Under the pieces are notes generated by a model. It saw nothing but the letters and a program-made list of their open reading frames with translations. It did no database searches and was not told where the DNA came from. Shown here one piece after another: positions 1 through 64,000 of a stretch of 64,000 nt of DNA. A program made the translations under genes and the position numbers. Source of the DNA: Pseudomonadota bacterium. GTDB taxonomy: Bacteria > Desulfobacterota > Binatia > UBA9968. Each line of letters starts with the position of its first letter. Positions within the stretch are counted from its first letter, which is position 1. The DNA lies in assembly GCA_021324155.1 (NCBI GenBank), contig JAJPJQ010000018.1, forward strand, positions 1 to 64,000, written 5' to 3'.

Positions 1-435
1 GAATTCGCCATGCGTGGGAACGTCGTCGACATGGCGGTCGGCGTGGTCGTCGGCGCTGCGTTCGCAACCATCGCCAAGAGTCTCGTCGATGATGTCCTGA
101 TGCCGCCGATCGGTCTCCTGCTGGGCGGCGTCGATTTCACGAATCTTTTTCTCGTCATCAAGCCCGGCGCGAATCCGGGGCCTTATCTCAAGCTCGCCGA
201 CGCCAAGGCGGCCGGCGCCGTCACCATTAATTACGGCATTTTCATCAATTCCATCGTGAGCTTCCTCATCGTCGCGTTCGCCGTATTCCTCGTGATCCGC
301 GGCATCAACCGGCTCCATCGTCCGGAGGCAGCGCCCGCCGCGGCGCCCACGACGAAAGAGTGCGTGTACTGCGCCTCGATGATACCTATCAAGGCCATTC
401 GGTGCCCGCACTGTACGTCCGAGCTCGCGCGCTAG
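1..435 (+). CDS. mscL: Large-conductance mechanosensitive channel MscL, 5' partial
   Basis: This is an inner-membrane channel that opens under hypo-osmotic stress. The reading frame is open to base 1 and reads EFA before [11 protein letters not shown], which matches the end of the usual MscL N-terminal helix. The true start is therefore outside the window and the ORF-track ATG at 10 is internal. TM1 (about residues 10-35) and TM2 (about 77-95) are clear. The C-terminus is unusual: in place of the common charged helix it carries a CxxC...CxxC zinc-ribbon-like tail (CVYC and CPHC). The family call is certain; the role of the tail is unknown. Confidence 0.95.
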
Positions 436-498
436 CGGCAAACACCTGTATTGACAATCCGGCTTCTCCCGCTAGCTTGTTCGCAGGAGGGGCTCCTC

Positions 499-792
499 AT
501 GATCACGCGCATGATCTGCGTCACCGTTCCTAAGGATAAGGTCGCCGAGGCGGAGCGCATTTGGAAACAGGAGTGCGCGCCGCTCATGATCAAATCGCCG
601 GGGTGCAAGAGCGAGCAATTCCTGCGCAACCGGGAGAATCCCGGCGAGATGATCTCTCTTAGCACGTGGGAGAATCAAGCGGCGATCGACAAATACCGCG
701 AGAGCGAGGCGCACAAGAAAATCCAACAGCACACGCGCTCGCTCATGGGCGTCGCCAAAGTCGACGTGAAAAGCTACGAGGTCGCAGGGTAG
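499..792 (+). CDS. Antibiotic biosynthesis monooxygenase (ABM)-like small protein
   Basis: This is a cytoplasmic dimeric ferredoxin-like-fold protein of about 97 residues. The ORF track begins at 451, but an AGGAGG lies just before the ATG at 499, so I chose that start. The pattern MITRMICVTVPKDKVAEAER, a middle segment ending in SLSTWENQAAIDKYRES and a closing beta strand is typical of ABM/YgiN-type proteins. Members include small quinone or haem oxygenases and many proteins of unknown substrate. The gene stands alone between mscL and a convergent gene. The substrate cannot be told from sequence. Confidence 0.75.
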   Translation: MITRMICVTVPKDKVAEAERIWKQECAPLMIKSPGCKSEQFLRNRENPGEMISLSTWENQAAIDKYRESEAHKKIQQHTRSLMGVAKVDVKSYEVAG

Positions 793-793
793 G

Positions 794-1948
794 TTAGCCG
801 CGGCACACGATCCACTCGCGCGGAAACTTATTCAGGCTTTCGCAGCGGTCTTTTCTCACGACCAGAGTCTCGCCGAACTGAAGCCCCATCTTTTCGTCTT
901 TCGTGATCACGTTGGGCTGGATCACGATCACCATATTCTCGCGAAAGACCATGTCGCCTTCCTCGTGTCGCGCCGTGCTCTTGGTCTGGAATATCGGCGG
1001 ATATTGATTCGCGCCGTGGATCAGGTCGTCGTAAATCGTGTAGCCGCGGCGATGCACGACCTCGGCGGCTTCCTCGGCCTCGCGGACGGTCGTCCCGTCC
1101 TTGATCGCCGATGCGAGCACCTGGAAAACTTCGACGGCCGCGTCGTGGAGCCTTTTCCATTCCGGCGTCGGTCCCTCGCCGATGGAATAGGTGCGGTGGA
1201 TCTGCCCGCTGTAGCCCCAGTACGCGCCGCTGATCTCGGTGATGATGCAGTCGCCGCGCTCGAGCTTTCGGTTGGAATGATACTGCGACGGCACCGGAAA
1301 ATGCGGATCGCGCATGGGCATGCTGGTCATGAAATGAATGCCCGCGTAGCCGCCGGCTTTTAAATACACCGGCTCGATCAGCGCCGGCATCTCGTCCTCG
1401 CGCATCCCGATCTTAATGCCCTCGCCAAGAGAGCGCATCGAATCGTCGGTGAGCTTCGATGCGATGCGGATGCGCTCGATCTCCTCGGCGCTTTTAATCG
1501 TGCGCAGCATCCTGAATTTCCCGCCTAGCTCGACGAACTTCGCTCCGGAAACCCGGTCGCGCATCTTCTGATATTGCGTATGAGGAATCGAGCCCACGAG
1601 GCCGATCTTCTTGTCGGCGAGTCCGCGTTCTTGCAGCAATGCGACGATGCCGTTGCCGGTGTTGGCGCCCGCCCAGCGAACGTCCTTCACCACCGATAGG
1701 ACGCGCGCCATCGGCACGTGATTGTAAAGCTGCATCAGCAGAACGGGATCTTTGCCTGATTGAAACAGAACGTAGGCCTCGCGCCCGCCCGGCCAGTCGG
1801 TGAGCCAGTAAACCTCGGACGCGTAGCGCCCGGCGCCGTAGACGAGCAAAGCATCGAGCCCGTTCTCGGACATAAGATTGGCGACGCTTTTATGGCGTGC
1901 AGCCAGCTCGGCCTCGGAAAAAGTTACGAATTGTGAACGATCGCGCAT
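794..1948 (-). CDS. M24 (creatinase/Xaa-Pro peptidase) family protein with altered metal ligands
   Basis: This protein has the creatinase N-terminal domain (about 1-150) followed by the pita-bread M24 domain. Its length of 384 residues is normal for the family. The usual five ligands are Asp, Asp, His, Glu and Glu. Here the first position reads E in ITEISGAYWGY, the second reads Q in SGQIHRT, and the His is present in LIHGANQ. The fourth reads Q in IVIQPN, and the last Glu is present in FGETL. It may be a creatinase-like hydrolase that needs no metal, or an inactive relative. It is convergent with the ABM gene and separated by about 120 bp from the cupin gene. Confidence 0.8.
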   Translation of the reverse strand: MRDRSQFVTFSEAELAARHKSVANLMSENGLDALLVYGAGRYASEVYWLTDWPGGREAYVLFQSGKDPVLLMQLYNHVPMARVLSVVKDVRWAGANTGNGIVALLQERGLADKKIGLVGSIPHTQYQKMRDRVSGAKFVELGGKFRMLRTIKSAEEIERIRIASKLTDDSMRSLGEGIKIGMREDEMPALIEPVYLKAGGYAGIHFMTSMPMRDPHFPVPSQYHSNRKLERGDCIITEISGAYWGYSGQIHRTYSIGEGPTPEWKRLHDAAVEVFQVLASAIKDGTTVREAEEAAEVVHRRGYTIYDDLIHGANQYPPIFQTKSTARHEEGDMVFRENMVIVIQPNVITKDEKMGLQFGETLVVRKDRCESLNKFPREWIVCRG

Positions 1949-2065
1949 GATGAATCGACGGACGGAGCCGCGCGCGGTTTCTCGAAAAGGCGCAGCGGCG
2001 CCGCTCCTCGCTTTCTCGAAAGATTTTTTCGAGACTATCCGAGATTTCGGGGTTATGTCAACGCG

Positions 2066-2959
2066 CTAATAGCGCCGCCCGCCGCCGTTGCGCTGCCCGA
2101 GCAACATTTTGGCGGGCCGAAGCGCGAACCGCAGTCCGTGGTAGGTCGCGAGCTTCATCGAATCGCGCAGCGGCGAGCTGTGCACGGGCGCCGGGCAGAA
2201 GCCGCGGGCGCGGAGCTTAGAGTTGAAGCGATAGAGCGCCGCTTCGCGCTCAGACGCGGCTGTCCGGAACGTGATGCTGAAAGAAATCGAAACGCTTTCG
2301 CCGTTCCTGACCCAATGTGGCGCCGCGATGGGAATATGCAAGCCGACTCCGGGAGAGAGGAGGAACGCCTCGGCGCTTCTCTGGTTTGATTCATTAAACT
2401 TGAGATTGCGATGGCTGAACGTGAAGCGGTCCTCGATCTCCTGTTCCGTCAGCAGCGCCCGCGGAAAGACGTACACGGTTTTGGCGCCGCTGATTTGTAA
2501 TAGGAAATTATATTCCGGATCGAAATGATACGGCGTCACCGAATGCGGTGACGATACGAAGACAAACGCCTCGCGCCGAAGCATCTTGATGCCTCCGGCG
2601 ATAGCCGCCTCGAGCTGGTCCAGACAGCCGTCGAGAACGCGCCCGTACTCGGGAACGCGCTCGACGAATTTCATGACCATCCATGAGCCGCATTCTTCGA
2701 TGCGGCGGATCGTCTCCTCGACCGACAGCCCTGTTTTCGGCGTCGCCGCCGGATCCATGTCAACCGGTAAATCGCCGGCGTTGTACTCGACGTCGGCCTC
2801 GGGAAGCTTGCGTGAAAGCTCGATCAGCGCCGGCAATGAGAAAAGCGGATCGTCGATCAGGCGGTGGCGGATCGTGAACGCCCGGCGATTGATGTCGCGG
2901 CGCATCTCGGTACCATCGAAATCGAGCCCCACCGCCGTCCCGATGAATGAACCGCTCAC
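2066..2959 (-). CDS. JmjC/cupin_8-like dioxygenase domain protein
   Basis: The 297-residue protein contains a cupin core with an HxD iron-site motif (TPYHFDPEYN) and a later histidine in HIPIAAPHWVRNG. This is the 2-His-1-carboxylate arrangement of Fe(II)/2-oxoglutarate JmjC-like hydroxylases. No signal peptide is seen, so it should act in the cytoplasm. The gene starts 4 bp after the stop of the acetyltransferase gene, so the two are probably translated together. A hydroxylase acting on a peptide or small molecule linked to that acetyltransferase is inference. The substrate is unknown. Confidence 0.75.
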   Translation of the reverse strand: MSGSFIGTAVGLDFDGTEMRRDINRRAFTIRHRLIDDPLFSLPALIELSRKLPEADVEYNAGDLPVDMDPAATPKTGLSVEETIRRIEECGSWMVMKFVERVPEYGRVLDGCLDQLEAAIAGGIKMLRREAFVFVSSPHSVTPYHFDPEYNFLLQISGAKTVYVFPRALLTEQEIEDRFTFSHRNLKFNESNQRSAEAFLLSPGVGLHIPIAAPHWVRNGESVSISFSITFRTAASEREAALYRFNSKLRARGFCPAPVHSSPLRDSMKLATYHGLRFALRPAKMLLGQRNGGGRRY

Positions 2960-2963
2960 GCGC

Positions 2964-4112
2964 TCATCTCCCTAAAAATCTTTCCTTGACGTTACGTCGA
3001 ATCCACTGTCGGATCGGTAGTACCGAAAGGACGAGATCCCCGGACCAAGGGCCGGTCGCGACCGTCAGCGTCTGAATGTTTCTTCGGTCGCGCCAGAGAT
3101 GGTTCATCATGAAGTGATCTTCGACCGCCGTGCAGGAGTCCATCCATTGGATGGGCGACTTCCGATGAAAATGCCGAATGTTCTCGATCTCGAGCTGCAC
3201 GCCTGGCGAGAAGCGGCCGAGAGTCTCGTCGTATGCGATCTTGAACGCGAACGATCCCGGAGCCGCGAGAAGATTACATTTCATTGCGATAGGCCGGCCG
3301 TCGAGGAAAAGACCCAGCATCATCAGGCGTCCGTGCCCGAACGCTTCGAGTAGTGTTGTCGTGAAGAACTCACGCGAGGCCGCATCGAGCTTCATCGCGC
3401 TGCCGGCGCGTCCCTTCCAGCTGGCGGCTTCGAGCTTGAGAAAGTTGTCGATCCAAATCGGGAGATCGTGGCTTCGCTCCAGCTCGAGGCATTCGAGGCG
3501 GCCGCAGTCGGCGAGGCGCCGCCGAAGACGGTTCAACTCTTTCCGTCGCTTCTTCGTAAGCGACTCGCTCAGGTAGGTTTCGCCGTCGGCGCGGCGCGTC
3601 AGCACCGGCCGCGTATAGGAGTCCATCGCGCAGGCTCTTTGCCTTCTTCGGCGCAGCTCTCCAATCAATAGATTGTGGAAAGCGCCGTCGCCCTCGATGT
3701 CATGGAATTCCATTAGAGCCGCATCAAAGGGGTTGACGGCCAGCCAATCGAGAAATGCTTTGACGGTTCTCTCCGCGCCGTGATGCCGGACGAGCGGCGT
3801 CGACAGAAAACAATAATCGTGCTGCCAGAGCTTCAGCGTGCGGACGGGCACTTCGCGGTAATGCGTTTGAAACTGGAGGGGAAAAATTCCGGCGAGCCGT
3901 TCGCGCGACGATCCATTGATTCCCTCGGTGGTTAAGAAGAGCACGAGAACGATGTCGTCGCGGTCGCCCCAAAGTCGCAGGGCCGGCAGGAGCATCCAAG
4001 GCTCATAGAAGACGTTCTTTTCGAGGGCGTCGGCCGCGAGATCTTCCCACGCCGGAAGATAAGGCTCTAATTCCTCTGGCCGCTGAACGAGGACAACGCG
4101 GGAACCTTCCAC
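2964..4112 (-). CDS. GNAT-fold acetyltransferase (BioF2-like / CelD-BcsL type)
   Basis: This 382-residue protein resembles the acetyltransf_6 (FemAB-like double GNAT) family. An N-terminal GNAT-like half (PEELEPYLPAWEDLA, then NVFYEPWML) is followed by a C-terminal half containing KKRRKELNRLRRRL and RPIAMKCNLLA, then AYDETLGRFSPGVQLE. Such proteins acylate polysaccharide precursors, lipids or peptides in the cytoplasm. It leads a two-gene unit with the cupin gene 4 bp downstream. The acceptor substrate cannot be inferred. Confidence 0.8.
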   Translation of the reverse strand: MEGSRVVLVQRPEELEPYLPAWEDLAADALEKNVFYEPWMLLPALRLWGDRDDIVLVLFLTTEGINGSSRERLAGIFPLQFQTHYREVPVRTLKLWQHDYCFLSTPLVRHHGAERTVKAFLDWLAVNPFDAALMEFHDIEGDGAFHNLLIGELRRRRQRACAMDSYTRPVLTRRADGETYLSESLTKKRRKELNRLRRRLADCGRLECLELERSHDLPIWIDNFLKLEAASWKGRAGSAMKLDAASREFFTTTLLEAFGHGRLMMLGLFLDGRPIAMKCNLLAAPGSFAFKIAYDETLGRFSPGVQLEIENIRHFHRKSPIQWMDSCTAVEDHFMMNHLWRDRRNIQTLTVATGPWSGDLVLSVLPIRQWIRRNVKERFLGR

Positions 4113-4194
4113 TCTACAAATCTTATATGCGTGGGCGCCGATCCCGCAATAAGGGATTTAGCGGATGTTCGTGCGGGTCTTTACCTGAGAGGAA

Positions 4195-5193
4195 TCACAG
4201 CTTCAACAGGCGGCGTGCGTTGCCTTCCAGCATCATCATTTTTTCGGACTCGGGACAATCGAGGGCCTCGATCTTCTCGACCGTCAGCCAGTCGCCGAGC
4301 GTGTACGGATAATCGGTGCCGACCATCAGGCGATCGGCGCCCGCGACGCGGCGGAGATAGTCGAGCGTGTCGGTGCGGTAGATCATCGTATCGAAGTAAA
4401 GATTTTTCTTCATGATCTCGCTCGGCGCCGCAGAAGCCGCAGGCGCGCGGGGTCCGCGCCGCACGCGAAATCCCTGGTCGAGTCGGCCGATCTGGTAGGG
4501 GAAGAAGCCGCCTCCGTGCAGAACGCAGAGCTTTAGATCTGGAAAGCGATCGAAGACGCCGCTGTAGCTCATATACGCGAGCGATAGCGTGCTGTCGGCG
4601 GGATTGCCGCAGATGAGGCGCAGGCCATACGGTCCCATTTTCTCGGATCCGGCGACGTCCTCCGGGTGCATCACGATGAGCGCATCCAGCTCCTGAGCTT
4701 TTTTCCAGAAGGGATCGAAAAATTCGCTGTTGTAATACTGGCCGTTGACATTGGAGGCGATGTAGCCGCCGCGCAGATTGAGATTTTTGATCGCGTGCTC
4801 CAGCACCGCCGCGGCGCGCGGCGGGTCCTGCAGCGGCGCGGCGGCGAGGCCGACGAAGCGGTCGGGATATTTCGCAGTGAGGTCGCGGATGCCTTCGTTG
4901 TAGCCGCGGCACCACGACTCGCCGTCGTTACCTTCCAGCGGATAGCCGAGGCTCGAAGTATGCGGGATGAGCGCCCCGACGGCGATCTTCCCGCGCTCCA
5001 TCGCCTCGAAGCGTTCTTTTAGTCCGGCGAGTTCTTGCGGGACGTTGAAAGAAGATGCCCCGGCGAACGAAATAGCCGTTTCCCCGGGCTTGCTGTCCTT
5101 CGCGACAACCCCCGACGACTTTCCGCTGCGCGCGGCTTCGAGCAGAGACTCGGGCAGATAGTGGTGATGAATGTCGATCGCGCAAACGCGCAT
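4195..5193 (-). CDS. ACMSD-type amidohydrolase (amidohydrolase_2 family)
   Basis: This is a metal-dependent TIM-barrel hydrolase or decarboxylase of 332 residues. The HxH metal motif is at residues 9-11 (DIHHHYLP). Further metal or base histidines lie in IVMHPEDV and CVLHGGGFFP, and the catalytic Asp is in VGTDYPY. Relatives decarboxylate aminocarboxymuconate semialdehyde or hydroxybenzoates, or hydrolyse ring-cleavage products. The gene is last in the tct-like operon, 12 bp after tctA. That suggests it processes the imported carboxylate or aromatic acid. The exact substrate is inference. Confidence 0.85.
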   Translation of the reverse strand: MRVCAIDIHHHYLPESLLEAARSGKSSGVVAKDSKPGETAISFAGASSFNVPQELAGLKERFEAMERGKIAVGALIPHTSSLGYPLEGNDGESWCRGYNEGIRDLTAKYPDRFVGLAAAPLQDPPRAAAVLEHAIKNLNLRGGYIASNVNGQYYNSEFFDPFWKKAQELDALIVMHPEDVAGSEKMGPYGLRLICGNPADSTLSLAYMSYSGVFDRFPDLKLCVLHGGGFFPYQIGRLDQGFRVRRGPRAPAASAAPSEIMKKNLYFDTMIYRTDTLDYLRRVAGADRLMVGTDYPYTLGDWLTVEKIEALDCPESEKMMMLEGNARRLLKL

Positions 5194-5205
5194 GATGTGA
5201 ACTCC

Positions 5206-6705
5206 TTAAACCGCATCCTCAGGGCGATCGTATTTCGCGCGGCCACGCCGCTCTTTAATCGTCGGATACGCGACGATCGAGATCGTGATCGCGATCAATA
5301 TCAACACACTTGGGAAGGCGAGCCATTTCGCGCCGTACGCCGCCGTCGAGATCCACAGGTAGTTCTCGCCGATTTTGCCCAAGATGAGGCCGAGCACGAG
5401 CGGGGGCCGCGGCCAGCCGTTGAGCAGCATGAGATAGCCGAGCGTGCCGAAGATGAGTGTCACGACGAGATCGTAGATGCTGTTGTTCGCCGTGAACGAG
5501 CCGATGAATACGAGGACCAGCAGGAAGGGGATCAGCAGCGAGCCGCGGATGAACGTGAGCGCCGCGAGATGGTTGAGGATCAAGAAGCTGATGCCGGCCA
5601 CGATGATGTTCGAAATGATCAATATCCACACCATGGCGAACGTCACATCGAGGCGCGACTTGAGCATCTCCGGTCCGGGTTGGAGGCCGACGATTAGCAG
5701 CGCGCCGAGGAGCAGCGCCATGCTCGCGCTGCCGGGAATGCCGAAGGCGATCGTCGGGATCAAATCACCGCCGCGCGTGGAGTTGTTGGCGGCGCCGGGC
5801 CCGAGCACGCCTTCGACGGCGCCTTTGCCCGCGCGGCTCTTGTCCTTCAGGCTTCGCGCCGCGTGGCCGTACGCGATCCACTGCGCGACGTTGGCGCCGA
5901 GAACCGGCAGCACGCCGAAGTAAACGCCGATCAAACTGCATCGCACGACGAGCCAGAAGTGGCGGAAGGTGTCTTTGACGCCTTCCATGACGCCTTTCAA
6001 TTTTTCTTTAGGCGCCTGCGAAATGGCCGTCCCGCGCACCGCGAGATCGATGATCTCGGGGATGGCGAACATTCCGACGACCACCGGCGTCACGTCGAGC
6101 CCGTCCCAAAGATACAGCGAGCCGAAGGTGTAGCGGAGCGAGCCGGTTTGCGGATCGACGCCGATCGCGGCGAGCATCAGTCCGATGCCGCCGGCGAGCA
6201 GTCCCTTGATCAGCGATGCTCCGGCGAGTGTTCCGATGAACGTGATGCCCATGATCGTTATGATGAATAGCTCCGGCGAGCCGAAGAGCAGCACGAGCGG
6301 CCGCATGATGGGAATCGAGATCGCGAGCGTGAGCGCGCCGATCGTCGCGCCGATGAGCGAGCTCATGATCGCCGCGCCGAGCGCGCGTCCCGCCTCGCCC
6401 TTTTTGGACATCGGATAGCCGTCGAGAATCAGCGCGGCGGACGAGCTCTCGCCGGGAATGCCGAAGAGAATCGACGTGAGGTCGCCGGTGGTGCCCGTCA
6501 CCGCGAGCATGCCGAGGAGAAAGCAAAATGCCTCGATCGGCGTCTTGATCGTGTAGGAGAACGGCAGCATCAGGGCGAGCGTCGCGAGCCCGCCGATGCC
6601 CGGCAGAAGGCCGACCCAAAAGCCGATGCCGATGCCGAGCAGCAGGTAGCCGAACGCGGGCCAGGCGAGAACCTGCCAAAAGCCGCTAGTGAATGCCTCG
6701 ATCAT
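5206..6705 (-). CDS. tctA: Tripartite tricarboxylate transporter, large permease TctA
   Basis: This 499-residue inner-membrane protein has about 11-12 hydrophobic segments. It carries TctA signatures including the N-terminal GFWVGLLPGIGGLATLALML and FGIPGESSSAALILDGYP, with a second related repeat, RGGDLIPTIAFGIPGSASMA, in the other half. The second repeat holds the usual inverted substrate-site motif. It forms the transport pore with TctB and receives substrate from periplasmic Bug receptors. It lies 9 bp after the third receptor gene and 12 bp before the amidohydrolase gene in the same operon. Confidence 0.95.
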   Translation of the reverse strand: MIEAFTSGFWQVLAWPAFGYLLLGIGIGFWVGLLPGIGGLATLALMLPFSYTIKTPIEAFCFLLGMLAVTGTTGDLTSILFGIPGESSSAALILDGYPMSKKGEAGRALGAAIMSSLIGATIGALTLAISIPIMRPLVLLFGSPELFIITIMGITFIGTLAGASLIKGLLAGGIGLMLAAIGVDPQTGSLRYTFGSLYLWDGLDVTPVVVGMFAIPEIIDLAVRGTAISQAPKEKLKGVMEGVKDTFRHFWLVVRCSLIGVYFGVLPVLGANVAQWIAYGHAARSLKDKSRAGKGAVEGVLGPGAANNSTRGGDLIPTIAFGIPGSASMALLLGALLIVGLQPGPEMLKSRLDVTFAMVWILIISNIIVAGISFLILNHLAALTFIRGSLLIPFLLVLVFIGSFTANNSIYDLVVTLIFGTLGYLMLLNGWPRPPLVLGLILGKIGENYLWISTAAYGAKWLAFPSVLILIAITISIVAYPTIKERRGRAKYDRPEDAV

Positions 6706-6714
6706 GGCCGGCGG

Positions 6715-7773
6715 CTATTCGCCCGTCCCGAGTAATTTCTGCATCTTCTGCACGACGTCGGGCGATGCCGCGATGACCTCCTTTGAGAGCTTCTGCAGCT
6801 TCATGCCGTCGATCGGCTCGACATCGAGCTTTCGCTTCTCGGCGTCAGCAATATACGCCGGGTCTTTCACGATTTTGTCGAACGCGTTGCGCAGCAGCTT
6901 GACGCGGTCCGCCGGAACTTTCGGCCCGAAGACGAGCGGGCGGCCAAAATCGCTCGCGGCGAGAACGACGGTGGTGAGACGACGTCCGGTGGCGTTGGTC
7001 TTATATTTGTCCATCAGCTCGTAGATGGTCGGCGCGTCCTTCAGCCGGGGATCGCGTTTCTCGCCGCTTTGAAAGAGAACGTTCGCGAAACCCGTCTTGC
7101 GCCATGTGATGAAGGGCTCGCGCGCGAACCACGCCGTGATCGTAAACGCCCGGCATTGGACCTCGCCGCGCTCGACGGCCAAGTCGACGTCGCCGCCTGA
7201 TTGATAGCCGACGACAATGTCGAATTTCGTTCCGATCACCTCGTCGAGGAGCTTCGGCAGCCAGTAGCCGGTCGATGAGGTTCCGTTCGAGCCGCACTTC
7301 GGCGGCGTCGAAGCTTTTTTGATATCTTCGATCGACTTATACGGCGCGTCGCTGCGCATATAGAGGAGATGGTACGACACGACGGGACTGCCGAGGAACT
7401 GGAACTTGCTCCAATCGAACCGTACCTCGGGCTTCTTCGACAGCTGGTCGAAATAGAGGGCAGGGTAAATCGCGCCGATCGTAAGGCCGTCGGGCTTCGC
7501 CACGTTATAGACGTTGTTCGCCGCGATCATCGATGCCGCGCCGGGCATGTTCTGGATGATCACATTGGGGCTGCCCGGGATATATTTCGGCATATACTCG
7601 GCCATCAGCCGTGGATACAGATCGTAGGCGTCGCCGGCTTTCGTGCCGACGATGATCGTGATCGTTTTGCCTTTGTAGAAGTCCTGCGCGAAAAGAGGCG
7701 CGGCGGCGCCGAGAACCGCCATCTGCAGGACTAAATATGTCGTTACAGCGCGCGCACGCGCGGAAAATCTCAT
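6715..7773 (-). CDS. Bug/TctC-family periplasmic solute receptor (third of three)
   Basis: The 352-residue protein has an N-terminal signal peptide (hydrophobic stretch ending LGAAAPLFA, cleaved before QDFYKGKTI). The mature domain carries the Bug fold signatures DFYKGKTITIIVGTKAG and PNVIIQNMPGAASMIAANN. Two cysteines, in PPKCG and GEVQC, are shared with both neighbouring paralogues. It should bind a carboxylate ligand in the periplasm and deliver it to TctA/TctB. The gene lies directly upstream of tctA. The ligand is unknown. Confidence 0.9.
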   Translation of the reverse strand: MRFSARARAVTTYLVLQMAVLGAAAPLFAQDFYKGKTITIIVGTKAGDAYDLYPRLMAEYMPKYIPGSPNVIIQNMPGAASMIAANNVYNVAKPDGLTIGAIYPALYFDQLSKKPEVRFDWSKFQFLGSPVVSYHLLYMRSDAPYKSIEDIKKASTPPKCGSNGTSSTGYWLPKLLDEVIGTKFDIVVGYQSGGDVDLAVERGEVQCRAFTITAWFAREPFITWRKTGFANVLFQSGEKRDPRLKDAPTIYELMDKYKTNATGRRLTTVVLAASDFGRPLVFGPKVPADRVKLLRNAFDKIVKDPAYIADAEKRKLDVEPIDGMKLQKLSKEVIAASPDVVQKMQKLLGTGE

Positions 7774-7842
7774 AATTCCTCCGTTATGTTGCTGCGTACG
7801 GTTTTGCTTATCCTTTTCGGCCGCGAACTGTCAACACCGCGG

Positions 7843-8835
7843 TCACGATGCGAAAATTTTCCTCATTGTCGCTATGACGGGCGGCGGCTGCGCGACGACG
7901 TCGGCCGCGAGCTTTTGCAGCTCATCTCCCGATGCGGGCGCGAGCTCGAGGTCTTTCTCCTGCGCCTCGGCGGTGGTCGCCGGATCGCGCGCCGCCTTCA
8001 TAAAAGCATTGCGTAAAATCACGACGCGCTCCGCCGGCACGTCGGGCGGCGCGATCCACGGCCTTCCGAAAGAAGCCGCGCTCAGGATCGCGTGCGCCAG
8101 CCGGCGCCCGGCGTCGGGGATCCGGTATTCGTCCATCACTTCGCCGAGCGTCGGCGCGTCCGGCAGTTTGGCGTCGCGCGCGGCGCCGGTTTGCAACAGG
8201 ATGCGCACGAAGCCGGTTCTCCGCCACGTGTGATACGGCTCGTGCGAGAAAAAGCCCGAGATCGTCAGCACGCGGCAGTCGATCTCGCCGCGCTCGATGC
8301 CCTCGTCGACGGCCGGTCCTTCTTTGTAGTCCGCCTTCATTTCGAAGCGCGCGCCGAAGAGCTCTTCGAGCAGCTTCGGCAGATAATAGGCCGTCGAATT
8401 CTTTCCCGACGCGCCGCAGCGTGCCGGCGTCTTTGCATCGATAATCGTCCGCAGGCTGTCGTAGGGTGTCGCGGCGCGCGCGTGGAGCAAATGGCTCGAG
8501 CGCTCGGGTGTGCCGATCCAGGAAAATTTCGACCAGTCGAAGGCGGTCTCTTTACCGAGCAACTGTCCAAAGTAAAGCTCTGGCGATACGGCGCCGAGCG
8601 TCAGACCGTCCGCCGCCGCCGAATAGATCTCGCCGGCGACGCCCTTGGCGCCTTGAGCCGGCGCGTTCTCGACGACCACCTCGGGCTCGCCGGGAATCCA
8701 GCGGCCGATGCGGTCGGCGATGAGGCGCGCGTAGAGGTCGTAGGCGACTCCGGCGCGCGTGCCGACGAGGACGCGGATGCGCTTCCCGCGGTAAAAATCC
8801 CCTGGAGCCTCCATCGTCGCCGCGTCGGACATCAT
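7843..8835 (-). CDS. Bug/TctC-family receptor without a signal peptide (second of three)
   Basis: This 330-residue protein is a clear tandem paralogue of its two neighbours (DFYRGKRIRVLVGTRAG, PEVVVENAPAQGAKGVAGE). It begins MMSDAATMEAPGDFYRG, with no hydrophobic leader. The codon immediately upstream in frame is TAG, and the preceding gene ends 3 bp upstream, so no leader has been missed. It keeps the two family cysteines (PARCG and GEIDC). It may be a cytoplasmic ligand-binding protein, or its leader may have been lost. The family call is secure; the cellular location is inferred. Confidence 0.85.
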   Translation of the reverse strand: MMSDAATMEAPGDFYRGKRIRVLVGTRAGVAYDLYARLIADRIGRWIPGEPEVVVENAPAQGAKGVAGEIYSAAADGLTLGAVSPELYFGQLLGKETAFDWSKFSWIGTPERSSHLLHARAATPYDSLRTIIDAKTPARCGASGKNSTAYYLPKLLEELFGARFEMKADYKEGPAVDEGIERGEIDCRVLTISGFFSHEPYHTWRRTGFVRILLQTGAARDAKLPDAPTLGEVMDEYRIPDAGRRLAHAILSAASFGRPWIAPPDVPAERVVILRNAFMKAARDPATTAEAQEKDLELAPASGDELQKLAADVVAQPPPVIATMRKIFAS

Positions 8836-8838
8836 CTA

Positions 8839-9900
8839 CTATTGTTGGACGAAAAGCTTCTTAATCTGTTCAATGACCTCCGGCGGCTGATTCATGGCGT
8901 CTTTCGCCATCGCCTGCAGCTCCGCGCCCTTGCCCGCCTGAACATCCATCCGGAGTTTTTTCGCCTCGGCGAGAAGCTCCGGGTCCTTCGACGTTTTGTC
9001 GTACGCGTCGCGCAGGATTTGTACCCGTTCTTGCGGAGTTCCGGGTCCGACGAGCATCGGGCGCGCCCATTCGCCGCCCGAGAGCATCGCCTCCGCCAGA
9101 CGGCGTTTGGTCGTCGGCGTTTTATACTCGTCCATCAACTCGAAGATCGTCGGCCCGTTGACGCGCGGGTCGCGCTTGCGGCCGGTCTGGGCGAGAAAGC
9201 GCACGAAGTTCGTCTTGACCCAGCTGAGGAAAGGCTCGCGGCCGAAGAAGGTCTGAATTGTCAGTCCCTGGCATTGCACCTCGCCGCGCTCGACGGCGAT
9301 GGCGATCTCGCTGCTGCCGGGATAACCGACGACGGTATTAATCTTTGCGCCGGTAGTTTCCTCGAGGATGCGCGAGACGACGTAATCTGAGCCGCCGACG
9401 CCGGTAGTACCGCATTTCGGTGGCTCTTTCGCCTGGACTACGTCTTTCATAGTTTTATGAGGTGCGTCGGAGCGAATGAAGAGCATCATGTCGTCCTTGT
9501 CGAGCGAGCCGATCCAGTACATCTTCAAGAGATCGAATTTGACCTCTTTATCGCCGGATAACTGGCTCAAATAGACGTTGTTGTGCGGCATGAGGAGCGT
9601 CAAGCCATCCGGCTTCGCCACGCTAAAGACATAGTTTGCGGCGACGACGGAGCCGGCGCCGGGCATGTTTTGGACGATGATGTCGGGATTGCCGGGAATG
9701 TATTTCCCCATGTACCGCGCGAGCAGCCGGGCAGCGCGGTCGTAGCCGCCGCCCGTGCTGAGACCGACGACGATCCGAATCGTCCTGCCTTTATAGAAAC
9801 TGTCCTGCGCCGCCGTAGCATTCGGCCAAGAAAGCAGCGCGAAAGACAGAGCGCTGCAAACAAGCGGCAATAAGCGCTTGCAAAGCGGAATAGCGTTCAT
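8839..9900 (-). CDS. Bug/TctC-family periplasmic solute receptor (first of three)
   Basis: I chose the start at 9900 (MNAIPLCKRLLPLV) rather than the ORF-track start at 10020. It is preceded by AGGAG at good spacing and gives a standard signal peptide ending ATAAQDS. The longer version would overlap tctB. The mature protein has SFYKGRTIRIVVGLSTGGGY and PDIIVQNMPGAGSVVAANY, typical of Bug receptors, and the paired cysteines PPKCG and GEVQC. It follows tctB by 19 bp. The ligand is probably an organic or aromatic carboxylate, but this is not determined by the sequence. Confidence 0.9.
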   Translation of the reverse strand: MNAIPLCKRLLPLVCSALSFALLSWPNATAAQDSFYKGRTIRIVVGLSTGGGYDRAARLLARYMGKYIPGNPDIIVQNMPGAGSVVAANYVFSVAKPDGLTLLMPHNNVYLSQLSGDKEVKFDLLKMYWIGSLDKDDMMLFIRSDAPHKTMKDVVQAKEPPKCGTTGVGGSDYVVSRILEETTGAKINTVVGYPGSSEIAIAVERGEVQCQGLTIQTFFGREPFLSWVKTNFVRFLAQTGRKRDPRVNGPTIFELMDEYKTPTTKRRLAEAMLSGGEWARPMLVGPGTPQERVQILRDAYDKTSKDPELLAEAKKLRMDVQAGKGAELQAMAKDAMNQPPEVIEQIKKLFVQQ

Positions 9901-9919
9901 AAACACTCCTGAGCGAAAA

Positions 9920-10408
9920 TTAAGTCCAGCCGAGCCAGGTAAAGACCTCGCCGTCCGGAAAAGGAATATGGAGGAGACGGTCGAAAAGACCATAGAAAAA
10001 GAGCCATGCGACGGCCGCAAGCACGAGCGACAGCGGCCAGCTCTCGCGTGATTGAACTTTGAGATAGAGGAAGACGATCAGCGGCACGCAGTAACCGAAG
10101 CCAAAGAGCCAGACCGCGAGCAGGTAGCCGACGATCCAGGAAAAGATATTGATCGTTCGGCGCCGCGCGAGCGCCGGATCGGTGCGCTCGGAAAGCTGCA
10201 TATCGACCGGCGCGGCGTTGGCCGTCTCCTTAGCCACAACGCCTTTGAGATCGAGGACGACCTGGATGACCGCGAGAATCAGCATCGGAATCCCGATCGC
10301 CCAGGGATATAGCCGCGCCTGAAGCCGCCAGTCCTTTGCCTGGTAGGCGAAGACGATGAAGAAAATCGCCACAACGACGCTCAACAGCACCTGGGGGCGA
10401 AGCTTCAT
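9920..10408 (-). CDS. tctB: Tripartite tricarboxylate transporter, small permease TctB
   Basis: This protein of about 162 residues has four hydrophobic segments (for example VLLSVVVAIFFIVFAYQ and IGIPMLILAVIQVVLDL), as in TctB. A conserved feature is YPWAIGIPM after the first helix. A GTG at 10426 would add six residues; the ATG at 10408 is the more usual start. It is the first gene of the operon tctB, three receptors, tctA, amidohydrolase. Having tctB first and tctA after the receptors differs from the classical tctCBA order. Confidence 0.85.
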   Translation of the reverse strand: MKLRPQVLLSVVVAIFFIVFAYQAKDWRLQARLYPWAIGIPMLILAVIQVVLDLKGVVAKETANAAPVDMQLSERTDPALARRRTINIFSWIVGYLLAVWLFGFGYCVPLIVFLYLKVQSRESWPLSLVLAAVAWLFFYGLFDRLLHIPFPDGEVFTWLGWT

Positions 10409-10510
10409 GGCTGGTTCGCTTATCACAGGCGCTGGGGGTGGTCAATCCGAGGGGCAGCAAGGCCGCCGGAGGCTTTTCACGTCCGCGCCCGGCGTGATAA
10501 GAGACCCGCT

Positions 10511-11524
10511 ATGGACGTCGCTATCGAATCGGGTACGGTGATAAGGCGCGCCGGCTTGATCCTCTTTTGCTTTCTGTCCCTTATGTCGCCGGCAACGTCG
10601 CGCGCTGCCGAGGCGCCGTCGCTCCGGCGCGTGGGGCTCGTCTCGTCGTCCGGCGATCCGCGCTCGCCGGGGCCGCTGATCGACGCGTTCCGCCAGCGTC
10701 TGCGCCAGCTCGGCTACATCGAAGGACAAAACATCGCGATCGAGCTGCGCTTCGCTGAAGGGAAGCTGGAGCGTATTCCCGGCTTCGTCGAGGATTTCGC
10801 GAAGCGGAAGGTGGATGCGCTGGTGGTCTCTTCGGTCCCGGCGATCCGCGCTGCCAAGCGTACGACATCGGATGTTCCCGTGGTCATGCTGATCACCGTC
10901 GATCCGGTCGCGACCGGAATCGTCGCGAGCCTGTCCCGCCCGGGCAGCAACATCACCGGCATTGCGGCCCTTGCGCGCGATCTCCGGCGCGAGGGAGTCG
11001 ATTTACTCAAAACCGCCGCGCCGGGGATTTCACGCGTCGGCGTTCTCTGGAATGTCGAAGGCCGCGCATCGGCCGCGCCGATGAAGGATTATGAAGCTCT
11101 CGGGTTCGGACGCAAGCTGCACTTTCAGTCGCTCGAAGTACGCAGCGACGCGCCCGATCTCCCGGGCGCGTTTCAGGCTGCCGCGAAGGGTCGCGCAGAC
11201 GCGCTCATCGCGGTCGGCAACACGGCGCTCGCGCGTCATCTGAAACAGATCTCCGAACTTGCGCTGCAAAACCGCTTGCCGTCGCTGTCGGAGCGCGGCG
11301 GCTATGCCGAGCTCGGCGGACTCATGGACTACTCCGCCGATTATACGGAAAACTTCCGCCGCCTGGCGGAATATGTCGATAAAATTCTGAAAGGCGACAA
11401 AGCCGGCGATCTTCCGATCGAGAAGAGCAAGTTCAATCTCGCGGTGAACCTCAAGACCGCCCAGCAGCTCGGTCTCAATATTTCGCAGACCGTCGTCAAG
11501 CGCGCGGACAAAGTCATCCGGTAA
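10511..11524 (+). CDS. ABC_sub_bind-family (TrpX-like) solute-binding protein
   Basis: This 337-residue protein has a signal peptide (GLILFCFLSLMSPATSRAAEA). The mature part follows the ABC_sub_bind pattern: RRVGLVSSSGDP, then FRQRLRQLGYIEGQNIAIEL, GFVEDFAKRKVDALVV and a closing KTAQQLGLNISQTVVKRADKVI. Such proteins are periplasmic receptors for ABC importers of amino-acid-like or aromatic ligands. No permease or ATPase gene lies nearby. It is divergent from tctB and is followed after 5 bp by another receptor gene. Confidence 0.88.
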   Translation: MDVAIESGTVIRRAGLILFCFLSLMSPATSRAAEAPSLRRVGLVSSSGDPRSPGPLIDAFRQRLRQLGYIEGQNIAIELRFAEGKLERIPGFVEDFAKRKVDALVVSSVPAIRAAKRTTSDVPVVMLITVDPVATGIVASLSRPGSNITGIAALARDLRREGVDLLKTAAPGISRVGVLWNVEGRASAAPMKDYEALGFGRKLHFQSLEVRSDAPDLPGAFQAAAKGRADALIAVGNTALARHLKQISELALQNRLPSLSERGGYAELGGLMDYSADYTENFRRLAEYVDKILKGDKAGDLPIEKSKFNLAVNLKTAQQLGLNISQTVVKRADKVIR

Positions 11525-11529
11525 TCGCG

Positions 11530-12513
11530 ATGCGTCTCGCACTAATCCTCGTCTTTCTCGTTGCCACGTTCGAAACATGTGTCGCCGCGGATGACAAGGT
11601 AAAGGTGCCGCTCAGCGCATCGTCGAAGACGCTGGGCTACAGTCCGTTGTGGGTCGCGGCCAGGCAAGGCTTTTTCGAGCGGCAGGGCCTCGACATCCAG
11701 CCGGTCTTGATCCAGGGCGCCGACAAGTCACTGATGGCGCTCGTCGGCGGCTCGGTCGCGGTCTCCGCCGCGGCCGCCGACGCGCCGATCGGCGCGATCG
11801 AGCGCGGCGTCGATCTGGTCAGCTTCGGCGGCGTCATCAACGGTCTCACGCACATGATCATGGGCGGCAAGAACTATAAGACCTACGAGGACCTGCGCGG
11901 CGCGACCATCGGCTCCTCGGGGCTCACTTCCGGTACCGCGCTGGTCTTGCGGCGTGTGCTGAAGGCCAAGGGGCTGGAATATCCGAGAGACTACAAGCTC
12001 ATCAATGTCGGCGGCTCGGCGCCCGCGTTCGCGGCGCTCGCGTCGGGGCAGATCGCGGCGTCGATCATCGCCGTCCCGCTCAGCTTCGAGGCCGTCGAGC
12101 TCGGCTTTAACGTGATCGGCAGAGTGGTCGATGTGATTCCCAATTTTCAGCTCACGGTCTTGACCGCGCGGCGCTCGTGGGCGGAGGCGAACCGGCCGAC
12201 CGTGGTGCGCTTTATGAAGGCGATGGCGCTGTCGATACGCTGGCTCTACGACAACAAGCGCGCGGCGATCGAGTTTCTCACGCGCGAGATGAAGCTCAAG
12301 CCGGCGCACGCGGAAAAAGGCTGGGAGTATTACGTCGAGAACCGCATCTGGAATCCCGACGCCGACATTAATCTCGAAGGCATGAGGGTCGTCATCCAGG
12401 TTCAGGCGGAGCAGGGACTGATTCACGGCGCTTTGCCGGGTCCGGCGAAGTATGTCGACCAGAGTTATTTGCGCGAGGCGTTGAAGGAGATCGGCACCAA
12501 GAGTTCTCTGTAA
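11530..12513 (+). CDS. NMT1/SsuA-like ABC transporter substrate-binding protein
   Basis: The 327-residue protein begins with a signal peptide (MRLALILVFLVATFETCVAA). It has the NMT1/THI5-like receptor core: LGYSPLWVAARQGFFERQGL, then MALVGGSVAVSAAAADAP and LRGATIGSSGLTSGTALVLR. Relatives bind sulfonates, nitrate, taurine, pyrimidine precursors or aromatic acids. It sits 5 bp after the preceding receptor gene and 14 bp before the next, so the three receptors look co-transcribed. No transporter membrane component is encoded with them. The ligand is unknown. Confidence 0.88.
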   Translation: MRLALILVFLVATFETCVAADDKVKVPLSASSKTLGYSPLWVAARQGFFERQGLDIQPVLIQGADKSLMALVGGSVAVSAAAADAPIGAIERGVDLVSFGGVINGLTHMIMGGKNYKTYEDLRGATIGSSGLTSGTALVLRRVLKAKGLEYPRDYKLINVGGSAPAFAALASGQIAASIIAVPLSFEAVELGFNVIGRVVDVIPNFQLTVLTARRSWAEANRPTVVRFMKAMALSIRWLYDNKRAAIEFLTREMKLKPAHAEKGWEYYVENRIWNPDADINLEGMRVVIQVQAEQGLIHGALPGPAKYVDQSYLREALKEIGTKSSL

Positions 12514-12527
12514 ACCAGGAGGCGACG

Positions 12528-13526
12528 ATGAAACTCATCGCGGCGTTGGCGCTTAGCTTGTACCTCTGTTCCGCTGGTGTCGTTTTTGCGCAGCCGAGCC
12601 CGGCGGTGCTCGAAGGCGCGAAGAAGGAGGGGAGGCTTACGTGGTACACGTCGATGGCGATCGATACCTCGAAGCCGCTGCTCGACGCCTTTCTCGTCGA
12701 GTATCCTTTCGTCAAGGCCGAGCTCGCGCGCCTCGGCGAGGAACAGCTGCTGAACCGCATTCTCGCGGAAGCGCGCGCCGGGAAGGTGCTCTTCGATGTA
12801 GTCTCGTCGAGCGGCATCCAGCTGCTCGCGGATAAAAAATTCCTCGCGCCGTACGCGTCGCCCGAAGCCGAGGCGTACGCGCCCGAGCTCAAGGACGCCG
12901 GGCACCGCTGGACGGCGGTCTACAACAACAATCTCGTCGTCATGTACAACACGCGCATGCTCGCAGAGCGCGACGCGCCGCGCGATTATCCCGATCTGCT
13001 CAATCCGAAGTGGAAGGGCAAGATGCTGATGGACTCGACCGACTACGACTGGTACGGCGCGCTCATGCAGGTGTGGGGAAAAGAAGCGGGGCAACGCTAT
13101 TTCCAACGGCTCGCGCAGCAGCAGCCCTCATGGCGGCGCGGCCATGGATTGGTCGCGCAGCTCGTCGCCGCCGGCGAGGTTCCGATCGGCTGGGCGTACA
13201 GCTTTCGTGTCGAGCGCATGAAGCGCGAGTCCGCGCCCGTTGATTGGGTGACGACGTTCAATCCCATCGTGACGACGATCAGCGGCATGGGCCTGAGCGC
13301 GAAGTCGACGTCGCCGAACACGTCGAAGCTCTTCATCGATTTCGTCCTCTCGAAGAAGGCGCAGGAGATGGTCCGCGAGATGCGCCGCATCCCATCGCGC
13401 GGCGACGTCAAGCCCTTCGCGCCGAAGATGGACCAGTCCAAGCTCAAGCTGAAGCTCGTCCCGGCAGAAGTCGCGGAGCACTCCGACCGGTATGCGGAGG
13501 AGTTCAGGAAAATATTTGGGCTGTGA
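12528..13526 (+). CDS. Extracellular solute-binding protein, family 1 (FbpA-like)
   Basis: This 332-residue protein has a signal peptide (LIAALALSLYLCSAGVVFAQ) and a strong AGGAGG upstream. The mature domain contains LEGAKKEGRLTWYTSM, a typical opening for iron- or spermidine-type family 1 receptors. It continues with FDVVSSSGIQLLADKKFLAPY, YNNNLVVMYNTRM and PDLLNPKWKGKMLMD. It would act in the periplasm as an importer receptor. It is third in a row of receptors lacking permease genes. The classic iron-binding tyrosine pair is not clear, so the ligand is left open. Confidence 0.88.
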   Translation: MKLIAALALSLYLCSAGVVFAQPSPAVLEGAKKEGRLTWYTSMAIDTSKPLLDAFLVEYPFVKAELARLGEEQLLNRILAEARAGKVLFDVVSSSGIQLLADKKFLAPYASPEAEAYAPELKDAGHRWTAVYNNNLVVMYNTRMLAERDAPRDYPDLLNPKWKGKMLMDSTDYDWYGALMQVWGKEAGQRYFQRLAQQQPSWRRGHGLVAQLVAAGEVPIGWAYSFRVERMKRESAPVDWVTTFNPIVTTISGMGLSAKSTSPNTSKLFIDFVLSKKAQEMVREMRRIPSRGDVKPFAPKMDQSKLKLKLVPAEVAEHSDRYAEEFRKIFGL

Positions 13527-13549
13527 AGCTTAAATCACGCGGGTCGCAA

Positions 13550-13903
13550 TCATCCGACCACTGTTCCCTGATGGAACACGATGCGCCAAGTCCCGCCCTC
13601 GTTTCGCCATATTGAACTTCGAAGGGCGTAGCCGGACCTACCTGACGCGGAGGACTTGTATGACACCAGGCAGACGGATGTGCTTAGCTCGCGGACGCGG
13701 AAATCCTCAATGATGCGCTCCATCGGCTGCCACTCTGAGATCGCCGCGATGATCTCTGCCCTGGACCAGACTTTTCCCGAAGAGCCGAATTCAACGAAAT
13801 CCTCCGCCATAAGCGCCGACGCCTCATCGGCGGACAGCTTCCTGCCGACCTGGGCCAGACGCTGCTCCAGCTCGAATAGCATTTCGTCCCGCGCTTTGCT
13901 CAT
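13550..13903 (-). CDS. DUF4440 (NTF2-like, SnoaL-type) protein
   Basis: This small cytoplasmic alpha+beta barrel protein has 117 residues. The helix RDEMLFELEQRLAQ, then LMAEDFVEFGSSGKVWSRAEIIAAI and the closing SSIWRNEGGTWRIVFHQGT match DUF4440 proteins. These act as small-molecule-binding proteins or isomerase-like enzymes, or have no known role. It is convergent with the receptor genes and sits downstream of a small membrane-protein gene on the same strand (18 bp gap). No specific function can be named. Confidence 0.8.
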   Translation of the reverse strand: MSKARDEMLFELEQRLAQVGRKLSADEASALMAEDFVEFGSSGKVWSRAEIIAAISEWQPMERIIEDFRVRELSTSVCLVSYKSSASGRSGYALRSSIWRNEGGTWRIVFHQGTVVG

Positions 13904-13921
13904 CTGTCGATGAATTGGTCC

Positions 13922-14203
13922 TCAATTCCATTTCGGATGGAGGACGATCAGGAGCAGAAAAAAGAGTCCTGTGAGGGTGCTCGGAACGGCAAGCGCGAGC
14001 GCCAGAGAGTTCGCGAAGCGCGACCGTCCCGCCCGCTGAAGCCAGAGGCTGCCGATAAGCACGGCGGCGAGGATACCCAGGATCAGCAGCCATAACATGA
14101 TGTTGAACGACGACACCGTGCCGTCGGCGATACCGATGATGAAGAAGACGACGAAGATGAGCGCCGTCAGCGCATCGATGCCCCAAAGGATTTTAAACAT
14201 CAT
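13922..14203 (-). CDS. Small three-helix membrane protein
   Basis: The 93-residue protein has three hydrophobic segments: ALIFVVFFIIGIADG, MLWLLILGILAAVLIGSLW and ALAVPSTLTGLFFLLLIVL. The GTVSSFN motif between the first two helices recurs in a family that databases often label osmoprotectant transporter permease. That label is not supported by length or domain content. The gene lies in a run of small minus-strand genes between a putative exported protein and DUF4440. I can only call it a conserved membrane protein. Confidence 0.7.
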   Translation of the reverse strand: MMFKILWGIDALTALIFVVFFIIGIADGTVSSFNIMLWLLILGILAAVLIGSLWLQRAGRSRFANSLALALAVPSTLTGLFFLLLIVLHPKWN

Positions 14204-14217
14204 TGGCCCTCTCTACA

Positions 14218-14733
14218 TCACCAGCCGCCGCCTGGAACCTGCCCCTCGTAACGACCGCTGAAGAAAAACGTATCAAACGTGTTCTTTTCCAGATCGTAAA
14301 CAGCGCCGAAAAAATATATGCCGCCGTCGCACATGTCGCCGTACTTGGTTCGCGATCGCTCGGATAGCGCCGCGTCATGGCTCGGAGTTTCGTCCCAGAG
14401 AGCGTTCACATAGAGCACACGTTTACCGTTTCGCAAGAAGCCTGAGTACTGGCGGTGATAGCGCTGCGGGCGACGACGACGATCTTCCGCACGTAATAGA
14501 CGGGCAAAAGCGGCATCAATTGCGGCCGGAAGCATTCTCTCTGCTTGTTCGACCTCGGCGTTGGATGGCTGCCACCATTCGCCGAGACCCTCAGGGAACG
14601 GGCGAGTACAGGGATGTCGCATCTTTTCCGCTTCGGATCTCGGCAAGATTGTCCAGCCATCATGTTCCGCCGCTTCTGCAAAGGTGTACATCAGCGCGAC
14701 GATAAAGAGGGTATTTATGGCGAGCTTTATCAT
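14218..14733 (-). CDS. Putative exported protein of unknown function
   Basis: The 171-residue protein has a short signal peptide (IKLAINTLFIVALMYTFAEAAE). The mature domain holds conserved-looking aromatic segments (GEWWQPSNAEVEQAERML, YHRQYSGFLRNGKRVLYVNA) and two cysteines. It ends in a Gly-rich VPGGGW. I do not recognise a family. It lies 12 bp downstream of the large alpha/beta hydrolase gene, so the two may be co-transcribed, and both are predicted to be exported. Confidence 0.65.
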   Translation of the reverse strand: MIKLAINTLFIVALMYTFAEAAEHDGWTILPRSEAEKMRHPCTRPFPEGLGEWWQPSNAEVEQAERMLPAAIDAAFARLLRAEDRRRRPQRYHRQYSGFLRNGKRVLYVNALWDETPSHDAALSERSRTKYGDMCDGGIYFFGAVYDLEKNTFDTFFFSGRYEGQVPGGGW

Positions 14734-14745
14734 CGCTCGACGAAC

Positions 14746-16782
14746 TCACTGCGCGCTCAGCGCCACCGCCCCGTTTTTCTTCGCCGCCGAGATAATGCGC
14801 GCGGCGTCCTCCGGCAATAAGAATCTCTCCTCGATCAGAGTGCGCGCCGCGGACGCGAGCTTCTCGACGTAATCCGCGTTGTCCTTGTAGCGCTCTTCGA
14901 GCGACAGGCGCGGGTCATTGGTTTTTAGGCGCTCTTCCTTGGTCTTCGCGAACGGAATGTAGGAGCCGACGAGATAGCACAGCTCGTCTTCCATGTAGCC
15001 CTTCGCGCGCAGGTTCCAGCCGGAATAGGTTGCGATGGGCACCTGCACATCGACCGACCGCACGCCGGCGATCTCGTTGCCGTCGGCGTCCACTTTGGGA
15101 ACGTAGACGCGATGCTCGGTGCCGGCGATGTGCTCCGGCGGCTCCGCGCGCCGGTTTTGCAGGAAGAGATCGTTAATCTTGCCGAGATATTTCACGCCGG
15201 GAATCGCCGGGAAGCCCTGCTTCTCGCGCGCCGTGTCGACCAGCGTGCCGTCGCTAAGGCGCGGGAAGCGGCTATCCGGCGGCTCGATGCCTTTGGTCAC
15301 CCAATCCTGCAGCGCGACGAGCAGCGCGCGCTGCGTCTCCTGATACGACAAGGGATTGCTGAGCTGCTGGCAGGTGTCGCGCGCCGGCTTTTCGGCGGGG
15401 CCGTGCTGCGTGCCGGAAAAATAATAGAGCCGCACGTTGGAGGGAATCGGCGCTTCCGACCTTCCCCGCGGGTCGGTGACGACGAGCGAGTTGCGCGCCT
15501 GGTAGGCTTCCGTGCCTGAATCCCAATGCATGATCTTCGGGCACGCCTGCTGTACGCGGCAGCGCGCCAGCACGCCGTCGGTCTTTCTCGTGGATGGATT
15601 GGGCGCGTTCTCGTACGTGTACGGAAACTCGTCGCCGGGAAAATAATGCCCTTCGAGCGCGGTCGGGAAGCGGCCGGGCATCGCGAACTCCGCGTTGACG
15701 AAGATGCGGCGCGAGCCGGAGATATGCGGGATCAGCCCGTCGAAGACGATTCTTTTTCTCTCGTCGAGATTGAATCCTTGATAAACGAGGTCTTTCAGAA
15801 AACGTCCCGCCTGCGACGAGCCGAAACCGATCGCCCAGCGCGGCGCGGCTCGGCCGCCCCGGCCATCGTCGAAAGACAATGGATTCGCGGCGGAAGTCTC
15901 GCGTCTAAGGAACGACACGATGTCGCGCGTCGCGGCGAAGCCGAGTCCCATGATGATCGGATCGCGCGCCTCGTACACCAGCTCGTAGATCGCGTCGGTC
16001 GAGAAGCCCGCGGGATAGCAGATATCCGTGTTGCTCGGCGTCGGGTGGACCTTGTCGACGCAACGGGCGAAGGACCATTCGCTGCGCGCGATCGGCTCCA
16101 GCGGCGCATGCGGGCGCGCGCGGCGGTAGAGCTTCGCCTTCGGCATCGACTCCTCGACGGCCGGATAAGCGCGGATGTCGCGACTCTCGCGATCGAAGCT
16201 GAGCGGAACGGACGTGGCCGGCTTCTGGAAGACGAATTCCGTCGTGATCGTCTTTTTCATCGGGCTGCCGTCGGGGTTCTTCGCGACGGGAAATCCGGTC
16301 GTCATGCGCTCGTTGCCGGGCAGGATGTCGCCCTGCCAGCCGCTCCAGACCATCGCGTAGCCCTGGCGCATGAGGAAGCCGTCGCCCGCGTGCTCAATCG
16401 TCGTGGGATCGTTGCTGCGCGCCGCGCCGGCGTTGAAGCGCATCGCCTTGTTGCCGCGGTTCAGCGTGTCGTAAAAGATCGTGCCGTTGCCCCGCCGCAT
16501 GTCGACGGGCTTGAGGATCGATATCTCGACCCAGTACTCGACGTTGCCGTGAGCGTTGCGCTGCGCCTTGTCGATGTTGACGATGACCCGGTTCAGCGCG
16601 TTTTTAGGATCGACCTCGCCGTACGCTTTGCCGGTGATCTTCTCGTACGCCCCGGTGACGGGAAACTCGTATCCGCCGGCGAACGGCTCGCGCCTGTCGA
16701 TCACGATCTTGGTGATCTTCGCGTGAGCGGGAGAGGGGAGAACGAAAGCCGTGAGCAGCAGCACCGCCAGGACGTAAACCAT
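14746..16782 (-). CDS. Secreted alpha/beta hydrolase domain protein (Abhydrolase_10-like)
   Basis: The start at 16782 (MVYVLAVLLLTAFVL) follows a GGAGG and gives a clean signal peptide ending PSPAHA. The ORF track adds nine residues. The protein is about 678 residues long. It has an N-terminal beta-rich part (PFAGGYEFPVTGAYEKITGKA) and a hydrolase core with a GFGSSQAG nucleophile elbow and a later GTQHGPA histidine segment. This fits the large periplasmic alpha/beta hydrolase family found in soil bacteria. Ester or lactone hydrolysis is likely; the substrate is unknown. Confidence 0.85.
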   Translation of the reverse strand: MVYVLAVLLLTAFVLPSPAHAKITKIVIDRREPFAGGYEFPVTGAYEKITGKAYGEVDPKNALNRVIVNIDKAQRNAHGNVEYWVEISILKPVDMRRGNGTIFYDTLNRGNKAMRFNAGAARSNDPTTIEHAGDGFLMRQGYAMVWSGWQGDILPGNERMTTGFPVAKNPDGSPMKKTITTEFVFQKPATSVPLSFDRESRDIRAYPAVEESMPKAKLYRRARPHAPLEPIARSEWSFARCVDKVHPTPSNTDICYPAGFSTDAIYELVYEARDPIIMGLGFAATRDIVSFLRRETSAANPLSFDDGRGGRAAPRWAIGFGSSQAGRFLKDLVYQGFNLDERKRIVFDGLIPHISGSRRIFVNAEFAMPGRFPTALEGHYFPGDEFPYTYENAPNPSTRKTDGVLARCRVQQACPKIMHWDSGTEAYQARNSLVVTDPRGRSEAPIPSNVRLYYFSGTQHGPAEKPARDTCQQLSNPLSYQETQRALLVALQDWVTKGIEPPDSRFPRLSDGTLVDTAREKQGFPAIPGVKYLGKINDLFLQNRRAEPPEHIAGTEHRVYVPKVDADGNEIAGVRSVDVQVPIATYSGWNLRAKGYMEDELCYLVGSYIPFAKTKEERLKTNDPRLSLEERYKDNADYVEKLASAARTLIEERFLLPEDAARIISAAKKNGAVALSAQ

Positions 16783-16894
16783 AAGGCCTCCCTTCGTCTC
16801 AGTCGTCATATTCGGAGAACAACGTTGGTGTCAACCGGCTTGACGCCCATTCAGCCCTCCCATATGCTCCATCACGCCATAGGAGGAAAATCAC

Positions 16895-17722
16895 ATGGAG
16901 ACCAAATCCTACGCGACCGTCAAGGTTGAAAAAGAGGACGGCATCTCGTGGGCGATCTTAAACCGCCCGGAGAAGCGCAACGCGATGAGCCCGCAGCTGC
17001 ACTACGACATGCTCGAGGCGCTGACGGAGCTCGAGAGCGATAAGGAGACGCGCGTCGTCGTGATCACCGGCGCGGGCGAGAGCTGGTGCGCCGGCCAGGA
17101 CCTGAAGGAATACTTTCGCGCGCTGGAGAAAAATCCCGCCGAGAAGCGCAAGGCCGGTTGGGCGTCGCAGGAGTGGCGCTGGCGCAAGCTCTACACCTTT
17201 CCCAAGCCGACGATCGCGATGGTCAACGGCTTCTGCTTCGGCGGCGCCTTTACGCCGCTGATCGCTTGCGACTTCGCCATCGCCGCCGATGAGGCGATCT
17301 TCGGTCTCAGCGAGATCAACTGGGGCATCTTTCCCGGCGGGCTCGTAAGCCGCGTGCTCGCCGAGTCGATGACCTATCGCGACGCGATGTACTACATTAT
17401 GACCGGCGACAGCTTCGACGGAAAGAAGGCGGCGGAGATGCGGCTCGTGACTTACTCCGTGCCGAAGGCGAAGCTTCGCGAGGAGACGATCAAACTCGCC
17501 AACAAGCTCAAACAGAAAAATCCCGCCGCGCTCAAGGCGGCGAAGGAAGTCTACAAGGCGTGCAAGACGATGGACTACTGGCAGGCCGAGGAATTGATGT
17601 CCGCAAAAAGCGCGGCGCTCGCCGCGAACGATCCCGAGCGCGGGCGCGAGAAGGGGATGAAGCAGTTCCTCGACGACAAGACTTATCGCCCCGGCCTGGG
17701 TCACTACGACCGTAATAAATAA
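16895..17722 (+). CDS. Hydroxycinnamoyl-CoA hydratase/lyase (feruloyl-CoA type) homologue
   Basis: This 275-residue crotonase-fold enzyme lies closer to HCHL than to generic enoyl-CoA hydratases. Diagnostic stretches are ILNRPEKRNAMSP, GAGESWCAGQDLKEYFR, GFCFGGAFTPLIACD, FGLSEINWGIFPGG and the tail GMKQFLDDKTYRPGL. The catalytic Glu is at residue 140 and the family Tyr at 73. The C-terminal YxYAK segment of characterised HCHLs reads LMSAK here, so substrate preference may differ. The reaction would be hydration and retro-aldol cleavage of feruloyl- or p-coumaroyl-CoA to an aromatic aldehyde and acetyl-CoA. A ligase and aldehyde dehydrogenase are not adjacent. Confidence 0.8.
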   Translation: METKSYATVKVEKEDGISWAILNRPEKRNAMSPQLHYDMLEALTELESDKETRVVVITGAGESWCAGQDLKEYFRALEKNPAEKRKAGWASQEWRWRKLYTFPKPTIAMVNGFCFGGAFTPLIACDFAIAADEAIFGLSEINWGIFPGGLVSRVLAESMTYRDAMYYIMTGDSFDGKKAAEMRLVTYSVPKAKLREETIKLANKLKQKNPAALKAAKEVYKACKTMDYWQAEELMSAKSAALAANDPERGREKGMKQFLDDKTYRPGLGHYDRNK

Positions 17723-17727
17723 TCGCT

Positions 17728-18642
17728 GTGTCGACGCAGTCGCTGATCGCCGGGTATGCGACGATCGGACAGGGCGCCGGCCCGATGATCGTCACCGAGC
17801 GCGCCGGCATTTTCGCCAAGCACGGCCTCGACGTCACGACGCGCATCATGGGCGGCGCCAAGGGCGTCGTCCGGGGCTTGATGGCAGGCGAGATTCTCTT
17901 CGGCAATCTCGCCGCGCCGGCGCTGCTCCGCGCCGGCGTCGAAGGCAAAGCCGATCTCGTCTTTCTCACCGGCGGCATCAACCAGCAATTCCTCGTCGCG
18001 CGGACGCGTTTTCGCCGTCGCGGCGAGCTCGACGGCGCGCGCATCGGCTTTCTCGGCGACGGCGGGCTCAACGATCTGCTTGTCCGCTTCATCATCGAGC
18101 GCTTCGTCGCGCAGGGCATCCGCGCCAGCGCGGTACAGCTCTCGCGCGGCGGCGAGCGTGGTGCGGCGCCGCTGTTCGACGGCTCGTGCGACGCGCTCGT
18201 GATGACGCCGCCGGAAGCGGTCGAGGCGAAGCTCCGCGGCTGCCCGTTTCTCGTCGACTTCGCCGAATTCGGCTTCAACTACGCTTTGGGCGGCATCGCC
18301 GCTCGGCGGCGAACCGTCGAGGAGTCGCCAAACCTCGCGCGCAAATTCGTCGCGGCGTACGTCGAGGGCATGCACCGCTATCGCAGCGACCGCGAGTTCA
18401 CTATCAAGGTTCAGCAGGAATACAGCGGCATCGCCGACCGCAAGGTAGCCGAAGAAACTTACGATCTCACGCGGCCGGGAATGCCCGAGCTTCCGTATCC
18501 CGTCGTCGCGGCGTTGGGCGAGGCGCTTAAGATGATGTCGCGCGACCTGCCCGCAGCGGCGGACACCGATCCGCAAAGCTTCGTCGACGACCGCTTCGTC
18601 CGCGAATTGGACGAATCCGGCTTCGTCCGTAAGCTCGGCTGA
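17728..18642 (+). CDS. NMT1-like substrate-binding domain protein without leader
   Basis: The 304-residue protein starts at a GTG 5 bp after the hydratase stop and has no signal peptide. The first fold element begins at once (SLIAGYATIGQGAGPMIVTE). It continues AGIFAKHGLDVTTRIMGG and LMAGEILFGNLAAPALLRAG, in the order expected of NMT1/THI5-like receptors, and ends LDESGFVRKLG. Such leaderless forms could act as cytoplasmic ligand sensors or enzymes rather than importer receptors. Coupling to the hydratase suggests a ligand linked to aromatic acid metabolism; this is inference. Confidence 0.75.
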   Translation: MSTQSLIAGYATIGQGAGPMIVTERAGIFAKHGLDVTTRIMGGAKGVVRGLMAGEILFGNLAAPALLRAGVEGKADLVFLTGGINQQFLVARTRFRRRGELDGARIGFLGDGGLNDLLVRFIIERFVAQGIRASAVQLSRGGERGAAPLFDGSCDALVMTPPEAVEAKLRGCPFLVDFAEFGFNYALGGIAARRRTVEESPNLARKFVAAYVEGMHRYRSDREFTIKVQQEYSGIADRKVAEETYDLTRPGMPELPYPVVAALGEALKMMSRDLPAAADTDPQSFVDDRFVRELDESGFVRKLG

Positions 18643-18650
18643 TCAATTCA

Positions 18651-18917
18651 TTAATATTCCGCGAACGCGTCGTCGGGATAGCAATAGAGCCATCGCTCTC
18701 CGGTTTCCGCCGAGGCGATCACGGGATGCTTGGTGCTGCGCGCGTGCGCGGTCGCGTGGCGATTGGGCGAATCGTCGCAGCAGAGCGTCGCCGCGCACTG
18801 CTGGCAAATCCTCAGATGGACCCAGTCCGCGCCGATCTTTTCGCACTCTTCGCACAACATACGCTTCGGATGTTTGACGGTCTTAACGCTCTGAATGTGA
18901 CGGCAGGCCGGGGCCAT
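18651..18917 (-). CDS. UBP-type zinc finger domain protein
   Basis: This 88-residue protein consists almost wholly of a zf-UBP fold. It has CRH, then CEECEK, WVHLRICQQC, CCDDSPNRHATAHA and KHPVI, giving the characteristic Cys/His zinc ligands. In eukaryotes this domain binds the ubiquitin C-terminus; in bacteria its ligand is unknown. It is the last gene of a three-gene operon behind a cNMP-domain/FAD oxidoreductase (11 bp gap) and an alpha/beta hydrolase. From memory, such an oxidoreductase-zf-UBP pairing occurs in other bacteria. Confidence 0.85.
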   Translation of the reverse strand: MAPACRHIQSVKTVKHPKRMLCEECEKIGADWVHLRICQQCAATLCCDDSPNRHATAHARSTKHPVIASAETGERWLYCYPDDAFAEY

Positions 18918-18928
18918 GAGAGGCTCTC

Positions 18929-20644
18929 TTACTCGCGCAGAGTCCGATGGACGAACGAGATCGAAATCGATCCTTCGCCGACGGCCGAGGCTACGCGCTT
19001 GATGCTGCCGGAGCGCACGTCGCCGATGGCGAATACGCCTGGGAGACTAGTTTCGAGAAGAAACGGGCTACGCGCGAGCGGCCACTTTGCCGCCGCCAGA
19101 TCCTCGCGCGTCAGATCCGGCCCGGTCTTGATAAAGCCCTTGGTGTCGAGCGCGACGCAGTCGCGCAGCCACTCCGTGCTGGGAACCGCGCCCGCCATGA
19201 TAAAGACGTGCCGGATATCGCGCGTCTCGGCCGCGCCGGTTTTGTTGTCGCGCCACTTGATACGCTCGAGGTGATTGCCGCCTTCGAGCGCGACGACCTC
19301 CGTCGTCGGGTGAAAGGTGATGGCGGTATTTTGCTCGATACGGAGAATCAGATAGCGCGACATGCTTTCCGTCAGGCCCGTGGGGCGCACGAGGAGGTGG
19401 ACGCGTTTGGCGGTCTGGGCTAGGAAGACGGCCGCCTGACCGGCCGAGTTGCCGCCGCCGATGACGATGACTTCCTCGCCGCGGCACAGGTTGGCTTCCA
19501 TGAAGGTCGCCGCGTAATAAATGCCCGTGCCTTCGAATTGAGAGAGATTCTCCAGCGCCGGTTTGCGATACGCGGCGCCGGTTGCGATGATGACCGTGCG
19601 CGCCTGGACGCGCAGGCTGTCGTCGGTCGCTACGGCATACGGCTTCTGCTCGCATTCGAGCCGCGCCGCGCTCTTTGCGATGACGACTTGCGCGCCGAAC
19701 TTCTCGGCCTGGGTAAAGGCGCGGCCCGCCAGCGCCTGGCCGGAGATGCCGGTCGGAAAGCCCAAATAGTTTTCGATCTTCGAGCTGGAGCCGGCCTGCC
19801 CTCCCGGCGCGTTGGTCTCCAGCACCAGCACCTTGAGTCCTTCGGAGGCCGCATAGACGGCGGCAGCGAGGCCGGCAGGCCCCGCGCCGACGATCGCGAC
19901 ATCGCGCGTCTCCGCGTGATCGATCGAGTCGTTGAAGCCCAGGCAGCTAGCGATTTGCTGATTGGTCGGATTGCGCAGGACGACGTCGCCGCCGCAGATA
20001 ACGACGGGGATGTCCGTCGGGACGATACGGAACCGGTCGAGGAATGTCTGGACGTCGGCGTGGCGGTCGAGATCGATGAACTGATGGGGGTGACCGTTGC
20101 GCGACAGGAATTCCTTGACGCGGAGCGTCCCGGCGCAGTGCTCCGATCCGAGAAGGACGACGTTGCCGAAGCCGTGCGCGATCAGCTCGACCCGGCGGAG
20201 GATGAACGCGCGCATGAACAACTCGCTGAGCTCGCTGTCGGTCTGTACGAGCGCCAGAAGCTGCTCGCGGGTGAGCTCGATCGCCTCGCCCGGTTCCGCG
20301 GCGCGCGCGCTGACAAGCGCGCTGCGGCCGGAGAGCAGGTTGACTTCGCCGGTGAATTGGCCGGGCCGGTGCGTGGTGATGAGCACTTCGCCGTCAGGGG
20401 AGTGCTGCACGGCCTCCAACGATCCGGCGGTTACGACGAAGAACGGCACGACTGGCGCGCCGGCTTCGAGCAGCACTTCGGCGCGCTCGAAACGGCGCTT
20501 GCGGCCGTGCGCGGCAATGCGCGCGACCTGCGCCGGCGTGAGCGTGGGAAAAATCTGCTGCGCCCGCGCCGGCGGCGGCATAGTGATCGTCCGGATGCCG
20601 TCGGCCATAACTAATGCCTTAGCCGTTGAGAAGTGTTGTTCCAT
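18929..20644 (-). CDS. cNMP-binding domain / thioredoxin reductase-like FAD oxidoreductase fusion
   Basis: This 571-residue three-part protein has a cyclic-nucleotide-binding domain at about 30-150 (PGQFTGEVNLLSGRSALVSA). A thioredoxin- or glutaredoxin-like segment follows at about 160-235. A pyridine nucleotide-disulfide type reductase begins near 248, with FAD motif VGAGPAGLAAA and NADPH motif VIGGGNSAGQAA. The redox CxxC of true thioredoxin reductases is absent from the NADPH domain: the region before EEVIVIGGG has a single cysteine. It may be a ligand-controlled flavin oxidoreductase. It lies 3 bp after the hydrolase gene. Confidence 0.88.
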   Translation of the reverse strand: MEQHFSTAKALVMADGIRTITMPPPARAQQIFPTLTPAQVARIAAHGRKRRFERAEVLLEAGAPVVPFFVVTAGSLEAVQHSPDGEVLITTHRPGQFTGEVNLLSGRSALVSARAAEPGEAIELTREQLLALVQTDSELSELFMRAFILRRVELIAHGFGNVVLLGSEHCAGTLRVKEFLSRNGHPHQFIDLDRHADVQTFLDRFRIVPTDIPVVICGGDVVLRNPTNQQIASCLGFNDSIDHAETRDVAIVGAGPAGLAAAVYAASEGLKVLVLETNAPGGQAGSSSKIENYLGFPTGISGQALAGRAFTQAEKFGAQVVIAKSAARLECEQKPYAVATDDSLRVQARTVIIATGAAYRKPALENLSQFEGTGIYYAATFMEANLCRGEEVIVIGGGNSAGQAAVFLAQTAKRVHLLVRPTGLTESMSRYLILRIEQNTAITFHPTTEVVALEGGNHLERIKWRDNKTGAAETRDIRHVFIMAGAVPSTEWLRDCVALDTKGFIKTGPDLTREDLAAAKWPLARSPFLLETSLPGVFAIGDVRSGSIKRVASAVGEGSISISFVHRTLRE

Positions 20645-20647
20645 CGA

Positions 20648-21481
20648 TCATGCCTTGATGAACGCGAGCAGATCTTCGTTCAACTGGTTCTTGTGCGTCG
20701 TCGCCAAGCCGTGCGGCGCGCCCTTGTAGATTTTCAGCTCGGCGTTCTTGACTATCTTCGACGACTGCATCGCCGCGGCGCCGATCGGGACGATCTGATC
20801 ATCGTCGCCGTGGACGATGAGCGTCGGAACGTCGAACTTCTTCAGGTCTTCGTGTTGATCGGTCTCGGAGAACGCCTTGATGCAGAAGTACGAGCCGGGA
20901 AAGCCGCACATCATGCTCTGAAGCCAGAACGACTCGCGCACGCCTTCGGAAACTTTGGCGCCCGGCCGGTTATAACTGTAGAAGGGGAGGCTCAGATCCT
21001 TCCAGAACTGCGAGCGGTCCTTCAGCACCGACGCGCGCAGCTGGTCGAATACCTCGATCGCGGTTCCGTTCGGATTCGCGGGCGTCTTCAGCATGAGCGG
21101 CGGGATCGCGCCGACTAGCACGGCCTTGGCGACGCGCTTGGTGTCGTGGCGGCCGACATAGCGCGCGACCTCGCCGCCGCCGGTTGAGTGGCCGACGTGG
21201 ATCGCGTTCTTCAGGTCGAGCGCCTCGCAGAGCTTCGCGAGATCGTCGGCGTATGTATCCAGATCGTTGCCGCCCCAGGTCTGGGTCGAGCGACCGTGGC
21301 CGCGGCGGTCGTGGGCGATGCAGCGGTAGCCGCGCGAGGCGAGATAAAACATCTGGTCCTCCCACGCGTCGGCGCTGAGCGGCCAGCCGTGACTGAAGAC
21401 CACCGGCTGACCGCTGCCCCAATCCTTGTAGTACATCTGAATGTCTGAAGAGTTTTCTTTCCCGACAGAAATATAAGGCAT
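20648..21481 (-). CDS. Alpha/beta hydrolase (esterase / non-haem chloroperoxidase type)
   Basis: The 277-residue protein has a complete catalytic triad: Ser in GHSTGGG, Asp in HGDDDQIVP and His in GAPHGL. The oxyanion motif [11 protein letters not shown] and [10 protein letters not shown] are typical of cofactor-free haloperoxidase-like esterases. No signal peptide is seen. An AGGAGA-type RBS precedes the start. It heads the operon with the cNMP/FAD oxidoreductase and UBP zinc finger. A role in removing an ester or peroxyacid linked to that redox enzyme is possible but unsupported. Confidence 0.88.
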
Positions 21482-21694
21482 GGCGGGTCTCCTTTCGCAA
21501 CCATCGTTTCTTCGTCTCTTGTGGGAAAACGCGCCCGAAGCTGCTGCGCGAAGGAGGAACGAAGAAATAAATTAGGAAAGCTGGACCGGCGACACTGGCG
21601 ATCTCTTAGAGCGCGCTTTCGGCTGAAGTCTATGGCGCGGGTCGGATCGTGTCAACGTAGCCGATGAAATAATTGTGTTATTTGTCGTCCGGCC

Positions 21695-22435
21695 TTACCG
21701 GCCGTTGGCATTGCACGCGCGGACGAGTGCCGCGAAGATTTTTCGCTGCGCCGCATCGCGATGGACGAGAAACTCGGGATGCCACTGGACGCCCATTACG
21801 AAACGTTGCGCCGTGCTCTCGATGCCTTCGACGATGCCGTCTTCGGCGGTCGCGTTGACGACGAGCTTCTTTCCCGGCGTCTTCACCGCCTGGTGATGCG
21901 TGGTGTTGACCTCCAGCACCGGCTTGCCGACGATTTTCCGGAGTTTCGTTTTCTCGTGAATCGCGACTTCATGGCCGCCGCGGTCCTTCAATTCCGAGCG
22001 CTGGTGCTCGATATGTTGGGGGCGCTGCGCGTCGATGTCCTGATAGAGCGAACCGCCGAGCGCGACGTTAATCGCCTGCGCGCCGCCGCAGATGCCGAGC
22101 AGGGGCATGTCGCGGGCGAGGGCGAGTTCGATCAGACCGAGCTCGAATTCGGTCCGATCTTCCTTGATCTGACCCAGAGCCGCGATCGGCTTCTCGCCGT
22201 AAAATTTGGGATGGATGTCGAAGTTGCCGCCGCTCACGACGAGTCCGTCAAGCGAGTCGAGCATCGCCCGCAGGGTCCGCGCGGACGGCAGCGGCGGCAG
22301 AATTAGCGGTACTCCGCCGGCCAACTCGACGGCGCGGGCGTAGCGCTCCTGAAGGATCGTGACAGGCTCTTTGGCCGTCACGCTGACAGAAACGTCCGGC
22401 GTGATGCCGATGCGCGGGCGCGCGCGCCGTTTCAT
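21695..22435 (-). CDS. Peptidase C26 / gamma-glutamyl-GABA hydrolase (PuuD-like)
   Basis: This class I glutamine-amidotransferase-like hydrolase has 246 residues. The nucleophile Cys is in LGICGGAQAINV and the His/Glu partners are in GVQWHPEF. The substrate-loop landmarks DGLVVSGGNFDIHP and EVNTTHHQAVK match PuuD-type gamma-glutamyl-GABA hydrolases. The start codon overlaps the stop of the lytic transglycosylase gene by 4 bp, so they are translationally coupled. That coupling suggests a role with peptidoglycan turnover products rather than putrescine; this is inference. Confidence 0.85.
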   Translation of the reverse strand: MKRRARPRIGITPDVSVSVTAKEPVTILQERYARAVELAGGVPLILPPLPSARTLRAMLDSLDGLVVSGGNFDIHPKFYGEKPIAALGQIKEDRTEFELGLIELALARDMPLLGICGGAQAINVALGGSLYQDIDAQRPQHIEHQRSELKDRGGHEVAIHEKTKLRKIVGKPVLEVNTTHHQAVKTPGKKLVVNATAEDGIVEGIESTAQRFVMGVQWHPEFLVHRDAAQRKIFAALVRACNANGR

Positions 22436-24474
22436 CTCTGCTCGCTGTAAAGCTTTTTGTAAACGCGGAGGTTCCGGAGGACGAGCTTGACGTAAAGCTG
22501 CGTCTCCGTGTAGGGGATGCGCTCGACGAACTCGTCGTCTTCGGCGCCGGCGTAGCGCGTTTCCCAGCGCGACACCGCCTCGGCGCCCGCGTTGTAGGCC
22601 GCGATCGCCTTGACGTTGTTGTTCGAGAAGCGCTGCAGCAACTCTTTCAGGTGATGGATGCCGAGCTTTAAATTCAATTCCGGCTCAAAGAGCTTCTCGC
22701 GGGTCGGCGGTGTCAGTTTGAGGCGTGCCGCCGTACGTGCGGCCGTCGAATGCAGCATCTGCATCAGACCGTGCGCCGCGGCCGGCGACAAGGCGCGCGG
22801 ATCGAAGAGGCTCTCCTGGCGCATCAGCGAGACGACGAGATAAGGGTCGATGCCGCTCTCTTTGGCGACTTTCTGCACGGTCTCCCAATAAGCGAGAGGA
22901 TAGCGGTAGCGCACGAGCTCGTCGCCGTAGCGCGTGAGCGGCGACTGGTTCGAGAGCGTGACGATGCGATGATACGCGCCGCTGCGGCCGTACTCTTTGA
23001 GCAGCAGGAGCCGCATTGCCGTATCTTCGGACGAAAGGCTTCTCACCTCGTCGAGCTCGGCTACCGCGAGCGTCTGAAGGGAAATTTCCGTAAGCTCCTG
23101 CCCGCGCAGCAGGTGGAACGACTGTGCGGAGGTCATCGCCGAGACTTTCGCTTCCGGCGGCGCCACATCGATCTTTTTCTCTTCGGGCACGGCGCCGAGC
23201 GCCGCGAGCCGCGCCGTCGCCGCGGCCTTGTAATAACTCTCCTCGCCGTCGTTCAAGATATACAAGTAAAGGCGCTTCGCGTCCTCTGTCTGCTGCATGC
23301 GCGCGGCCGTGCGCGCCTGCCAGTAAATCGCCGCGAGCCGGTATTTGTTCGCGTCCTTGCTCGCGGCCAGCCGTTTAAATGCCGCGTTGGCGTTGTAATC
23401 GTCTTTCCGGAAATAATAAATCCAGGCGGCGCGCCACGCGCCTTCTTCGCGCCATTGCGCGTCGGCGCCTTGCTTCGCCAGCGCCTGGTACGCGGCGAGC
23501 GCGTCGTCGGTTTTGCCGCCCGATTCGTAAATGCGCGCGGTGGCATTAGCGGCGAAGTCGGCATAAGGGCTTTTCGCATACCGGTCGCGCATGAGCTTGA
23601 AATATTCGAGCGCCTTCGCGTCGTCGTCGCGGTTCCAATAGATCTGCGCGAGCTGGTTCAGCGCCGCGGGCGCCTCGGCGCTTTCGGGAAAGCTCTGAAC
23701 GATTTCGGCGTAGACCGGTATCGCTTCGTCGCGCTTGCGCTGCACGCGGTAGAGGTTGCCCAATCCGGAAAGAGTACGCGCGCGGAAACTTCCCGTTGAC
23801 GTCTGATCCAAAAGTTTGCGGTAAATTTTTTCTCCGTCGCCGTATGCCTGCTCTCGCGTCAGCAGGTCGGCCTCGGCGAGCTGCGCTTCCTGCGACGTCG
23901 GCTGGAATTGCTCGGGGAATTTATCGCGCAGTGCGGCGACCGCCTTGCGCGCCGGCGCATCCCAGGCGGACAGCGGGGCGGTCCTGCGCAGCTCCTGGTA
24001 TCCGGCGTAAGCCTGCTTCCCATCGCCGTTTCCCTCGTAGGCCTGCGCGACCAAATACGCAGCCTCCTCCGCAATCTCCCTTTTCGCGCGCAGTGAACGC
24101 AGCGCGCGGCCGAGCTCAATCGCTTTCGCGTAGTTTTTGTCCGCCAAAGCGAACTTCGCGAGCTGGAGATCGGCGTGCGGCAGCCAGATGCTGTCCGGGA
24201 ATTTTTGCTGGAGCTGGCTGTAGTATTGCCGCGTAGCCGGCTGATTGCCGGCGTTGGCTGCGATCTGCGCCAGGAAGTGCAGGCTGTAATCTTCGAGGAT
24301 GAAGCCGCGGTCGAGCGTCCGCAGGAAAAATTCCTCGGCCTGGCGCGGGTCGCCGCCCGAATACAACGCATATCCCTTTGCGAACAGCTCGCGCGGCGTC
24401 GGGTCCTGAGAATGACTCGTGGATGAAAAAAGCAGGACGAAAACAGCAAGCCAGAAGATTCGTTGTTTTCGCAT
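22432..24474 (-). CDS. slt: Soluble lytic murein transglycosylase with TPR-like superhelix
   Basis: The 680-residue periplasmic enzyme has a signal peptide (IFWLAVFVLLFSSTSHSQ). A long array of tetratricopeptide-like helical repeats follows (EEFFLRTLDRGFI, AIPVYAEIVQSFPES, KALEYFKLMRDRYAKSPY). A C-terminal SLT domain at about 530-665 completes it. The catalytic Glu is in SLMRQESLFDP and the lysozyme-like motif is AHGLMQMLHSTA. It cleaves the glycan strand to 1,6-anhydro products. Length is close to E. coli Slt70. It is coupled by an ATGA overlap to a C26 peptidase. Confidence 0.93.
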   Translation of the reverse strand: MRKQRIFWLAVFVLLFSSTSHSQDPTPRELFAKGYALYSGGDPRQAEEFFLRTLDRGFILEDYSLHFLAQIAANAGNQPATRQYYSQLQQKFPDSIWLPHADLQLAKFALADKNYAKAIELGRALRSLRAKREIAEEAAYLVAQAYEGNGDGKQAYAGYQELRRTAPLSAWDAPARKAVAALRDKFPEQFQPTSQEAQLAEADLLTREQAYGDGEKIYRKLLDQTSTGSFRARTLSGLGNLYRVQRKRDEAIPVYAEIVQSFPESAEAPAALNQLAQIYWNRDDDAKALEYFKLMRDRYAKSPYADFAANATARIYESGGKTDDALAAYQALAKQGADAQWREEGAWRAAWIYYFRKDDYNANAAFKRLAASKDANKYRLAAIYWQARTAARMQQTEDAKRLYLYILNDGEESYYKAAATARLAALGAVPEEKKIDVAPPEAKVSAMTSAQSFHLLRGQELTEISLQTLAVAELDEVRSLSSEDTAMRLLLLKEYGRSGAYHRIVTLSNQSPLTRYGDELVRYRYPLAYWETVQKVAKESGIDPYLVVSLMRQESLFDPRALSPAAAHGLMQMLHSTAARTAARLKLTPPTREKLFEPELNLKLGIHHLKELLQRFSNNNVKAIAAYNAGAEAVSRWETRYAGAEDDEFVERIPYTETQLYVKLVLRNLRVYKKLYSEQR

Positions 24475-24564
24475 GAATCACGCCAATTGTAATCGACATG
24501 GGGCGAACATTCAACGACGATTGCTTGAAGCCTGGGTCGCCGCGTGATAGCTCAACGATGTTCG

Positions 24565-24996
24565 ATGAAGATCGAAGGCACTTACACATTTAAAGCGCCG
24601 CGCGACCGGGTCTGGCAGGTATTGCAGGATCCGAAGGTCATGGCACAATGCATGCCCGGCTGCGAGGAAATGAAAGAGATCGGTCCCGACCAGTTCGAGG
24701 CGACGATGAAGGTCGGCGTCGCTTCGGTCAAAGGCTCGTACAAAGGCAAGCTGGCGATCAAGGACAAGCGCGCGCCCGAGCACTACGTGCTCAGCGGCGA
24801 AGGCGCCGGCGGTCCCGGGTTCATGAAAGGGGACGTGGCGATCGATCTGGAAGATCGCGGCGGCGAGACGGTCCTCAAGTACAGCACGGACGCGAAAGTC
24901 GGCGGCATCATCGCCGGCTTAGGCCAGCGCATGATCGGCGGCGTCGCCAAGATGATCGTCGATCAGTTCTTCAAAAAAGTTGAAGAATTTATCTAA
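24565..24996 (+). CDS. CoxG-like SRPBCC domain protein
   Basis: I chose the ATG at 24565 (MKIEGTYTFKAPRDRVWQVL), which begins exactly at the family's first strand; the ORF track adds eight residues from a GTG. The protein is 143 residues, with CMPGCEEMKEIG and KVGVASVKGSYKGKLAI as in CO dehydrogenase subunit G relatives. This SRPBCC fold binds hydrophobic ligands or the membrane. No CO dehydrogenase genes are in the window. Its last 8 bp overlap tail to tail with the M23 peptidase gene. Confidence 0.85.
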   Translation: MKIEGTYTFKAPRDRVWQVLQDPKVMAQCMPGCEEMKEIGPDQFEATMKVGVASVKGSYKGKLAIKDKRAPEHYVLSGEGAGGPGFMKGDVAIDLEDRGGETVLKYSTDAKVGGIIAGLGQRMIGGVAKMIVDQFFKKVEEFI

Positions 24997-25783
24997 TCGC
25001 TACGTCGCTGGCGAGGAGCGACTGGCGCGGGTCGATCGGCACACCGTTCACGCGCACTTCGTAATGCAGATGCGGGCTGGTGCTCAGCCCAGTGCTGCCC
25101 ACTTCGGCGATCGCCTGGCCTTTGCGCACGTGCTGTCCGACGTTCACGTGGATCTTGGATAGGTGCAGATACTGCGTCGTGATTCCCTGGCCGTGATTCA
25201 AGACTACCGTGCGGCCGTTGCCGTTCATCTCGCGCGCCGCCTCCACCGTGCCGTCGCCGGGCGCGTATACTGGCGTGCCGGTGGGATTCGGAATGTCGAG
25301 GCCGGCGTGAAACTCGATTTTGCCGGTCATCGGCGAAACGCGATCGCCGACGCCTGAAGTTATCTTGCCCTTCGCGGGCCATTCCGTCGGAATCGCCGAG
25401 ATCAGCCGGTCGAGCTCCAGTTGCAGCCGATCGAGGCTCTGCTGCATCTCCGCGACCGCGAAACGGCTTTTCGCGCCGATGCGTTTATCGGCCGGTACGG
25501 ACGTATCGACTTTTTCGCGCAAGCCCTGCCAGTCTTCCAGCAGCGTCTGGATTCCATCGGCCTTGTCCTTCAGCCGGGCGAGCTCTTCACGCTGCGCCTG
25601 CGCTTTTTTCGCACTGGCGAGCTTCCATTGATTCCAAAGAAAATTACCGCCGAGCCACGCGCCGGCGACGAGAAGGGCGAGCGCTGCGGAAACCGCTACA
25701 GCGGCGGAGACCCGCGTGACTTCCACGCGCCGGACGCGCGCGTCCCATGGCGCGAGAATGAGAATGGAATAGCGCCTCTGCAT
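24989..25783 (-). CDS. M23 (LytM) peptidoglycan endopeptidase, membrane anchored
   Basis: This 264-residue protein has an N-terminal transmembrane anchor (about 26-50), a coiled-coil segment (KKAQAQREELARLKDK and on) and a C-terminal LytM domain. Zinc ligands are visible in FHAGLDI (His and Asp) and SPHLHYEV (HxH). All catalytic residues appear present, so it is probably an active peptide-crosslink endopeptidase in the periplasm. It lies 3 bp downstream of the bactofilin gene. Such bactofilin-M23 pairs shape the cell wall in Helicobacter and other bacteria. Confidence 0.92.
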   Translation of the reverse strand: MQRRYSILILAPWDARVRRVEVTRVSAAVAVSAALALLVAGAWLGGNFLWNQWKLASAKKAQAQREELARLKDKADGIQTLLEDWQGLREKVDTSVPADKRIGAKSRFAVAEMQQSLDRLQLELDRLISAIPTEWPAKGKITSGVGDRVSPMTGKIEFHAGLDIPNPTGTPVYAPGDGTVEAAREMNGNGRTVVLNHGQGITTQYLHLSKIHVNVGQHVRKGQAIAEVGSTGLSTSPHLHYEVRVNGVPIDPRQSLLASDVAIR

Positions 25784-25786
25784 CGT

Positions 25787-26170
25787 TCAAGAGCTTTTTT
25801 GCTCCGCCGCGACCTCGCCGCTCATCATCTTACAGTTGCCGTCGAATACGACGCCCTCTTCGAGCACGAGCGCCGGCGTCGTGATGTCGCCGTCGACGTG
25901 CGCGCCGACCCGGAGCTCGACGCGCTGTCCGGCCACGATGTTTCCGTTGATGTGGCCGTTGACGATCGCCGTGCCGACCCGAACGTTCCCGTCGACTTCA
26001 GCGGTCTCGCCCGCCAGCAGGGTGCCGGAAGAGGATATCTCACCGCGAAACTTTCCGTTGAGGATGAGCGTGCCGGAGAAGCGCAGGCGTCCTTCCATGT
26101 CGACGCTCTGGTCGAGAACGGTGGTCGAGTTGTGATCGGAAGCCGGGCTGGTACCGTTTAGACGCCACAC
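25787..26170 (-). CDS. Bactofilin (polymer-forming cytoskeletal protein)
   Basis: The ORF track opens at 26407, but the first 79 residues look non-coding. A GTG at 26170 with AGGA about 10 bases upstream gives a 127-residue protein of normal bactofilin length. The right-handed beta-helix repeats are clear: LDQSVDMEGRLRFSGTLILN, KFRGEISSSGTLLAGETAEV, VRVGTAIVNGHINGNIVAG and AHVDGDITTPALVLEEGV. It should polymerise in the cytoplasm at the membrane and position the M23 endopeptidase encoded 3 bp downstream. The start is inferred. Confidence 0.88.
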   Translation of the reverse strand: MWRLNGTSPASDHNSTTVLDQSVDMEGRLRFSGTLILNGKFRGEISSSGTLLAGETAEVDGNVRVGTAIVNGHINGNIVAGQRVELRVGAHVDGDITTPALVLEEGVVFDGNCKMMSGEVAAEQKSS

Positions 26171-26366
26171 GGGAGCGGGTTCCTTTCCGACCGCGTGCGC
26201 AAAGCAGGCGATCAAGCGAGTCGATTCCGATTCTGTGTCGTGCGAAGAAGGTCGTCGGTCAAAACTCAACGATAGTAGTAAAAGTCCGTAAAAGTTGTCA
26301 ATAGAATTGTTCCTAAATTTTATTCTCACTTGCATTGTCCGGCGTGTAAAGTTACCTAAGTAGGTC

Positions 26367-27272
26367 ATGCCGCGCGTGACCGTGATAATTCCTGCGTACA
26401 ATCGCAAGGCGATGCTCTGCGAAGCCGTCGATTCCGTGCTCGCGCAAAATTATCGCGATTTCGAACTTCTCGTCGTAGACGATGGATCGACGGACGGCAC
26501 GACGCAGGAGCTCGCGTCGCGCTATGGGGAGCGCGTTCGCGTGCTGCGCCAGGCCAATCATGGCGTTGCCGCCGCGCGCAATTTGGGGATCCGTTCTTCC
26601 AACGGCGAATACATCGCATTCCTCGATTCCGACGATCTGTGGCGGCCGAAAAAACTTGCCGTGCAGATGAACTTTATGGAAGCCGATCGGCGGTGCCGTA
26701 TCTGCCAGACGGAAGAAATCTGGATTCGCAACGGCGTCCGCGTCAATGCTAAATCAAAGCACCGAAAGCCTTCGGGAGACATCTTCCGCGCGAGCCTCGA
26801 GCTCTGCCTCGTAAGTCCCTCCGCGGTCTTGATGACGCGCGAGCTCTTCGACGAAGTCGGTGGATTCGACGAGACGTTTCCCGTATGCGAGGATTACGAC
26901 TTATGGCTGCGCATCGCGCGGGATTATCGCGTGGATCTCGTAGCCCATTCTTTGGTGATCAAGCGCGGCGGGCATGCAGACCAGTTATCGCGCTCGACGT
27001 GGGGCTTCGATCGCTTTCGCGTGCAGGCATTGAAAAAGCTGCTGCGATCAGGTCTCTCCGGCGAGAAGCGAGCATGGGTCATCGACACACTAGCGCGCAA
27101 GGCGCGTATTTTGGCCGCCGGTGCGCGCAAGCGGGCGCGTGAAGCCGAAGCTTTAGAATACGATACTCTAGTAGCTGAATTTATTGGAGAAAAAGATGGA
27201 CCAGGAGATCCGGTCGTACTGCCGGAGCAAGGGCTTCCACCTGCATACCGAGGCGCGCTGGCTGGGCTATAA
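26367..27272 (+). CDS. Family 2 glycosyltransferase
   Basis: This 301-residue GT-A protein has VTVIIPAYNRKAML, the nucleotide-binding VVDDGSTDGT, the DxD-type FLDSDDLW and the acceptor-side GGFDETFPVCEDYDLWLRI with ED. No membrane segment is seen, so it should work on the cytoplasmic face, perhaps on an envelope glycan. Its last 77 bp overlap the next gene, whose own RBS lies inside this coding sequence. It is divergent from the bactofilin-M23 unit. The donor and acceptor sugars are unknown. Confidence 0.88.
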   Translation: MPRVTVIIPAYNRKAMLCEAVDSVLAQNYRDFELLVVDDGSTDGTTQELASRYGERVRVLRQANHGVAAARNLGIRSSNGEYIAFLDSDDLWRPKKLAVQMNFMEADRRCRICQTEEIWIRNGVRVNAKSKHRKPSGDIFRASLELCLVSPSAVLMTRELFDEVGGFDETFPVCEDYDLWLRIARDYRVDLVAHSLVIKRGGHADQLSRSTWGFDRFRVQALKKLLRSGLSGEKRAWVIDTLARKARILAAGARKRAREAEALEYDTLVAEFIGEKDGPGDPVVLPEQGLPPAYRGALAGL

Positions 27273-27732
27273 CGAAGCCGACCGCAGCGCGCTGCTGGAG
27301 ATGATTCGCGAAGTCAGACCGGGTGAAAACCACTTCAAGGATCTGCTCGACTGGCTCGACGAGATCGCATTGCGGGACGGCACGCCGATCGCAACGCTCT
27401 TACAGAAAGAATTGTCCGGCGTCGTTACCGACCCGCGGCTCGGCAGGAACGACAAGCTTAAACGGCTGAAGGAGGAACTCCGGAGGCTGCGCTTCCCGCG
27501 TCTGGCCGGCATCGAAGACGAAATTCATCGCCGCATTCGCAATCTCAAGCTGCCGCGCGGAATTTCCATCAACGTTCCGCCGGGACTCGAAGGCGGCGGC
27601 GTCGGCGTGAAAATCGAGGCGACGAGCCAGGAGCATTTGCGGCGGCTCGCGGCCGATGCGTCGCGCGCAATCGACAGCGATGAGATGAAGCAGATATTTA
27701 CCATGCTCGATAGCGGGACGGCCGGAACATGA
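27196..27732 (+). CDS. Conserved-looking protein of unknown function paired with SPL-like radical SAM gene
   Basis: The ATG at 27196 follows GGAG at good spacing and gives 178 residues; the track begins at an upstream TTG. The protein is charged and helical (PRLGRNDKLKRLKEELRRLR, RLAGIEDEIHRRIRNL), then INVPPGLEGGGVGVKIEATS and a helical end. I do not recognise the family. It ends one base before the start of the radical SAM gene, so the two are surely co-transcribed. A partner role, for example in nucleic-acid or substrate binding, is inference. Confidence 0.7.
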   Translation: MDQEIRSYCRSKGFHLHTEARWLGYNEADRSALLEMIREVRPGENHFKDLLDWLDEIALRDGTPIATLLQKELSGVVTDPRLGRNDKLKRLKEELRRLRFPRLAGIEDEIHRRIRNLKLPRGISINVPPGLEGGGVGVKIEATSQEHLRRLAADASRAIDSDEMKQIFTMLDSGTAGT

Positions 27733-27733
27733 G

Positions 27734-28816
27734 ATGAAATCATACCGGCCGCAAGAGATCGTCGTCGAGCCCGGCGTCGAAGAAAGCCCGATCTACCGCA
27801 ATGTAAAGCGCGCGTTTCCCGACCTGCCGTTTCTATCTTCGGCGGAGACCGGCGTCCTCACTCCGCCCGATTTCGGCGCGGCGAAGCGGCGGCTTTTCCT
27901 GCAGCGGCACCGCGGCGAGTTCTTGAAAAAATGTCCGGGCAGCGACGGGCAGGTGTGCTGCAATTACTTCGTGATCAACTTCGCGAGCAACTGCCCGATG
28001 GATTGCAGCTACTGCTACCTCCAGGAATATCTCGGCTCCAATCCCGCGCTCAAGGTTTTTACGAACGTCGGCGACCTCATCGCCGAAGCAGGCGAGATGC
28101 TGGAGAAGCACCGAAAGTTCTTTTTCCGCATCGGCACCGGCGAGATCACCGATAGCTTGGCGCTGGATCCCTATATCGGCTTTTCCGCGGAAGTCATTCC
28201 GTTTTTCGCCGAGCAGCCGAATGCGCTGCTGGAGCTCAAGACGAAGAGCGATTGCGTCGACGGGCTTCTCGGTATCGATCCCAAGGAGCGCGTCGTCGTC
28301 TCGTGGTCGATGAACCCGCAGCGCGTCGTCGACGCCGACGAGCACGACACTGCGAGTCTCGACGAAAGAATCGCCGCAGCGAAGCGCTGCCAGGCGGCGG
28401 GCTATAAACTCGGCTTTCATTTCGATCCGATGGTCGAGTACGACGGCTGGGAGCAGGATTACCGCAATATGGTCGAGAGGCTTTTCGCCGCGGTCGACTT
28501 CCGCCGCGTCGCGTGGATCAGCATGGGCGTGCTGCGCACGACGCCGGCTCTCAAGCGCGCGATGCGCTCGCGCTTTCCATCGAGCCGCCTGCCGACCGGC
28601 GAGCAGATTCTCTGCCCCGACGGCAAGCTGCGCTACTTCCAGCCGCTCCGCGTCTCGATGTATCGCAAAATGCTCGCCTGGATCCGCGCCGCGGCGCCGA
28701 CAACTTTCGTGTATCTCTGTATGGAATCGCGCGAGGTATGGGAGCAGGTGTTCGGGTTTATCCCTGCATGTGAGAAGGAACTCGGCAGCCGCATGACCGA
28801 GAGTGTTGCGCTGTAA
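27734..28816 (+). CDS. Spore photoproduct lyase-like radical SAM protein
   Basis: The 360-residue protein has the radical SAM cluster motif Cx3Cx2C at residues 87-94 (NCPMDCSYCYLQ). The LGSNPALKVFTNV that follows closely resembles SplB proteins. In Bacillus SplB a catalytic Cys (C141) lies in the next block; the matching region here reads FRIGTGEITDSL and has no cysteine. Other cysteines (C67, C75, C76) precede the cluster. It may repair a different DNA lesion or have another substrate. A sporulation role is unlikely in this Gram-negative setting. Its stop overlaps the murI start by one base. Confidence 0.82.
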   Translation: MKSYRPQEIVVEPGVEESPIYRNVKRAFPDLPFLSSAETGVLTPPDFGAAKRRLFLQRHRGEFLKKCPGSDGQVCCNYFVINFASNCPMDCSYCYLQEYLGSNPALKVFTNVGDLIAEAGEMLEKHRKFFFRIGTGEITDSLALDPYIGFSAEVIPFFAEQPNALLELKTKSDCVDGLLGIDPKERVVVSWSMNPQRVVDADEHDTASLDERIAAAKRCQAAGYKLGFHFDPMVEYDGWEQDYRNMVERLFAAVDFRRVAWISMGVLRTTPALKRAMRSRFPSSRLPTGEQILCPDGKLRYFQPLRVSMYRKMLAWIRAAAPTTFVYLCMESREVWEQVFGFIPACEKELGSRMTESVAL

Positions 28817-29613
28817 TGCCTTCTTCGGATCCTATCGGTCTCTTCGACTCCGGTATCGGCGGGCTCACCGTGCTGCACGAGATCATCGCCAAGCTGCCAC
28901 GCGAGAACACCGTCTATCTGGGCGATACGGCGCGTTCTCCCTATGGAACGAAATCGGTCGAGACCGTGCTTCGCTATTCATTCGAGAACGCGGAGTTCTT
29001 ATTGCAGAAGCGCGTGAAGCTCGTCGTAGTCGCGTGCAACACTTCGACTGCGGTCGCGCTCCGTCCGTTGCAAACGGAGCTTTCCGTGCCGGTCATCGGC
29101 GTCATCGAGCCGGGCGCGCGCGGCGCGCTGAAGAAGACCCGCAACAAACGCATCGGCGTAATCGGCACGGAGGCGACGATCCAGAGCGGCGCATACACGG
29201 AAGCGCTCAAGCGGCTCGACCGCTCTGTCGAGGTCTACAGCCGCGCCTGCCCGCTGTTCGTGCCGCTCGTCGAAGAAGGTTGGCTCGACAACGAGGTCGT
29301 CGACCGGACGGTCGAATCGTATCTCGCCGGATTCAAACGCAGCGGCATCGATACGCTGATTCTCGGCTGCACGCATTATCCGCTCCTGAAGAAAGCGATA
29401 CGCAGGTTCATGGGGCGCGCTGTGCGGCTCGTGGATTCGGCCGAGGAGACCGCCGAAGAAGTCTCGCGGCTGCTCACGGAGAAATCGCTTGAAAGAGAGC
29501 GCGGCAAGGGCGCGGCGAGCTTCTTCGTTACCGACGTGCCCGACCGCTTTATCAAGGTCGGCCGGCGCTTTATGGGCGAGCGGGTAGATAGCGCCGTTAG
29601 AATCGAGCGCTGA
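28816..29613 (+). CDS. murI: Glutamate racemase
   Basis: This 265-residue enzyme converts L- to D-glutamate for peptidoglycan synthesis in the cytoplasm. The opening IGLFDSGIGGLTVLHEI, YLGDTARSPYG, the first catalytic Cys in VVACNTSTAVAL and the second in ILGCTHYPLL are all present. Its start overlaps the radical SAM gene stop by one base (TAATG), placing a cell-wall gene in the same unit as the glycosyltransferase and radical SAM genes. The call is secure. Confidence 0.95.
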   Translation: MPSSDPIGLFDSGIGGLTVLHEIIAKLPRENTVYLGDTARSPYGTKSVETVLRYSFENAEFLLQKRVKLVVVACNTSTAVALRPLQTELSVPVIGVIEPGARGALKKTRNKRIGVIGTEATIQSGAYTEALKRLDRSVEVYSRACPLFVPLVEEGWLDNEVVDRTVESYLAGFKRSGIDTLILGCTHYPLLKKAIRRFMGRAVRLVDSAEETAEEVSRLLTEKSLERERGKGAASFFVTDVPDRFIKVGRRFMGERVDSAVRIER

Positions 29614-29616
29614 CCG

Positions 29617-30492
29617 TTAGCGGGGAAATCCCCACGGATCGTACACCGGCCCGTAGTCGCGACGCGGCACGAGATATCCGTCAGGCCCGTAAACGTAGCC
29701 GTAGGGTGGGGTGACGACTGGCGGTGGGGTAGACTGGCCGTAAGGCACGTTCTGGCGGAACGGTGTGGCCTTGCTCTGTCGGACTTGCTCGGCCGAGCGC
29801 GCCAGTCTTCGCGCGGCTTCGAAATTCTTCAGCGCGTTGATCGCATGATCGCGCGCGGCCCGCGCTTTCGCCGTTCTTCCTCTTACATCCTTAGGGTCCG
29901 ACGAGCCGGCGGCTTGAGCGTCCTTGACCGCCTGCCCGAGCTGGTTAATGGCATCTTTCTCGCGGTCGGCAGAGGACTGGTCCAACTCTTCGTCGGGCTC
30001 GGTTTCCAGTCCTGGGCCGTAATGGCGCGGCACGACGACGAGCTCGCGGAGTCCGTCCAGCGCGGTGTTTACGGCGTCGGGGTCATAGATCGGATCGGGT
30101 GTGATTCCCATTTTCTTGAGCGTTCCGGCAAAGCGGGCCGCCGCTTTGGCCTCACGCGCCGCGCCTTCGAATTTATTGAGAGCGGCGGTGATTCTATCCT
30201 GCGCCCGGCGCGCGATCGCGGTCCGCCCTTCGGCATCTTTGGGATCTAGAGCGCCGGCTGATTTCGCAGCATTGACAGCCGACTGAAGGTCTTCAATAGC
30301 GGCTTCCTGCAGCTTTTGCGCGGAGGACGCATATTGATTGTAAGCGTCAAGCTCGGGAGAATTTGGGTCGTTCTGCTCGTCCGCGCCCTGCGTCTGCGCG
30401 GCGAACGCCGACGTTTGAATCGCTGCAGCCATCACGACTGCTCCCGCCGTACCGATGAGCGCCCTCAAAAGGTATAATAGCCGTGTCGACAT
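29617..30492 (-). CDS. Secreted protein with duplicated helical repeat and Pro/Tyr-rich tail
   Basis: The 291-residue protein has a signal peptide (VVMAAAIQTSAFAAQ). An internal duplication is visible: DPKDAEGRTAIARRAQDRI and DPKDVRGRTAKARAARDHA, each followed by a related helix (LNKFEGAAREAKAA, LKNFEAARRLARSA). Between them is a segment containing VVPRHYGPGLE. The tail is rich in Pro, Gly and Tyr (PPYGYVYGPDGYLVP). I recognise no named family. It ends 3 bp from the convergent murI stop. It is probably a periplasmic or surface structural protein. Confidence 0.72.
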   Translation of the reverse strand: MSTRLLYLLRALIGTAGAVVMAAAIQTSAFAAQTQGADEQNDPNSPELDAYNQYASSAQKLQEAAIEDLQSAVNAAKSAGALDPKDAEGRTAIARRAQDRITAALNKFEGAAREAKAAARFAGTLKKMGITPDPIYDPDAVNTALDGLRELVVVPRHYGPGLETEPDEELDQSSADREKDAINQLGQAVKDAQAAGSSDPKDVRGRTAKARAARDHAINALKNFEAARRLARSAEQVRQSKATPFRQNVPYGQSTPPPVVTPPYGYVYGPDGYLVPRRDYGPVYDPWGFPR

Positions 30493-30604
30493 CGTTTGTG
30501 TGCAGGTAGCACGGTGTTTGCCGCGGTGTCAAGGAAAAAGGCGGATTTACCGGGCCTTAAGCTTGTATGACGTATGGCGAATCGTGTATTTTGGATGATT
30601 ATAA

Positions 30605-33600
30605 ATGATCGATTTAATTAAAAAGATCGTCGGGACCAAAAACGAGCGCGAGATCAAGCGTATTCGCCCGATCATCGAGGAAATCGCCAGCCTCGAGGCC
30701 GAGCTGGCGAAGCTTTCCGATGCCGAGTTAAAGGCTAAAACCGACGACTTTAAGGACCGTATCCGGTCCGCCACTGCGGCCGTCCGGGCCGAAGTGGAAG
30801 AGGCTCAGGCAAAAATCGCCACCGCCGACGCCGAGGAGCGCGAGGAGCTCAAGACGGAGGCCGAGAACCTCGAAAAGCGCCTGCGCGAAGCCGAAGGCGA
30901 AGCGCTGGATGAAATCCTGCCCGGGGCGTTCGCGGCCGTGCGCGAGGCTTCGAAGCGGACAATCGGGCTCAGGCATTTCGACGAACAGATGATCGGCGGC
31001 ATCGTGCTGCACGAAGGTAAGATCGCCGAAATGAAAACCGGCGAGGGCAAGACGCTTGTCGCGACACTGCCGTTTTACCTGAACGCTCTAACCGGCAAGG
31101 GCGTCCATCTGATCACCGTCAACGATTATCTTGCGCGCCGCGACGTGCAGTGGATGGGACCGATTTACCACGCACTCGGCCTCACCGTCGCGTCTATCGT
31201 GCATGAGGCGAGCTATCTTTTCGATCCGACGTACATCACGAAAGACTACCGCTATCTGAATCTCAGGCCGATCTCGCGCCGCGATGCCTACATGGCAGAC
31301 ATCACCTACGGCACGAACCACGAATTCGGATTCGACTACCTGCGCGACAACATGAAGTTCTCGCTGGAGGAATACGTCCAGCGCGAGCTCAACTTCGCCA
31401 TCGTCGACGAGGTCGACAACATCCTGATCGACGAGGCGCGGACGCCCCTCATCATCTCCGGTCCGGCGGAAGAGTCGACGGACAAATACTACATTATCGA
31501 CCGGATCATCCCGAAGCTCACGCGCGGCGCGGTGATTCAGGGCGACCCGACGCAGGAAAAACGCGAGGCGATCGAGAAGCAGGGCGATTATACGGTTGAC
31601 GAGAAGAGCAAGACGGCGACGCTGACGGAGACCGGCGTCGCGAAAGTCGAACGCCTTCTCAACATCCATAATCTTTACGACCCTCGCAATATCGACACGC
31701 TGCATCACATCTACCAGGGATTGAAAGCGCACGCGCTGTTCAAGCGCGATGTCGATTACGTCATCAAGGACGGCGAGGTCATCATCGTCGACGAGTTCAC
31801 CGGCCGCCTGATGCCCGGCCGGCGCTGGTCTGACGGCCTGCACCAGGCGATCGAGGCGAAGGAAGGCGTGCACATTCGCGAGGAGAACCAGACGCTCGCG
31901 ACGATCACGATTCAAAATTATTTTCGCATGTACAAGAAGCTCGGCGGCATGACGGGCACCGCCGACACCGAGGCGACGGAGTTCAAAAATATTTACAAGC
32001 TCGACGTCGTCGTCATACCCACGCACCGAAAGATGATCCGGGTTGACAACGCCGACCTCGTTTATAGGACCGAGCGGGAGAAGTTCATCGCCGTCGTCGA
32101 GGAAATCCGCGAGCGGAATCAAAAGGGGCAGCCGGTGCTCGTCGGCACCACCTCTGTGGCCAAGTCCGAGCGCCTGTCGCGCATGCTGAAGCAGCAGGGC
32201 GTCAAGCACAACGTGCTGAACGCCGTCAATCACGAGGCCGAAGCCACGGTCATCGCTCAGGCCGGACGCCACGCTGCGGTCACGATTGCCACCAACATGG
32301 CCGGCCGCGGCACCGACATTCTGCTCGGCGGCAATGCGGAGTTTCTAGCCCGCTCCGACATGGAGCACGAATGGCTCAGCCGGTCGGCCAAGCTGCCGCT
32401 CCAGGGGGCGACGCGCTACGAGGACACGCTTCGCGAGTTGCGCGAAAAATACGAAGAGGAGGTCCAGAAGGCCGAGAAGAAATACCGCAAGGAAGGCGAA
32501 GTCTACGAGCAGCAGCGCAGTGACGCGCTGAAGCGACTAACGGAACTTCAGCGGCGCCTGCGCGAGCTGTCGCCTTTCCGCGACCTGCGCGAGCAATACG
32601 AGCAGATCTCGGCCGGTGAGTTGATCGACGCCCTCCATGGACTCGGAGGCATTCCGGACCGGTACCTTCGCGTCAAAGAGACGCTCGAAAGCTTACTGAC
32701 AGAATCGGGCGACGGCGTGTCGCCGGAAGCGAAGGAATCGTTCGAAGAGGCTCGGGCGGAGTTCGACCGATCCCTCGCGCGGTGGCAGGAAGGCAACGGC
32801 CGGCGCAAGGAAATTATGGAGGCGCTCGACGAGACGCGGCGCAACTACGAGCAGCGGGTGAACGACTACGAGTTCGCCGTCGGCAATGCCGTGCTCGCGC
32901 GCGGCGAGCATTCGGCCGAGGTTTCCGAGTACGAGCAGGCGCGCGGCGCTTTCGAAGAAGCGGAGGCGCACTGCGAGGCCGTGCGCGCCCCTTACGAGGA
33001 AGCGATCCGCGAGGCCCAGCGAAACTACGAGGCGAAACGTCAGGAGTACGTGAAGATCGTCGAAGAAGTTCGTGAAGAGCTCGAAAAGGCGCCGGAAGCC
33101 TACAGGCAGAGTTTCGAAGGCATTCTCAAGAAATACGAGGCGCTCTGCGCCGAGGAAAAAACAAAAGTCGTCGCCGCCGGCGGGCTGCATATCATCGGCA
33201 CGGAGCGTCACGAGAGCCGCCGCATCGACAATCAGCTGCGGGGTCGCTCCGGCCGACAGGGTGATCCAGGCTCTTCGCGCTTTTATCTATCGCTCGAAGA
33301 CGATCTCATGCGGATATTCGGTGCCGAGCGCATCCAGGGCATCATGGACCGCCTCGGCATGGAAGAAGGCGTGCCGATCGAGCACGGTCTCGTCACGCGC
33401 GCGATCGAGAACGCGCAGAAAAAGGTCGAGGCGCACAACTTCGACATCCGCAAACACCTGCTGGAATACGACGACGTCATGAACAAGCAACGCGAGGTCA
33501 TCTACCACCAGCGCAAAGAGGTGCTCAAGTCGGACGACTTGAAGGAAGAAGTCCTCGACATCGCTGCCGGGCTCGCCGAGGACGTCGCCGAGCGCTACGC

Positions 33601-34213
33601 CGACGACGAGACGGATTCCGCCGAATGGGATTACAACGCGCTTAGCGACGCGCTCTATCATCAATTCGCGTTTCGCCTCGACCTACCGGAAAAAGAGCGC
33701 GAAGAGATGACCGCGGAGCATTTAAAGGAAACCATCGTCGAGAACGTCGTCGCGGCTTACGACCGCAAGGAGCAGCAGTTCGGCGCGCCGATGCTACGGC
33801 AGCTGGAAAAAATCATCATGCTGCAAACGATCGACGCGCTGTGGAAAGACCACCTTCTCAACATGGACCATTTGAAGGAGGGCGTCGGGCTGCGCGGCTA
33901 CGGGCAGAAAAACCCGCTTCAGGAGTATCAAAAAGAAGGCTTCGAGATGTTCGAAGAGATGGTCCACCGTATCCAGGAGGATGTCGCGCAGAAGCTCTTC
34001 ACCATCGAGATGGCGCGCGAGAGCGCCGTGCAGGAAATGCAGGTGCAGCAGGTGCAGCAGCGCCCGCAGCGCATGGTGTTAAGCCATGGAGGCGGCGATC
34101 AACCTGCTGTGGAGCCGGCGCAAGCCAAGCGGGACGGCATGAAGGCGGGCAGAAACGACCCGTGCCCCTGCGGCAGCGGAAAGAAGTACAAGCGCTGCCA
34201 CGGCAAGAATTAA
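30605..34213 (+). CDS. secA: Preprotein translocase ATPase SecA, with large coiled-coil insertions
   Basis: SecA drives export through SecYEG. Walker A ([10 protein letters not shown]) is near residue 145, the DEAD-box-like [12 protein letters not shown] near 268, [10 protein letters not shown] near 570, and [20 protein letters not shown] near 860. The C-terminal zinc site ([16 protein letters not shown]) is intact. At 1202 residues it is about 300 longer than E. coli SecA. About 40 extra charged residues lie near 57-100, before the [11 protein letters not shown] helix. About 235 extra lie in NBD2, between LGGN and VAAGGLHI, rich in Glu, Arg and Lys and predicted coiled coil. A terminator follows the gene. 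Confidence 0.97.
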
Positions 34214-34227
34214 TCGGCAATTCAATA

Positions 34228-34263
34228 AAAAGGCGCCGGCGATCATCTCGCGCGGCGCCTTTT
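34228..34263 (+). terminator. Rho-independent terminator after secA (bidirectional)
   Basis: An 11-bp perfect stem AAAAGGCGCCG / CGGCGCCTTTT with a 14-base loop starts 14 bases after the secA stop. Its A and T arms make it usable in both directions, so it can also end transcription of the convergent FecR-domain gene that stops at 34289. Confidence 0.85.
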
Positions 34264-34288
34264 CATTAACCGTTTCTCCTCATTCGGA

Positions 34289-35041
34289 TCAATCGCCTCG
34301 GCTTCTCGGGGTAGATGGAGGGAAAACTCCCGGCGGAGTCGGCGGTGTTCCACCTCCATCGGGCGGCGGCGGAAGATTCGGCGGAGGATCCGTCGGCGGA
34401 AGGAAATTCGAGATGTCATCGAACTGGTTCGCCGATACAGGGTTGTGTGTGAATTGATCGCAGACGATCAGTAGATCCAGCGGCCCCATGTCGGTATTGC
34501 CGACCTGCGGCGCGACGACGCCGGAAGTCGACCCTGGACCCGTTACAAAAGCCACGCAATTATTATTTGGCACCCGCGGCAGACCCGCGCGCTGCAGCTG
34601 ATCGTTCAGCGCAGTCCCGATTACTCCGATGAGATCGCTCCCGCGAATGCCCGCGATCGCGCGGCTGGTGCGGATCTCGTAATCTGAATCCTTGAGAGCG
34701 TCCTTCTCCACGACTGTGCGCGCGGCGCCGGAGACGAGGTTGACGACGTTTTTCCTCTTCGGCTGCGTCGGCGTCGCATTCTCCTCGCGCAGCTGCATCT
34801 GGCTTAGCTCCTTCAACGTGATGACGCTCTTGTCGAGGACCAGCAGCCGGAGGCCCGACCTGGCGCCGGTGTTGTATGTATCGAGCCAGAACGCTTCGTC
34901 CTTGAAGCGAACGGCTTTCGTCTGCGGTGCGGTCTCGTGCCGCACCGTCGCGTCGCCTTGAACGCCGGTGACGACGCCGACGCCGGCGTAGGCGTTAAAA
35001 GCGATAGACGCGAGAGCGAGAACGAGTAAACCGTATTTCAT
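34289..35041 (-). CDS. FecR-domain exported protein with proline-rich tail (FecR-B)
   Basis: The start at 35041 (MKYGLLVLALASIAF) follows a GAGGTGG-type RBS and gives a signal peptide ending NAYAG. The 250-residue protein has a FecR-like beta domain (VGVVTGVQGDATVRH, ARSGLRLLVLDKSVITLKEL, EIRTSRAIAGIRGSDL). The C-terminal 50 residues are rich in proline (LPPTDPPPNLPPPPDGGG). It has no cytoplasmic anti-sigma part, so it is a periplasmic or surface-facing FecR protein. It sits 14 bp downstream of the TPR/beta-barrel gene. Confidence 0.85.
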   Translation of the reverse strand: MKYGLLVLALASIAFNAYAGVGVVTGVQGDATVRHETAPQTKAVRFKDEAFWLDTYNTGARSGLRLLVLDKSVITLKELSQMQLREENATPTQPKRKNVVNLVSGAARTVVEKDALKDSDYEIRTSRAIAGIRGSDLIGVIGTALNDQLQRAGLPRVPNNNCVAFVTGPGSTSGVVAPQVGNTDMGPLDLLIVCDQFTHNPVSANQFDDISNFLPPTDPPPNLPPPPDGGGTPPTPPGVFPPSTPRSRGD

Positions 35042-35055
35042 AATTCCACCTCGCA

Positions 35056-36426
35056 CTAATAATAGCGCCAGATTAGACCGAGAGAATAGACCTGTCGTTT
35101 ATAATCATACGTCGAGATTGTCGATTCGTTATGATTCCACAAGTGCTGGAACGACACGGTCAGATTCGGCGTGATGTCTTTAGCGAGATCAAAGAGTGCC
35201 AAATATTCGTGATCGCTGCGATGTCTCGCGAATTTACTGTTTATTCCATCGTAATGACGGGCATGAAATTCAAAATTACTAGTCGCCCTGATTTCCCAAG
35301 GCAGTGTAACCAAGAAGCCGGCGACCGCGCGGTGTCCTGCGTAGGTCCAGTTTGCGCCATCGGCGTCGTCGAAGTCGTAATGATAACCAAAATTCACGCC
35401 GTAACGTTGGCTGTCGAAAAAAAGGTACTGAACCAAGCCGACACGATTGTTGATGGCATCTCGATTTTCATCGCCTTTGCCGACTCTTTGCCAATTCTCA
35501 CCCTGGAGTTGATAAAAAAGCTGCGTACGAACAGATCCGGCTGAGTTCCAATACAGATAAGAATCAAGTTGGCCGGTCGGTCGCTGAAGCCGCTTACGAC
35601 CCCCCTCCAGCAAATTATCGAAGAAAGCTCTGCCGGTAATAAAATAACGATTGCCCGCGGTTAGGGCATTATTATAGGTCAACCGCCCACCGATAATATT
35701 TTCGTTAAAGTCGAACTTGTGATTGTAGTAATTGATCGTCTGAAGAAAATCGTACCGCGCAGCCGCTTGCCATTGCGGAGTACGGAGAAACGCATATTCC
35801 GTATTCACGGCTAGCAAATTGCCCGGGCTTCTTTTAGAACCAAGGCCGCGAGTCAATCGACTATTGTTGGCTTCGAGCGTGACGTTCGTGTCATACTGCG
35901 CCCGGGCGTTTACCTCCAACCAGAACGGTGTGTCGCCGCGCCGCGGAGTTCTGAGCGCGGTTAGCAGGTCGCGGCTCGGGCCCACGAGAGGCGAGGCAGG
36001 CTCGAGCTGCAGCGACTCCGCGATCTGTCTCGCCGCGTCCGTCTTCCCCTGCGCGCGGAGAGTAGAGGCGAGCATCAACCGCAGGTTCGCGTTGTTCGGC
36101 TGTACCTCCAACCCCTTGCGCACATAAGCCTCGGCCTCGGCGTAACGGCCCTGCGCACTGAGACTCAGGGCAAGATAGTAGACGACATTCGTATTTCGCG
36201 GGTCCAGTTGATTTGCGCGTATCAGCTCGCGCGTGGCCTCGTCGTAGTTTTTCGCGTCGTAAAGCAGAATCGCTCGCGAGAGCGCGATTTCTGCCGATTC
36301 GCGGCTTTCCTGCGCCAATGCCGGCGTGGCGCCGAAGAGCATCAGCGCGATGACGGCTAAAAGGAGCTTCCGGAATATAGACCGGCGTGACGATTGACCA
36401 AGGACTGAACTTCGATTGTGTAGCAT
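35056..36426 (-). CDS. TPR plus outer-membrane beta-barrel protein (barrel B)
   Basis: This 456-residue protein has a signal peptide (LLLAVIALMLFGATPALAQ). About three tetratricopeptide repeats follow (IALSRAILLYDAKNYDEA, VVYYLALSLSAQGRYAEAEA). From about 165 there is an aromatic-rich beta region ending IWRYY, a typical outer-membrane barrel C-terminus. The architecture resembles Slam-type export barrels (N-terminal TPR, C-terminal barrel). The C-terminal half is clearly paralogous to barrel A at 39854-41518: both have NW-Y-GHR, then AGF and PWE/PWD. It is probably co-transcribed with FecR-B. Confidence 0.8.
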   Translation of the reverse strand: MLHNRSSVLGQSSRRSIFRKLLLAVIALMLFGATPALAQESRESAEIALSRAILLYDAKNYDEATRELIRANQLDPRNTNVVYYLALSLSAQGRYAEAEAYVRKGLEVQPNNANLRLMLASTLRAQGKTDAARQIAESLQLEPASPLVGPSRDLLTALRTPRRGDTPFWLEVNARAQYDTNVTLEANNSRLTRGLGSKRSPGNLLAVNTEYAFLRTPQWQAAARYDFLQTINYYNHKFDFNENIIGGRLTYNNALTAGNRYFITGRAFFDNLLEGGRKRLQRPTGQLDSYLYWNSAGSVRTQLFYQLQGENWQRVGKGDENRDAINNRVGLVQYLFFDSQRYGVNFGYHYDFDDADGANWTYAGHRAVAGFLVTLPWEIRATSNFEFHARHYDGINSKFARHRSDHEYLALFDLAKDITPNLTVSFQHLWNHNESTISTYDYKRQVYSLGLIWRYY

Positions 36427-36520
36427 TGAGTTTTCCCGAGGTTAGCGGTTCGCCGCAGGATACAGATGTTTGTAGAGTCTGTCAAATTTGGACTCTTCTG
36501 ACAGACTGCAATGAACCAAA

Positions 36521-36548
36521 AAAAGAGGGGCCATGCGGCCCCTCTTTT
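36521..36548 (-). terminator. Strong Rho-independent terminator after the Ig-like protein gene
   Basis: A perfect 12-bp stem, AAAAGAGGGGCC / GGCCCCTCTTTT, closes on a 4-base loop and is flanked by a run of A on the left (a U-run in minus-strand RNA). It lies about 22 bp after the stop of the 745-residue protein. It separates that operon from the downstream TPR-barrel gene, which then needs its own promoter in 36427-36520. Confidence 0.88.
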
Positions 36549-36569
36549 CCGGTAAGAGCACAAGCTTTC

Positions 36570-38807
36570 TTAACGGAATCGTGGCGGCGCGATCTTGACG
36601 GAGCCGGCGGGTTCGCTCGCCACACGCGACGCCTGATTTTGCTTGGGTTCCGACGAGGTCGTGGGCGTGCCGCACGCATAAGCGACGCCGCCGTCGCTAT
36701 CGACGCAGATCGCTTGGCCCTGGCCTAAACTCACGGTGGTCGACTGCAGCTCGTCGATGCGCATGCTGAAGGCGGTCAGCTTCAGCGTGACCGCGCAGTT
36801 GCCTGCAGCGGCGATTGCCGCGGGACCAATCTCCAGTACTTTGATCTCTCCCTGCGTATCGGCTGGGTTTTCCGAATCCGGGTTGTCGCTGACCGGAACC
36901 GTCTCTCTGATTATATTCGGGTTCCGTTTGGCTAGATTGAATTCATCCGACTCTATGACCCCCGCGCCGCAATTCTTCGGTACATTAGTCGCTACTAGAG
37001 TAGAAATCGCGAAATCCGCGCTGCTGTCGCCATCGGGGTTCAACAGCTTCGCCACTGCGGCGATTCCAGGGGTGGAGTAAGTGTATCCGGCGCTGATGCC
37101 GGTCCTGCGCACGAAATCGATCCTCTGGATCTCAAGCGGATCGGCGACGGGCGTGACGTTGATGGTGACGGTGGCCTTTTGACTGTCCACGGTCCCGTCG
37201 TTGACTTTGAACGTGAAGCTGTCGGAGCCATTGTAGTTCGGGTTCGGCGTATAGGTGACGTTGTTGGTAACCATCGCTTGAACGATGGCCGCGAGCTGCG
37301 TTTTAGAAGGTACCGGTGCTGAGCCAGGTACGGGTTTCCCTTTACCGGCCTTTTGCGTCTGTTTTTGCAACTGCTTTTGTTTCAGCTTCTTTGCATTTGC
37401 GGTTTGTTTCGCGGTCGCTGGAGTGATTGCCGACAGCGTTCCATGCTGAGGCTGATCGACAATGCTGAATGTGAGCGGATGGTCGGCATCGTCGTTTCCA
37501 GTCAGATGGATGACTATTGGCGTGTCCTCGGCCGTGGTAACAGTTTGAGAATCGGCCGTCGGAGCGTGATTACCGTCGGAGCTCCAGGTCTTTGTAACGA
37601 TATTAGAGAATTTCGTTTCTTCAACCGAAACGAGGAATGATGCCTGTATCTGATCCGTTCCCGCGCCGTTGTCGTCAGTATAGGTAAACGTCGCCTGGCC
37701 GTTCGCGTCGGTGGTATCGGTCCCGGTCTTTCCTACGTTCGGCCCGGAAAGGACGTCAAATGACACCAAGACGCCGGAGAGTGGATGGCCTTGACTGTCG
37801 GTTACAGTGGCGGTGACGGTATGCTGCGTACCGACCGGATTTGTTGCGTCAGTCGGACCGAGGACGATGCCTTGACCGACAATCGCGGCCCCGGAGAGAT
37901 GGAAGTAGGCGAAGAAGATATTGTCGTCGTTGGACGGATTCTGTGTATGCACGGAGATGGTTGTGTCATTCGCCGTAATGAACGGAAGCAGTGAATATAG
38001 CTCATCGTCGCAGCGCGGGGGCGCGATGGCGCAGTTCGTGTCTGTTGCGTTAGGGTCGGCTGGATTTGCATTCGAATCATCGAGGCCGCCAACGGTGAAT
38101 AATCCGCCATTTTGGGCTGCCGAGGCATCCTGTTCGTCGTCCTGACCGCCAGCCGAGGATGTTAGCCTATGACCGTTGACGTCGACAGTGCTGCGCTGGC
38201 CTGAAGGTTGGAAGCTGAATGAAATGCCCAGGCCCATGTCGGCGAGCGCGCCGGAGACACTGGGGTTGATTGGCTCACCGAGGGTGATGGCGAAATCGTC
38301 GCCCGCGATTGCTTGGCTGCCGAATAGGAGCACGACCGTCGTATCTCTCGTTTGCGCGGGATCGTCGAAGACAACAGCCAAGACCTCGCCCTCGATACCG
38401 AACGTGTTAACCTCAGTAAACGTAAACGATATGCGACCGGGCGACGCTGCGTCGATAGCTGATTTAACGATCGAGGTTACATCGGCCAGATGATTGAAAT
38501 TGCTGATGGGACCGGCCGCCTGCGAACTCCAAGTGATGGGACTACCATTGATGGAGACATCGCCGTTGGCGAGCGCGCGGCCACTAAAGCCGGTCGAAGT
38601 CGCCAAGACGAACGCTTTTCGCACCGTCGCGGACGCGTTCGGCTTTTCCACCTGTATGGTATGACCGTTCGCGTTGTTAGAGCCGGCGCCATCGACGGAC
38701 AGGGTCAATTTGCCCGTCGCGGAGAAAAATTCACTGAGGCTCGCGGAAGCGATTGCCGGCGCAAATAGCAGCGCGGCGATCAGTAAAACCGTTTTTCCGA
38801 ACTTCAT
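36570..38807 (-). CDS. Large exported Ig-like/cadherin-like surface protein
   Basis: The start at 38807 (MKFGKTVLLIAALLF) has an AGGAAGTG RBS and gives a 745-residue protein with signal peptide ending AIASAS. Residues about 24-310 form an unrecognised beta-rich region. Residues about 313-400 look like a Big_1/invasin-type Ig domain (HTVTATVTDSQGHPLSGVLV). Residues 413-557 are a cadherin-like domain (AEDTPIVIHLTGNDDADHPL, NPNYNGSDSFTFKVNDGT). The cadherin-like domain is split by a Lys/Gln-rich insertion at about 462-515. The C-terminal part has paired cysteines. No LPXTG or PEP-CTERM anchor is seen. It lies 2 bp after FecR-A. Confidence 0.85.
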   Translation of the reverse strand: MKFGKTVLLIAALLFAPAIASASLSEFFSATGKLTLSVDGAGSNNANGHTIQVEKPNASATVRKAFVLATSTGFSGRALANGDVSINGSPITWSSQAAGPISNFNHLADVTSIVKSAIDAASPGRISFTFTEVNTFGIEGEVLAVVFDDPAQTRDTTVVLLFGSQAIAGDDFAITLGEPINPSVSGALADMGLGISFSFQPSGQRSTVDVNGHRLTSSAGGQDDEQDASAAQNGGLFTVGGLDDSNANPADPNATDTNCAIAPPRCDDELYSLLPFITANDTTISVHTQNPSNDDNIFFAYFHLSGAAIVGQGIVLGPTDATNPVGTQHTVTATVTDSQGHPLSGVLVSFDVLSGPNVGKTGTDTTDANGQATFTYTDDNGAGTDQIQASFLVSVEETKFSNIVTKTWSSDGNHAPTADSQTVTTAEDTPIVIHLTGNDDADHPLTFSIVDQPQHGTLSAITPATAKQTANAKKLKQKQLQKQTQKAGKGKPVPGSAPVPSKTQLAAIVQAMVTNNVTYTPNPNYNGSDSFTFKVNDGTVDSQKATVTINVTPVADPLEIQRIDFVRRTGISAGYTYSTPGIAAVAKLLNPDGDSSADFAISTLVATNVPKNCGAGVIESDEFNLAKRNPNIIRETVPVSDNPDSENPADTQGEIKVLEIGPAAIAAAGNCAVTLKLTAFSMRIDELQSTTVSLGQGQAICVDSDGGVAYACGTPTTSSEPKQNQASRVASEPAGSVKIAPPRFR

Positions 38808-38809
38808 GT

Positions 38810-39715
38810 TCACTTCCTGGACCGCGACTTGATCGCGTGACTCGGCTCGCCGCCGCCGCAATCTGTCCTGCACGGCGGCGGCAGTTTCGTCTCAGTATTA
38901 TTCTTCGGCGGCGGAGGCGGCGGCGGTGGCGGAGGCGGCGGGCAGCACGTGCCCGGCGTGGTGCCCAACGCGGCTTGTGAGATATTAGCGATTTCATTGA
39001 AACCGCTATTGATGATGGAAGTCCGGTTGCCCTCGCCCTGAACGGTGCGGGGCAGCTGGAAAGTGCGCAATAAGAGTGCGGCGAACTCCTCGGTCACGGC
39101 GCGTATCGCGCCGATGTCGCAGTTTCCGCCCACGCCGCTGATGTCCGTCGCCGTGAATCGCGTCAGGTTCAGTGGCGGGCGAGTCGAGTCTGGGCACTGC
39201 ACGGCAGCCTCGCCCGAGAGCTGCGCGAGCGTGCTCTGGTCGGGCTTTGTCGCTTCTGCGTAAATCATCGAGCCTCGGATCGCCGCGATCGCGTTGCCAG
39301 TGCGGACGACGACTTCGTCGCCCGGCTTCATCAGGTCGCGCGCAACGTTGACGAGAACGGCGCCGGAGTTGACCTGGACGGTCGAGCGCGTGCCTCCGCC
39401 GGCGATCGTCTCCTCGCGCACTTCGAAGCGGCTCAGCTCGCGTACCGTAACCGTCGCCTTGCCGCCGAAAAGCATGCGCGCAGAAGACTTCTCGCGCGTG
39501 TCGATGACATCTCGAATAAGGATGTTGTCTTTTTGACGCAGAGTCGTCGGCTTCGGCGCGTTGGGCCGCGTCAGTTGGGCTTGACCTTCGACGGCGGTGA
39601 CGACGCCGGAATTCTGCTGTTGTTGCTGCGCATTGAGCTTGGCGGAAACCGGTAAGATCAGAAACGTAAGTAAAAAAAATAGCGCGGTGGGAACCCTCAA
39701 ACCGGCGCGTATCAT
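38810..39715 (-). CDS. FecR-domain exported protein with polyproline run (FecR-A)
   Basis: This 301-residue protein has a signal peptide (ALFFLLTFLILPVSAKLNA) and a Gln run before the FecR-like domain (SGVVTAVEGQAQLTRPNA, KSSARMLFGGKATVTVRELS, VVRTGNAIAAIRGSMIYAE). It resembles FecR-B. After about residue 255 comes a CC followed by an unbroken run of about 12 prolines, then a Cys-containing basic tail. The polyproline could span the peptidoglycan. It is the first gene of an operon with the Ig-like protein and is divergent from barrel A. Confidence 0.85.
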   Translation of the reverse strand: MIRAGLRVPTALFFLLTFLILPVSAKLNAQQQQQNSGVVTAVEGQAQLTRPNAPKPTTLRQKDNILIRDVIDTREKSSARMLFGGKATVTVRELSRFEVREETIAGGGTRSTVQVNSGAVLVNVARDLMKPGDEVVVRTGNAIAAIRGSMIYAEATKPDQSTLAQLSGEAAVQCPDSTRPPLNLTRFTATDISGVGGNCDIGAIRAVTEEFAALLLRTFQLPRTVQGEGNRTSIINSGFNEIANISQAALGTTPGTCCPPPPPPPPPPPPKNNTETKLPPPCRTDCGGGEPSHAIKSRSRK

Positions 39716-39725
39716 TGTGCGACCT

Positions 39726-39773
39726 CCGACAATCGTGGCACTGACTTGTATAATGACGGAATTCTCTTGTCAA
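39726..39773. promoter_or_regulatory. Overlapping divergent sigma70-like promoters
   Basis: On the minus strand a perfect TTGACA (bases 39768-39773) is 17 bases from TACAAG (39745-39750), driving FecR-A and the Ig-like gene. On the plus strand CCGACA (39726-39731) is 17 bases from a perfect TATAAT (39749-39754), driving barrel A. The two -10 elements overlap, so RNA polymerase binding in one direction should exclude the other. The sites are read by eye; start sites are not known. Confidence 0.5.
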
Positions 39774-39853
39774 TGGGGTCAATTCCTGTTTGTCCTTACT
39801 TTCCGCAAACTTAAGAACTTGGGTGGTTGACAATTGACCGGCGAGACAGCAGA

Positions 39854-41518
39854 ATGCTGCCAATTATGTTCAGAAAACGGCATGAAATGACAATTTTGCC
39901 TTCGCTCCGGTCAAAAGGTTATATCGCGGGGTTTTTCTTTGCTGTTTTTTTTCTTTGCACGTCGCTCGCCACGGCGGCGGAGCCGTCGCCGTCAATGGGA
40001 GAGAACGCGCTGCACGCGGGCGTGTTTGTCGACCGCGCGGTGATCGCGTACAGCGACGGCCGCTATGAAGAATCGCTGAAAGAATTGCAGCAAGCGCTCA
40101 AGCTCGATCCGGAAAATATCGACGCGCTGTATTATCAAGGGTTGGCGTACGCCGCGCTCAATCGAAATGCGGAAGCGTATGTCTCGCTCGAGCGCGCGAA
40201 AAAGCTTCGACCGAGCGACATCGACGTCACGTTCCAGCTCGGCGTTCTTCACTTCGGCGATAAGCAGTACGACCGCGCCGAGCCATACCTGCGCGAAGTT
40301 TACCGCGCGAACCCGAAGCATCCGAACATCGGCTACTACCTCGGCGTTATCGAGTTCAACAAGCAGAACTACCGCGAGGCGCTGAGCTACTTCAAGGGCG
40401 ATGTTCCGAGCGATCCCGACTTCGAGCAGCTGAACCGATTCTATACGGCGCTGACGCTGACGCGACTCGGCGCGACCGCCGAAGCGAAAGCGGAAGTCGA
40501 CCTAGCGGTCCGCGCTCAGCCTTCCTCGCCGCTGACGGCGCCGGCGCAGCGGCTCGGCGAAATTTTGTCCGGCGCGCAGCGCGAAGAGAAGCGGTTCGGC
40601 GGCCAGCTGCGTCTAGGGTATATTTACGACAGTAATGCTCCGGTGGTTCCCGTGAGCGGCGGGTCTGCCGAAGCGCAAGCCTTTCGCCGGGCGAACAGCC
40701 CGGCTAACAGTTGGGGCTCTCTCATTGCGCTCGATCTTGATTACAAGTGGCTTAAGACCGCCGCGTGGGAAGCGTCGGTCTCTCATCATTTTTTCCAAAC
40801 GCTCTACTACAATAGTAAGGTTCGCGACTTTAATACGCAGGAAAACATGCCGACGTTGAGCATCGTCAACAATGGAGTGCTTCCGGCTTTCCTCGGCTCG
40901 ATGGCCTATTCCGCGGGCATGCAGACGGCATACGACTATATCTCGCTCGGCAACGCGCCGTTCGTGCAACGCGGCATCTTCAGCCCTTATATGACGTTGA
41001 TCGAAAACTCCTGGAACGCGACGACGCTGCTTTTCCGCTTCCAGGGAAAAGACTTTTTTCACAATGAGCGTGCAGCCGCAGTCGATAACCAAGACGCGCT
41101 CAACAATACGGTTGGCTGGCTGCATTTCTTTTTCTTCGAGAAGTCCCGGCATTACATCAAGATCGGGTATCAGTACGACGACGAAAATGCGCGCGGGAAG
41201 AATTGGGACTATCAGGGCCACCGGCTCCTGGCAGGCTTTCAATATACTTTTCCTTGGGATGTGCGATTTCGCTACGACCTCGACTATCACTGGCGACTCT
41301 ATGATCACCACAATACGCTTCATCCCGACAACACGAAACCTTTCGTGCGGCGGCGGGATAACGAGCCGATCCATCTCGTTGGATTCGCGAAGGATTTTAA
41401 CTTGTATGTTCCACTAACGGCCGGCGTGGAATATTTCTACGATCGCGGGCATTCCAATATCGACCTCTACAATTTTTCTCGTCACGTGGTGACGATGAGC
41501 CTCGCCTGGCACTTCTAA
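39854..41518 (+). CDS. TPR plus outer-membrane beta-barrel protein (barrel A)
   Basis: The start is uncertain: ATGs at 39854, 39866 and 39887 all precede a signal peptide (GYIAGFFFAVFFLCTSLATAAE), and the track's TTG at 39827 is unlikely. The protein is about 554 residues. Four to five TPR units follow (VIAYSDGRYEESLKELQQAL, ALYYQGLAYAALNRNAEAYV, NIGYYLGVIEFNKQNYREAL). A long aromatic beta region then ends SLAWHF, as expected for an outer-membrane barrel. It is paralogous to barrel B but longer. It is divergent from the FecR-A/Ig-like operon, so it is a likely exporter or anchor for that protein. Confidence 0.8.
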   Translation: MLPIMFRKRHEMTILPSLRSKGYIAGFFFAVFFLCTSLATAAEPSPSMGENALHAGVFVDRAVIAYSDGRYEESLKELQQALKLDPENIDALYYQGLAYAALNRNAEAYVSLERAKKLRPSDIDVTFQLGVLHFGDKQYDRAEPYLREVYRANPKHPNIGYYLGVIEFNKQNYREALSYFKGDVPSDPDFEQLNRFYTALTLTRLGATAEAKAEVDLAVRAQPSSPLTAPAQRLGEILSGAQREEKRFGGQLRLGYIYDSNAPVVPVSGGSAEAQAFRRANSPANSWGSLIALDLDYKWLKTAAWEASVSHHFFQTLYYNSKVRDFNTQENMPTLSIVNNGVLPAFLGSMAYSAGMQTAYDYISLGNAPFVQRGIFSPYMTLIENSWNATTLLFRFQGKDFFHNERAAAVDNQDALNNTVGWLHFFFFEKSRHYIKIGYQYDDENARGKNWDYQGHRLLAGFQYTFPWDVRFRYDLDYHWRLYDHHNTLHPDNTKPFVRRRDNEPIHLVGFAKDFNLYVPLTAGVEYFYDRGHSNIDLYNFSRHVVTMSLAWHF

Positions 41519-41561
41519 GCAACCTAATCGGGAGTAATGAAAAGGGAAAAGCCGGCCGCTG

Positions 41562-41987
41562 TCATAGCGGCGGCTCGGTGAGAAGCTCGAAACCGTGCTC
41601 GTGCGCTTCGATCGCCGCGGTCTCGGTGTGCCGCCTCGCGTCGCAATCGGCCGCCGCCGTCGAGTCGACCGAGACGCAGCCGACGTGATGCTCCCATTCG
41701 GGCTCGAAATAGTGCTTCAGCTCGTGCAGCAGGACGCGCGTGTCGTCCAGCGAATAGATCCGTTTATTTTCTTTGTCGAAATAGCCTAGAACCTGAACCT
41801 GCTGTCCGCCGATGCTGAGGGCCTGGACGGCGGCGAGGACGGGCGGCAACTCCTTGGAAAGCCCGGCCTGATCCTTATAAAGACGGATTTCCAGCTCGCC
41901 CATGCGGAAGACCTGGGGAGAAGTAGGATCGGTCAGCGCGCATCCGCTGATTAAAAGGACGATGGCGATGAGGAATGCCGCTTTCAC
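41562..41987 (-). CDS. Small lipoprotein with an HExxH metallopeptidase-like motif
   Basis: This 141-residue protein has a lipobox with the lipidated Cys at 16 (LLISGCAL). A Phe/Leu/Ile-rich N-terminal part is followed by LLHELKHYFEPEWEHH at about 86-101. This contains HELKH, a match to the HExxH zinc motif, with further His residues as possible ligands. The C-terminal part has paired cysteines. It is probably anchored to the inner or outer membrane facing the periplasm. It may be a minimal metalloprotease or a bound-zinc protein; function is not established. It is convergent with barrel A. Confidence 0.75.
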   Translation of the reverse strand: MKAAFLIAIVLLISGCALTDPTSPQVFRMGELEIRLYKDQAGLSKELPPVLAAVQALSIGGQQVQVLGYFDKENKRIYSLDDTRVLLHELKHYFEPEWEHHVGCVSVDSTAAADCDARRHTETAAIEAHEHGFELLTEPPL

Positions 41988-42146
41988 GCCATATATGCCT
42001 GAGCATGATATGTGCCATGCGGCCGGTGACCCAAATATACCTGATTGTCATAATTTGACGCCGGGCTGACTTATTTTACGCGAAGGAATGCGGTTCGCTC
42101 TAACGGCAAATGTTGCTTCTTGACGCGGTTTGTCACTGAAAAGCGG

Positions 42147-43595
42147 TCAAACGCTAAGCTTCTTTTTCAGCAGCTCGTTCACCACTTGAGGGCTGGCCTT
42201 GCCCCGCGTGGCTTTCATCACCTGGCCGACGAAGAAGCCGAAGCTCTTTTCGTTCCCACCGCGGTAATCGGCGACGGCCTTCGCGTTGGCCGCCAGCACA
42301 TGATCGATGGCGGCCTCGATGCTCGCCGTGTCGCTCACCTGTTCGAGACCTTTTTCGCGCACGATCGCCTCTGGCGCCGCGCCACTCGCGAGCATCTCGG
42401 AAAACAGTGTTTTGGCGATCTTGCCGCTGATCTTTCCCTCGTCGATCATTTTAATCATCGCCGCAAGGTGCTCGGCCGAGACCGGCCACTCCGCGATGTG
42501 GAGGGAGTCATCCAATTTCCTTTCCTTGATGACGCGGAAGATGTCGCCCATGACCCAGTTGCTGATCGCCTTGGGGTTGCGGTGAATCGTGACGGCCGTT
42601 TCGAAGTATTCCGCGATGTCGCGCCGCACGGTCAAGACTTGCGCGTCGTAACGAGGCAGGCCGTATTCGCTGACGAATCGGTCTTCCCGCGCCGCGGGTA
42701 GCTCCGGCAGCGCGGCACGGATCTCGTCGATCCATTTCTCGTCGACCGCGAGCGGCAGCAGGTCGGGATCGGGAAAATAGCGATAGTCGTGCGCGAACTC
42801 CTTCGAGCGCATCGAGCGCGTGACTTCGCGATCGGCGTCCCATAACCGCGTTTCCTGGACCAGCTTGCCGCCGTCAGAAAGCGTCTCGATCTGCCGCTCG
42901 ATCTCAGAATCGATCGCTTTCTCGACGGCCTTGAAGGAGTTTAGGTTCTTGATCTCGACCTTGGTGCCGAATTCCTGCGCGCCGAGCGGACGCACGGAAA
43001 CGTTGGCGTCGCAGCGGAAGCTTCCTTCCTCCATATTGCCGTCGCTCACTTCGAGATATTGCAGAATTGCGCGCAGGCTGCGGAGATAGCTGCCGGCCTC
43101 AGCGGAGCTGCGGATGTCAGGCTCGCTCACGATCTCTAGCAGCGGCACGCCCGTTCGGTTCAAATCGACGAGGCTGTAGTCGCCGCGGACGTCGTGGATA
43201 TTCTTGCCGGCGTCTTCCTCCATATGAATGCGGGTGAGGCGTATCCTTTTCTTGCCTTCGCCCACGTCGATATCGAGAAAGCCGTGCTCGCAGAGCGGCA
43301 GCTCGTACTGGCTGATCTGATAACCCTTCGGAAGGTCGGGGTAGAAATAATTTTTGCGCGCGAAGCGGCTGTAGCGCGCGATCTCGCAATGCGTCGCGAG
43401 GCCGAGGCGGATCGCGAACTCCACGACGCGCTTGTTCAGGACCGGCAGCACGCCGGGAAAGCCCATGCATACAGGGCACGTGTTGTAATTCGGCGGCTCT
43501 CCGAAGCGCGTCGAGCAGCCGCAGAAGATTTTCGACGCGGTCAAAAGCTGCGCGTGGACTTCCAATCCAATAACCGGCTCGTAATTCGTGCTCAT
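42147..43595 (-). CDS. gatB: Aspartyl/glutamyl-tRNA amidotransferase subunit B
   Basis: This 482-residue subunit of GatCAB phosphorylates Glu- or Asp-tRNA and directs amidation to Gln- or Asn-tRNA. It begins [21 protein letters not shown] and has [15 protein letters not shown], the zinc-site and catalytic core landmarks, and [15 protein letters not shown]. The C-terminal YqeY-like tail domain ends [11 protein letters not shown]. The start overlaps the gatA stop by 4 bp. Gene order is C-A-B. Confidence 0.96.
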
Positions 43596-45049
43596 AGCTT
43601 CGGCTTCTTCTTATGCCATTCCGTCGCCTGCTCATACGCATTCGCGACTTTCAACATCGCCGCTTCGTCGAAGTGCTTGCCGATGATCTGTAGCCCGATC
43701 GGCATTCCCGCGTTGTCGAAACCGCACGGCAGCGACAGGCCGGGAAGGCCGGCTAAATTCACCGAGATGGTGAAAATGTCGGAGAGATACATCTGCAAAG
43801 GATCGTCGGTCTTCTCGCCGATCTTGAATGCCGTCGTCGGCGTCGTGGGTGTGACGATCACATCGCAGCTCTCGAAAGCCCGGTCGAAGTCGCGCTTGAT
43901 CAACGCGCGAACTTTCTGAGCTTTCAGATAATAGGCGTCGTAGTAGCCGGCGGAGAGCGCGTAGGTACCGAGCATGATGCGCCGCTTGACCTCGGGCCCG
44001 AAGCCTTCATGGCGGGTTTTTAAATAGGTCTCGATCAAGTCTTTCGCCGGCGCGCGGTAGCCATACTTCATCCCGTCGTAGCGCGCGAGGTTCGAGCTCG
44101 CTTCGGCGGTCGCGATGATGTAATAGACCGCGACCGCGTACTCGGTGCGCGGCAGCGAAACCTCGACGAGCTCGGCGCCCAACTCCGCGAGCTTCCGCAC
44201 CGCAGCCGTGACGGAGGTCTCCACTTCAGGCTGCATGCCGGCGATGAAATATTCTTTCGGCAGCCCGACTTTAACTCCTTTTATGTCGCCATTGAGAAAG
44301 CTGGAGTAAGGCTGCGTAGCCGTCGGCACTGATGTGGAATCCGCCGGGTCGTGGCCGGCGATCGCTTCGAGCAGCAGAGCGCAATCGATTGTATCCTTCG
44401 TCATCGGACCGACCTGATCGAGCGACGACGCGAAAGCGATCACGCCGAAGCGGCTGACTCTGCCGTAAGTCGGCTTCAAGCCGACGACGCCGCAGCAAGC
44501 GGCGGGCTGCCGAATCGATCCACCGGTGTCCGTGCCGAGCGCCGCGATGCATTGGTCGGCCGCGACCGCCGCTGCCGATCCGCCCGACGATCCGCCGGGA
44601 ACGCGCAGGACGTTCCAGGGATTGCGCGTGAGGCCGAACGCGGAGTTTTCCGTCGACGAGCCCATCGCGAACTCGTCCATGTTGGTCTTGCCGACGATTA
44701 CCGCGCCCGCGGCTTTCAACTTCGCGACTGCCGTGCCGTCGTACGGCGGGACGAAGTTGTCGAGGATCTTCGAGCAGCAGGTCGTCCGGATTCCCTTGGT
44801 TATGAAAATGTCCTTGAGCGCGATGGGAATGCCGAGAAGCGGAGCGGAGTCGCCCTCGGCTTTGAGCCGCGCGTCGGCGCGGCGCGCCTCTTCCAGAGCG
44901 CCGTCGTGTGAAAGCGTAACGTACGAACCGACACGCTCCTCGGTCGCCGCAATACGTGCGAAAACCGCTTCGGTCAACTCGACGGAAGAAATTTCGCGCT
45001 TTTTAAGCCGCGCGCCGAGCTCGTGGATCGTGAGGTCATGGAGACTCAT
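43592..45049 (-). CDS. gatA: Aspartyl/glutamyl-tRNA amidotransferase subunit A
   Basis: This 485-residue amidase subunit supplies ammonia from glutamine. The amidase signature is complete: Lys in [10 protein letters not shown], the cis-Ser/Ser pair in [15 protein letters not shown] and the [15 protein letters not shown] stretch. It overlaps gatC by 4 bp upstream and gatB by 4 bp downstream, so the three are translated as one unit. The length is normal. Confidence 0.97.
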
Positions 45050-45333
45050 TCGATGATTTTCGGCACCTTGAGGAAAGTCTTGTCGCGATCGGGAGCGTTC
45101 GCCAGGAGCGCCTGGGCCTGCGGATCGTTGGTCACCCGGTCTTCGCGAAACGCGTTGACGACGTCGACGGCGTGCGCCATCGAATCGACGCCCGATGTAT
45201 CGAGGCGCTCGAGCTTTTCCATGTACTGGAGAATCTTATCGAGCTGCTCGGTGAGCCTGCCTTCTTCTTCGTCGGACAAGGCGAGCCGGGCGAGAAGCGC
45301 GACGCGCCGGACTTCTTCACGGGTGATTTTCAT
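45046..45333 (-). CDS. gatC: Aspartyl/glutamyl-tRNA amidotransferase subunit C
   Basis: The start at 45333 ([20 protein letters not shown]) is the conserved GatC N-terminus; the track's TTG start six codons earlier is unlikely. The 95-residue protein stabilises the GatA-GatB complex. [19 protein letters not shown] and the Pro-rich end (LKVPKIIE) match the family. It is the first gene of gatCAB, with a 4-bp overlap to gatA. Confidence 0.93.
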
Positions 45334-45447
45334 GGGAAGAGCTATCAGCAATTAGCGATCCGAATATAAAGTTTTTATCATAGCCGACGCTGGAATGACA
45401 ATTGTCCCGGCGAGACCATCACGGGTCTAATGCATCGTTTTAAGCTC

Positions 45448-45473
45448 AAAGCTGATCGCTGCCAGCTTTTTTT
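45448..45473 (+). terminator. Terminator-like hairpin in the gatC-rnhB intergenic region
   Basis: A 7-bp stem AAAGCTG / CAGCTTT with an 8-base loop is followed by a T run (plus-strand sense). It lies upstream of rnhB and downstream of no plus-strand gene. It may be an attenuator or part of the dispersed AGCTGAT-type intergenic repeats seen in this region. Confidence 0.35.
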
Positions 45474-45512
45474 ATTGCGCTCCGTCTTTCTTTTAGCTAA
45501 CAATGACGGCCG

Positions 45513-46298
45513 ATGAAACGGCCGCAGGCGTGGCTCGCGGACGACTTCGCGCCGCCGTCGCGTCCCGACACGATGTTTGAGGAGCGCGGCTATCGCCGCG
45601 GCTTCAAAAACGTCGCGGGCCTGGACGAGGTAGGGCGCGGTCCATGGGCGGGCCCCGTAGTCGCCGCCGCGGTGATCCTGCCGTTGGGCCTTACGCACCC
45701 GGAGATTCGCGATTCGAAGCAGCTGCCGGCGGCCAAGCGCGAAGAGCTGGCGCATTGGATCAAGCAGGAAGCGATCGCCTGGGCGCTGGGTGTGATAGCC
45801 GTCGAAGAGATCGACCGTCTAAACATTCTGCGCGCCAGCTTGATGGCGATGAGCGTCGCTTTCGGGCGCCTGGAGCCGCGGCCGGACCTGCTTTTGATTG
45901 ACGGCTCGCACACCATACCCCTTCCTTTTCTCATCGAGCAGCAAAACGACGAGGAGGGCGGCTCGATACGGCGGCAAAGCCGCCGGCCGCGTATTTTCGC
46001 GCCATCGCCGACGGGTCTGCCGCGCCAGACGGCGATCGTCAAAGGCGATGCCGTCTGCCACTCAATCGCCGCGGCTTCCATCATCGCGAAGGTCGCGCGC
46101 GACCAGATCATGTTCGAACTGGACGAGCGTTATCCGCAGTACGGCTTCGCAAAGCACAAAGGCTACGGTTCCGAAGCGCACGCCGAGGCGCTCGATCGCT
46201 TCGGCCCCTCGCCGGTTCATCGGCGCAGCTTCAGCCCCGTGTGGCGCGCCTTTCAACGGTCGGCCGAGGCGGCTCCGGCGCCGCTGTTCGACGAATGA
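45513..46298 (+). CDS. rnhB: Ribonuclease HII
   Basis: This 261-residue enzyme removes ribonucleotides from DNA duplexes. The DEVGRG motif (LDEVGRGPWAGPVVAAAV), DSKQL, LIDGSH and KGDAVCHSIAAASIIAKVARD give the acidic catalytic residues. About 30 extra residues, rich in Gln, Arg and Pro, lie between LIDG and IVKGD compared with typical RnhB. The stop overlaps the YraN-type gene start by 4 bp. Confidence 0.93.
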   Translation: MKRPQAWLADDFAPPSRPDTMFEERGYRRGFKNVAGLDEVGRGPWAGPVVAAAVILPLGLTHPEIRDSKQLPAAKREELAHWIKQEAIAWALGVIAVEEIDRLNILRASLMAMSVAFGRLEPRPDLLLIDGSHTIPLPFLIEQQNDEEGGSIRRQSRRPRIFAPSPTGLPRQTAIVKGDAVCHSIAAASIIAKVARDQIMFELDERYPQYGFAKHKGYGSEAHAEALDRFGPSPVHRRSFSPVWRAFQRSAEAAPAPLFDE

Positions 46299-46666
46299 CC
46301 GGCCCCAATCCACGACAAATCCTGGGACGCGACGGGGAGCGCATCGCGGAGAAATATCTCGCGAAGAAAGGCTACCGATTGGTGGAGCGAAATTATCGCT
46401 GTCCGCTCGGCGAGCTGGATTTGATCGCGCTTGACCGTAAAGTGATCGTCTTCATCGAGGTCAAGACGCGTGTCGACGAAAGCTTCGGGCCGCCGCTCGA
46501 GTCGGTTCACCCGCGCAAGCAGAAAAAGATGATCGGCGCGGCGCAATACTTCATAAGTCAGCACAAGCTGCAAAATCGCGACGCCCGCTTCGACGTCGTC
46601 GGCATTTCTTTCAACGCCGACGAGCCCGTCATCGAACACATTGAGAATGCGTTCGAAGTGGAGTAA
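46295..46666 (+). CDS. yraN: YraN/UPF0102 family putative nuclease
   Basis: The start at 46295 (MTGPNPRQILGRDGER) overlaps the rnhB stop by 4 bp; the track's longer version is not needed. At 123 residues it has the UPF0102 layout: GERIAEKYLAKKGYRLVERN, then the PD-(D/E)xK-like GELDLIALD...FIEVKTR core. It is commonly found beside rnhB. It is a likely nucleic-acid processing protein of unknown substrate. Confidence 0.9.
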   Translation: MTGPNPRQILGRDGERIAEKYLAKKGYRLVERNYRCPLGELDLIALDRKVIVFIEVKTRVDESFGPPLESVHPRKQKKMIGAAQYFISQHKLQNRDARFDVVGISFNADEPVIEHIENAFEVE

Positions 46667-46735
46667 AAAGTAGCCGTCAGTGAAGAGCTTTTAGCTCAGC
46701 TGAACAAAGAACGTTTCATCAGGAAAGCCTTACCC

Positions 46736-46769
46736 ATCAGCTAAAATTATTATCTTTTTGTTAGCTGAT
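46736..46769. repeat. Intergenic inverted repeat upstream of serS
   Basis: The two 9-base arms ATCAGCTAA and TTAGCTGAT are exact inverted complements, separated by 16 AT-rich bases. No T run follows, so it is not an obvious terminator. Its core resembles the AGCTATCAGC arms between the two tRNA-Ser genes. Confidence 0.55.
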
Positions 46770-46798
46770 ACAGACTGCGGACAGCTTTTCGGCCTTTT

Positions 46799-48070
46799 AT
46801 GCTCGACATTAAATTTCTGCGCGAAAATCTTGATCGCGTGAAAGAGCGGCTTGCCGCGCGCGGCGGCAGCATCGATTGGGATCGCTTCGCCGCCATCGAC
46901 CGCGAGCGCCGCGAAGCGCTGGTCGAATCGGAGCGGTTGAAGGAGCGGAAGAACCGCCTGTCGGGCGAGATCGGCAAGCTGAAGAAATCGGGCGGCGACG
47001 CGGCGGCACTGATGAAAGAGGTGGAAACGCTCACCGAAGCGATCCGCAAAGCGGAAGCGCCGCTACCGGAGATCGAGGCGCGCTTCGATGAATTCATGCT
47101 GAGCGTGCCCAATGTTCCGCACGACACGGTCCCATTCGGCAGGGGCGCCGACGATAACCCCGTCGTGCGGCAATGGGGAAAGCCGCCGGAGTTCGACTTC
47201 ACGCCGAAGCCGCACTGGGACATCGGCGAGGAGCTCGGCATCCTCGATTTCGACCGCGCCGCGAAGATTGCCGGCGCGCGTTTCGTCATCTACCACAGGC
47301 AGGGCGCGCTGCTCGAGCGTGCGCTCGCGGCCTTCATGCTCGCGACGCACACGCTCGAGAACGGCTACGCCGAGGTTTTTCCGCCATTCATCGTCAACAC
47401 CGCCTCGCTCACCGGCACCGGGCAATTGCCGAAATTCGCCGACGATCTCTTTAAGCTCGAAGGAACGGATTTCTGGCTGAGCCCGACGGCGGAAGTTCAG
47501 GTGACGAACCTCTATCGCGACGAGACGCTCGATGCGGAGCGTCTGCCGCTGAAACATTGCGCCTGGTCCGCGAATTTCCGCTCCGAGGCGGGCAGCTACG
47601 GCAAAGACACCCGCGGCATCATCCGGCTGCACCAGTTCCAGAAAGTCGAGCTGGTGAAATTCGTTCGGCCCGAGACGAGCTACGACGAGCTAGAATCGCT
47701 CACGCGCGACGCGGAATCGATCCTGCAAAAGCTCGGTCTGCCTTATCGGGTCGTAACGCTCTGCACCGGCGATCTCGGCTTCGGCGCAGCCAAGACATAC
47801 GACATTGAAGTATGGCTGCCGGGACAGAACGGCTACAAGGAAATTTCCTCGTGCTCGAATTTCGAGTCGTTTCAAGCGCGCCGCGCGGGCATACGCTACC
47901 GCACGGCGGGAAAATCTCGGAGCGATTACGTGCATACCCTGAACGGCTCGGGTCTCGCCGTCGGTCGCACGCTCGTCGCCGTGCTGGAGAATTATCAGCA
48001 GAAGGACGGAACTGTCGTGGTGCCGGAAGCGCTACGGCCGTACATGGGCGGCCTGGAAAAAATCGCCTGA
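46799..48070 (+). CDS. serS: Seryl-tRNA synthetase
   Basis: This 423-residue class II synthetase has an N-terminal antiparallel coiled-coil arm (about 1-105; RLKERKNRLSGEIGKLKKSG). The catalytic core carries motif 2 (FRSEAGSYGKDTRGIIRLHQ) and motif 3 (NGSGLAVGRTLVAVLENYQ), with EISSCSNFESFQARRAGIRY between. It charges both tRNA-Ser species encoded just downstream. The length is normal. Confidence 0.97.
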   Translation: MLDIKFLRENLDRVKERLAARGGSIDWDRFAAIDRERREALVESERLKERKNRLSGEIGKLKKSGGDAAALMKEVETLTEAIRKAEAPLPEIEARFDEFMLSVPNVPHDTVPFGRGADDNPVVRQWGKPPEFDFTPKPHWDIGEELGILDFDRAAKIAGARFVIYHRQGALLERALAAFMLATHTLENGYAEVFPPFIVNTASLTGTGQLPKFADDLFKLEGTDFWLSPTAEVQVTNLYRDETLDAERLPLKHCAWSANFRSEAGSYGKDTRGIIRLHQFQKVELVKFVRPETSYDELESLTRDAESILQKLGLPYRVVTLCTGDLGFGAAKTYDIEVWLPGQNGYKEISSCSNFESFQARRAGIRYRTAGKSRSDYVHTLNGSGLAVGRTLVAVLENYQQKDGTVVVPEALRPYMGGLEKIA

Positions 48071-48099
48071 CGGCGACGCGCCGCCGAAGCCGGGCTGGG

Positions 48100-48378
48100 T
48101 CAGCCCACTTCGAAGGTTGGCTTTTCCACGTCGTGATCGCCGAGCAGACGGATAACGTTCACGGCGCTTTTATTGACGGCGAGATAAGTTCCCTCCCACA
48201 GCGTGTCGATTGCGTCCAGCGACAGAATTTTCACGTCCGTCACCGACAGGAACCTGGTGGCGTCGTTGAGACAGTCGGAGAGCCGTTTATCATGGGGGAC
48301 AAACACCTTCCCATGGATGCGTTGGGTGTCGGTCCAGATTTCGACGTCGATTCTCGCGCCCTCTGGTATAGTCGCCAT
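48100..48378 (-). CDS. Small conserved-looking protein of unknown function
   Basis: The 92-residue protein has AGGAG seven bases before the ATG. It is predicted mostly beta (IDVEIWTDTQRIHGKVFVPH, VKILSLDAIDTLWEGTYLAV) with no membrane segment. The pattern resembles small proteins that pair with twitching or signalling genes, but I do not recognise a named family. It is convergent with serS. Confidence 0.65.
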   Translation of the reverse strand: MATIPEGARIDVEIWTDTQRIHGKVFVPHDKRLSDCLNDATRFLSVTDVKILSLDAIDTLWEGTYLAVNKSAVNVIRLLGDHDVEKPTFEVG

Positions 48379-48613
48379 GAGAAACTCCTTACTGATAAAT
48401 TCGCGCGATGGTAGTCCGGCCCAGGCGGCTCGTCAAACGGAGCATTCGGTCGACCCGGAAATGCGAATAGATACGGCCGTTTTCCTCGAGCCGTCGGGCG
48501 GGTAGATTCTACAAACTCGGCCCGATGCTTGGATTGAAAAAGCAGCCCATGAATGGCAACATGAAGGACTTGACGGAGCGGCAACGGACGACAATCGACT
48601 TCATCCGCCTTAC

Positions 48614-48702
48614 GGAGGGGTGGCCGAGTGGTTTAAGGCACCGGTCTTGAAAACCGGCGACCACTTCGTGGTCCGCGAGTTCGAATCTCGCCCCCTCCGC
48701 CA
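48614..48702 (+). tRNA. tRNA-Ser (TGA)
   Basis: The 7-bp acceptor stem GGAGGGG / CCCCTCC, a long variable arm (GACCACTTCGTGGTC), the T arm with GTTCGAATC and an encoded CCA are all present. The anticodon loop CTTGAAA, closed by CCGGT / ACCGG, gives TGA. Confidence 0.95.
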
Positions 48703-48720
48703 AACAGCCGCGAAGCGATC

Positions 48721-48778
48721 AGCTATCAGCAAGACGAATTCGAGAAGGTTTTAGCTAGAAGCTGGACCGCTGATAGCT
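48721..48778. repeat. Inverted repeat between the two tRNA-Ser genes
   Basis: Perfect 10-base arms, AGCTATCAGC (48721-48730) and GCTGATAGCT (48769-48778), flank 38 bases containing TTTTAGCTA. The left arm recurs exactly at 45340-45349 upstream of gatC, and TTTTAGCTA recurs at 45491 and near 50370. This suggests a small dispersed intergenic repeat family. Confidence 0.55.
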
Positions 48779-48790
48779 TCTTGCGATATC

Positions 48791-48881
48791 GGAGAGATGG
48801 CCGAGTGGTCGAAGGCGCACGCCTGCTAAGCGTGTGTACCTCAAAAGGGTACCGAGGGTTCGAATCCCTCTCTCTCCGCCA
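48791..48881 (+). tRNA. tRNA-Ser (GCT)
   Basis: The acceptor stem GGAGAGA / TCTCTCC, long variable arm (GTACCTCAAAAGGGTAC), GGTTCGAATCC T arm and encoded CCA are complete. The loop CTGCTAA, closed by CACGC / GCGTG, gives the GCT anticodon. Confidence 0.95.
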
Positions 48882-49008
48882 CCTTTTTTCCCGCCGCTTC
48901 TGATGTACTGCGCACGTTCTAAAATCGCGGCGCCGGATCCTGCCGAAACGGAAAAAGGCCAGCCTTCAGGCGAAGGGCGAACTGCGCAAAGCCTTTTGCC
49001 ACGCGTAA

Positions 49009-49506
49009 TTACGCCCTGCGCGCTCGAGTGCGCGCCGCTTTGCGTGCTGCTGCAGAGCGTCCACGGCGTCCTTTGGTCCGCGCCGCGCGGCGGGCGGCGG
49101 CCGCGCGCTCACGCCGGGTACGCTGCCGCGCCGCTTGGCGCGTCTGCCGCGAGAGCGACGCCCGCGATGTCGTTCTCTTGCGCTCGCGCCTGAGCGCGGA
49201 GCCAGCAGCCCGCGAGCGCCGGCGAGAGCTTTTTCGTCTTCTCCGTCGGCCCGCAGAGTAGGCGCGCGCTGCGCTGCGTCGGGTTTTCTCGGAGACGCGG
49301 CCTTTGCGGGGCGGCCGAAGACGCACGCCCGCGCGACGTGCCTTCGATAGCCCTATAGCGATTGCCTGCTTGGCGGACCGGGCGCCGTGTTTGCCTTCTC
49401 TGACGTGGTGGATTTCTTCGCGCACGAATTCTCCGGCCTGCGTGCTCGGAGACTTGCCTCTACGTTTGTCTCTTTCAGCCCGCTCAACGGTTTCTTTCTC
49501 CGCCAT
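49009..49506 (-). CDS. DUF6496-like protein with histone-H1-like Arg/Ala-rich tail
   Basis: The 165-residue protein has GGAGG before the ATG. The N-terminal 60 residues (GEFVREEIHHVREGKHG, SAKQAIAIGLSKARRAG) match the DUF6496 pattern. The remaining 100 residues are almost only Arg, Ala, Ser and Lys, with no acidic residues, and should be disordered and bind DNA or RNA. It could act as a nucleoid protein. Strong GC-rich codon bias also makes the opposite strand open, giving shadow ORFs. Confidence 0.8.
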   Translation of the reverse strand: MAEKETVERAERDKRRGKSPSTQAGEFVREEIHHVREGKHGARSAKQAIAIGLSKARRAGVRLRPPRKGRVSEKTRRSAARAYSAGRRRRRKSSRRRSRAAGSALRRERKRTTSRASLSRQTRQAARQRTRRERAAAARRAARTKGRRGRSAAARKAARTRARRA

Positions 49507-49949
49507 TAGAAGCCTCCGTTCAATTAATACTTAATACTGCGGTGATCGCCATCTCTCTTTCTCGCCGAATGGCAGCGCGCGGTCTCCGAGCACGCAAATA
49601 TACGAAACTATATATATTCTGACGTTGTTGGCGAAAGCCGCAAATGGGGCAAATCCTTTAGCTGTATTACTTTTGCCGTTGCCTGTTCAGGCAGAAATAG
49701 GCGGAGTGTTGCTCCGCCGGGTGGGCGAAAAAGCGTGCGATCTTTTGTTTGGGTCGACGTCGGCGAAGTTCGGCCATAGGCAGTTTTACGTCGACGCGGG
49801 GAAAAGAACCCTCAATTCATTTGCGTGTCGATGGCGAGACGATTCAACACCAGTCAGATGCGCCGCTCTTCCGGAAGCTCCGCCGTTCAAGAAGCTCGAT
49901 TTCTGGCAAACAGCCGTTCTCTGTGCTAGCTTGGATTTTTCGAGACTTC
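49507..49949. other. Intergenic stretch without a recognisable gene
   Basis: This stretch of about 440 bp lies between the basic protein gene and tRNA-Arg. The left part is AT-rich around ACGAAACTATATATATTCTG and may hold a promoter for the divergent basic protein gene. Plus-strand ORFs here lack an RBS and family resemblance, and I do not call a gene. Confidence 0.5.
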
Positions 49950-50026
49950 GCGCCCGTAGCTCAATTGGACAGAGCACCAGACTACGGATCTGGGGGTTGG
50001 GGGTTCAAATCCCTCCGGGCGCGCCA
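49950..50026 (+). tRNA. tRNA-Arg (ACG)
   Basis: The 7-bp acceptor stem GCGCCCG / CGGGCGC, D arm AGCTCAATTGGACAGAGC, anticodon stem CCAGA / TCTGG with loop CTACGGA (anticodon ACG), T arm GGGTTCAAATCC and encoded CCA are complete. A degenerate copy of this gene lies at 63419-63483. The hydrogenase operon and histidine kinase lie between the two. Confidence 0.95.
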
Positions 50027-50085
50027 AAATCATACCTTACCCGCCATGAGAACACCCAAATCAGGAATCTGCGGGTAACTTTTCC

Positions 50086-50270
50086 TCATTTCAAAGTACG
50101 TACATTATCTTTGACCCAAGCGAGCAATAGCTCTTCGGCCGCTTCTTTGTCGCCGTCTGTGTTGTTGACCGCAAGTTCGAATCGCGGGTGCAGGGCAGGG
50201 ACGGCGGAAATCTAGAATTTTACGAGCTGTCTGCTGCGCGATCACTACGGACTTCTGATACTCAACCCCT
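50086..50270 (-). pseudogene. Possible frameshifted gene remnant
   Basis: On the minus strand the frame ending at 50086 reads HPRFELAVNNTDGDKEAAEE and continues LLLAWVKDNVRTLK before a stop, which looks protein-like. It has no start codon and meets an in-frame TAG upstream. A neighbouring frame upstream reads EYQKSVVIAQQTARKILD. One frameshift would join them into a fragment of about 60 residues. The family is not recognised. It may be debris from island insertion or deletion at the tRNA-Arg. Confidence 0.3.
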
Positions 50271-50392
50271 GAAAAGGTAGGCCTTCGGGTCTTTTCCCCC
50301 CCCACTTTCCGGGTCTTTACCTGATTGAAGGTGCTTTATTAATATGAGTATCTCTTAAGCTTCACTATTTTTTAGCTATCACAAACACTACG

Positions 50393-51391
50393 ATGGACAA
50401 CCCTCGATCGATTGAAGAGATTAACGTCCTGTGGGTTACCGCCGGTCTCGGTTGCGATGGCGATTCTGTGGCGATGACCGCGGCCGGACAGCCGAGCATC
50501 GAAGATATCGTGCTCGGCGGAATTCCCGGAATTCCAAAGGTGAATTTCTATCATCCGCTGTTCCACCCTGAGGCCGGGGACGATTATGTGCGGTACTTTC
50601 ATTCCGCCGCGGAAGGAAAGATGTCGCCTTTCATTCTCGTGATCGAAGGGTCCATACCAAACGAAAAAAATAAGGCGGAAGGCTATTGGGCGGCAATGGG
50701 CCGCGATAAGACAACGAACCAGCCGATTCCAACGTGCGACTGGATCGATCGTCTGGCGCCGAAGGCATGGGCAGTGTTGGCTGCAGGCACCTGTGCGACC
50801 TACGGCGGCATTCACGCGATGGAAGGTAACCCGACCGGCTGCATGGGACTGCCGGATTATCTCGGCTGGGAGTGGAAATCGCAGGCAGGCATTCCGATCG
50901 TCTGCGTGCCGGGTTGTCCCGTTCAGCCGGATAATTTCATGGAGGCCTTTCTGTATTTGCTGCGACAGGCTGCCGGCGGCGCGCCAATGATTCCGCTCGA
51001 CGATGCGCTGCGACCGACATGGCTTTTCAGCGCGACGATCCACGAGAACTGCGACCGCGGCGGTTACTATGAGCAGGGCGATTTCACCGATAAATACGGG
51101 AGTCCGCACTGCATCGTTAAATTGGGCTGTTGAGGCCCCGTCGTTCAGTGCAACGTCGGTAAACGTGGCTGGATGAATGGCCTAGGCGGTTGCCCCAACG
51201 TCGGCGGTATTTGCATCGGCTGCACGATGCCCGGCTTCCCGGACAAATTCATGCCATTCATGGATCAGCCTCCGGGTTCTTTTCTGTCGTCTCATGCGAT
51301 CACGACATACGGCAAGGCGATCCGCGCGCTGCGTCGGTTCACGCAGGCGTCGCTTAACAAGGAGCCTGACCGCGGGCGCCGCGGATCGTGA
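50393..51391 (+). CDS. hhyS: Group 1h [NiFe]-hydrogenase small subunit with in-frame TGA codon
   Basis: The small subunit carries the FeS relay. Proximal-cluster positions are C21, D24 (LGCDGDS), C134 and C175; the Asp in place of Cys is typical of actinobacterial-type group 1h enzymes. H217, C220, C240 and C246 fit the distal cluster; C253, C267, C274 and C277 include the medial ligands. No Tat signal is present. Codon 247 (51131-51133) is TGA, just after C246 in IVKLGC and before GPVVQCN, and the frame continues intact to a second TGA at 51391 (332 codons). Other family members have Trp, Lys or Arg there (from memory). Recoding, a nonsense mutation or a sequence error are possible. Confidence 0.93.
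51138..51159 (+). promoter_or_regulatory. Hairpin just after the in-frame TGA of hhyS
   Basis: CCGTCGTT and AACGTCGG pair with one T-T mismatch around the 6-base loop CAGTGC. The loop begins 12 bases after the TGA. The GU in the loop and the mismatched U in the stem recall bacterial SECIS elements. The distance is shorter than in known examples, and GC-rich coding sequence forms such stems by chance. I list it only as a candidate. Confidence 0.25.
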
Positions 51392-51467
51392 TGAATCGAT
51401 AGTCTGCCTCTTGTGATGAGGTTTTCGGCTGCGTGGCAAGGCGGCGGAGCGGGGCAGGGGAAGAGTC

Positions 51468-53237
51468 ATGGCTGAGACAACGTCCGACAAAAACAAGCTG
51501 GTCGAAATGACCTGGGACCCGATCACGCGTGTGGTCGGCAGCCTCGGTATTCACACGAAAATCGACTTCGGCCGCCGCGAGGTGATCGAGTGTTATACCA
51601 CATCGTCGATTTTCCGCGGCTACAGCGTCTTCATGCAGGGTAAGGACCCGCGCGACGCTCACTTCATCAGTAGCCGCATCTGCGGCATCTGCGGCGACAA
51701 CCATGCGACATGCTCGGTGTACACACAGAACATGGCTTACGGCGTGAACCCGCCGCGACTCGCCGACTGGATCATCAATCTCGGCGAAGCAGCGGAGTTC
51801 ATGTTCGACCACAACATCTTCCAGGAAAATCTCGTCGGCGTCGATTTTTGCGAGAAGATGGTACGCGCGACCAATCCCGGCGTCTGGGAACGGGCCGAGA
51901 AGACCGAGGCGGCGCATGCGGCCGACCACGGCTACAGAACCATCGGCGAGATCATGTGCGCGCTGAACCCCTTCGAGGGCGAGTTTTATCGCGAAGCGCT
52001 CCAGATGAGCCGCGTCGCGCGCGAGATGTTCTGCCTGATGGAAGGACGGCACGCTCATCCGTCGACGCTCTACGCCGGCGGAGTCGGGACGGTCGCAACC
52101 GTTCAGCTTTTTACCGAATACTTGACGCGGTTGATGCGCTATATCGAATTTCTTAAACGAGTCGTGCCGTTGCACGACGATCTGTTCAATTTTTTCTACG
52201 ACGCGCTGCCCGGCTATGACAGAGTCGGCGAGCGCCGCATCATGCTCGGCTGCTGGGGCTGTTTCCAGGAGCCGCAGGCGTCGAACTTCCGCTACAGCGA
52301 CATGACCGAGTGGGGTCAGAAGATGTTCGTCACGCCGGGCATCATCGTCGACGGCCGCCTTGTGACGCGCGATCTCGTCAAGATCAATCTCGGCATCCGA
52401 ATTCTCCTGGGAAGCTCATTTTACGAAGACTGGGAGGGCAAAGATTTGTTCGTCACGACAGATCCAGTCGGAAATCCAGTCGACAAACGCCACCCGTGGA
52501 ACCAGCACACGATCCCCAAGCCGCAGAAGCGCGAGTTCGGCGGTAAATACAGCTGGGTGGTCGCGCCGCGGTGGTTCGACGGGCACGACCATCTAGCGCT
52601 CGACAGCGGCGGCGGGCCGCTGGCGCGTCTCTGGTCTACGGCGCTGAGCGGTCTGGTCGATATCGGATATATCAAAGCGACTGGCGAAGGAATCGTCATC
52701 AACCTGCCCAAGACCAATACCAAGCCGGAAACGACTTTCGAATGGAAGATCCCCGGGCGCAATAACACGATCGAGCGCAACCGCGCGCGCAGCTACTTTC
52801 AGGCGTACGCCGCCGCCTGCGCCCTTTATTTCGTCGAGCAGGGCTTGAAGGAAGTTAACTCTGGAAAGACAAGCACGTGGGAGCCTTTCACGGTGCCGAA
52901 AGACGGCATCGGTTGCGGCTTCACGGAAGCGGTCCGCGGCATGCTATCGCATCATATGGTGATTCGCGACGGCAAGATCGCTAATTACCACCCCTATGCG
53001 CCCACGCCGTGGAACGCGAGCCCGCGCGACAGCTACGGCACACCGGGCCCTTACGAAGACGCAATTCAGGGTCAACCGATTTTCGAGGAAAATCCTCCGG
53101 ATAAATTCAAAGGCATCGACATCATGCGCACCGTCCGGAGCTTCGACCCGTGCCTGCCCTGCGGCGTGCATATGTATTTGGGCGGCGGCAAGGTGCTGGA
53201 GAAGCGGCACTCGCCGACGCTGTTCCATCCCGAGTGA
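51468..53237 (+). CDS. hhyL: Group 1h [NiFe]-hydrogenase large subunit
   Basis: This 589-residue subunit holds the NiFe(CN)2CO site. The N-terminal ligand motif is RICGICGDNH near residue 69. The C-terminal motif is DPCLPCGVH near 558, followed by a 21-residue tail (MYLGGGKVLEKRHSP...) that the maturation protease should remove after His. No selenocysteine codon is present. Long family-specific stretches (CWGCFQEPQASNFRYSDM, EGKDLFVTTDP) resemble high-affinity, oxygen-tolerant H2-oxidising enzymes. It starts 77 bp after hhyS, with a GGGGAAG RBS. Confidence 0.95.
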   Translation: MAETTSDKNKLVEMTWDPITRVVGSLGIHTKIDFGRREVIECYTTSSIFRGYSVFMQGKDPRDAHFISSRICGICGDNHATCSVYTQNMAYGVNPPRLADWIINLGEAAEFMFDHNIFQENLVGVDFCEKMVRATNPGVWERAEKTEAAHAADHGYRTIGEIMCALNPFEGEFYREALQMSRVAREMFCLMEGRHAHPSTLYAGGVGTVATVQLFTEYLTRLMRYIEFLKRVVPLHDDLFNFFYDALPGYDRVGERRIMLGCWGCFQEPQASNFRYSDMTEWGQKMFVTPGIIVDGRLVTRDLVKINLGIRILLGSSFYEDWEGKDLFVTTDPVGNPVDKRHPWNQHTIPKPQKREFGGKYSWVVAPRWFDGHDHLALDSGGGPLARLWSTALSGLVDIGYIKATGEGIVINLPKTNTKPETTFEWKIPGRNNTIERNRARSYFQAYAAACALYFVEQGLKEVNSGKTSTWEPFTVPKDGIGCGFTEAVRGMLSHHMVIRDGKIANYHPYAPTPWNASPRDSYGTPGPYEDAIQGQPIFEENPPDKFKGIDIMRTVRSFDPCLPCGVHMYLGGGKVLEKRHSPTLFHPE

Positions 53238-53258
53238 TCGCCGATTCTCGACTTAGTC

Positions 53259-53867
53259 ATGCTGGAAGAGACGCAAGATCAGAAAACGTCCGGTCGCGAT
53301 ACCGAAGAACACTGCGATATTTGCGCACAGCGCGTCGGCGGCGAGCATCCGCATGTGGTCGACCTCAAAACGCGGCGGCTTTTGTGCGCCTGCCGCGCGT
53401 GCCATTTTCTCTTCGGCGCGGGCGGTGAAAAGTACCGCTCGGTTCCCGGCGAATGCTTCCACGCGCCCGATTTAATGATCTCCAATTTGCAGTGGGACAG
53501 ACTCGAAATCCCCGTCGGTATCGCCTTTTTCTTCTTCAACAGCTCGGCGCGCCGGACGGTTGCCTTCTATCCGAGCCCCGCCGGCGCGATGGAATCTCTG
53601 CTGCCGCTCGATGCGTGGAACGACATCGCTATGGCGAGCCCGCGGCTCCGCGGTCTCCTGCCCGACGTCCAGGCGCTGCTCGTCCGCAAGACCGGCGACG
53701 GCTTCGACTGTTATATCGTTCCGATCGACGCCTGCTATGAGCTCGTCGGTCTGATCCGTCTCGGCTGGCGAGGCTTTGACGGCGGCGAAAAAGTTCGCGC
53801 CGACATCGAATCGTTTTTCGCCCGTCTGCGCGCGCGCAGCGGGAATCCGGCTCAAAGCGCAGCCTAG
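53259..53867 (+). CDS. Hydrogenase-associated Cys-rich protein (DUF5947-like)
   Basis: The 202-residue protein lies 22 bp after hhyL. Its N-terminal part has a Cys pattern CDIC and CACRACHFLF, with His between, suggesting a metal or FeS site. The rest (GIAFFFFNSSARRTVAFYPS, LIRLGWRGFDGGEKVRADIE) resembles proteins I recall beside group 1h hydrogenases and filed as DUF5947. It may be an electron-transfer or assembly factor. The gene ends 2 bp before the next. The DUF assignment is from memory. Confidence 0.75.
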   Translation: MLEETQDQKTSGRDTEEHCDICAQRVGGEHPHVVDLKTRRLLCACRACHFLFGAGGEKYRSVPGECFHAPDLMISNLQWDRLEIPVGIAFFFFNSSARRTVAFYPSPAGAMESLLPLDAWNDIAMASPRLRGLLPDVQALLVRKTGDGFDCYIVPIDACYELVGLIRLGWRGFDGGEKVRADIESFFARLRARSGNPAQSAA

Positions 53868-53869
53868 CG

Positions 53870-55195
53870 ATGGCGGAAGTCAAACAGACTTTGGACTTGT
53901 CGGCGGCGCGGCGTATCGCCGACGCCGTCCTCTACGAGGGCTATGTCCTCTATCCTTACCGCGCCTCGGCGCAGAAAAATCGCTTGCGCTGGCAATTCGG
54001 CATCATCGCGCCGCGGGCGGATAGCGGCGCGGCGGGAGAGCCGTGGGAGATGCAAACCGAGTGTCTGCTGGAAGGTTCCGCCGATACGGTCATTCATGTG
54101 AGAGCGCGTTTCTTGCAAGTTCAATCACGCACGGTCGAGCAAGCGGCGGAGCGCGGCTTCACTCGGGTCGATGCGCTGATCGCCGGCGACGCGACGATCG
54201 TGCCGTGGGAGGAAGGCATCGAGCGCGAGGTCGATGCGGTGCTGACGAGTGGCGAACTTCTTCACGCGGCGAAAATCATTCCCTTCGAGATCGCCGCCGT
54301 CGAAAAGATGGAAAATGTATTCAGCGAAGGCGGAAGGCTTATCGGCAGGATCGTGCGCCAGACGTGGAATCTTACGGGAAAATTAGTGATCACCGCCGAG
54401 ATGATCGATGCGCCTGCGCCCGCCTTGAAGCTCGGCGTGCGCGTCGAGAACGACTCGTTGGGGGGCAATGGCTGCGACGGTCGCGACGAAGCGCTCCGCC
54501 GCTCGTTCATCGGCGCGCACTTCATGCTCGGCGCCGAGGCGGGAAGCTTCATCTCGCTCATCGACCCGCCCGCATGGGCGGCGCAAGCCGCTGCGGCCTG
54601 CGCCAATCTGCGCGCCTGGCCGGTTCTCGTCGGTGATCGCACCCGGCGCGATATGATGCTGGCGGCGCCGATCATCCTTTACGATTACCCCGAGATCGCG
54701 CCGGAGAGCCGCGGCGATTTCTTCGACGCGACCGAGGTCGATGAGCTGCTGACACTGCGTACCATGACACTGACTGACGAAGAGAAGCGGGAGGCGCGCG
54801 ACACCGACGCGCGCGCCGCGGCGATATTGCGTCGCGTCGACAAGATGACGCCCGAGATCATGGGCGAACTTCACGGTGCTATCAGAAGCCGACGCCAAAC
54901 CGCGGTGGCGGAGCGCCCCGTCATGATCGACGGCGTCGCGGTTGGGCCCGGAAGCCGCGTACGTCTCCATCCCGGAGCCCGGCGCGCCGACGCCCAGGAC
55001 ATGTTTCTGGAGGGGCGGGTTGCGACGGTCGAGCAAATACTGGTCGACGCGGAAAAGCGGACCTATCTGGGAGTGACACTCGTTGACGACCCGGCGGCCG
55101 ATCTGCATCAGTGGTACGGTCGGTTTCTTTATTTCTCGCCCGACGAAGTGGAACCCTGGGAGACATCATCGAAGGCAGTGGGCTACGGCAAATAA
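53870..55195 (+). CDS. Hydrogenase-operon protein of unknown function
   Basis: This 441-residue soluble protein starts 2 bp after the DUF5947-like gene and ends 8 bp before the protease gene. It opens RRIADAVLYEGYVLYPYRAS and has a central beta-rich part (LITAEMIDAP-like segments, FIGAHFMLGAEAGSFISL), then AAPIILYDYPEIAPESRGDF. A C-terminal beta domain resembles an SH3-like barrel (VGPGSRVRLHPGARRADAQD). I recall similar proteins only in group 1h hydrogenase loci. No catalytic motif is recognisable. A role in cofactor delivery or complex assembly is inference. Confidence 0.78.
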   Translation: MAEVKQTLDLSAARRIADAVLYEGYVLYPYRASAQKNRLRWQFGIIAPRADSGAAGEPWEMQTECLLEGSADTVIHVRARFLQVQSRTVEQAAERGFTRVDALIAGDATIVPWEEGIEREVDAVLTSGELLHAAKIIPFEIAAVEKMENVFSEGGRLIGRIVRQTWNLTGKLVITAEMIDAPAPALKLGVRVENDSLGGNGCDGRDEALRRSFIGAHFMLGAEAGSFISLIDPPAWAAQAAAACANLRAWPVLVGDRTRRDMMLAAPIILYDYPEIAPESRGDFFDATEVDELLTLRTMTLTDEEKREARDTDARAAAILRRVDKMTPEIMGELHGAIRSRRQTAVAERPVMIDGVAVGPGSRVRLHPGARRADAQDMFLEGRVATVEQILVDAEKRTYLGVTLVDDPAADLHQWYGRFLYFSPDEVEPWETSSKAVGYGK

Positions 55196-55203
55196 GGTTC
55201 GGC

Positions 55204-55695
55204 ATGCAGAAAAAAGTGCTCATCGCCGGCATCGGCAATATCTTTCTCGGGGACGACGGTTTCGGCGTCGCGGTAGCCAAGCGGCTGATGGGAATGACAC
55301 TGCCGCCGTGGGTCACCGTCGTCGACTTCGGTATCCGCGGGATTCATCTCGCATACGAGATGCTCGAAGGCCGGTATGCTTCGGCGATTCTCATTGACGC
55401 CGTCCGGCGCGGTGGCCGGCCGGGAACGGTTTATGTCATCGAGCCGGACATCGGCGAAATCGAAGCAAACGGCGGCTCCGACGCGCACGGCATGGATCCA
55501 GCGACAGTTCTCGCCATGCTGAAGACGCTCGGCGGAACGCCGGGAAAGATTTACATCGTTGGCTGCGAGCCGGCGTGCGTCGACGAGGTTGTCGGGCTCA
55601 GTCGGGAGGCGACGCACGCCATCGACGATGCGACCGAGCTGATCCTTAAGATTCTCTGGTGCTCGGACGCGGCGGCTGGCGCTCGCGACGGTTAA
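55204..55695 (+). CDS. Hydrogenase maturation endopeptidase (HyaD/HybD type)
   Basis: The start at 55204 (MQKKVLIAGIGNIFLGDDGF) is the family N-terminus; the longer track ORF overlaps the previous gene. At 163 residues it has the GIGNIFLGDDGFG motif with the metal-binding Asp and Glu-like positions, the central FGIRGIHLAYEM and VGCEPA segment. It should cut the C-terminal extension of the large subunit after nickel insertion. The upstream gene ends 8 bp before, and hypA follows after 5 bp. Confidence 0.92.
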   Translation: MQKKVLIAGIGNIFLGDDGFGVAVAKRLMGMTLPPWVTVVDFGIRGIHLAYEMLEGRYASAILIDAVRRGGRPGTVYVIEPDIGEIEANGGSDAHGMDPATVLAMLKTLGGTPGKIYIVGCEPACVDEVVGLSREATHAIDDATELILKILWCSDAAAGARDG

Positions 55696-55700
55696 TCAGC

Positions 55701-56051
55701 ATGCACGAGTTCGGTTTATGCGAGGCGATCGTGGACGCCGTGTGCCGCCGGGCCGCCGGCCGGCGAGTGGCGCGCGTGCGCGTCCGCATCGGCGCCATGC
55801 ATCGCGTGGACAAGGAATCTTTCCGACAGGGTTTTTCCTGGGCCGGAAGCGAGACCGAGGCGGCAAATGCCGCGGTCGATCTTATTGTGACGGCGGTGCG
55901 AGCCGTTTGCGCTTCCTGCCAGACCGAGGCGACATTCGAGGAGTCCGCAACGTTGTGCCCGCGTTGCGGCGCGGCGGATATGAACATCGTGCAGGGGAAC
56001 GAGCTGATACTCGAATCGATCGAATACGCCGAAGAATCGACTCCGCTATGA
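55701..56051 (+). CDS. hypA: Hydrogenase nickel incorporation protein HypA
   Basis: The start at 55701 gives MHEFGLCEAIVDAV, with the nickel-binding N-terminal MHE motif. The 116-residue protein has a zinc site CASC...CPRC. It inserts Ni into the large subunit, normally with the GTPase HypB. No hypB lies in the operon. The stop overlaps the hypF start by 4 bp. Confidence 0.95.
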   Translation: MHEFGLCEAIVDAVCRRAAGRRVARVRVRIGAMHRVDKESFRQGFSWAGSETEAANAAVDLIVTAVRAVCASCQTEATFEESATLCPRCGAADMNIVQGNELILESIEYAEESTPL

Positions 56052-58327
56052 AAGAGCGGCGGCAAATTCTCGTCGAGGGCGTGATTCAGGGGGTGGGTTT
56101 TCGTCCATTCGTCTACCGACTCGCGACGAAAAACCGTCTCGCCGGGTCGGTCGTCAACGACGGGAGCGGCGTTGTCATCGAGCTGGAAGGCGAGCGCGCA
56201 CACCTCGACGATTTTCTCTCCGATCTGCGCGAGCATCCGCCGCCGCTGGCGTCGATCGACCGCATCGTCCACGGCATCATCCCGACGATAGGAGAAACGG
56301 GCTTCCGCATCGCGGAGAGCCGCTGCGAGGACGAGCGTCGGGCGCTGGTGACGCCCGACGTGGCTGTTTGCGACGAGTGTGTGGCCGAGCTTTTCGATCC
56401 AAACGACCGACGCTATCGTTATCCGTTCATTAATTGCACAAATTGCGGCCCGCGCTTCACCATCGTGCAGAACGTTCCGTACGATCGGAAAGCCACAACG
56501 ATGTCGGACTTCTCGATGTGCGCTGAGTGCCGGCGCGAGTTCGATGATCCCGCCGACCGGCGCTTCCACGCGCAGCCGAACGCATGCGCACGCTGTGGAC
56601 CGAGCGTCAGTCTACTCGATTGCCACGGACATATCGTTCACGATTCAGATCCGATTCGGGCCGTCGCCGCTCTCCTCAGCAACGGCGCGGTCGTGGCGGT
56701 CAAAGGTCTCGGCGGTTATCACCTCGCGTGCGATGCGTTCGATGAAACGGCGGTTCGGAAATTGCGAAAGGGAAAGAGGCGCGAAGAAAAGCCGTTCGCT
56801 CTCATGGCGCGCGATCTCGGCGACGTGCGCTCGCTTTGTTTCCTTGAGCCTGCGGAAGAGGCGCTGCTGCGTTCGGGCCAGCGGCCGATTGTCTTGCTCA
56901 AAAGACGCGCGTCTGCTGGCGTCGCGCCGGGGGTCGCACCGGGGCAGCTGCATCTCGGAGTGATGCTGCCGTATACGCCGCTGCATCATCTGATGCTCCA
57001 AGCTGCCGATCGGATTTTGGTGATGACGAGCGGCAATTCGAGCGAGGAGCCGATCGCTTGCGAAGACGCCGATGCGGTTCGCCGCTTGAGCGGCATCGCG
57101 GATTACTTCCTCGTGCATGATCGTAAAATTCAGGCTCACTGCGACGATTCGGTCGTCCGCTTCGCCGGCCGAAACGAGCTCATCATCCGCCGCGCACGCG
57201 GCTATGCCCCGCGGCCAATCGCGGTTGCCGAGGCGTTCGCCGCGCATGTCCTCGCCTGCGGCGCCCATCTGAAAAACACTTTCTGCCTGGGAAAAGACGA
57301 CCGGGCTTTTGTGAGCCAACATATCGGCGATTTATCAAATTTCGAAGCATTCACCGCCTTCGCGGTGGAGATCGATCGCTATCAGCGACTCTTCGACATC
57401 GAGCCCAGGCTTGTGGCGCACGATCTACATCCAAGGTATCTCTCGACCCAATACGCGCTGGACCTTCCAGGCGTTACTCGGGTACCTGTTCAGCACCATC
57501 ACGCGCATATCGCGAGCTGCATGGCCGAGCATGGGCTGGAAGGGCCGGTTATCGGCGTCGCCTTCGACGGGTTGGGCTACGGCGCCGATGGCGCTATGTG
57601 GGGTGGCGAATTTTTAATCGCCACGCTGCGTCGCTACGAGCGCTGCGCCCATTTGCGCTACGTCCCGCTCGCCGGCGGCGACGCTGCGGTGCGCCAGCCG
57701 TGGCGCGCGGCGCTCGCGTATATGACGGATGCTCTGCCGGACGATCCGCTCTCGATCGGTCTGCCTGGGTGGAATGGCATATCAAAAGACAAATTTAGTC
57801 TGGTGCAGTCCATGATGGCGCGGGGAATTAATACAGTCCCGACTTCATCGTGCGGGCGCCTGTTCGACGCCGTGGCCTCGATCTTGGGCTTGCGTCATGA
57901 AGCCAGTTACGAAGGCCAGGCCGCGGTGGAGCTGGAGACCGCCGCCGGTGACGGCGTGGAAGGCGAATATCCCTTCGAGATTTACGAAAGTGGCTGCGCG
58001 GAAATCGATCTGCGGCCTGCGATCCGCTCGATTGTGGGCGATGTGATCGACGGGCTCGACACCTCTGTCATCGCGGCGCGATTTCACAACACCGTCGTGT
58101 CGATTGTCGTTACGGTCTGCGAGCGGCTGCGCAGGCGCGAAGGTTTGCGACAGGTGTGCTTGAGCGGCGGGACCTTCCAAAACGTCTATCTTCTCGAACA
58201 CACCATCCCGCGCCTGGAGAGTCGCGGCTACGAAGTTTTCCGGAATATTCGGGTGCCGCCGAACGACGGCGGAATCTCCTTCGGCCAAGCCGCGGTGGCG
58301 AACGCGACGATTCGGGAACGAGACTGA
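56048..58327 (+). CDS. hypF: Carbamoyltransferase HypF
   Basis: The ATG at 56048 (MKERRQILVEGVIQGVGFRP) overlaps hypA by 4 bp; the track ORF beginning at 55718 is a read-through of another frame. The 759-residue enzyme has an acylphosphatase domain (about 1-90) and two zinc fingers near 110-180 (CDEC...CTNC, CAEC...CARC). A YrdC-like domain and a Kae1-like domain with QHHHAHIAS near 481 follow. It makes the CN ligand of the NiFe site from carbamoyl phosphate, transferring to HypE. Confidence 0.95.
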   Translation: MKERRQILVEGVIQGVGFRPFVYRLATKNRLAGSVVNDGSGVVIELEGERAHLDDFLSDLREHPPPLASIDRIVHGIIPTIGETGFRIAESRCEDERRALVTPDVAVCDECVAELFDPNDRRYRYPFINCTNCGPRFTIVQNVPYDRKATTMSDFSMCAECRREFDDPADRRFHAQPNACARCGPSVSLLDCHGHIVHDSDPIRAVAALLSNGAVVAVKGLGGYHLACDAFDETAVRKLRKGKRREEKPFALMARDLGDVRSLCFLEPAEEALLRSGQRPIVLLKRRASAGVAPGVAPGQLHLGVMLPYTPLHHLMLQAADRILVMTSGNSSEEPIACEDADAVRRLSGIADYFLVHDRKIQAHCDDSVVRFAGRNELIIRRARGYAPRPIAVAEAFAAHVLACGAHLKNTFCLGKDDRAFVSQHIGDLSNFEAFTAFAVEIDRYQRLFDIEPRLVAHDLHPRYLSTQYALDLPGVTRVPVQHHHAHIASCMAEHGLEGPVIGVAFDGLGYGADGAMWGGEFLIATLRRYERCAHLRYVPLAGGDAAVRQPWRAALAYMTDALPDDPLSIGLPGWNGISKDKFSLVQSMMARGINTVPTSSCGRLFDAVASILGLRHEASYEGQAAVELETAAGDGVEGEYPFEIYESGCAEIDLRPAIRSIVGDVIDGLDTSVIAARFHNTVVSIVVTVCERLRRREGLRQVCLSGGTFQNVYLLEHTIPRLESRGYEVFRNIRVPPNDGGISFGQAAVANATIRERD

Positions 58328-58328
58328 T

Positions 58329-58600
58329 ATGTGTCTCGCGATACCTGGAAAGATCCTTGAGATATTCGACTCCGCCGGCCTTAGAATGGCACGGGTCGAG
58401 TTCGGCGGCATAGCGCGCGACGCCTGTCTGGAGCTGGTGCCGGAGGCGGCTGTGGGCGACTATATAGTCGTGCACGTCGGCTTCGCCATCAGCAAAGTCA
58501 ATCGTGAGGAAGCCGAGCGTAGTTATGCCCTGCTTGACGAGATGGGTCAACTGGACGAGCTTCAAGCCCCTCTCATCGAGGAGGAGAAAACGCGGAAGCG

Positions 58601-58604
<4 letters not shown>
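58329..58604 (+). CDS. hypC: Hydrogenase assembly chaperone HypC
   Basis: This 91-residue protein begins [12 protein letters not shown], with the essential Cys2 that binds the Fe(CN)2CO unit. It forms a complex with HypD and delivers the iron group to the large subunit. It starts one base after the hypF stop and overlaps hypD by 4 bp. Confidence 0.96.
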
Positions 58605-59722
<1,118 letters not shown>

Positions 59723-59724
59723 CC

Positions 59725-60318
59725 GTGACGCAGCCGATGCGGGAAAAGATTCTACGCAAATGCCGCGAGTCGGTCGCGGTGCAGGAAAAGTTTTTCGACC
59801 AACACGCCGACCTGATCGGCGCGCTCTGCGAAGAGATGGCGGCGCGATTCCAGCGCGGCGCCAGGCTCTGGGTCATGGGCAACGGCGGAAGCGCGTGCGA
59901 CGCGCAGCACGTCGCGGTCGAATTCGTCCATCCGATTATCGACAAACGCCGGCCGCTGCCCGTCCTCGATCTCACCAGCCAAGTACCGATCTTGACCGCG
60001 ATCGCCAACGACAAGGATTTCAGCCGCGTTTTTGTCGATCAGATCGAGCTCAGCGGCCGCGCGGACGACATGGTGCTCGCGCTTTCGACGAGCGGCCAGT
60101 CGGCGAATCTAATCTACGCGCTCGGCGCCGCGCGAAAAAAAGAAATGCTCACGATCGCCCTCGCGGGCAAGGACGGCGGGCGTATCGCCGAGAGCGCCGA
60201 GTACTGCTTCGTCGTGCCGAGCTTCAGTATCCATCGCATTCAGGAATGCCACGTCGCGCTGCTGCACATCATCTGGGACCTCGTCCATGTCGCGATGGGA
60301 GAGGAGGACGTTGTCTGA
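59725..60318 (+). CDS. SIS-domain phosphoheptose isomerase-like protein (GmhA-like)
   Basis: I chose a GTG at 59725, which has GGAG five bases upstream; an ATG at 59737 is possible, and the track start lies inside hypD. The 197-residue protein has GmhA landmarks (FFDQHADLIGALCEEMA, LWVMGNGGSACDAQHVAVEF, ALSTSGQSANLIYAL). It sits between hypD and hypE with a one-base overlap to hypE. Similar genes occur in other group 1h operons as I recall. Its hydrogenase role is unknown. Confidence 0.88.
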   Translation: MTQPMREKILRKCRESVAVQEKFFDQHADLIGALCEEMAARFQRGARLWVMGNGGSACDAQHVAVEFVHPIIDKRRPLPVLDLTSQVPILTAIANDKDFSRVFVDQIELSGRADDMVLALSTSGQSANLIYALGAARKKEMLTIALAGKDGGRIAESAEYCFVVPSFSIHRIQECHVALLHIIWDLVHVAMGEEDVV

Positions 60319-61385
60319 TGGCGACCAACGGAACCGCGCCCGATCCTCTCAACGGCAGCTGTCCCGTACCGATCGCCGAGCACGGCCGGATCGTGCTCGG
60401 TCACGGCAGCGGCGGCAAGCTCAGCGGCGAACTTTTGCAGGACATTTTCCTTCCGGCCTTCGATAACGAGCATCTGGCGCGTCTCGGTGATCAGGCGATG
60501 CTGGACGTCAATAGAACGCGGCTCGCTTTCACGACCGACTCATTCGTTGTGACGCCAATCTTCTTCCCCGGCGGCGACATCGGCCAGCTGGCGATCAACG
60601 GCACGATCAACGATCTTGCGATGGGCGGCGCCCGCCCTCTCTACATCGCGGCGGCTTTCATACTGGAAGAGGGACTGGAAATCGATGAGCTTCGACGTGT
60701 GGTCGAGTCGATGCGCGCCGCGGCCGCCGCAGCCGGCGTGCAAGTCGTGACCGGCGACACCAAAGTCGTGGAGCGCGGCAAAGGCGACAAGCTCTTCATT
60801 ACCACGACCGGCCTGGGCATCGTCGATAAGCCGGTGGCGATCTCCGCCGATCGGGCGCGGCCCGGCGATAAAGTGATCCTCAGTGGCACGATCGGCGACC
60901 ACGGCATGGCGATCATGTCGCGGCGCGAAAACCTCGAGTTTGAGGGAACTATCGAGAGCGACAGCGCCGCGCTCAACGGCCTCGTTTCCACCATGATAGC
61001 TGCAAGCCCGGATATCCACTGCCTGCGCGACCCAACGCGAGGCGGCGTCGCTACGACGCTGAACGAGCTGGCGGTTGCTTCGGCGGTGGGAATCGAGATC
61101 GACGAGAAGGAAATTCCTGTCCGGGAAGCCGTCAGAGGCGCGTGCGAGATCATGGGTCTCGATCCGCTTTACGTGGCAAACGAAGGAAAGCTTGTGGCGA
61201 TCGTCGCGCCGGACGCGGCGGATTCGATTTTGTCCGCCATGCGCTCGCATCCGTTGGGAAAAGATGCCGCAATCGTCGGTGAAGTCCTGGCGGAGCATCC
61301 ACGAATGGTGGTGTTGAAAACCACGATCGGCGGGAGACGCATCGTGGATGTTCTGTTCGGAGAGCAATTGCCGCGCATCTGTTGA
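60318..61385 (+). CDS. hypE: Carbamoyl dehydratase HypE
   Basis: The ATG at 60318 overlaps the isomerase stop (TGATG); the track ORF from 59586 is another frame joined in front. The 355-residue protein has RIVLGHGSGGKLSGELLQD, the ATP-binding FTTDSFVVTPIFFPGGDIG and TRGGVATTLNELA. It ends in PRIC, whose terminal Cys receives the carbamoyl group and becomes thiocyanate for the NiFe CN ligand. It is the last gene of the hydrogenase operon. Confidence 0.96.
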   Translation: MATNGTAPDPLNGSCPVPIAEHGRIVLGHGSGGKLSGELLQDIFLPAFDNEHLARLGDQAMLDVNRTRLAFTTDSFVVTPIFFPGGDIGQLAINGTINDLAMGGARPLYIAAAFILEEGLEIDELRRVVESMRAAAAAAGVQVVTGDTKVVERGKGDKLFITTTGLGIVDKPVAISADRARPGDKVILSGTIGDHGMAIMSRRENLEFEGTIESDSAALNGLVSTMIAASPDIHCLRDPTRGGVATTLNELAVASAVGIEIDEKEIPVREAVRGACEIMGLDPLYVANEGKLVAIVAPDAADSILSAMRSHPLGKDAAIVGEVLAEHPRMVVLKTTIGGRRIVDVLFGEQLPRIC

Positions 61386-61434
61386 GACCGTTTATTGAAG
61401 TTTGACGGAAACCTTTAGATTTTAATTGCTGCTT

Positions 61435-63171
61435 ATGACCGCCGAAAAAAACAAGACGTTTCTGCCGGGATTCGAAAGGTTCCTTGCCGGCGACGGCCGG
61501 CCGCCGGAGGTATCCGAGGCGATCGATGTCCTTGAAGATCTCGCCGGCTTCTTTCTCGACGCGCGCGTCGAAGCGAATCGAATAAGCCGAGCGCGCTCGA
61601 ACGATTACGAGACGATCTACCGCATTCTCGCAGAGCAGATCCCCGCCGTCGTGTTTCTTGCCTTCCTCGACGAAGGATTCGGTCAGGCATATGTCAGTCC
61701 GCACATCGAGACCGTGCTCGGCTTTACCCAGCAAGAATGGCTCAACGACCCAGTGCGCTGGTACAAGCAGCTGCACCCCGATGACAAAGAAAGGTGGAGC
61801 CGTGAAGCGGCCGAGATGTTTCTATCCGGCGCGCCGCTCAAGTCCACTTATCGTGTCATCGCCCGGGACGGGCACACGGTATGGTTTCAATGCGACGCGC
61901 GCATGATCCGTCACGACGACGGAAGTCCCTGGCTGGTGCACGGGGTCGCGTTCGATATCACAGAGCTGAAGGAATCGCAGCACGCGCTCGCGCGCGATGT
62001 CGCAGAACGCCAGCGCCTTGAGCGGCAGCTCTTGCAAGCGCAGAAGATGGAAAGTATCGGCACCCTTGCGGGCGGAATCGCGCACGACTTCAACAATATA
62101 TTGAATATTATTCAGGGATATTCCGCGCTGATTATGGAAACCTCGGGGGATCGGCGGAAGCTCCGCGAGAACGTCCAAGTCATTCGGGAAACCGTCGAGC
62201 GGGGCGCCGTGCTGGTCCAGCAGCTGCTGACGGTCGCGCGCAAGACCGAAGTCAAATTCGAGCCCGTCGACATCGATGAGTTGCTGCGCAAAGTCGCCAA
62301 ACTGACGGGCGAGACCTTTCCCAAGACGATCACGATCTCGCTCGAATTGCATTCGAATCTCCCACGAACGCAGGCGGATCCGAACCGGCTGGTACAGGCG
62401 CTGCTCAATCTATGCGTCAATGCGCGCGACGCGATGAATGAGAGCGGAACGCTGACGCTGCGCAACGGCATCGTCTCCGGAAGTGACCTTCGGCATCGAT
62501 TCCCGGATGCGGACGAGCAGCGGTATGTCTCGGTTGCTGTCGCAGATACAGGCCCGGGAATGGAAAAAAACATTCGCGACCACATCTTCGATCCATTTTT
62601 CACGACCAAAGAACCAGGTAAAGGCACCGGGCTAGGTCTGCCGATGGCGTATAGTATAGTGCGGGATCATAATGGCTTCATCGACGTGCAAAGCGAGCCG
62701 GGACGAGGCACGACCTTCTGCATTTACATTCCTTTGATTATTCCCGACGCGGGGAAAAGCGTCGTTCAAGAACTTGCGATAAATGAGATGCAAAGAAGCC
62801 AAGAAAGCGGTCAAACGGTTCTTTTTGTCGAAGACGAACCCCACCAGGTCAACCTGATCCGCGACTTCTTGGAGCGGAGCGGTTATCGGGTGCTGATAGC
62901 ACGGGACGGCGTGGAGGCGGTGAAAATTCACCATCATCACAGCGACCAGATCGCGGCCGTCATTCTGGATTTATCATTGCCCAAGCTCAACGGATGGGAC
63001 GCTTTTTTATCCATTAAGCAAAAGCAACCCACGGTGCGGACCATCTTGGCTACGGGCTATATAACTCCGGATCAACGCTCAATGATGTTGAGTGAAGGCG
63101 TGATCGATATACTTCCCAAGCCTTACGTGCCAAACGATCTACTAAAACGGCTCCGCGAGGTCATAACTTGA
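61435..63171 (+). CDS. Hybrid histidine kinase (PAS-HisKA-HATPase-REC)
   Basis: I chose the ATG at 61435 over the TTG at 61426. The 578-residue protein has a PAS domain at about 60-180 ([20 protein letters not shown]), HisKA with His in [13 protein letters not shown] near 216, HATPase motifs ([25 protein letters not shown]) and a C-terminal receiver with Asp near 510 ([13 protein letters not shown]). No transmembrane helix is seen, so it is a cytosolic sensor. It lies 49 bp after hypE and may sense redox or H2-linked signals, which is inference. No output regulator is adjacent. Confidence 0.93.
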
Positions 63172-63380
63172 TTTGGTCCCCGCGAGCAGGCTTGAAGGCG
63201 AGCCTCGGCGTTCCTATGAACGTGAATCGTTGTGTTGAATTACCTCGTGAGCGTCTGGCGGTCCGGGATTATTTTGCACAACGGACTGGCCATTCTTTTA
63301 TTAGCGTCTTTCTCTTAGCCGGCGGTTTAGTATCCCAAATGTATCCAGACCCAGCCAGAAGCAGCCGAAACTAAAGAAAA

Positions 63381-63411
63381 AGGCCGGCGCCGCTACGAGG
63401 GAACGGCCTTG
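63381..63411 (+). terminator. Rho-independent terminator after the histidine kinase
   Basis: AAGGCCG and CGGCCTT form a 7-bp stem with a 17-base loop, preceded by an A-run and followed by TGCTTTCTT. It lies about 210 bp after the kinase stop and directly before the tRNA-Arg remnant. The spacer 63172-63380 shows no gene I trust. Confidence 0.5.
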
Positions 63412-63418
63412 CTTTCTT

Positions 63419-63483
63419 GCCCATGTAGCTCAGGGAAAAATCTACGGATCTGGTTGGGGGTTAAAATCCTCCTGTTGCGCCAT
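63419..63483 (+). repeat. Degenerate tRNA-Arg copy (possible island attachment-site remnant)
   Basis: Blocks match tRNA-Arg at 49950 in order: GTAGCTCA, CTACGGATCTGG, TTGGGGGTT, AAATCC and the final GCGCCA. The acceptor stem is not complementary and the D and variable regions are altered, so it is not a working tRNA. It marks the far side of the hydrogenase-kinase block and fits a tRNA-derived repeat left by an integrated element or a decayed duplication. Confidence 0.65.
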
Positions 63484-63654
63484 ATCCGGCAAGTTGCGCC
63501 CGCCAAGTTTTAGGTCGCTCCGAGTTTCCCAGGTCGTTTCCAAGACATTCAGGCCGTGGATCTCACGTGCGCGCAGTCGCCGCGACTCGCCGAACATCTC
63601 ACGTGATCGAGACTTGAACAGCGCTGGGGTAATTGCTTTTCGTCGACCATTCAC
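63442..63654 (-). CDS. Small ORF overlapping the PRC-like gene, doubtful
   Basis: A GTG at 63654 overlaps the stop of the PRC-barrel-like gene by 4 bp, typical of coupled genes, and encodes 70 residues. The sequence (FGESRRLRAREIHGLNVLET) is not recognisable. Its last part runs through the tRNA-Arg remnant, so the gene may have been truncated by insertion or may not be real. Confidence 0.25.
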   Translation of the reverse strand: MNGRRKAITPALFKSRSREMFGESRRLRAREIHGLNVLETTWETRSDLKLGGRNLPDMAQQEDFNPQPDP

Positions 63655-63920
63655 CGGGCGGAACGCGTCTTGCCTTTTTCCGTTGGACTGACAATCAGTA
63701 TCCCGGCGTGGATTTTTCTAACCGATTCCCACGAAATTCGCTCGCGCACCACTCTTTTAAGGCCAAGGCGCTCCGCCAGTCCGCCGTAGCCATAGACGAA
63801 CTCACGGATGTCCGCCTCGTTCGTTTGCGGCTTGGGTTCGCAGCGGAGATCGATTAGATGTCCGAGCCTCCGGCCTCCCTCGTCGGCGATTTCCAAAAAT
63901 AAGAGATCGGATAGCTTCAT
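63651..63920 (-). CDS. PRC-barrel-like small protein
   Basis: The 89-residue protein has KLSDLLFLEIADEGGRRLGH and FVYGYGGLAERLGL, the pattern of PRC-barrel domains, which bind RNA-processing or membrane partners. The start overlaps the stop of an upstream partial gene by 4 bp (ATGA), so it is in an operon. The specific role is unknown. Confidence 0.65.
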   Translation of the reverse strand: MKLSDLLFLEIADEGGRRLGHLIDLRCEPKPQTNEADIREFVYGYGGLAERLGLKRVVRERISWESVRKIHAGILIVSPTEKGKTRSAR

Positions 63921-64000
63921 GATCGTAAAACTTTTCTCATGAAACGCGCTGCTTTGCGATCCGCCTTCCCGAGCCCCAACTCGGCGGCGGTAGACCTTAA
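63917..64000 (-). CDS. 3' end of an unidentified gene running out of the window
   Basis: The minus-strand frame is open from 64000 to a TGA at 63917-63919 and ends LGKADRKAARFMRKVLRS. The 4-bp stop/start overlap with the PRC-like gene supports it as a real C-terminus. Only 27 residues are visible; no identity can be given. Confidence 0.5.
   Translation of the reverse strand, partial: LRSTAAELGLGKADRKAARFMRKVLRS

Follow-up and report, generated by a model that had tools for sequence, protein, structure and literature searches.

What does an in-frame TGA signify when it stands inside an otherwise intact [NiFe]-hydrogenase small-subunit gene? The question is raised by a stretch of 64,000 nucleotides (referred to as the window) from the Binatia assembly GCA_021324155.1, in which a group 1h (HofK-type) small-subunit gene at 50393..51391 on the plus strand comprises 332 codons when read through a single internal TGA. 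An initial annotation, made from the letters alone, had listed selenocysteine (Sec) or other recoding, stop-codon suppression, a recent TGG-to-TGA nonsense change and a sequence error as possible answers. The branch of nonsense change or error has been strengthened by an ancestral TGG codon, whereas reassignment of UGA to Trp and a suppressor tRNA-Trp find no support and Sec lacks support specific to the site. A nonsense change or a sequence error is likelier than Sec at codon 247, and the probable explanation is a very recent TGG-to-TGA nonsense change in the sole group 1h small-subunit gene of this genome.

The interrupted small-subunit gene

The frame opens with the ATG at 50393 and meets the TGA at 51131..51133 (plus strand) as codon 247, just as the initial annotation had placed it, after which 85 further codons and the terminal TGA (51134..51391, plus strand; second TGA at 51389-51391) follow without decay. 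The product matches PF01058 and PF14720, and the match to the latter crosses the stop, scoring 80 bits with the whole protein versus 32 bits with the truncated form. Read with TGA as Trp, the small subunit aligns from residue 6 to 326 with HofK of Ralstonia eutropha, an actinobacterial-type enzyme of group 1h (PDB 5aa5_A, the best PDB match; E=1.4e-164). The earlier claim of 85 codons retaining ligands and family features beyond the TGA was reproduced. The two proteins share the LGC-W-GPVVQCNV context and the set of cysteines past the stop, and differ in that HofK has a Trp codon where UGA stands at position 247 here. An open and fully conserved frame past the stop is not explained by chance, and, judged by HofK similarity and ligand cysteines, membership of group 1h would be assigned only to the protein read through the TGA.

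Cysteines occupy positions 21, 115, 134, 150, 171, 175, 220, 240, 246, 253, 267, 274 and 277 of the read-through product. By homology with canonical small subunits, we take H217, C220, C240 and C246 to be the ligands of the distal cluster and C253, C267, C274 and C277, all located beyond codon 247, to be those of the medial cluster, an assignment that agrees with the original placement of the TGA after distal Cys246 and before the medial cysteine region. A product ending at residue 246 would accordingly retain the distal-cluster ligands and lose all four medial-cluster cysteines, the same loss that had been foreseen for an enzyme made without read-through. The gene is present as a single copy in the genome assembly (4.8 Mb, 53 contigs, 98% complete). 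Rescue of function by a second intact small-subunit copy was also considered and rejected, as the assembly contains none.

The ancestral codon and its surroundings

Alignment of group 1h small subunits, proposed from the start as a check, gave Trp at column 247 in 79 of 79 homologues, and the homologous codon is TGG in all 80 related loci (79 distinct, one Dino_bin29 contig having been counted twice), which span Acidobacteria, Planctomycetes, Chloroflexi, Verrucomicrobia, Proteobacteria and one actinobacterium. The TGA is therefore a single transition away from an invariant Trp codon. Neither Cys nor Sec occurs at this column among the 79 group 1h homologues, and three aligned [NiFeSe] chains carry Lys there. 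A search of related genomes for TGA at the same site, also suggested in the initial annotation, came back empty for the 80 loci, and searches at family and phylum level gave no further small-subunit match with a stop. The genus of the window is represented in the genome set by this genome alone. The only other genome of the same family found to carry the enzyme is 'Deltaproteobacteria bacterium Dino_bin29' (L002/L081/L172), whose HofK homologue is 81% identical and has an equal set of cysteines, but has TGG at the site and belongs to a locus in which 2 kb, including a gene for a PAS-domain histidine kinase, separate the two subunit genes.

The small subunit deviates at none of 124 conserved columns; where conservation is 98% or more, it deviates at 0 of 82 columns before the stop and 0 of 41 after it, and 70 of the 79 residues compared past the stop are identical to those of the Dino_bin29 homologue. 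On either side of the stop, differences to the nearest homologues are more often synonymous than amino-acid-changing; since synonymous sites are saturated relative to Dino_bin29 and dS is unusable for dN/dS, the column-conservation tests were used alone. The complete lack of deviations at conserved columns implies that the stop is very young, or not real, or read through.

A stop that is not real would mean a wrong consensus base, or a minority strain allele picked by the assembler, in an organism that has TGG and a normal hydrogenase. Such an artefact would fit both the small subunit without a single deviation at conserved columns and the open hyp operon, and it could have arisen in a genome that is a draft of 53 contigs, at a place that probably once read TTGGGGCCCC; this G4C4 palindrome, present in locus L018 too, may be awkward for polymerases and base callers. 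On the other hand, the quality of the assembly looks good, the 80 ABC-transporter and 40 SDR family matches all being free of internal stops, and a substitution error is uncommon at normal coverage, leaving this explanation unlikely, though one to be taken seriously.

How UGA is read in this genome

In the sampled stretches, long frames end in TGA more often than in any other stop (129 of 292), and RF2 is present in the genome, which together indicate that UGA ends translation here. The stop-free 120 ABC-transporter and SDR matches likewise speak against a general reading of UGA as Trp. The G24A change in tRNA-Trp (Hirsh-type) is a known UGA-reading change. The only tRNA-Trp found is of normal form, with anticodon CCA, a 5-bp anticodon stem (CCGGA/TCCGG) and G24; a 4-bp anticodon stem in tRNA-Trp has been shown to aid UGA reading (PMC13092985). 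With its CCA anticodon, 5-bp stem and G24, this tRNA is thus without the known UGA-reading changes. Two broader explanations were rejected, namely a genome-wide code with UGA as Trp, which is ruled out by RF2, the frequency of TGA as a stop and the CCA anticodon, and a suppressor tRNA-Trp, whose signature is missing from the 5-bp stem and G24. A codon-score scan of 525 kb for other broken genes gave too many artefacts from antisense and adjacent genes to yield a rate.

UGA is the leakiest of the bacterial stop codons, a property that favours programmed or leaky read-through by tRNA-Trp, which would restore Trp at codon 247 and supply enough full-length subunit, perhaps while keeping expression low. 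Trp as the ancestral residue and the conserved downstream frame point the same way. Against this stand the tRNA-Trp itself, with neither the shortened stem nor G24A, and the 80 related loci, in which no relative uses TGA at the site, so that read-through as Trp is regarded as improbable.

Selenocysteine machinery and the hairpin downstream of the TGA

The genome search for selA, selB, selD and tRNA-Sec that had been recommended was run and found all of them. The tRNA-Sec (anticodon UCA, 74.8 bits) lies near the end of contig C16 (L085 253-347), and a selA-selB-selD cluster lies on the minus strand of the same contig (L146 6188-10695); SelB and SelD match TIGR00475 (412 bits) and TIGR00476 (392 bits), respectively, while SelA was identified by eye, without a profile search, from the sequence adjoining selB. 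SelD carries a TGA of its own at the classical Sec site (AAG-U-AAKL, with U for the TGA), as do two formate dehydrogenase alpha subunits (FdhA), encoded on contigs C48 (ARV-U-HSSS, L135) and C38 (ARI-U-HSSS, L136). The FdhA of contig C38 is preceded by a twin-arginine-like leader. From this gene content, the uncultured genus evidently decodes UGA as selenocysteine.

The initial annotation had held that close relatives with TGG, combined with a lack of Sec machinery, would reduce the site to an error or a simple nonsense mutation. The relatives do have TGG, in 80 of 80 loci, but the Sec system is present, and absent machinery therefore gives no ground for dismissing the site. With only half of it borne out, that rule does not decide the matter; what weighs against Sec is the lack of Cys homologues and a hairpin at background level.

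The hairpin in question (51141..51176, plus strand) carries the apical loop CGGUAA at 51157-51162, 23 nt past the TGA, and conforms to the bacterial SECIS (bSECIS) model taken from PMC13188914 in its loop, its distance from the UGA and a folding energy below -7.5 kcal/mol. The same model is also satisfied by 22% of random codons taken from window genes (130 of 600) and by 19% of the TGG homologues (15 of 79), and, when the peptide is recoded synonymously, 244 of 400 versions (61%) form an equally strong hairpin. The whole region folds 1.4 standard deviations below shuffles, and the upper stem reaches -1.1 kcal/mol versus -10.3 and -13.8 kcal/mol for the two FdhA hairpins of the genome. Since roughly a fifth of random codons satisfy the model, and the real Sec site of the genome's own SelD does not, SECIS scoring was dropped as proof; synonymous-site tests did not single out the real FdhA hairpins either. 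The hairpin after the TGA thus meets the SECIS model no better than background.

The idea that the organism's own Sec machinery decodes this UGA, using the hairpin as SECIS and putting Sec in place of Trp at position 247, would draw on a system that is complete (selA-selB-selD, tRNA-Sec(UCA), a TGA-containing SelD and two such FdhA), on a hairpin that fits a published model and on a fully conserved downstream part. As in genuine selenoprotein genes, the UGA is in frame and has conserved coding sequence on both sides; Cys or Sec homologues at the site and a UGA in more than one independent sequence, two further marks of such genes, are absent. Known selenoproteins have Cys-containing homologues (PMC12013277), new ones arise mostly from redox-active Cys forms (PMC1794560), and a lone TGA without further support counts as no more than a candidate, given that it may be a sequencing error (PMC1088965). 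Here column 247 is Trp in all 79 homologues, the TGA occurs in one genome alone, the hairpin is at the level of random codons, TGG homologues and synonymous versions with an upper stem that is weak beside those of FdhA, and no role is evident for a Sec adjoining a cluster-ligand Cys. The hydrogenase resembles SelD and FdhA in having an in-frame TGA in a genome with SelA, SelB, SelD and tRNA-Sec, but their TGAs stand at classical Sec sites (AAG-U-AAKL, QAR-U-HSSS) and that of the hydrogenase at an invariant Trp. [NiFeSe] hydrogenases are likewise hydrogenases with an in-frame TGA; in them Sec binds nickel and belongs to the large subunit, whereas here the TGA is in the small subunit and the large one has none. 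Overall, Sec at codon 247 is judged very unlikely.

The stronger proposal, that Sec now occupies a position once held by Trp, next to a distal-cluster ligand, in a selenoprotein that had no Cys ancestor and came into being when one transition altered a Trp codon upstream of a chance SECIS-like hairpin, is highly improbable. Were it true, a Trp codon could be the starting point of a selenoprotein, contrary to the rule of origin from Cys forms, and this genome would be a sensible place to test the idea, as its Sec system is present and, with three selenoprotein genes, apparently in use.

A probable nonsense change in a hydrogenase operon

According to the favoured reading, a very recent nonsense change, a single base turned TGG into TGA, whether in the organism as a whole or in a fraction of its population. 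Most rounds of translation would then be stopped by RF2 at codon 247, leaving a product of 246 residues that has the distal ligands, lacks the four medial cysteines and would provide little or no working enzyme; full-length subunit would otherwise come from ordinary low-level UGA leakage alone. We infer that the base is real, termination dominant and the enzyme lost. The absence of decay past the stop agrees with a change so recent that no other damage has yet accumulated, although the undecayed small subunit and the open operon fit an error or a read-through gene equally well. If the nonsense reading holds, a hydrogen-oxidising operon has been caught at the first step of its loss, which would be an ordinary but clean example.

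Some weak support for this reading may come from the large subunit (HofG-type; 51468..53237, plus strand), whose gene is open, with the catalytic Cys motifs RICGICG and DPCLPCGVH intact. It carries 9 private substitutions, among them W431R, C272S, P203A and P511A, at columns without variation among the 53 other sequences, the highest number among the 54 sequences, as compared with 4-6 in similarly isolated large subunits; the excess is small and the comparison set short of near relatives. These changes hint at relaxed constraint without proving it, and to that extent would back a nonsense change.

The genes that follow, all on the plus strand, are open as well, in line with the original description of an intact neighbourhood. 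They encode a DUF5947 protein (53259..53867), a protein of 441 aa that matches neither Pfam nor NCBIfam and has relatives at just a few further hydrogenase loci (53870..55195), a hydrogenase maturation protease of the HycI/HupD type (55111..55695), HypA (55659..56051), HypF (56048..58327, start set from the domain match), HypC (58329..58604), HypD (58601..59722) and HypE (60312..61385; TIGR02124, 481.7 bits). HypB was not recognised among the operon genes scanned (51468-61385), and a SIS-domain gene, GmhA-like by eye, lies between hypD and hypE. At the end of the operon, a PAS-domain histidine kinase is encoded at 61426-63171 of the window; the kinase situated between the small- and large-subunit genes of Dino_bin29 (L172) has a clearly similar PAS stretch, and from this arrangement the kinase is possibly a linked regulator.

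Follow-up and report, generated by a model that had tools for sequence, protein, structure and literature searches.

The cytoplasmic, oxygen-tolerant [NiFe]-hydrogenases of group 1h (Hhy/AH) are encoded in clusters already known to contain genes of unknown function (PMC4377017, PMC12319191, PMC13332983). In the AH cluster of C. necator H16, hofK and hofG (PHG064 and PHG065) are accompanied by four open reading frames of unknown function (PHG066-069) and by a protease gene, PHG070 (PMC4377017). When RefSeq names are assigned to the PHG numbers by position, using that publication, the order on pHG1 reads hofK, hofG, a NifU-like gene (PHG066), a DUF5947 gene (PHG067), a DUF6084 gene (PHG068), the gene for a protein here termed p2 (PHG069) and the protease gene (PHG070). 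In M. smegmatis, HhyE (MSMEG_2718) is required for Hhy activity, its loss abolishing activity even with an artificial acceptor, and the same publication describes MSMEG_2717 as homologous to PHG067, which had earlier been proposed as an electron acceptor in R. eutropha (PMC6883350). Thermomicrobium and Methylacidiphilum have been reported without HhyE (PMC6883350), so that this protein is usual in group 1h, not strictly defining for it, and Hhy function may be possible in its absence. Experiments on DUF5947 or p2 were not found in the searched literature.

The locus considered here lies in a stretch of 64,000 nucleotides, hereafter the window, comprising positions 1-64,000 of contig JAJPJQ010000018.1 (GCA_021324155.1) from the 98% complete genome of a Pseudomonadota bacterium. 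Its hydrogenase genes are on the + strand. The small subunit gene hhyS lies at 50393-51391, with an in-frame TGA at codon 247, and the large subunit gene hhyL follows at 51468-53237. The motifs of HhyL, SRICGICGDNH (L1) and SFDPCLPCGVH (L2), are of the type listed for group 1h large subunits (PMC5364354), the first residue of L1 being S, not T; the protein shares 69-75% identity with group 1h HhyLs, and its best match in the PDB belongs to the actinobacterial-type hydrogenase of C. necator (HofG, chain 5aa5_C, 1036 bits). Between hhyL and the gene for a HycI/HupD-type maturation protease (55204-55695; PF01750, TIGR00072) lie two intact open reading frames with ATG starts, one of 202 aa at 53259-53867 and one of 441 aa at 53870-55195. 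The tight packing that the first-pass annotation had described for this segment was borne out, the successive spacers measuring 21, 2 and 8 bases, with a single correction of one base to the first, which had been given as 22 bp. The two proteins are orthologues of C. necator PHG067 and PHG069, respectively, at 41-43% identity and in the same order before the protease; unlike the C. necator cluster, the window holds neither the NifU-like gene nor the DUF6084 gene. The M. smegmatis Hhy operon likewise pairs a hydrogenase of group 1h with a homologue of PHG067, MSMEG_2717 (PMC6883350), and differs in that the HhyE needed for activity there is absent here.

On the 3' side of the protease gene the order is hypA-hypF-hypC-hypD-SIS-hypE, with hypA (55702-56051), hypF (56048-58327), hypC (58329-58604) and hypD (58601-59722) assigned by local HMMs. 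No match to hypB was obtained in the window's cluster (55696-64000), though hypA, hypF, hypC, hypD and hypE are present. The SIS-domain (GmhA-like) gene within the hyp genes, at about 59725-60318, has to our knowledge no known role in hydrogenase maturation; an SIS match stands near hhyL in 54 of the 136 loci listed. At the other end, a tRNA-Arg(acg) gene (49950-50026) ends approximately 370 bases 5' of hhyS and could mark an integration site. A genomic island at this tRNA was considered and set aside: no attachment repeat was found, since the 26 bases of the tRNA 3' end occur only once in the window.

The distribution of the two families was followed from p2 outwards. Scanning of contigs with p2 peptides returned at least 593 stretches, at least 556 of them relatives, and in the best 80 of these at least 556 loci, picked on p2 similarity alone, hhyL was present in every one where the contig extends. 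Local HMMs were then used to annotate 143 loci with DUF5947 or p2 (the best 80 of at least 556 together with plasmid and whole-genome loci, four of the 143 being duplicates), and hhyL was found in 132 of them; in the remaining 11 the contig stops just upstream of the accessory block. Both families were present in the same 12 plasmid records, and 30 whole genomes contained 32 copies of DUF5947, the two extra copies also being located in hhyL clusters. The usual gene order in most loci listed is hhyS-hhyL-HhyE-DUF5947-DUF6084-p2-protease. A different order, p2-(protease)-hhyS-hhyL-HhyE-DUF5947 without DUF6084, was observed in the Actinomycetota loci L031, L063, L066, L072, L077, L080, L089, L181 and L186.

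Genome-wide co-occurrence was tested for DUF5947 against HhyL, in two phyla and a sparse sample of the window's phylum. In Acidobacteriota (257 genomes), the 12 genomes with DUF5947 are exactly those with group 1h HhyL, and among 397 Actinomycetota genomes DUF5947 occurred in 38, HhyL of group 1h score in 38 and both in 35; the Fisher p values quoted for these two phyla, 4e-43 and 7e-21, are nominal because the genomes share kinship. Most of the discordant Actinomycetota genomes reflect contig ends, namely G847, G928 and G1029, which show DUF5947 alone, and G957, which shows HhyL alone; G842 has a truncated hhyL and no accessory genes. A real exception is G700 (L146:9403-10821), where the order is hhyS-hhyL-NifU-like HhyE-DUF6084 and a low-complexity stretch occupies the place of DUF5947; no other contiguous group 1h cluster among the loci listed lacks DUF5947 while keeping hhyL intact. 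The family is also absent from 14 Actinomycetota genomes whose sole matches are more distant, lower-scoring hydrogenases. Distance correlations between the families ranged from 0.72 to 0.96 and were given no weight, because shared ancestry would yield them as well as co-evolution and they do not separate the two. The restriction of relatives to group 1h loci put forward in the first-pass annotation is borne out by these data: hhyL accompanies the two families in 132 of the 132 loci with enough contig, the whole-genome DUF5947 test concurs, and frequent occurrence away from a hydrogenase was not seen in the neighbourhood and whole-genome checks, as DUF5947 tracks HhyL genome-wide and the discordant cases are mostly contig ends. 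Confinement of both families to group 1h hydrogenase clusters is well supported, and the case for a dedicated accessory role of DUF5947 and p2, which are retained even in rearranged clusters, is a strong one.

The 202-aa protein (53259-53867) had been introduced as uncharacterised. This holds for both proteins as regards function in the searched literature; the first is nonetheless a member of a named Pfam family that had been missed, DUF5947 (PF19372; E 3.7e-69, 232.3 bits against a cut-off of 25, covering profile positions 1-176 of 177). Its description as Cys/His-rich is confirmed by an N-terminal segment with the pattern CxxC-x7-HxH-x10-CxCxxC (residues 19-48, positions 53313-53402), whose predicted metal ligands C19, C22, H30, H32, C43, C45 and C48 are invariant in 136 of 136 or 137 of 137 distinct covering homologues among the loci listed; P105, P107, G109, W170, G172, G175 and G176 are likewise invariant. 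An AlphaFold2 model (pLDDT 91.2, pTM 0.86) places at the N-terminus a finger made up of the CxxC, a hairpin (32-35/40-43) and a helix (46-53) whose start carries C45 and C48. Read from the secondary structure of the model alone, C19, C22, C45 and C48 would constitute a treble-clef-like putative metal finger, and H30, H32 and C43 could possibly provide a second putative site. A Foldseek search of the PDB yielded no significant match to the fold (best E 0.057, prob 0.09), and the NifU-like HhyE was rejected as a paralogue, no similarity being found. The CxxC...CxxC arrangement is presumably a further likeness to the HoxR-type assembly factor. As with this rubredoxin-like factor of the R. eutropha group 1d system, DUF5947 is small, Cys-rich and dedicated to an oxygen-tolerant hydrogenase (PMC6883350); unlike the HoxR type, it is larger, its invariant ligands number three more, and it ends in a domain without a recognised fold.

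An invariant ligand set of this kind raises the alternative that DUF5947 is the electron acceptor of HhyS, in which the Cys/His residues would hold an iron-sulfur or rubredoxin-type iron and pass electrons from the distal cluster to the quinone pool, with p2 docking the relay. The role proposed for PHG067 in R. eutropha, with which MSMEG_2717 shares homology (PMC6883350), would make DUF5947 a redox subunit and count against a function in assembly. DUF5947 is, moreover, the only accessory protein with an invariant ligand set, given that among the loci listed the CxxC of the NifU-like segment of HhyE is absent in 73 of 134 (lost or changed to CxC), with fewer than two Cys in 13, C. necator included. 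By way of that motif, then, HhyE cannot act as an iron-sulfur carrier in every case, and should one of the accessory proteins carry electrons, DUF5947 is the likelier one. The SH3 domain of p2, described below, also resembles electron-transfer docking proteins (PMC9342900). Against this stand the predicted succession of knuckle, hairpin and helix with two ligands at its start, which resembles a structural zinc treble clef, and the effect of HhyE loss, which alone kills activity even with an artificial acceptor (PMC6883350) and fits assembly at least equally well. A role as electron acceptor is regarded as somewhat unlikely.

The 441-aa protein, p2 (53870-55195), matched no family in Pfam or NCBIfam. 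Its AlphaFold2 model (pLDDT 82.1, pTM 0.69) consists of an N-terminal helix holding an invariant EGYxLYPYR..KN motif, a beta-sandwich at about residues 60-194, a less certain middle part and helices, and a C-terminal beta domain. The top PDB match in Foldseek was DrmAB of the DISARM defence system (7s9v_A, E 2.7e-4, prob 0.98), with a poor rigid superposition (TM 0.23, rmsd 22 A, 325 columns). Independently, at the sequence level, the PADLOC DrmA HMM (PDLC02573) matched 30 of 42 p2 family members, the best at E 1.3e-7 (p2 54-297 against DrmA 79-322) and the window protein at E 1.6e-4. When ten family members were scanned one by one, nine gave DrmA matches in the same register, and residues 54-321 of p2 align with positions 79-339 of the profile in one register. 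From these profile and fold matches the N-terminal two thirds of p2 (the beta-sandwich and the part that follows, about residues 60-321, positions 54047-54832) appear to be remotely related to the N-terminal part of DrmA. The statement that this protein has no known motif thus stands as far as Pfam and NCBIfam families are concerned, and gives way for its N-terminal two thirds. Published work calls the N-terminal half of DrmA a structural chassis (PMC9142583), and for class 1 DISARM a jelly roll has been described within it (PMC12458937); the word hydrogenase is absent from the latter publication. In contrast to DrmA, p2 is encoded in a hydrogenase operon and shows no SF2 helicase (RecA) domains, being 441 aa long, without a Pfam domain and matched by the DrmA profile only N-terminally, which speaks for domain sharing, not for membership of the defence system. 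When 26 Streptomyces genomes were searched for genuine DrmA, the hits comprised one p2 (L209) and otherwise partial matches to different regions of the profile. Comparison of p2 with PDB sequences returned ribosomal S4 only, at chance level, no viral relatives of p2 were found, and DUF6084 was dismissed as a paralogue for want of similarity (hhalign prob 0.5%).

The SH3-like C-terminal part suggested by the first-pass annotation was upheld by structure prediction and fold search. This domain, placed at about residues 351-430 (positions 54920-55159) from the secondary structure of the model, matched PetP in two Foldseek comparisons (7r0w_V, prob 1.00, TMt 0.77, rmsd 2.6; 2n5u, prob 1.00, TMt 0.65), with rmsd of 2.4-2.6 over 72-74 aligned columns for the pair, and nitrile hydratase beta more weakly; no Pfam or PDB sequence match was obtained for it. 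PetP of cytochrome b6f shares its SH3 fold with PsaE, FTR-alpha and NdhS, all of which modulate electron transfer (PMC9342900). Unlike PetP, p2 has no sequence-family match and its partner would be a [NiFe]-hydrogenase.

Both builds have been considered in terms of what the accessory proteins might do. We tentatively propose, at slightly less than an even chance, that DUF5947 and p2 are dedicated accessory factors of the group 1h enzyme which act in its assembly or docking. On the side of the small subunit, DUF5947 would act together with the NifU-like HhyE; the likeliest role is that of an adaptor while clusters are inserted or the enzyme is assembled, and one at the electron exit is possible. 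That the two proteins act together is suggested by G034, of the window's class, where HhyE-like and DUF5947 parts share one open frame of about 339 aa (L013:9162-10178), a gene fusion. p2 would be a scaffold or docking protein whose body is the DrmA-type beta-sandwich and whose PetP/PsaE-type SH3 domain docks onto the hydrogenase or onto the redox partner of that enzyme. This tentative reading is favoured over a permanent electron carrier, which we hold to be on the unlikely side, because the layout of DUF5947 is treble-clef-like and the crystallised enzyme stands in the PDB without these proteins: HofG of C. necator is present there, and no PDB chain matches DUF5947 or p2. Telling against assembly or docking are the G700 cluster without DUF5947 and the remoteness of the DrmA similarity (TM 0.23). 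The same structural evidence bears on a further possibility, namely that DUF5947, p2, HhyE and DUF6084 are permanent structural subunits which oligomerise Hhy or tether it to the membrane, in the manner of HucM of group 2a. Hhy is membrane-associated with no known anchor (PMC13332983), Huc is scaffolded in this way by HucM (PMC10017518), and p2 resembles part of the DrmA half termed a structural chassis (PMC9142583); however, the sole solved group 1h enzyme (5AA5) was found as HofG, with no PDB chain matching either family, and a membrane segment is present in neither DUF5947 nor p2. A permanent structural role is judged to be decidedly improbable.

The operon in the window is atypical in its small subunit gene and in its gene content, two points that the first-pass annotation had missed. 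The TGA at codon 247 of hhyS (51131-51133) falls at the Trp of LGCWGP, a position occupied in homologues by Trp in 62 (TGG) and by Lys in three (AAG), and identity to C. necator HofK is no lower after it (61/85) than before (164/246). Selenocysteine and a recoded Trp were both rejected as genuine recoding, since homologues have Trp or Lys and never Cys, and since hhyL and hypA themselves end in TGA. The codon is read either as a nonsense mutation of recent date or as an error in the sequence, and the window copy may be inactive. A NifU-like HhyE gene is found in 131 of the 132 hhyL loci (a set that includes the best 80 of at least 556), the window being the sole locus without it; the rest of the window's 98% complete genome gave only weak partial matches to HhyE, and DUF6084 was not found in that genome. 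DUF6084 is optional, as it is missing from 17 further loci, among those listed, that keep hhyL, HhyE, DUF5947 and p2. In this organism HhyE and DUF6084 have disappeared from the operon or were never part of it, and from these absences and the TGA the window copy is taken to be a variant that does without HhyE or else a cluster in the course of being lost.

Decay can also be put in a stronger form, in which both open reading frames of the window are functionless remnants of a dying copy; this would concern the window alone and is compatible with any family-level reading. The in-frame TGA, the genome without HhyE or DUF6084 and the state of a cluster in G011, from the same family, where hhyS and most of hhyL are lost and p2 is broken, would all be accommodated. 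Every other gene of the window's cluster is open, however, hhyS is as conserved past the TGA as before it, and one wrong base in a draft assembly would account for the codon; we find functionless remnants unlikely. The G011 cluster itself (G011:C172, L012) has kept HhyE, DUF6084 and DUF5947 and has apparently decayed.

Judged by the searched literature, four points are new: the strict specificity for group 1h across genomes, the composition of p2 from DrmA-like and PetP-like parts, a DUF5947 fold without a match, and an operon without HhyE and DUF6084. Through its DrmA-like region p2 would tie an accessory protein of a hydrogenase, unexpectedly, to a helicase of a defence system. A bolder combination, in which DUF5947 is the missing redox link of the group 1h hydrogenases and p2 a docking subunit in which a chassis domain of DrmA type is joined to an SH3 domain of PetP type, is speculative and very unlikely; if true, an architecture otherwise seen in a helicase of phage defence would have been put to use in coupling hydrogen oxidation to respiration. 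Group 1h hydrogenases are a main sink of atmospheric hydrogen and let bacteria live on traces of H2. Occurring nearly one-to-one with the enzyme, DUF5947, with its invariant set of predicted metal ligands, and p2, whose two-part construction can be interpreted, are direct candidates for the assembly or wiring of Hhy.
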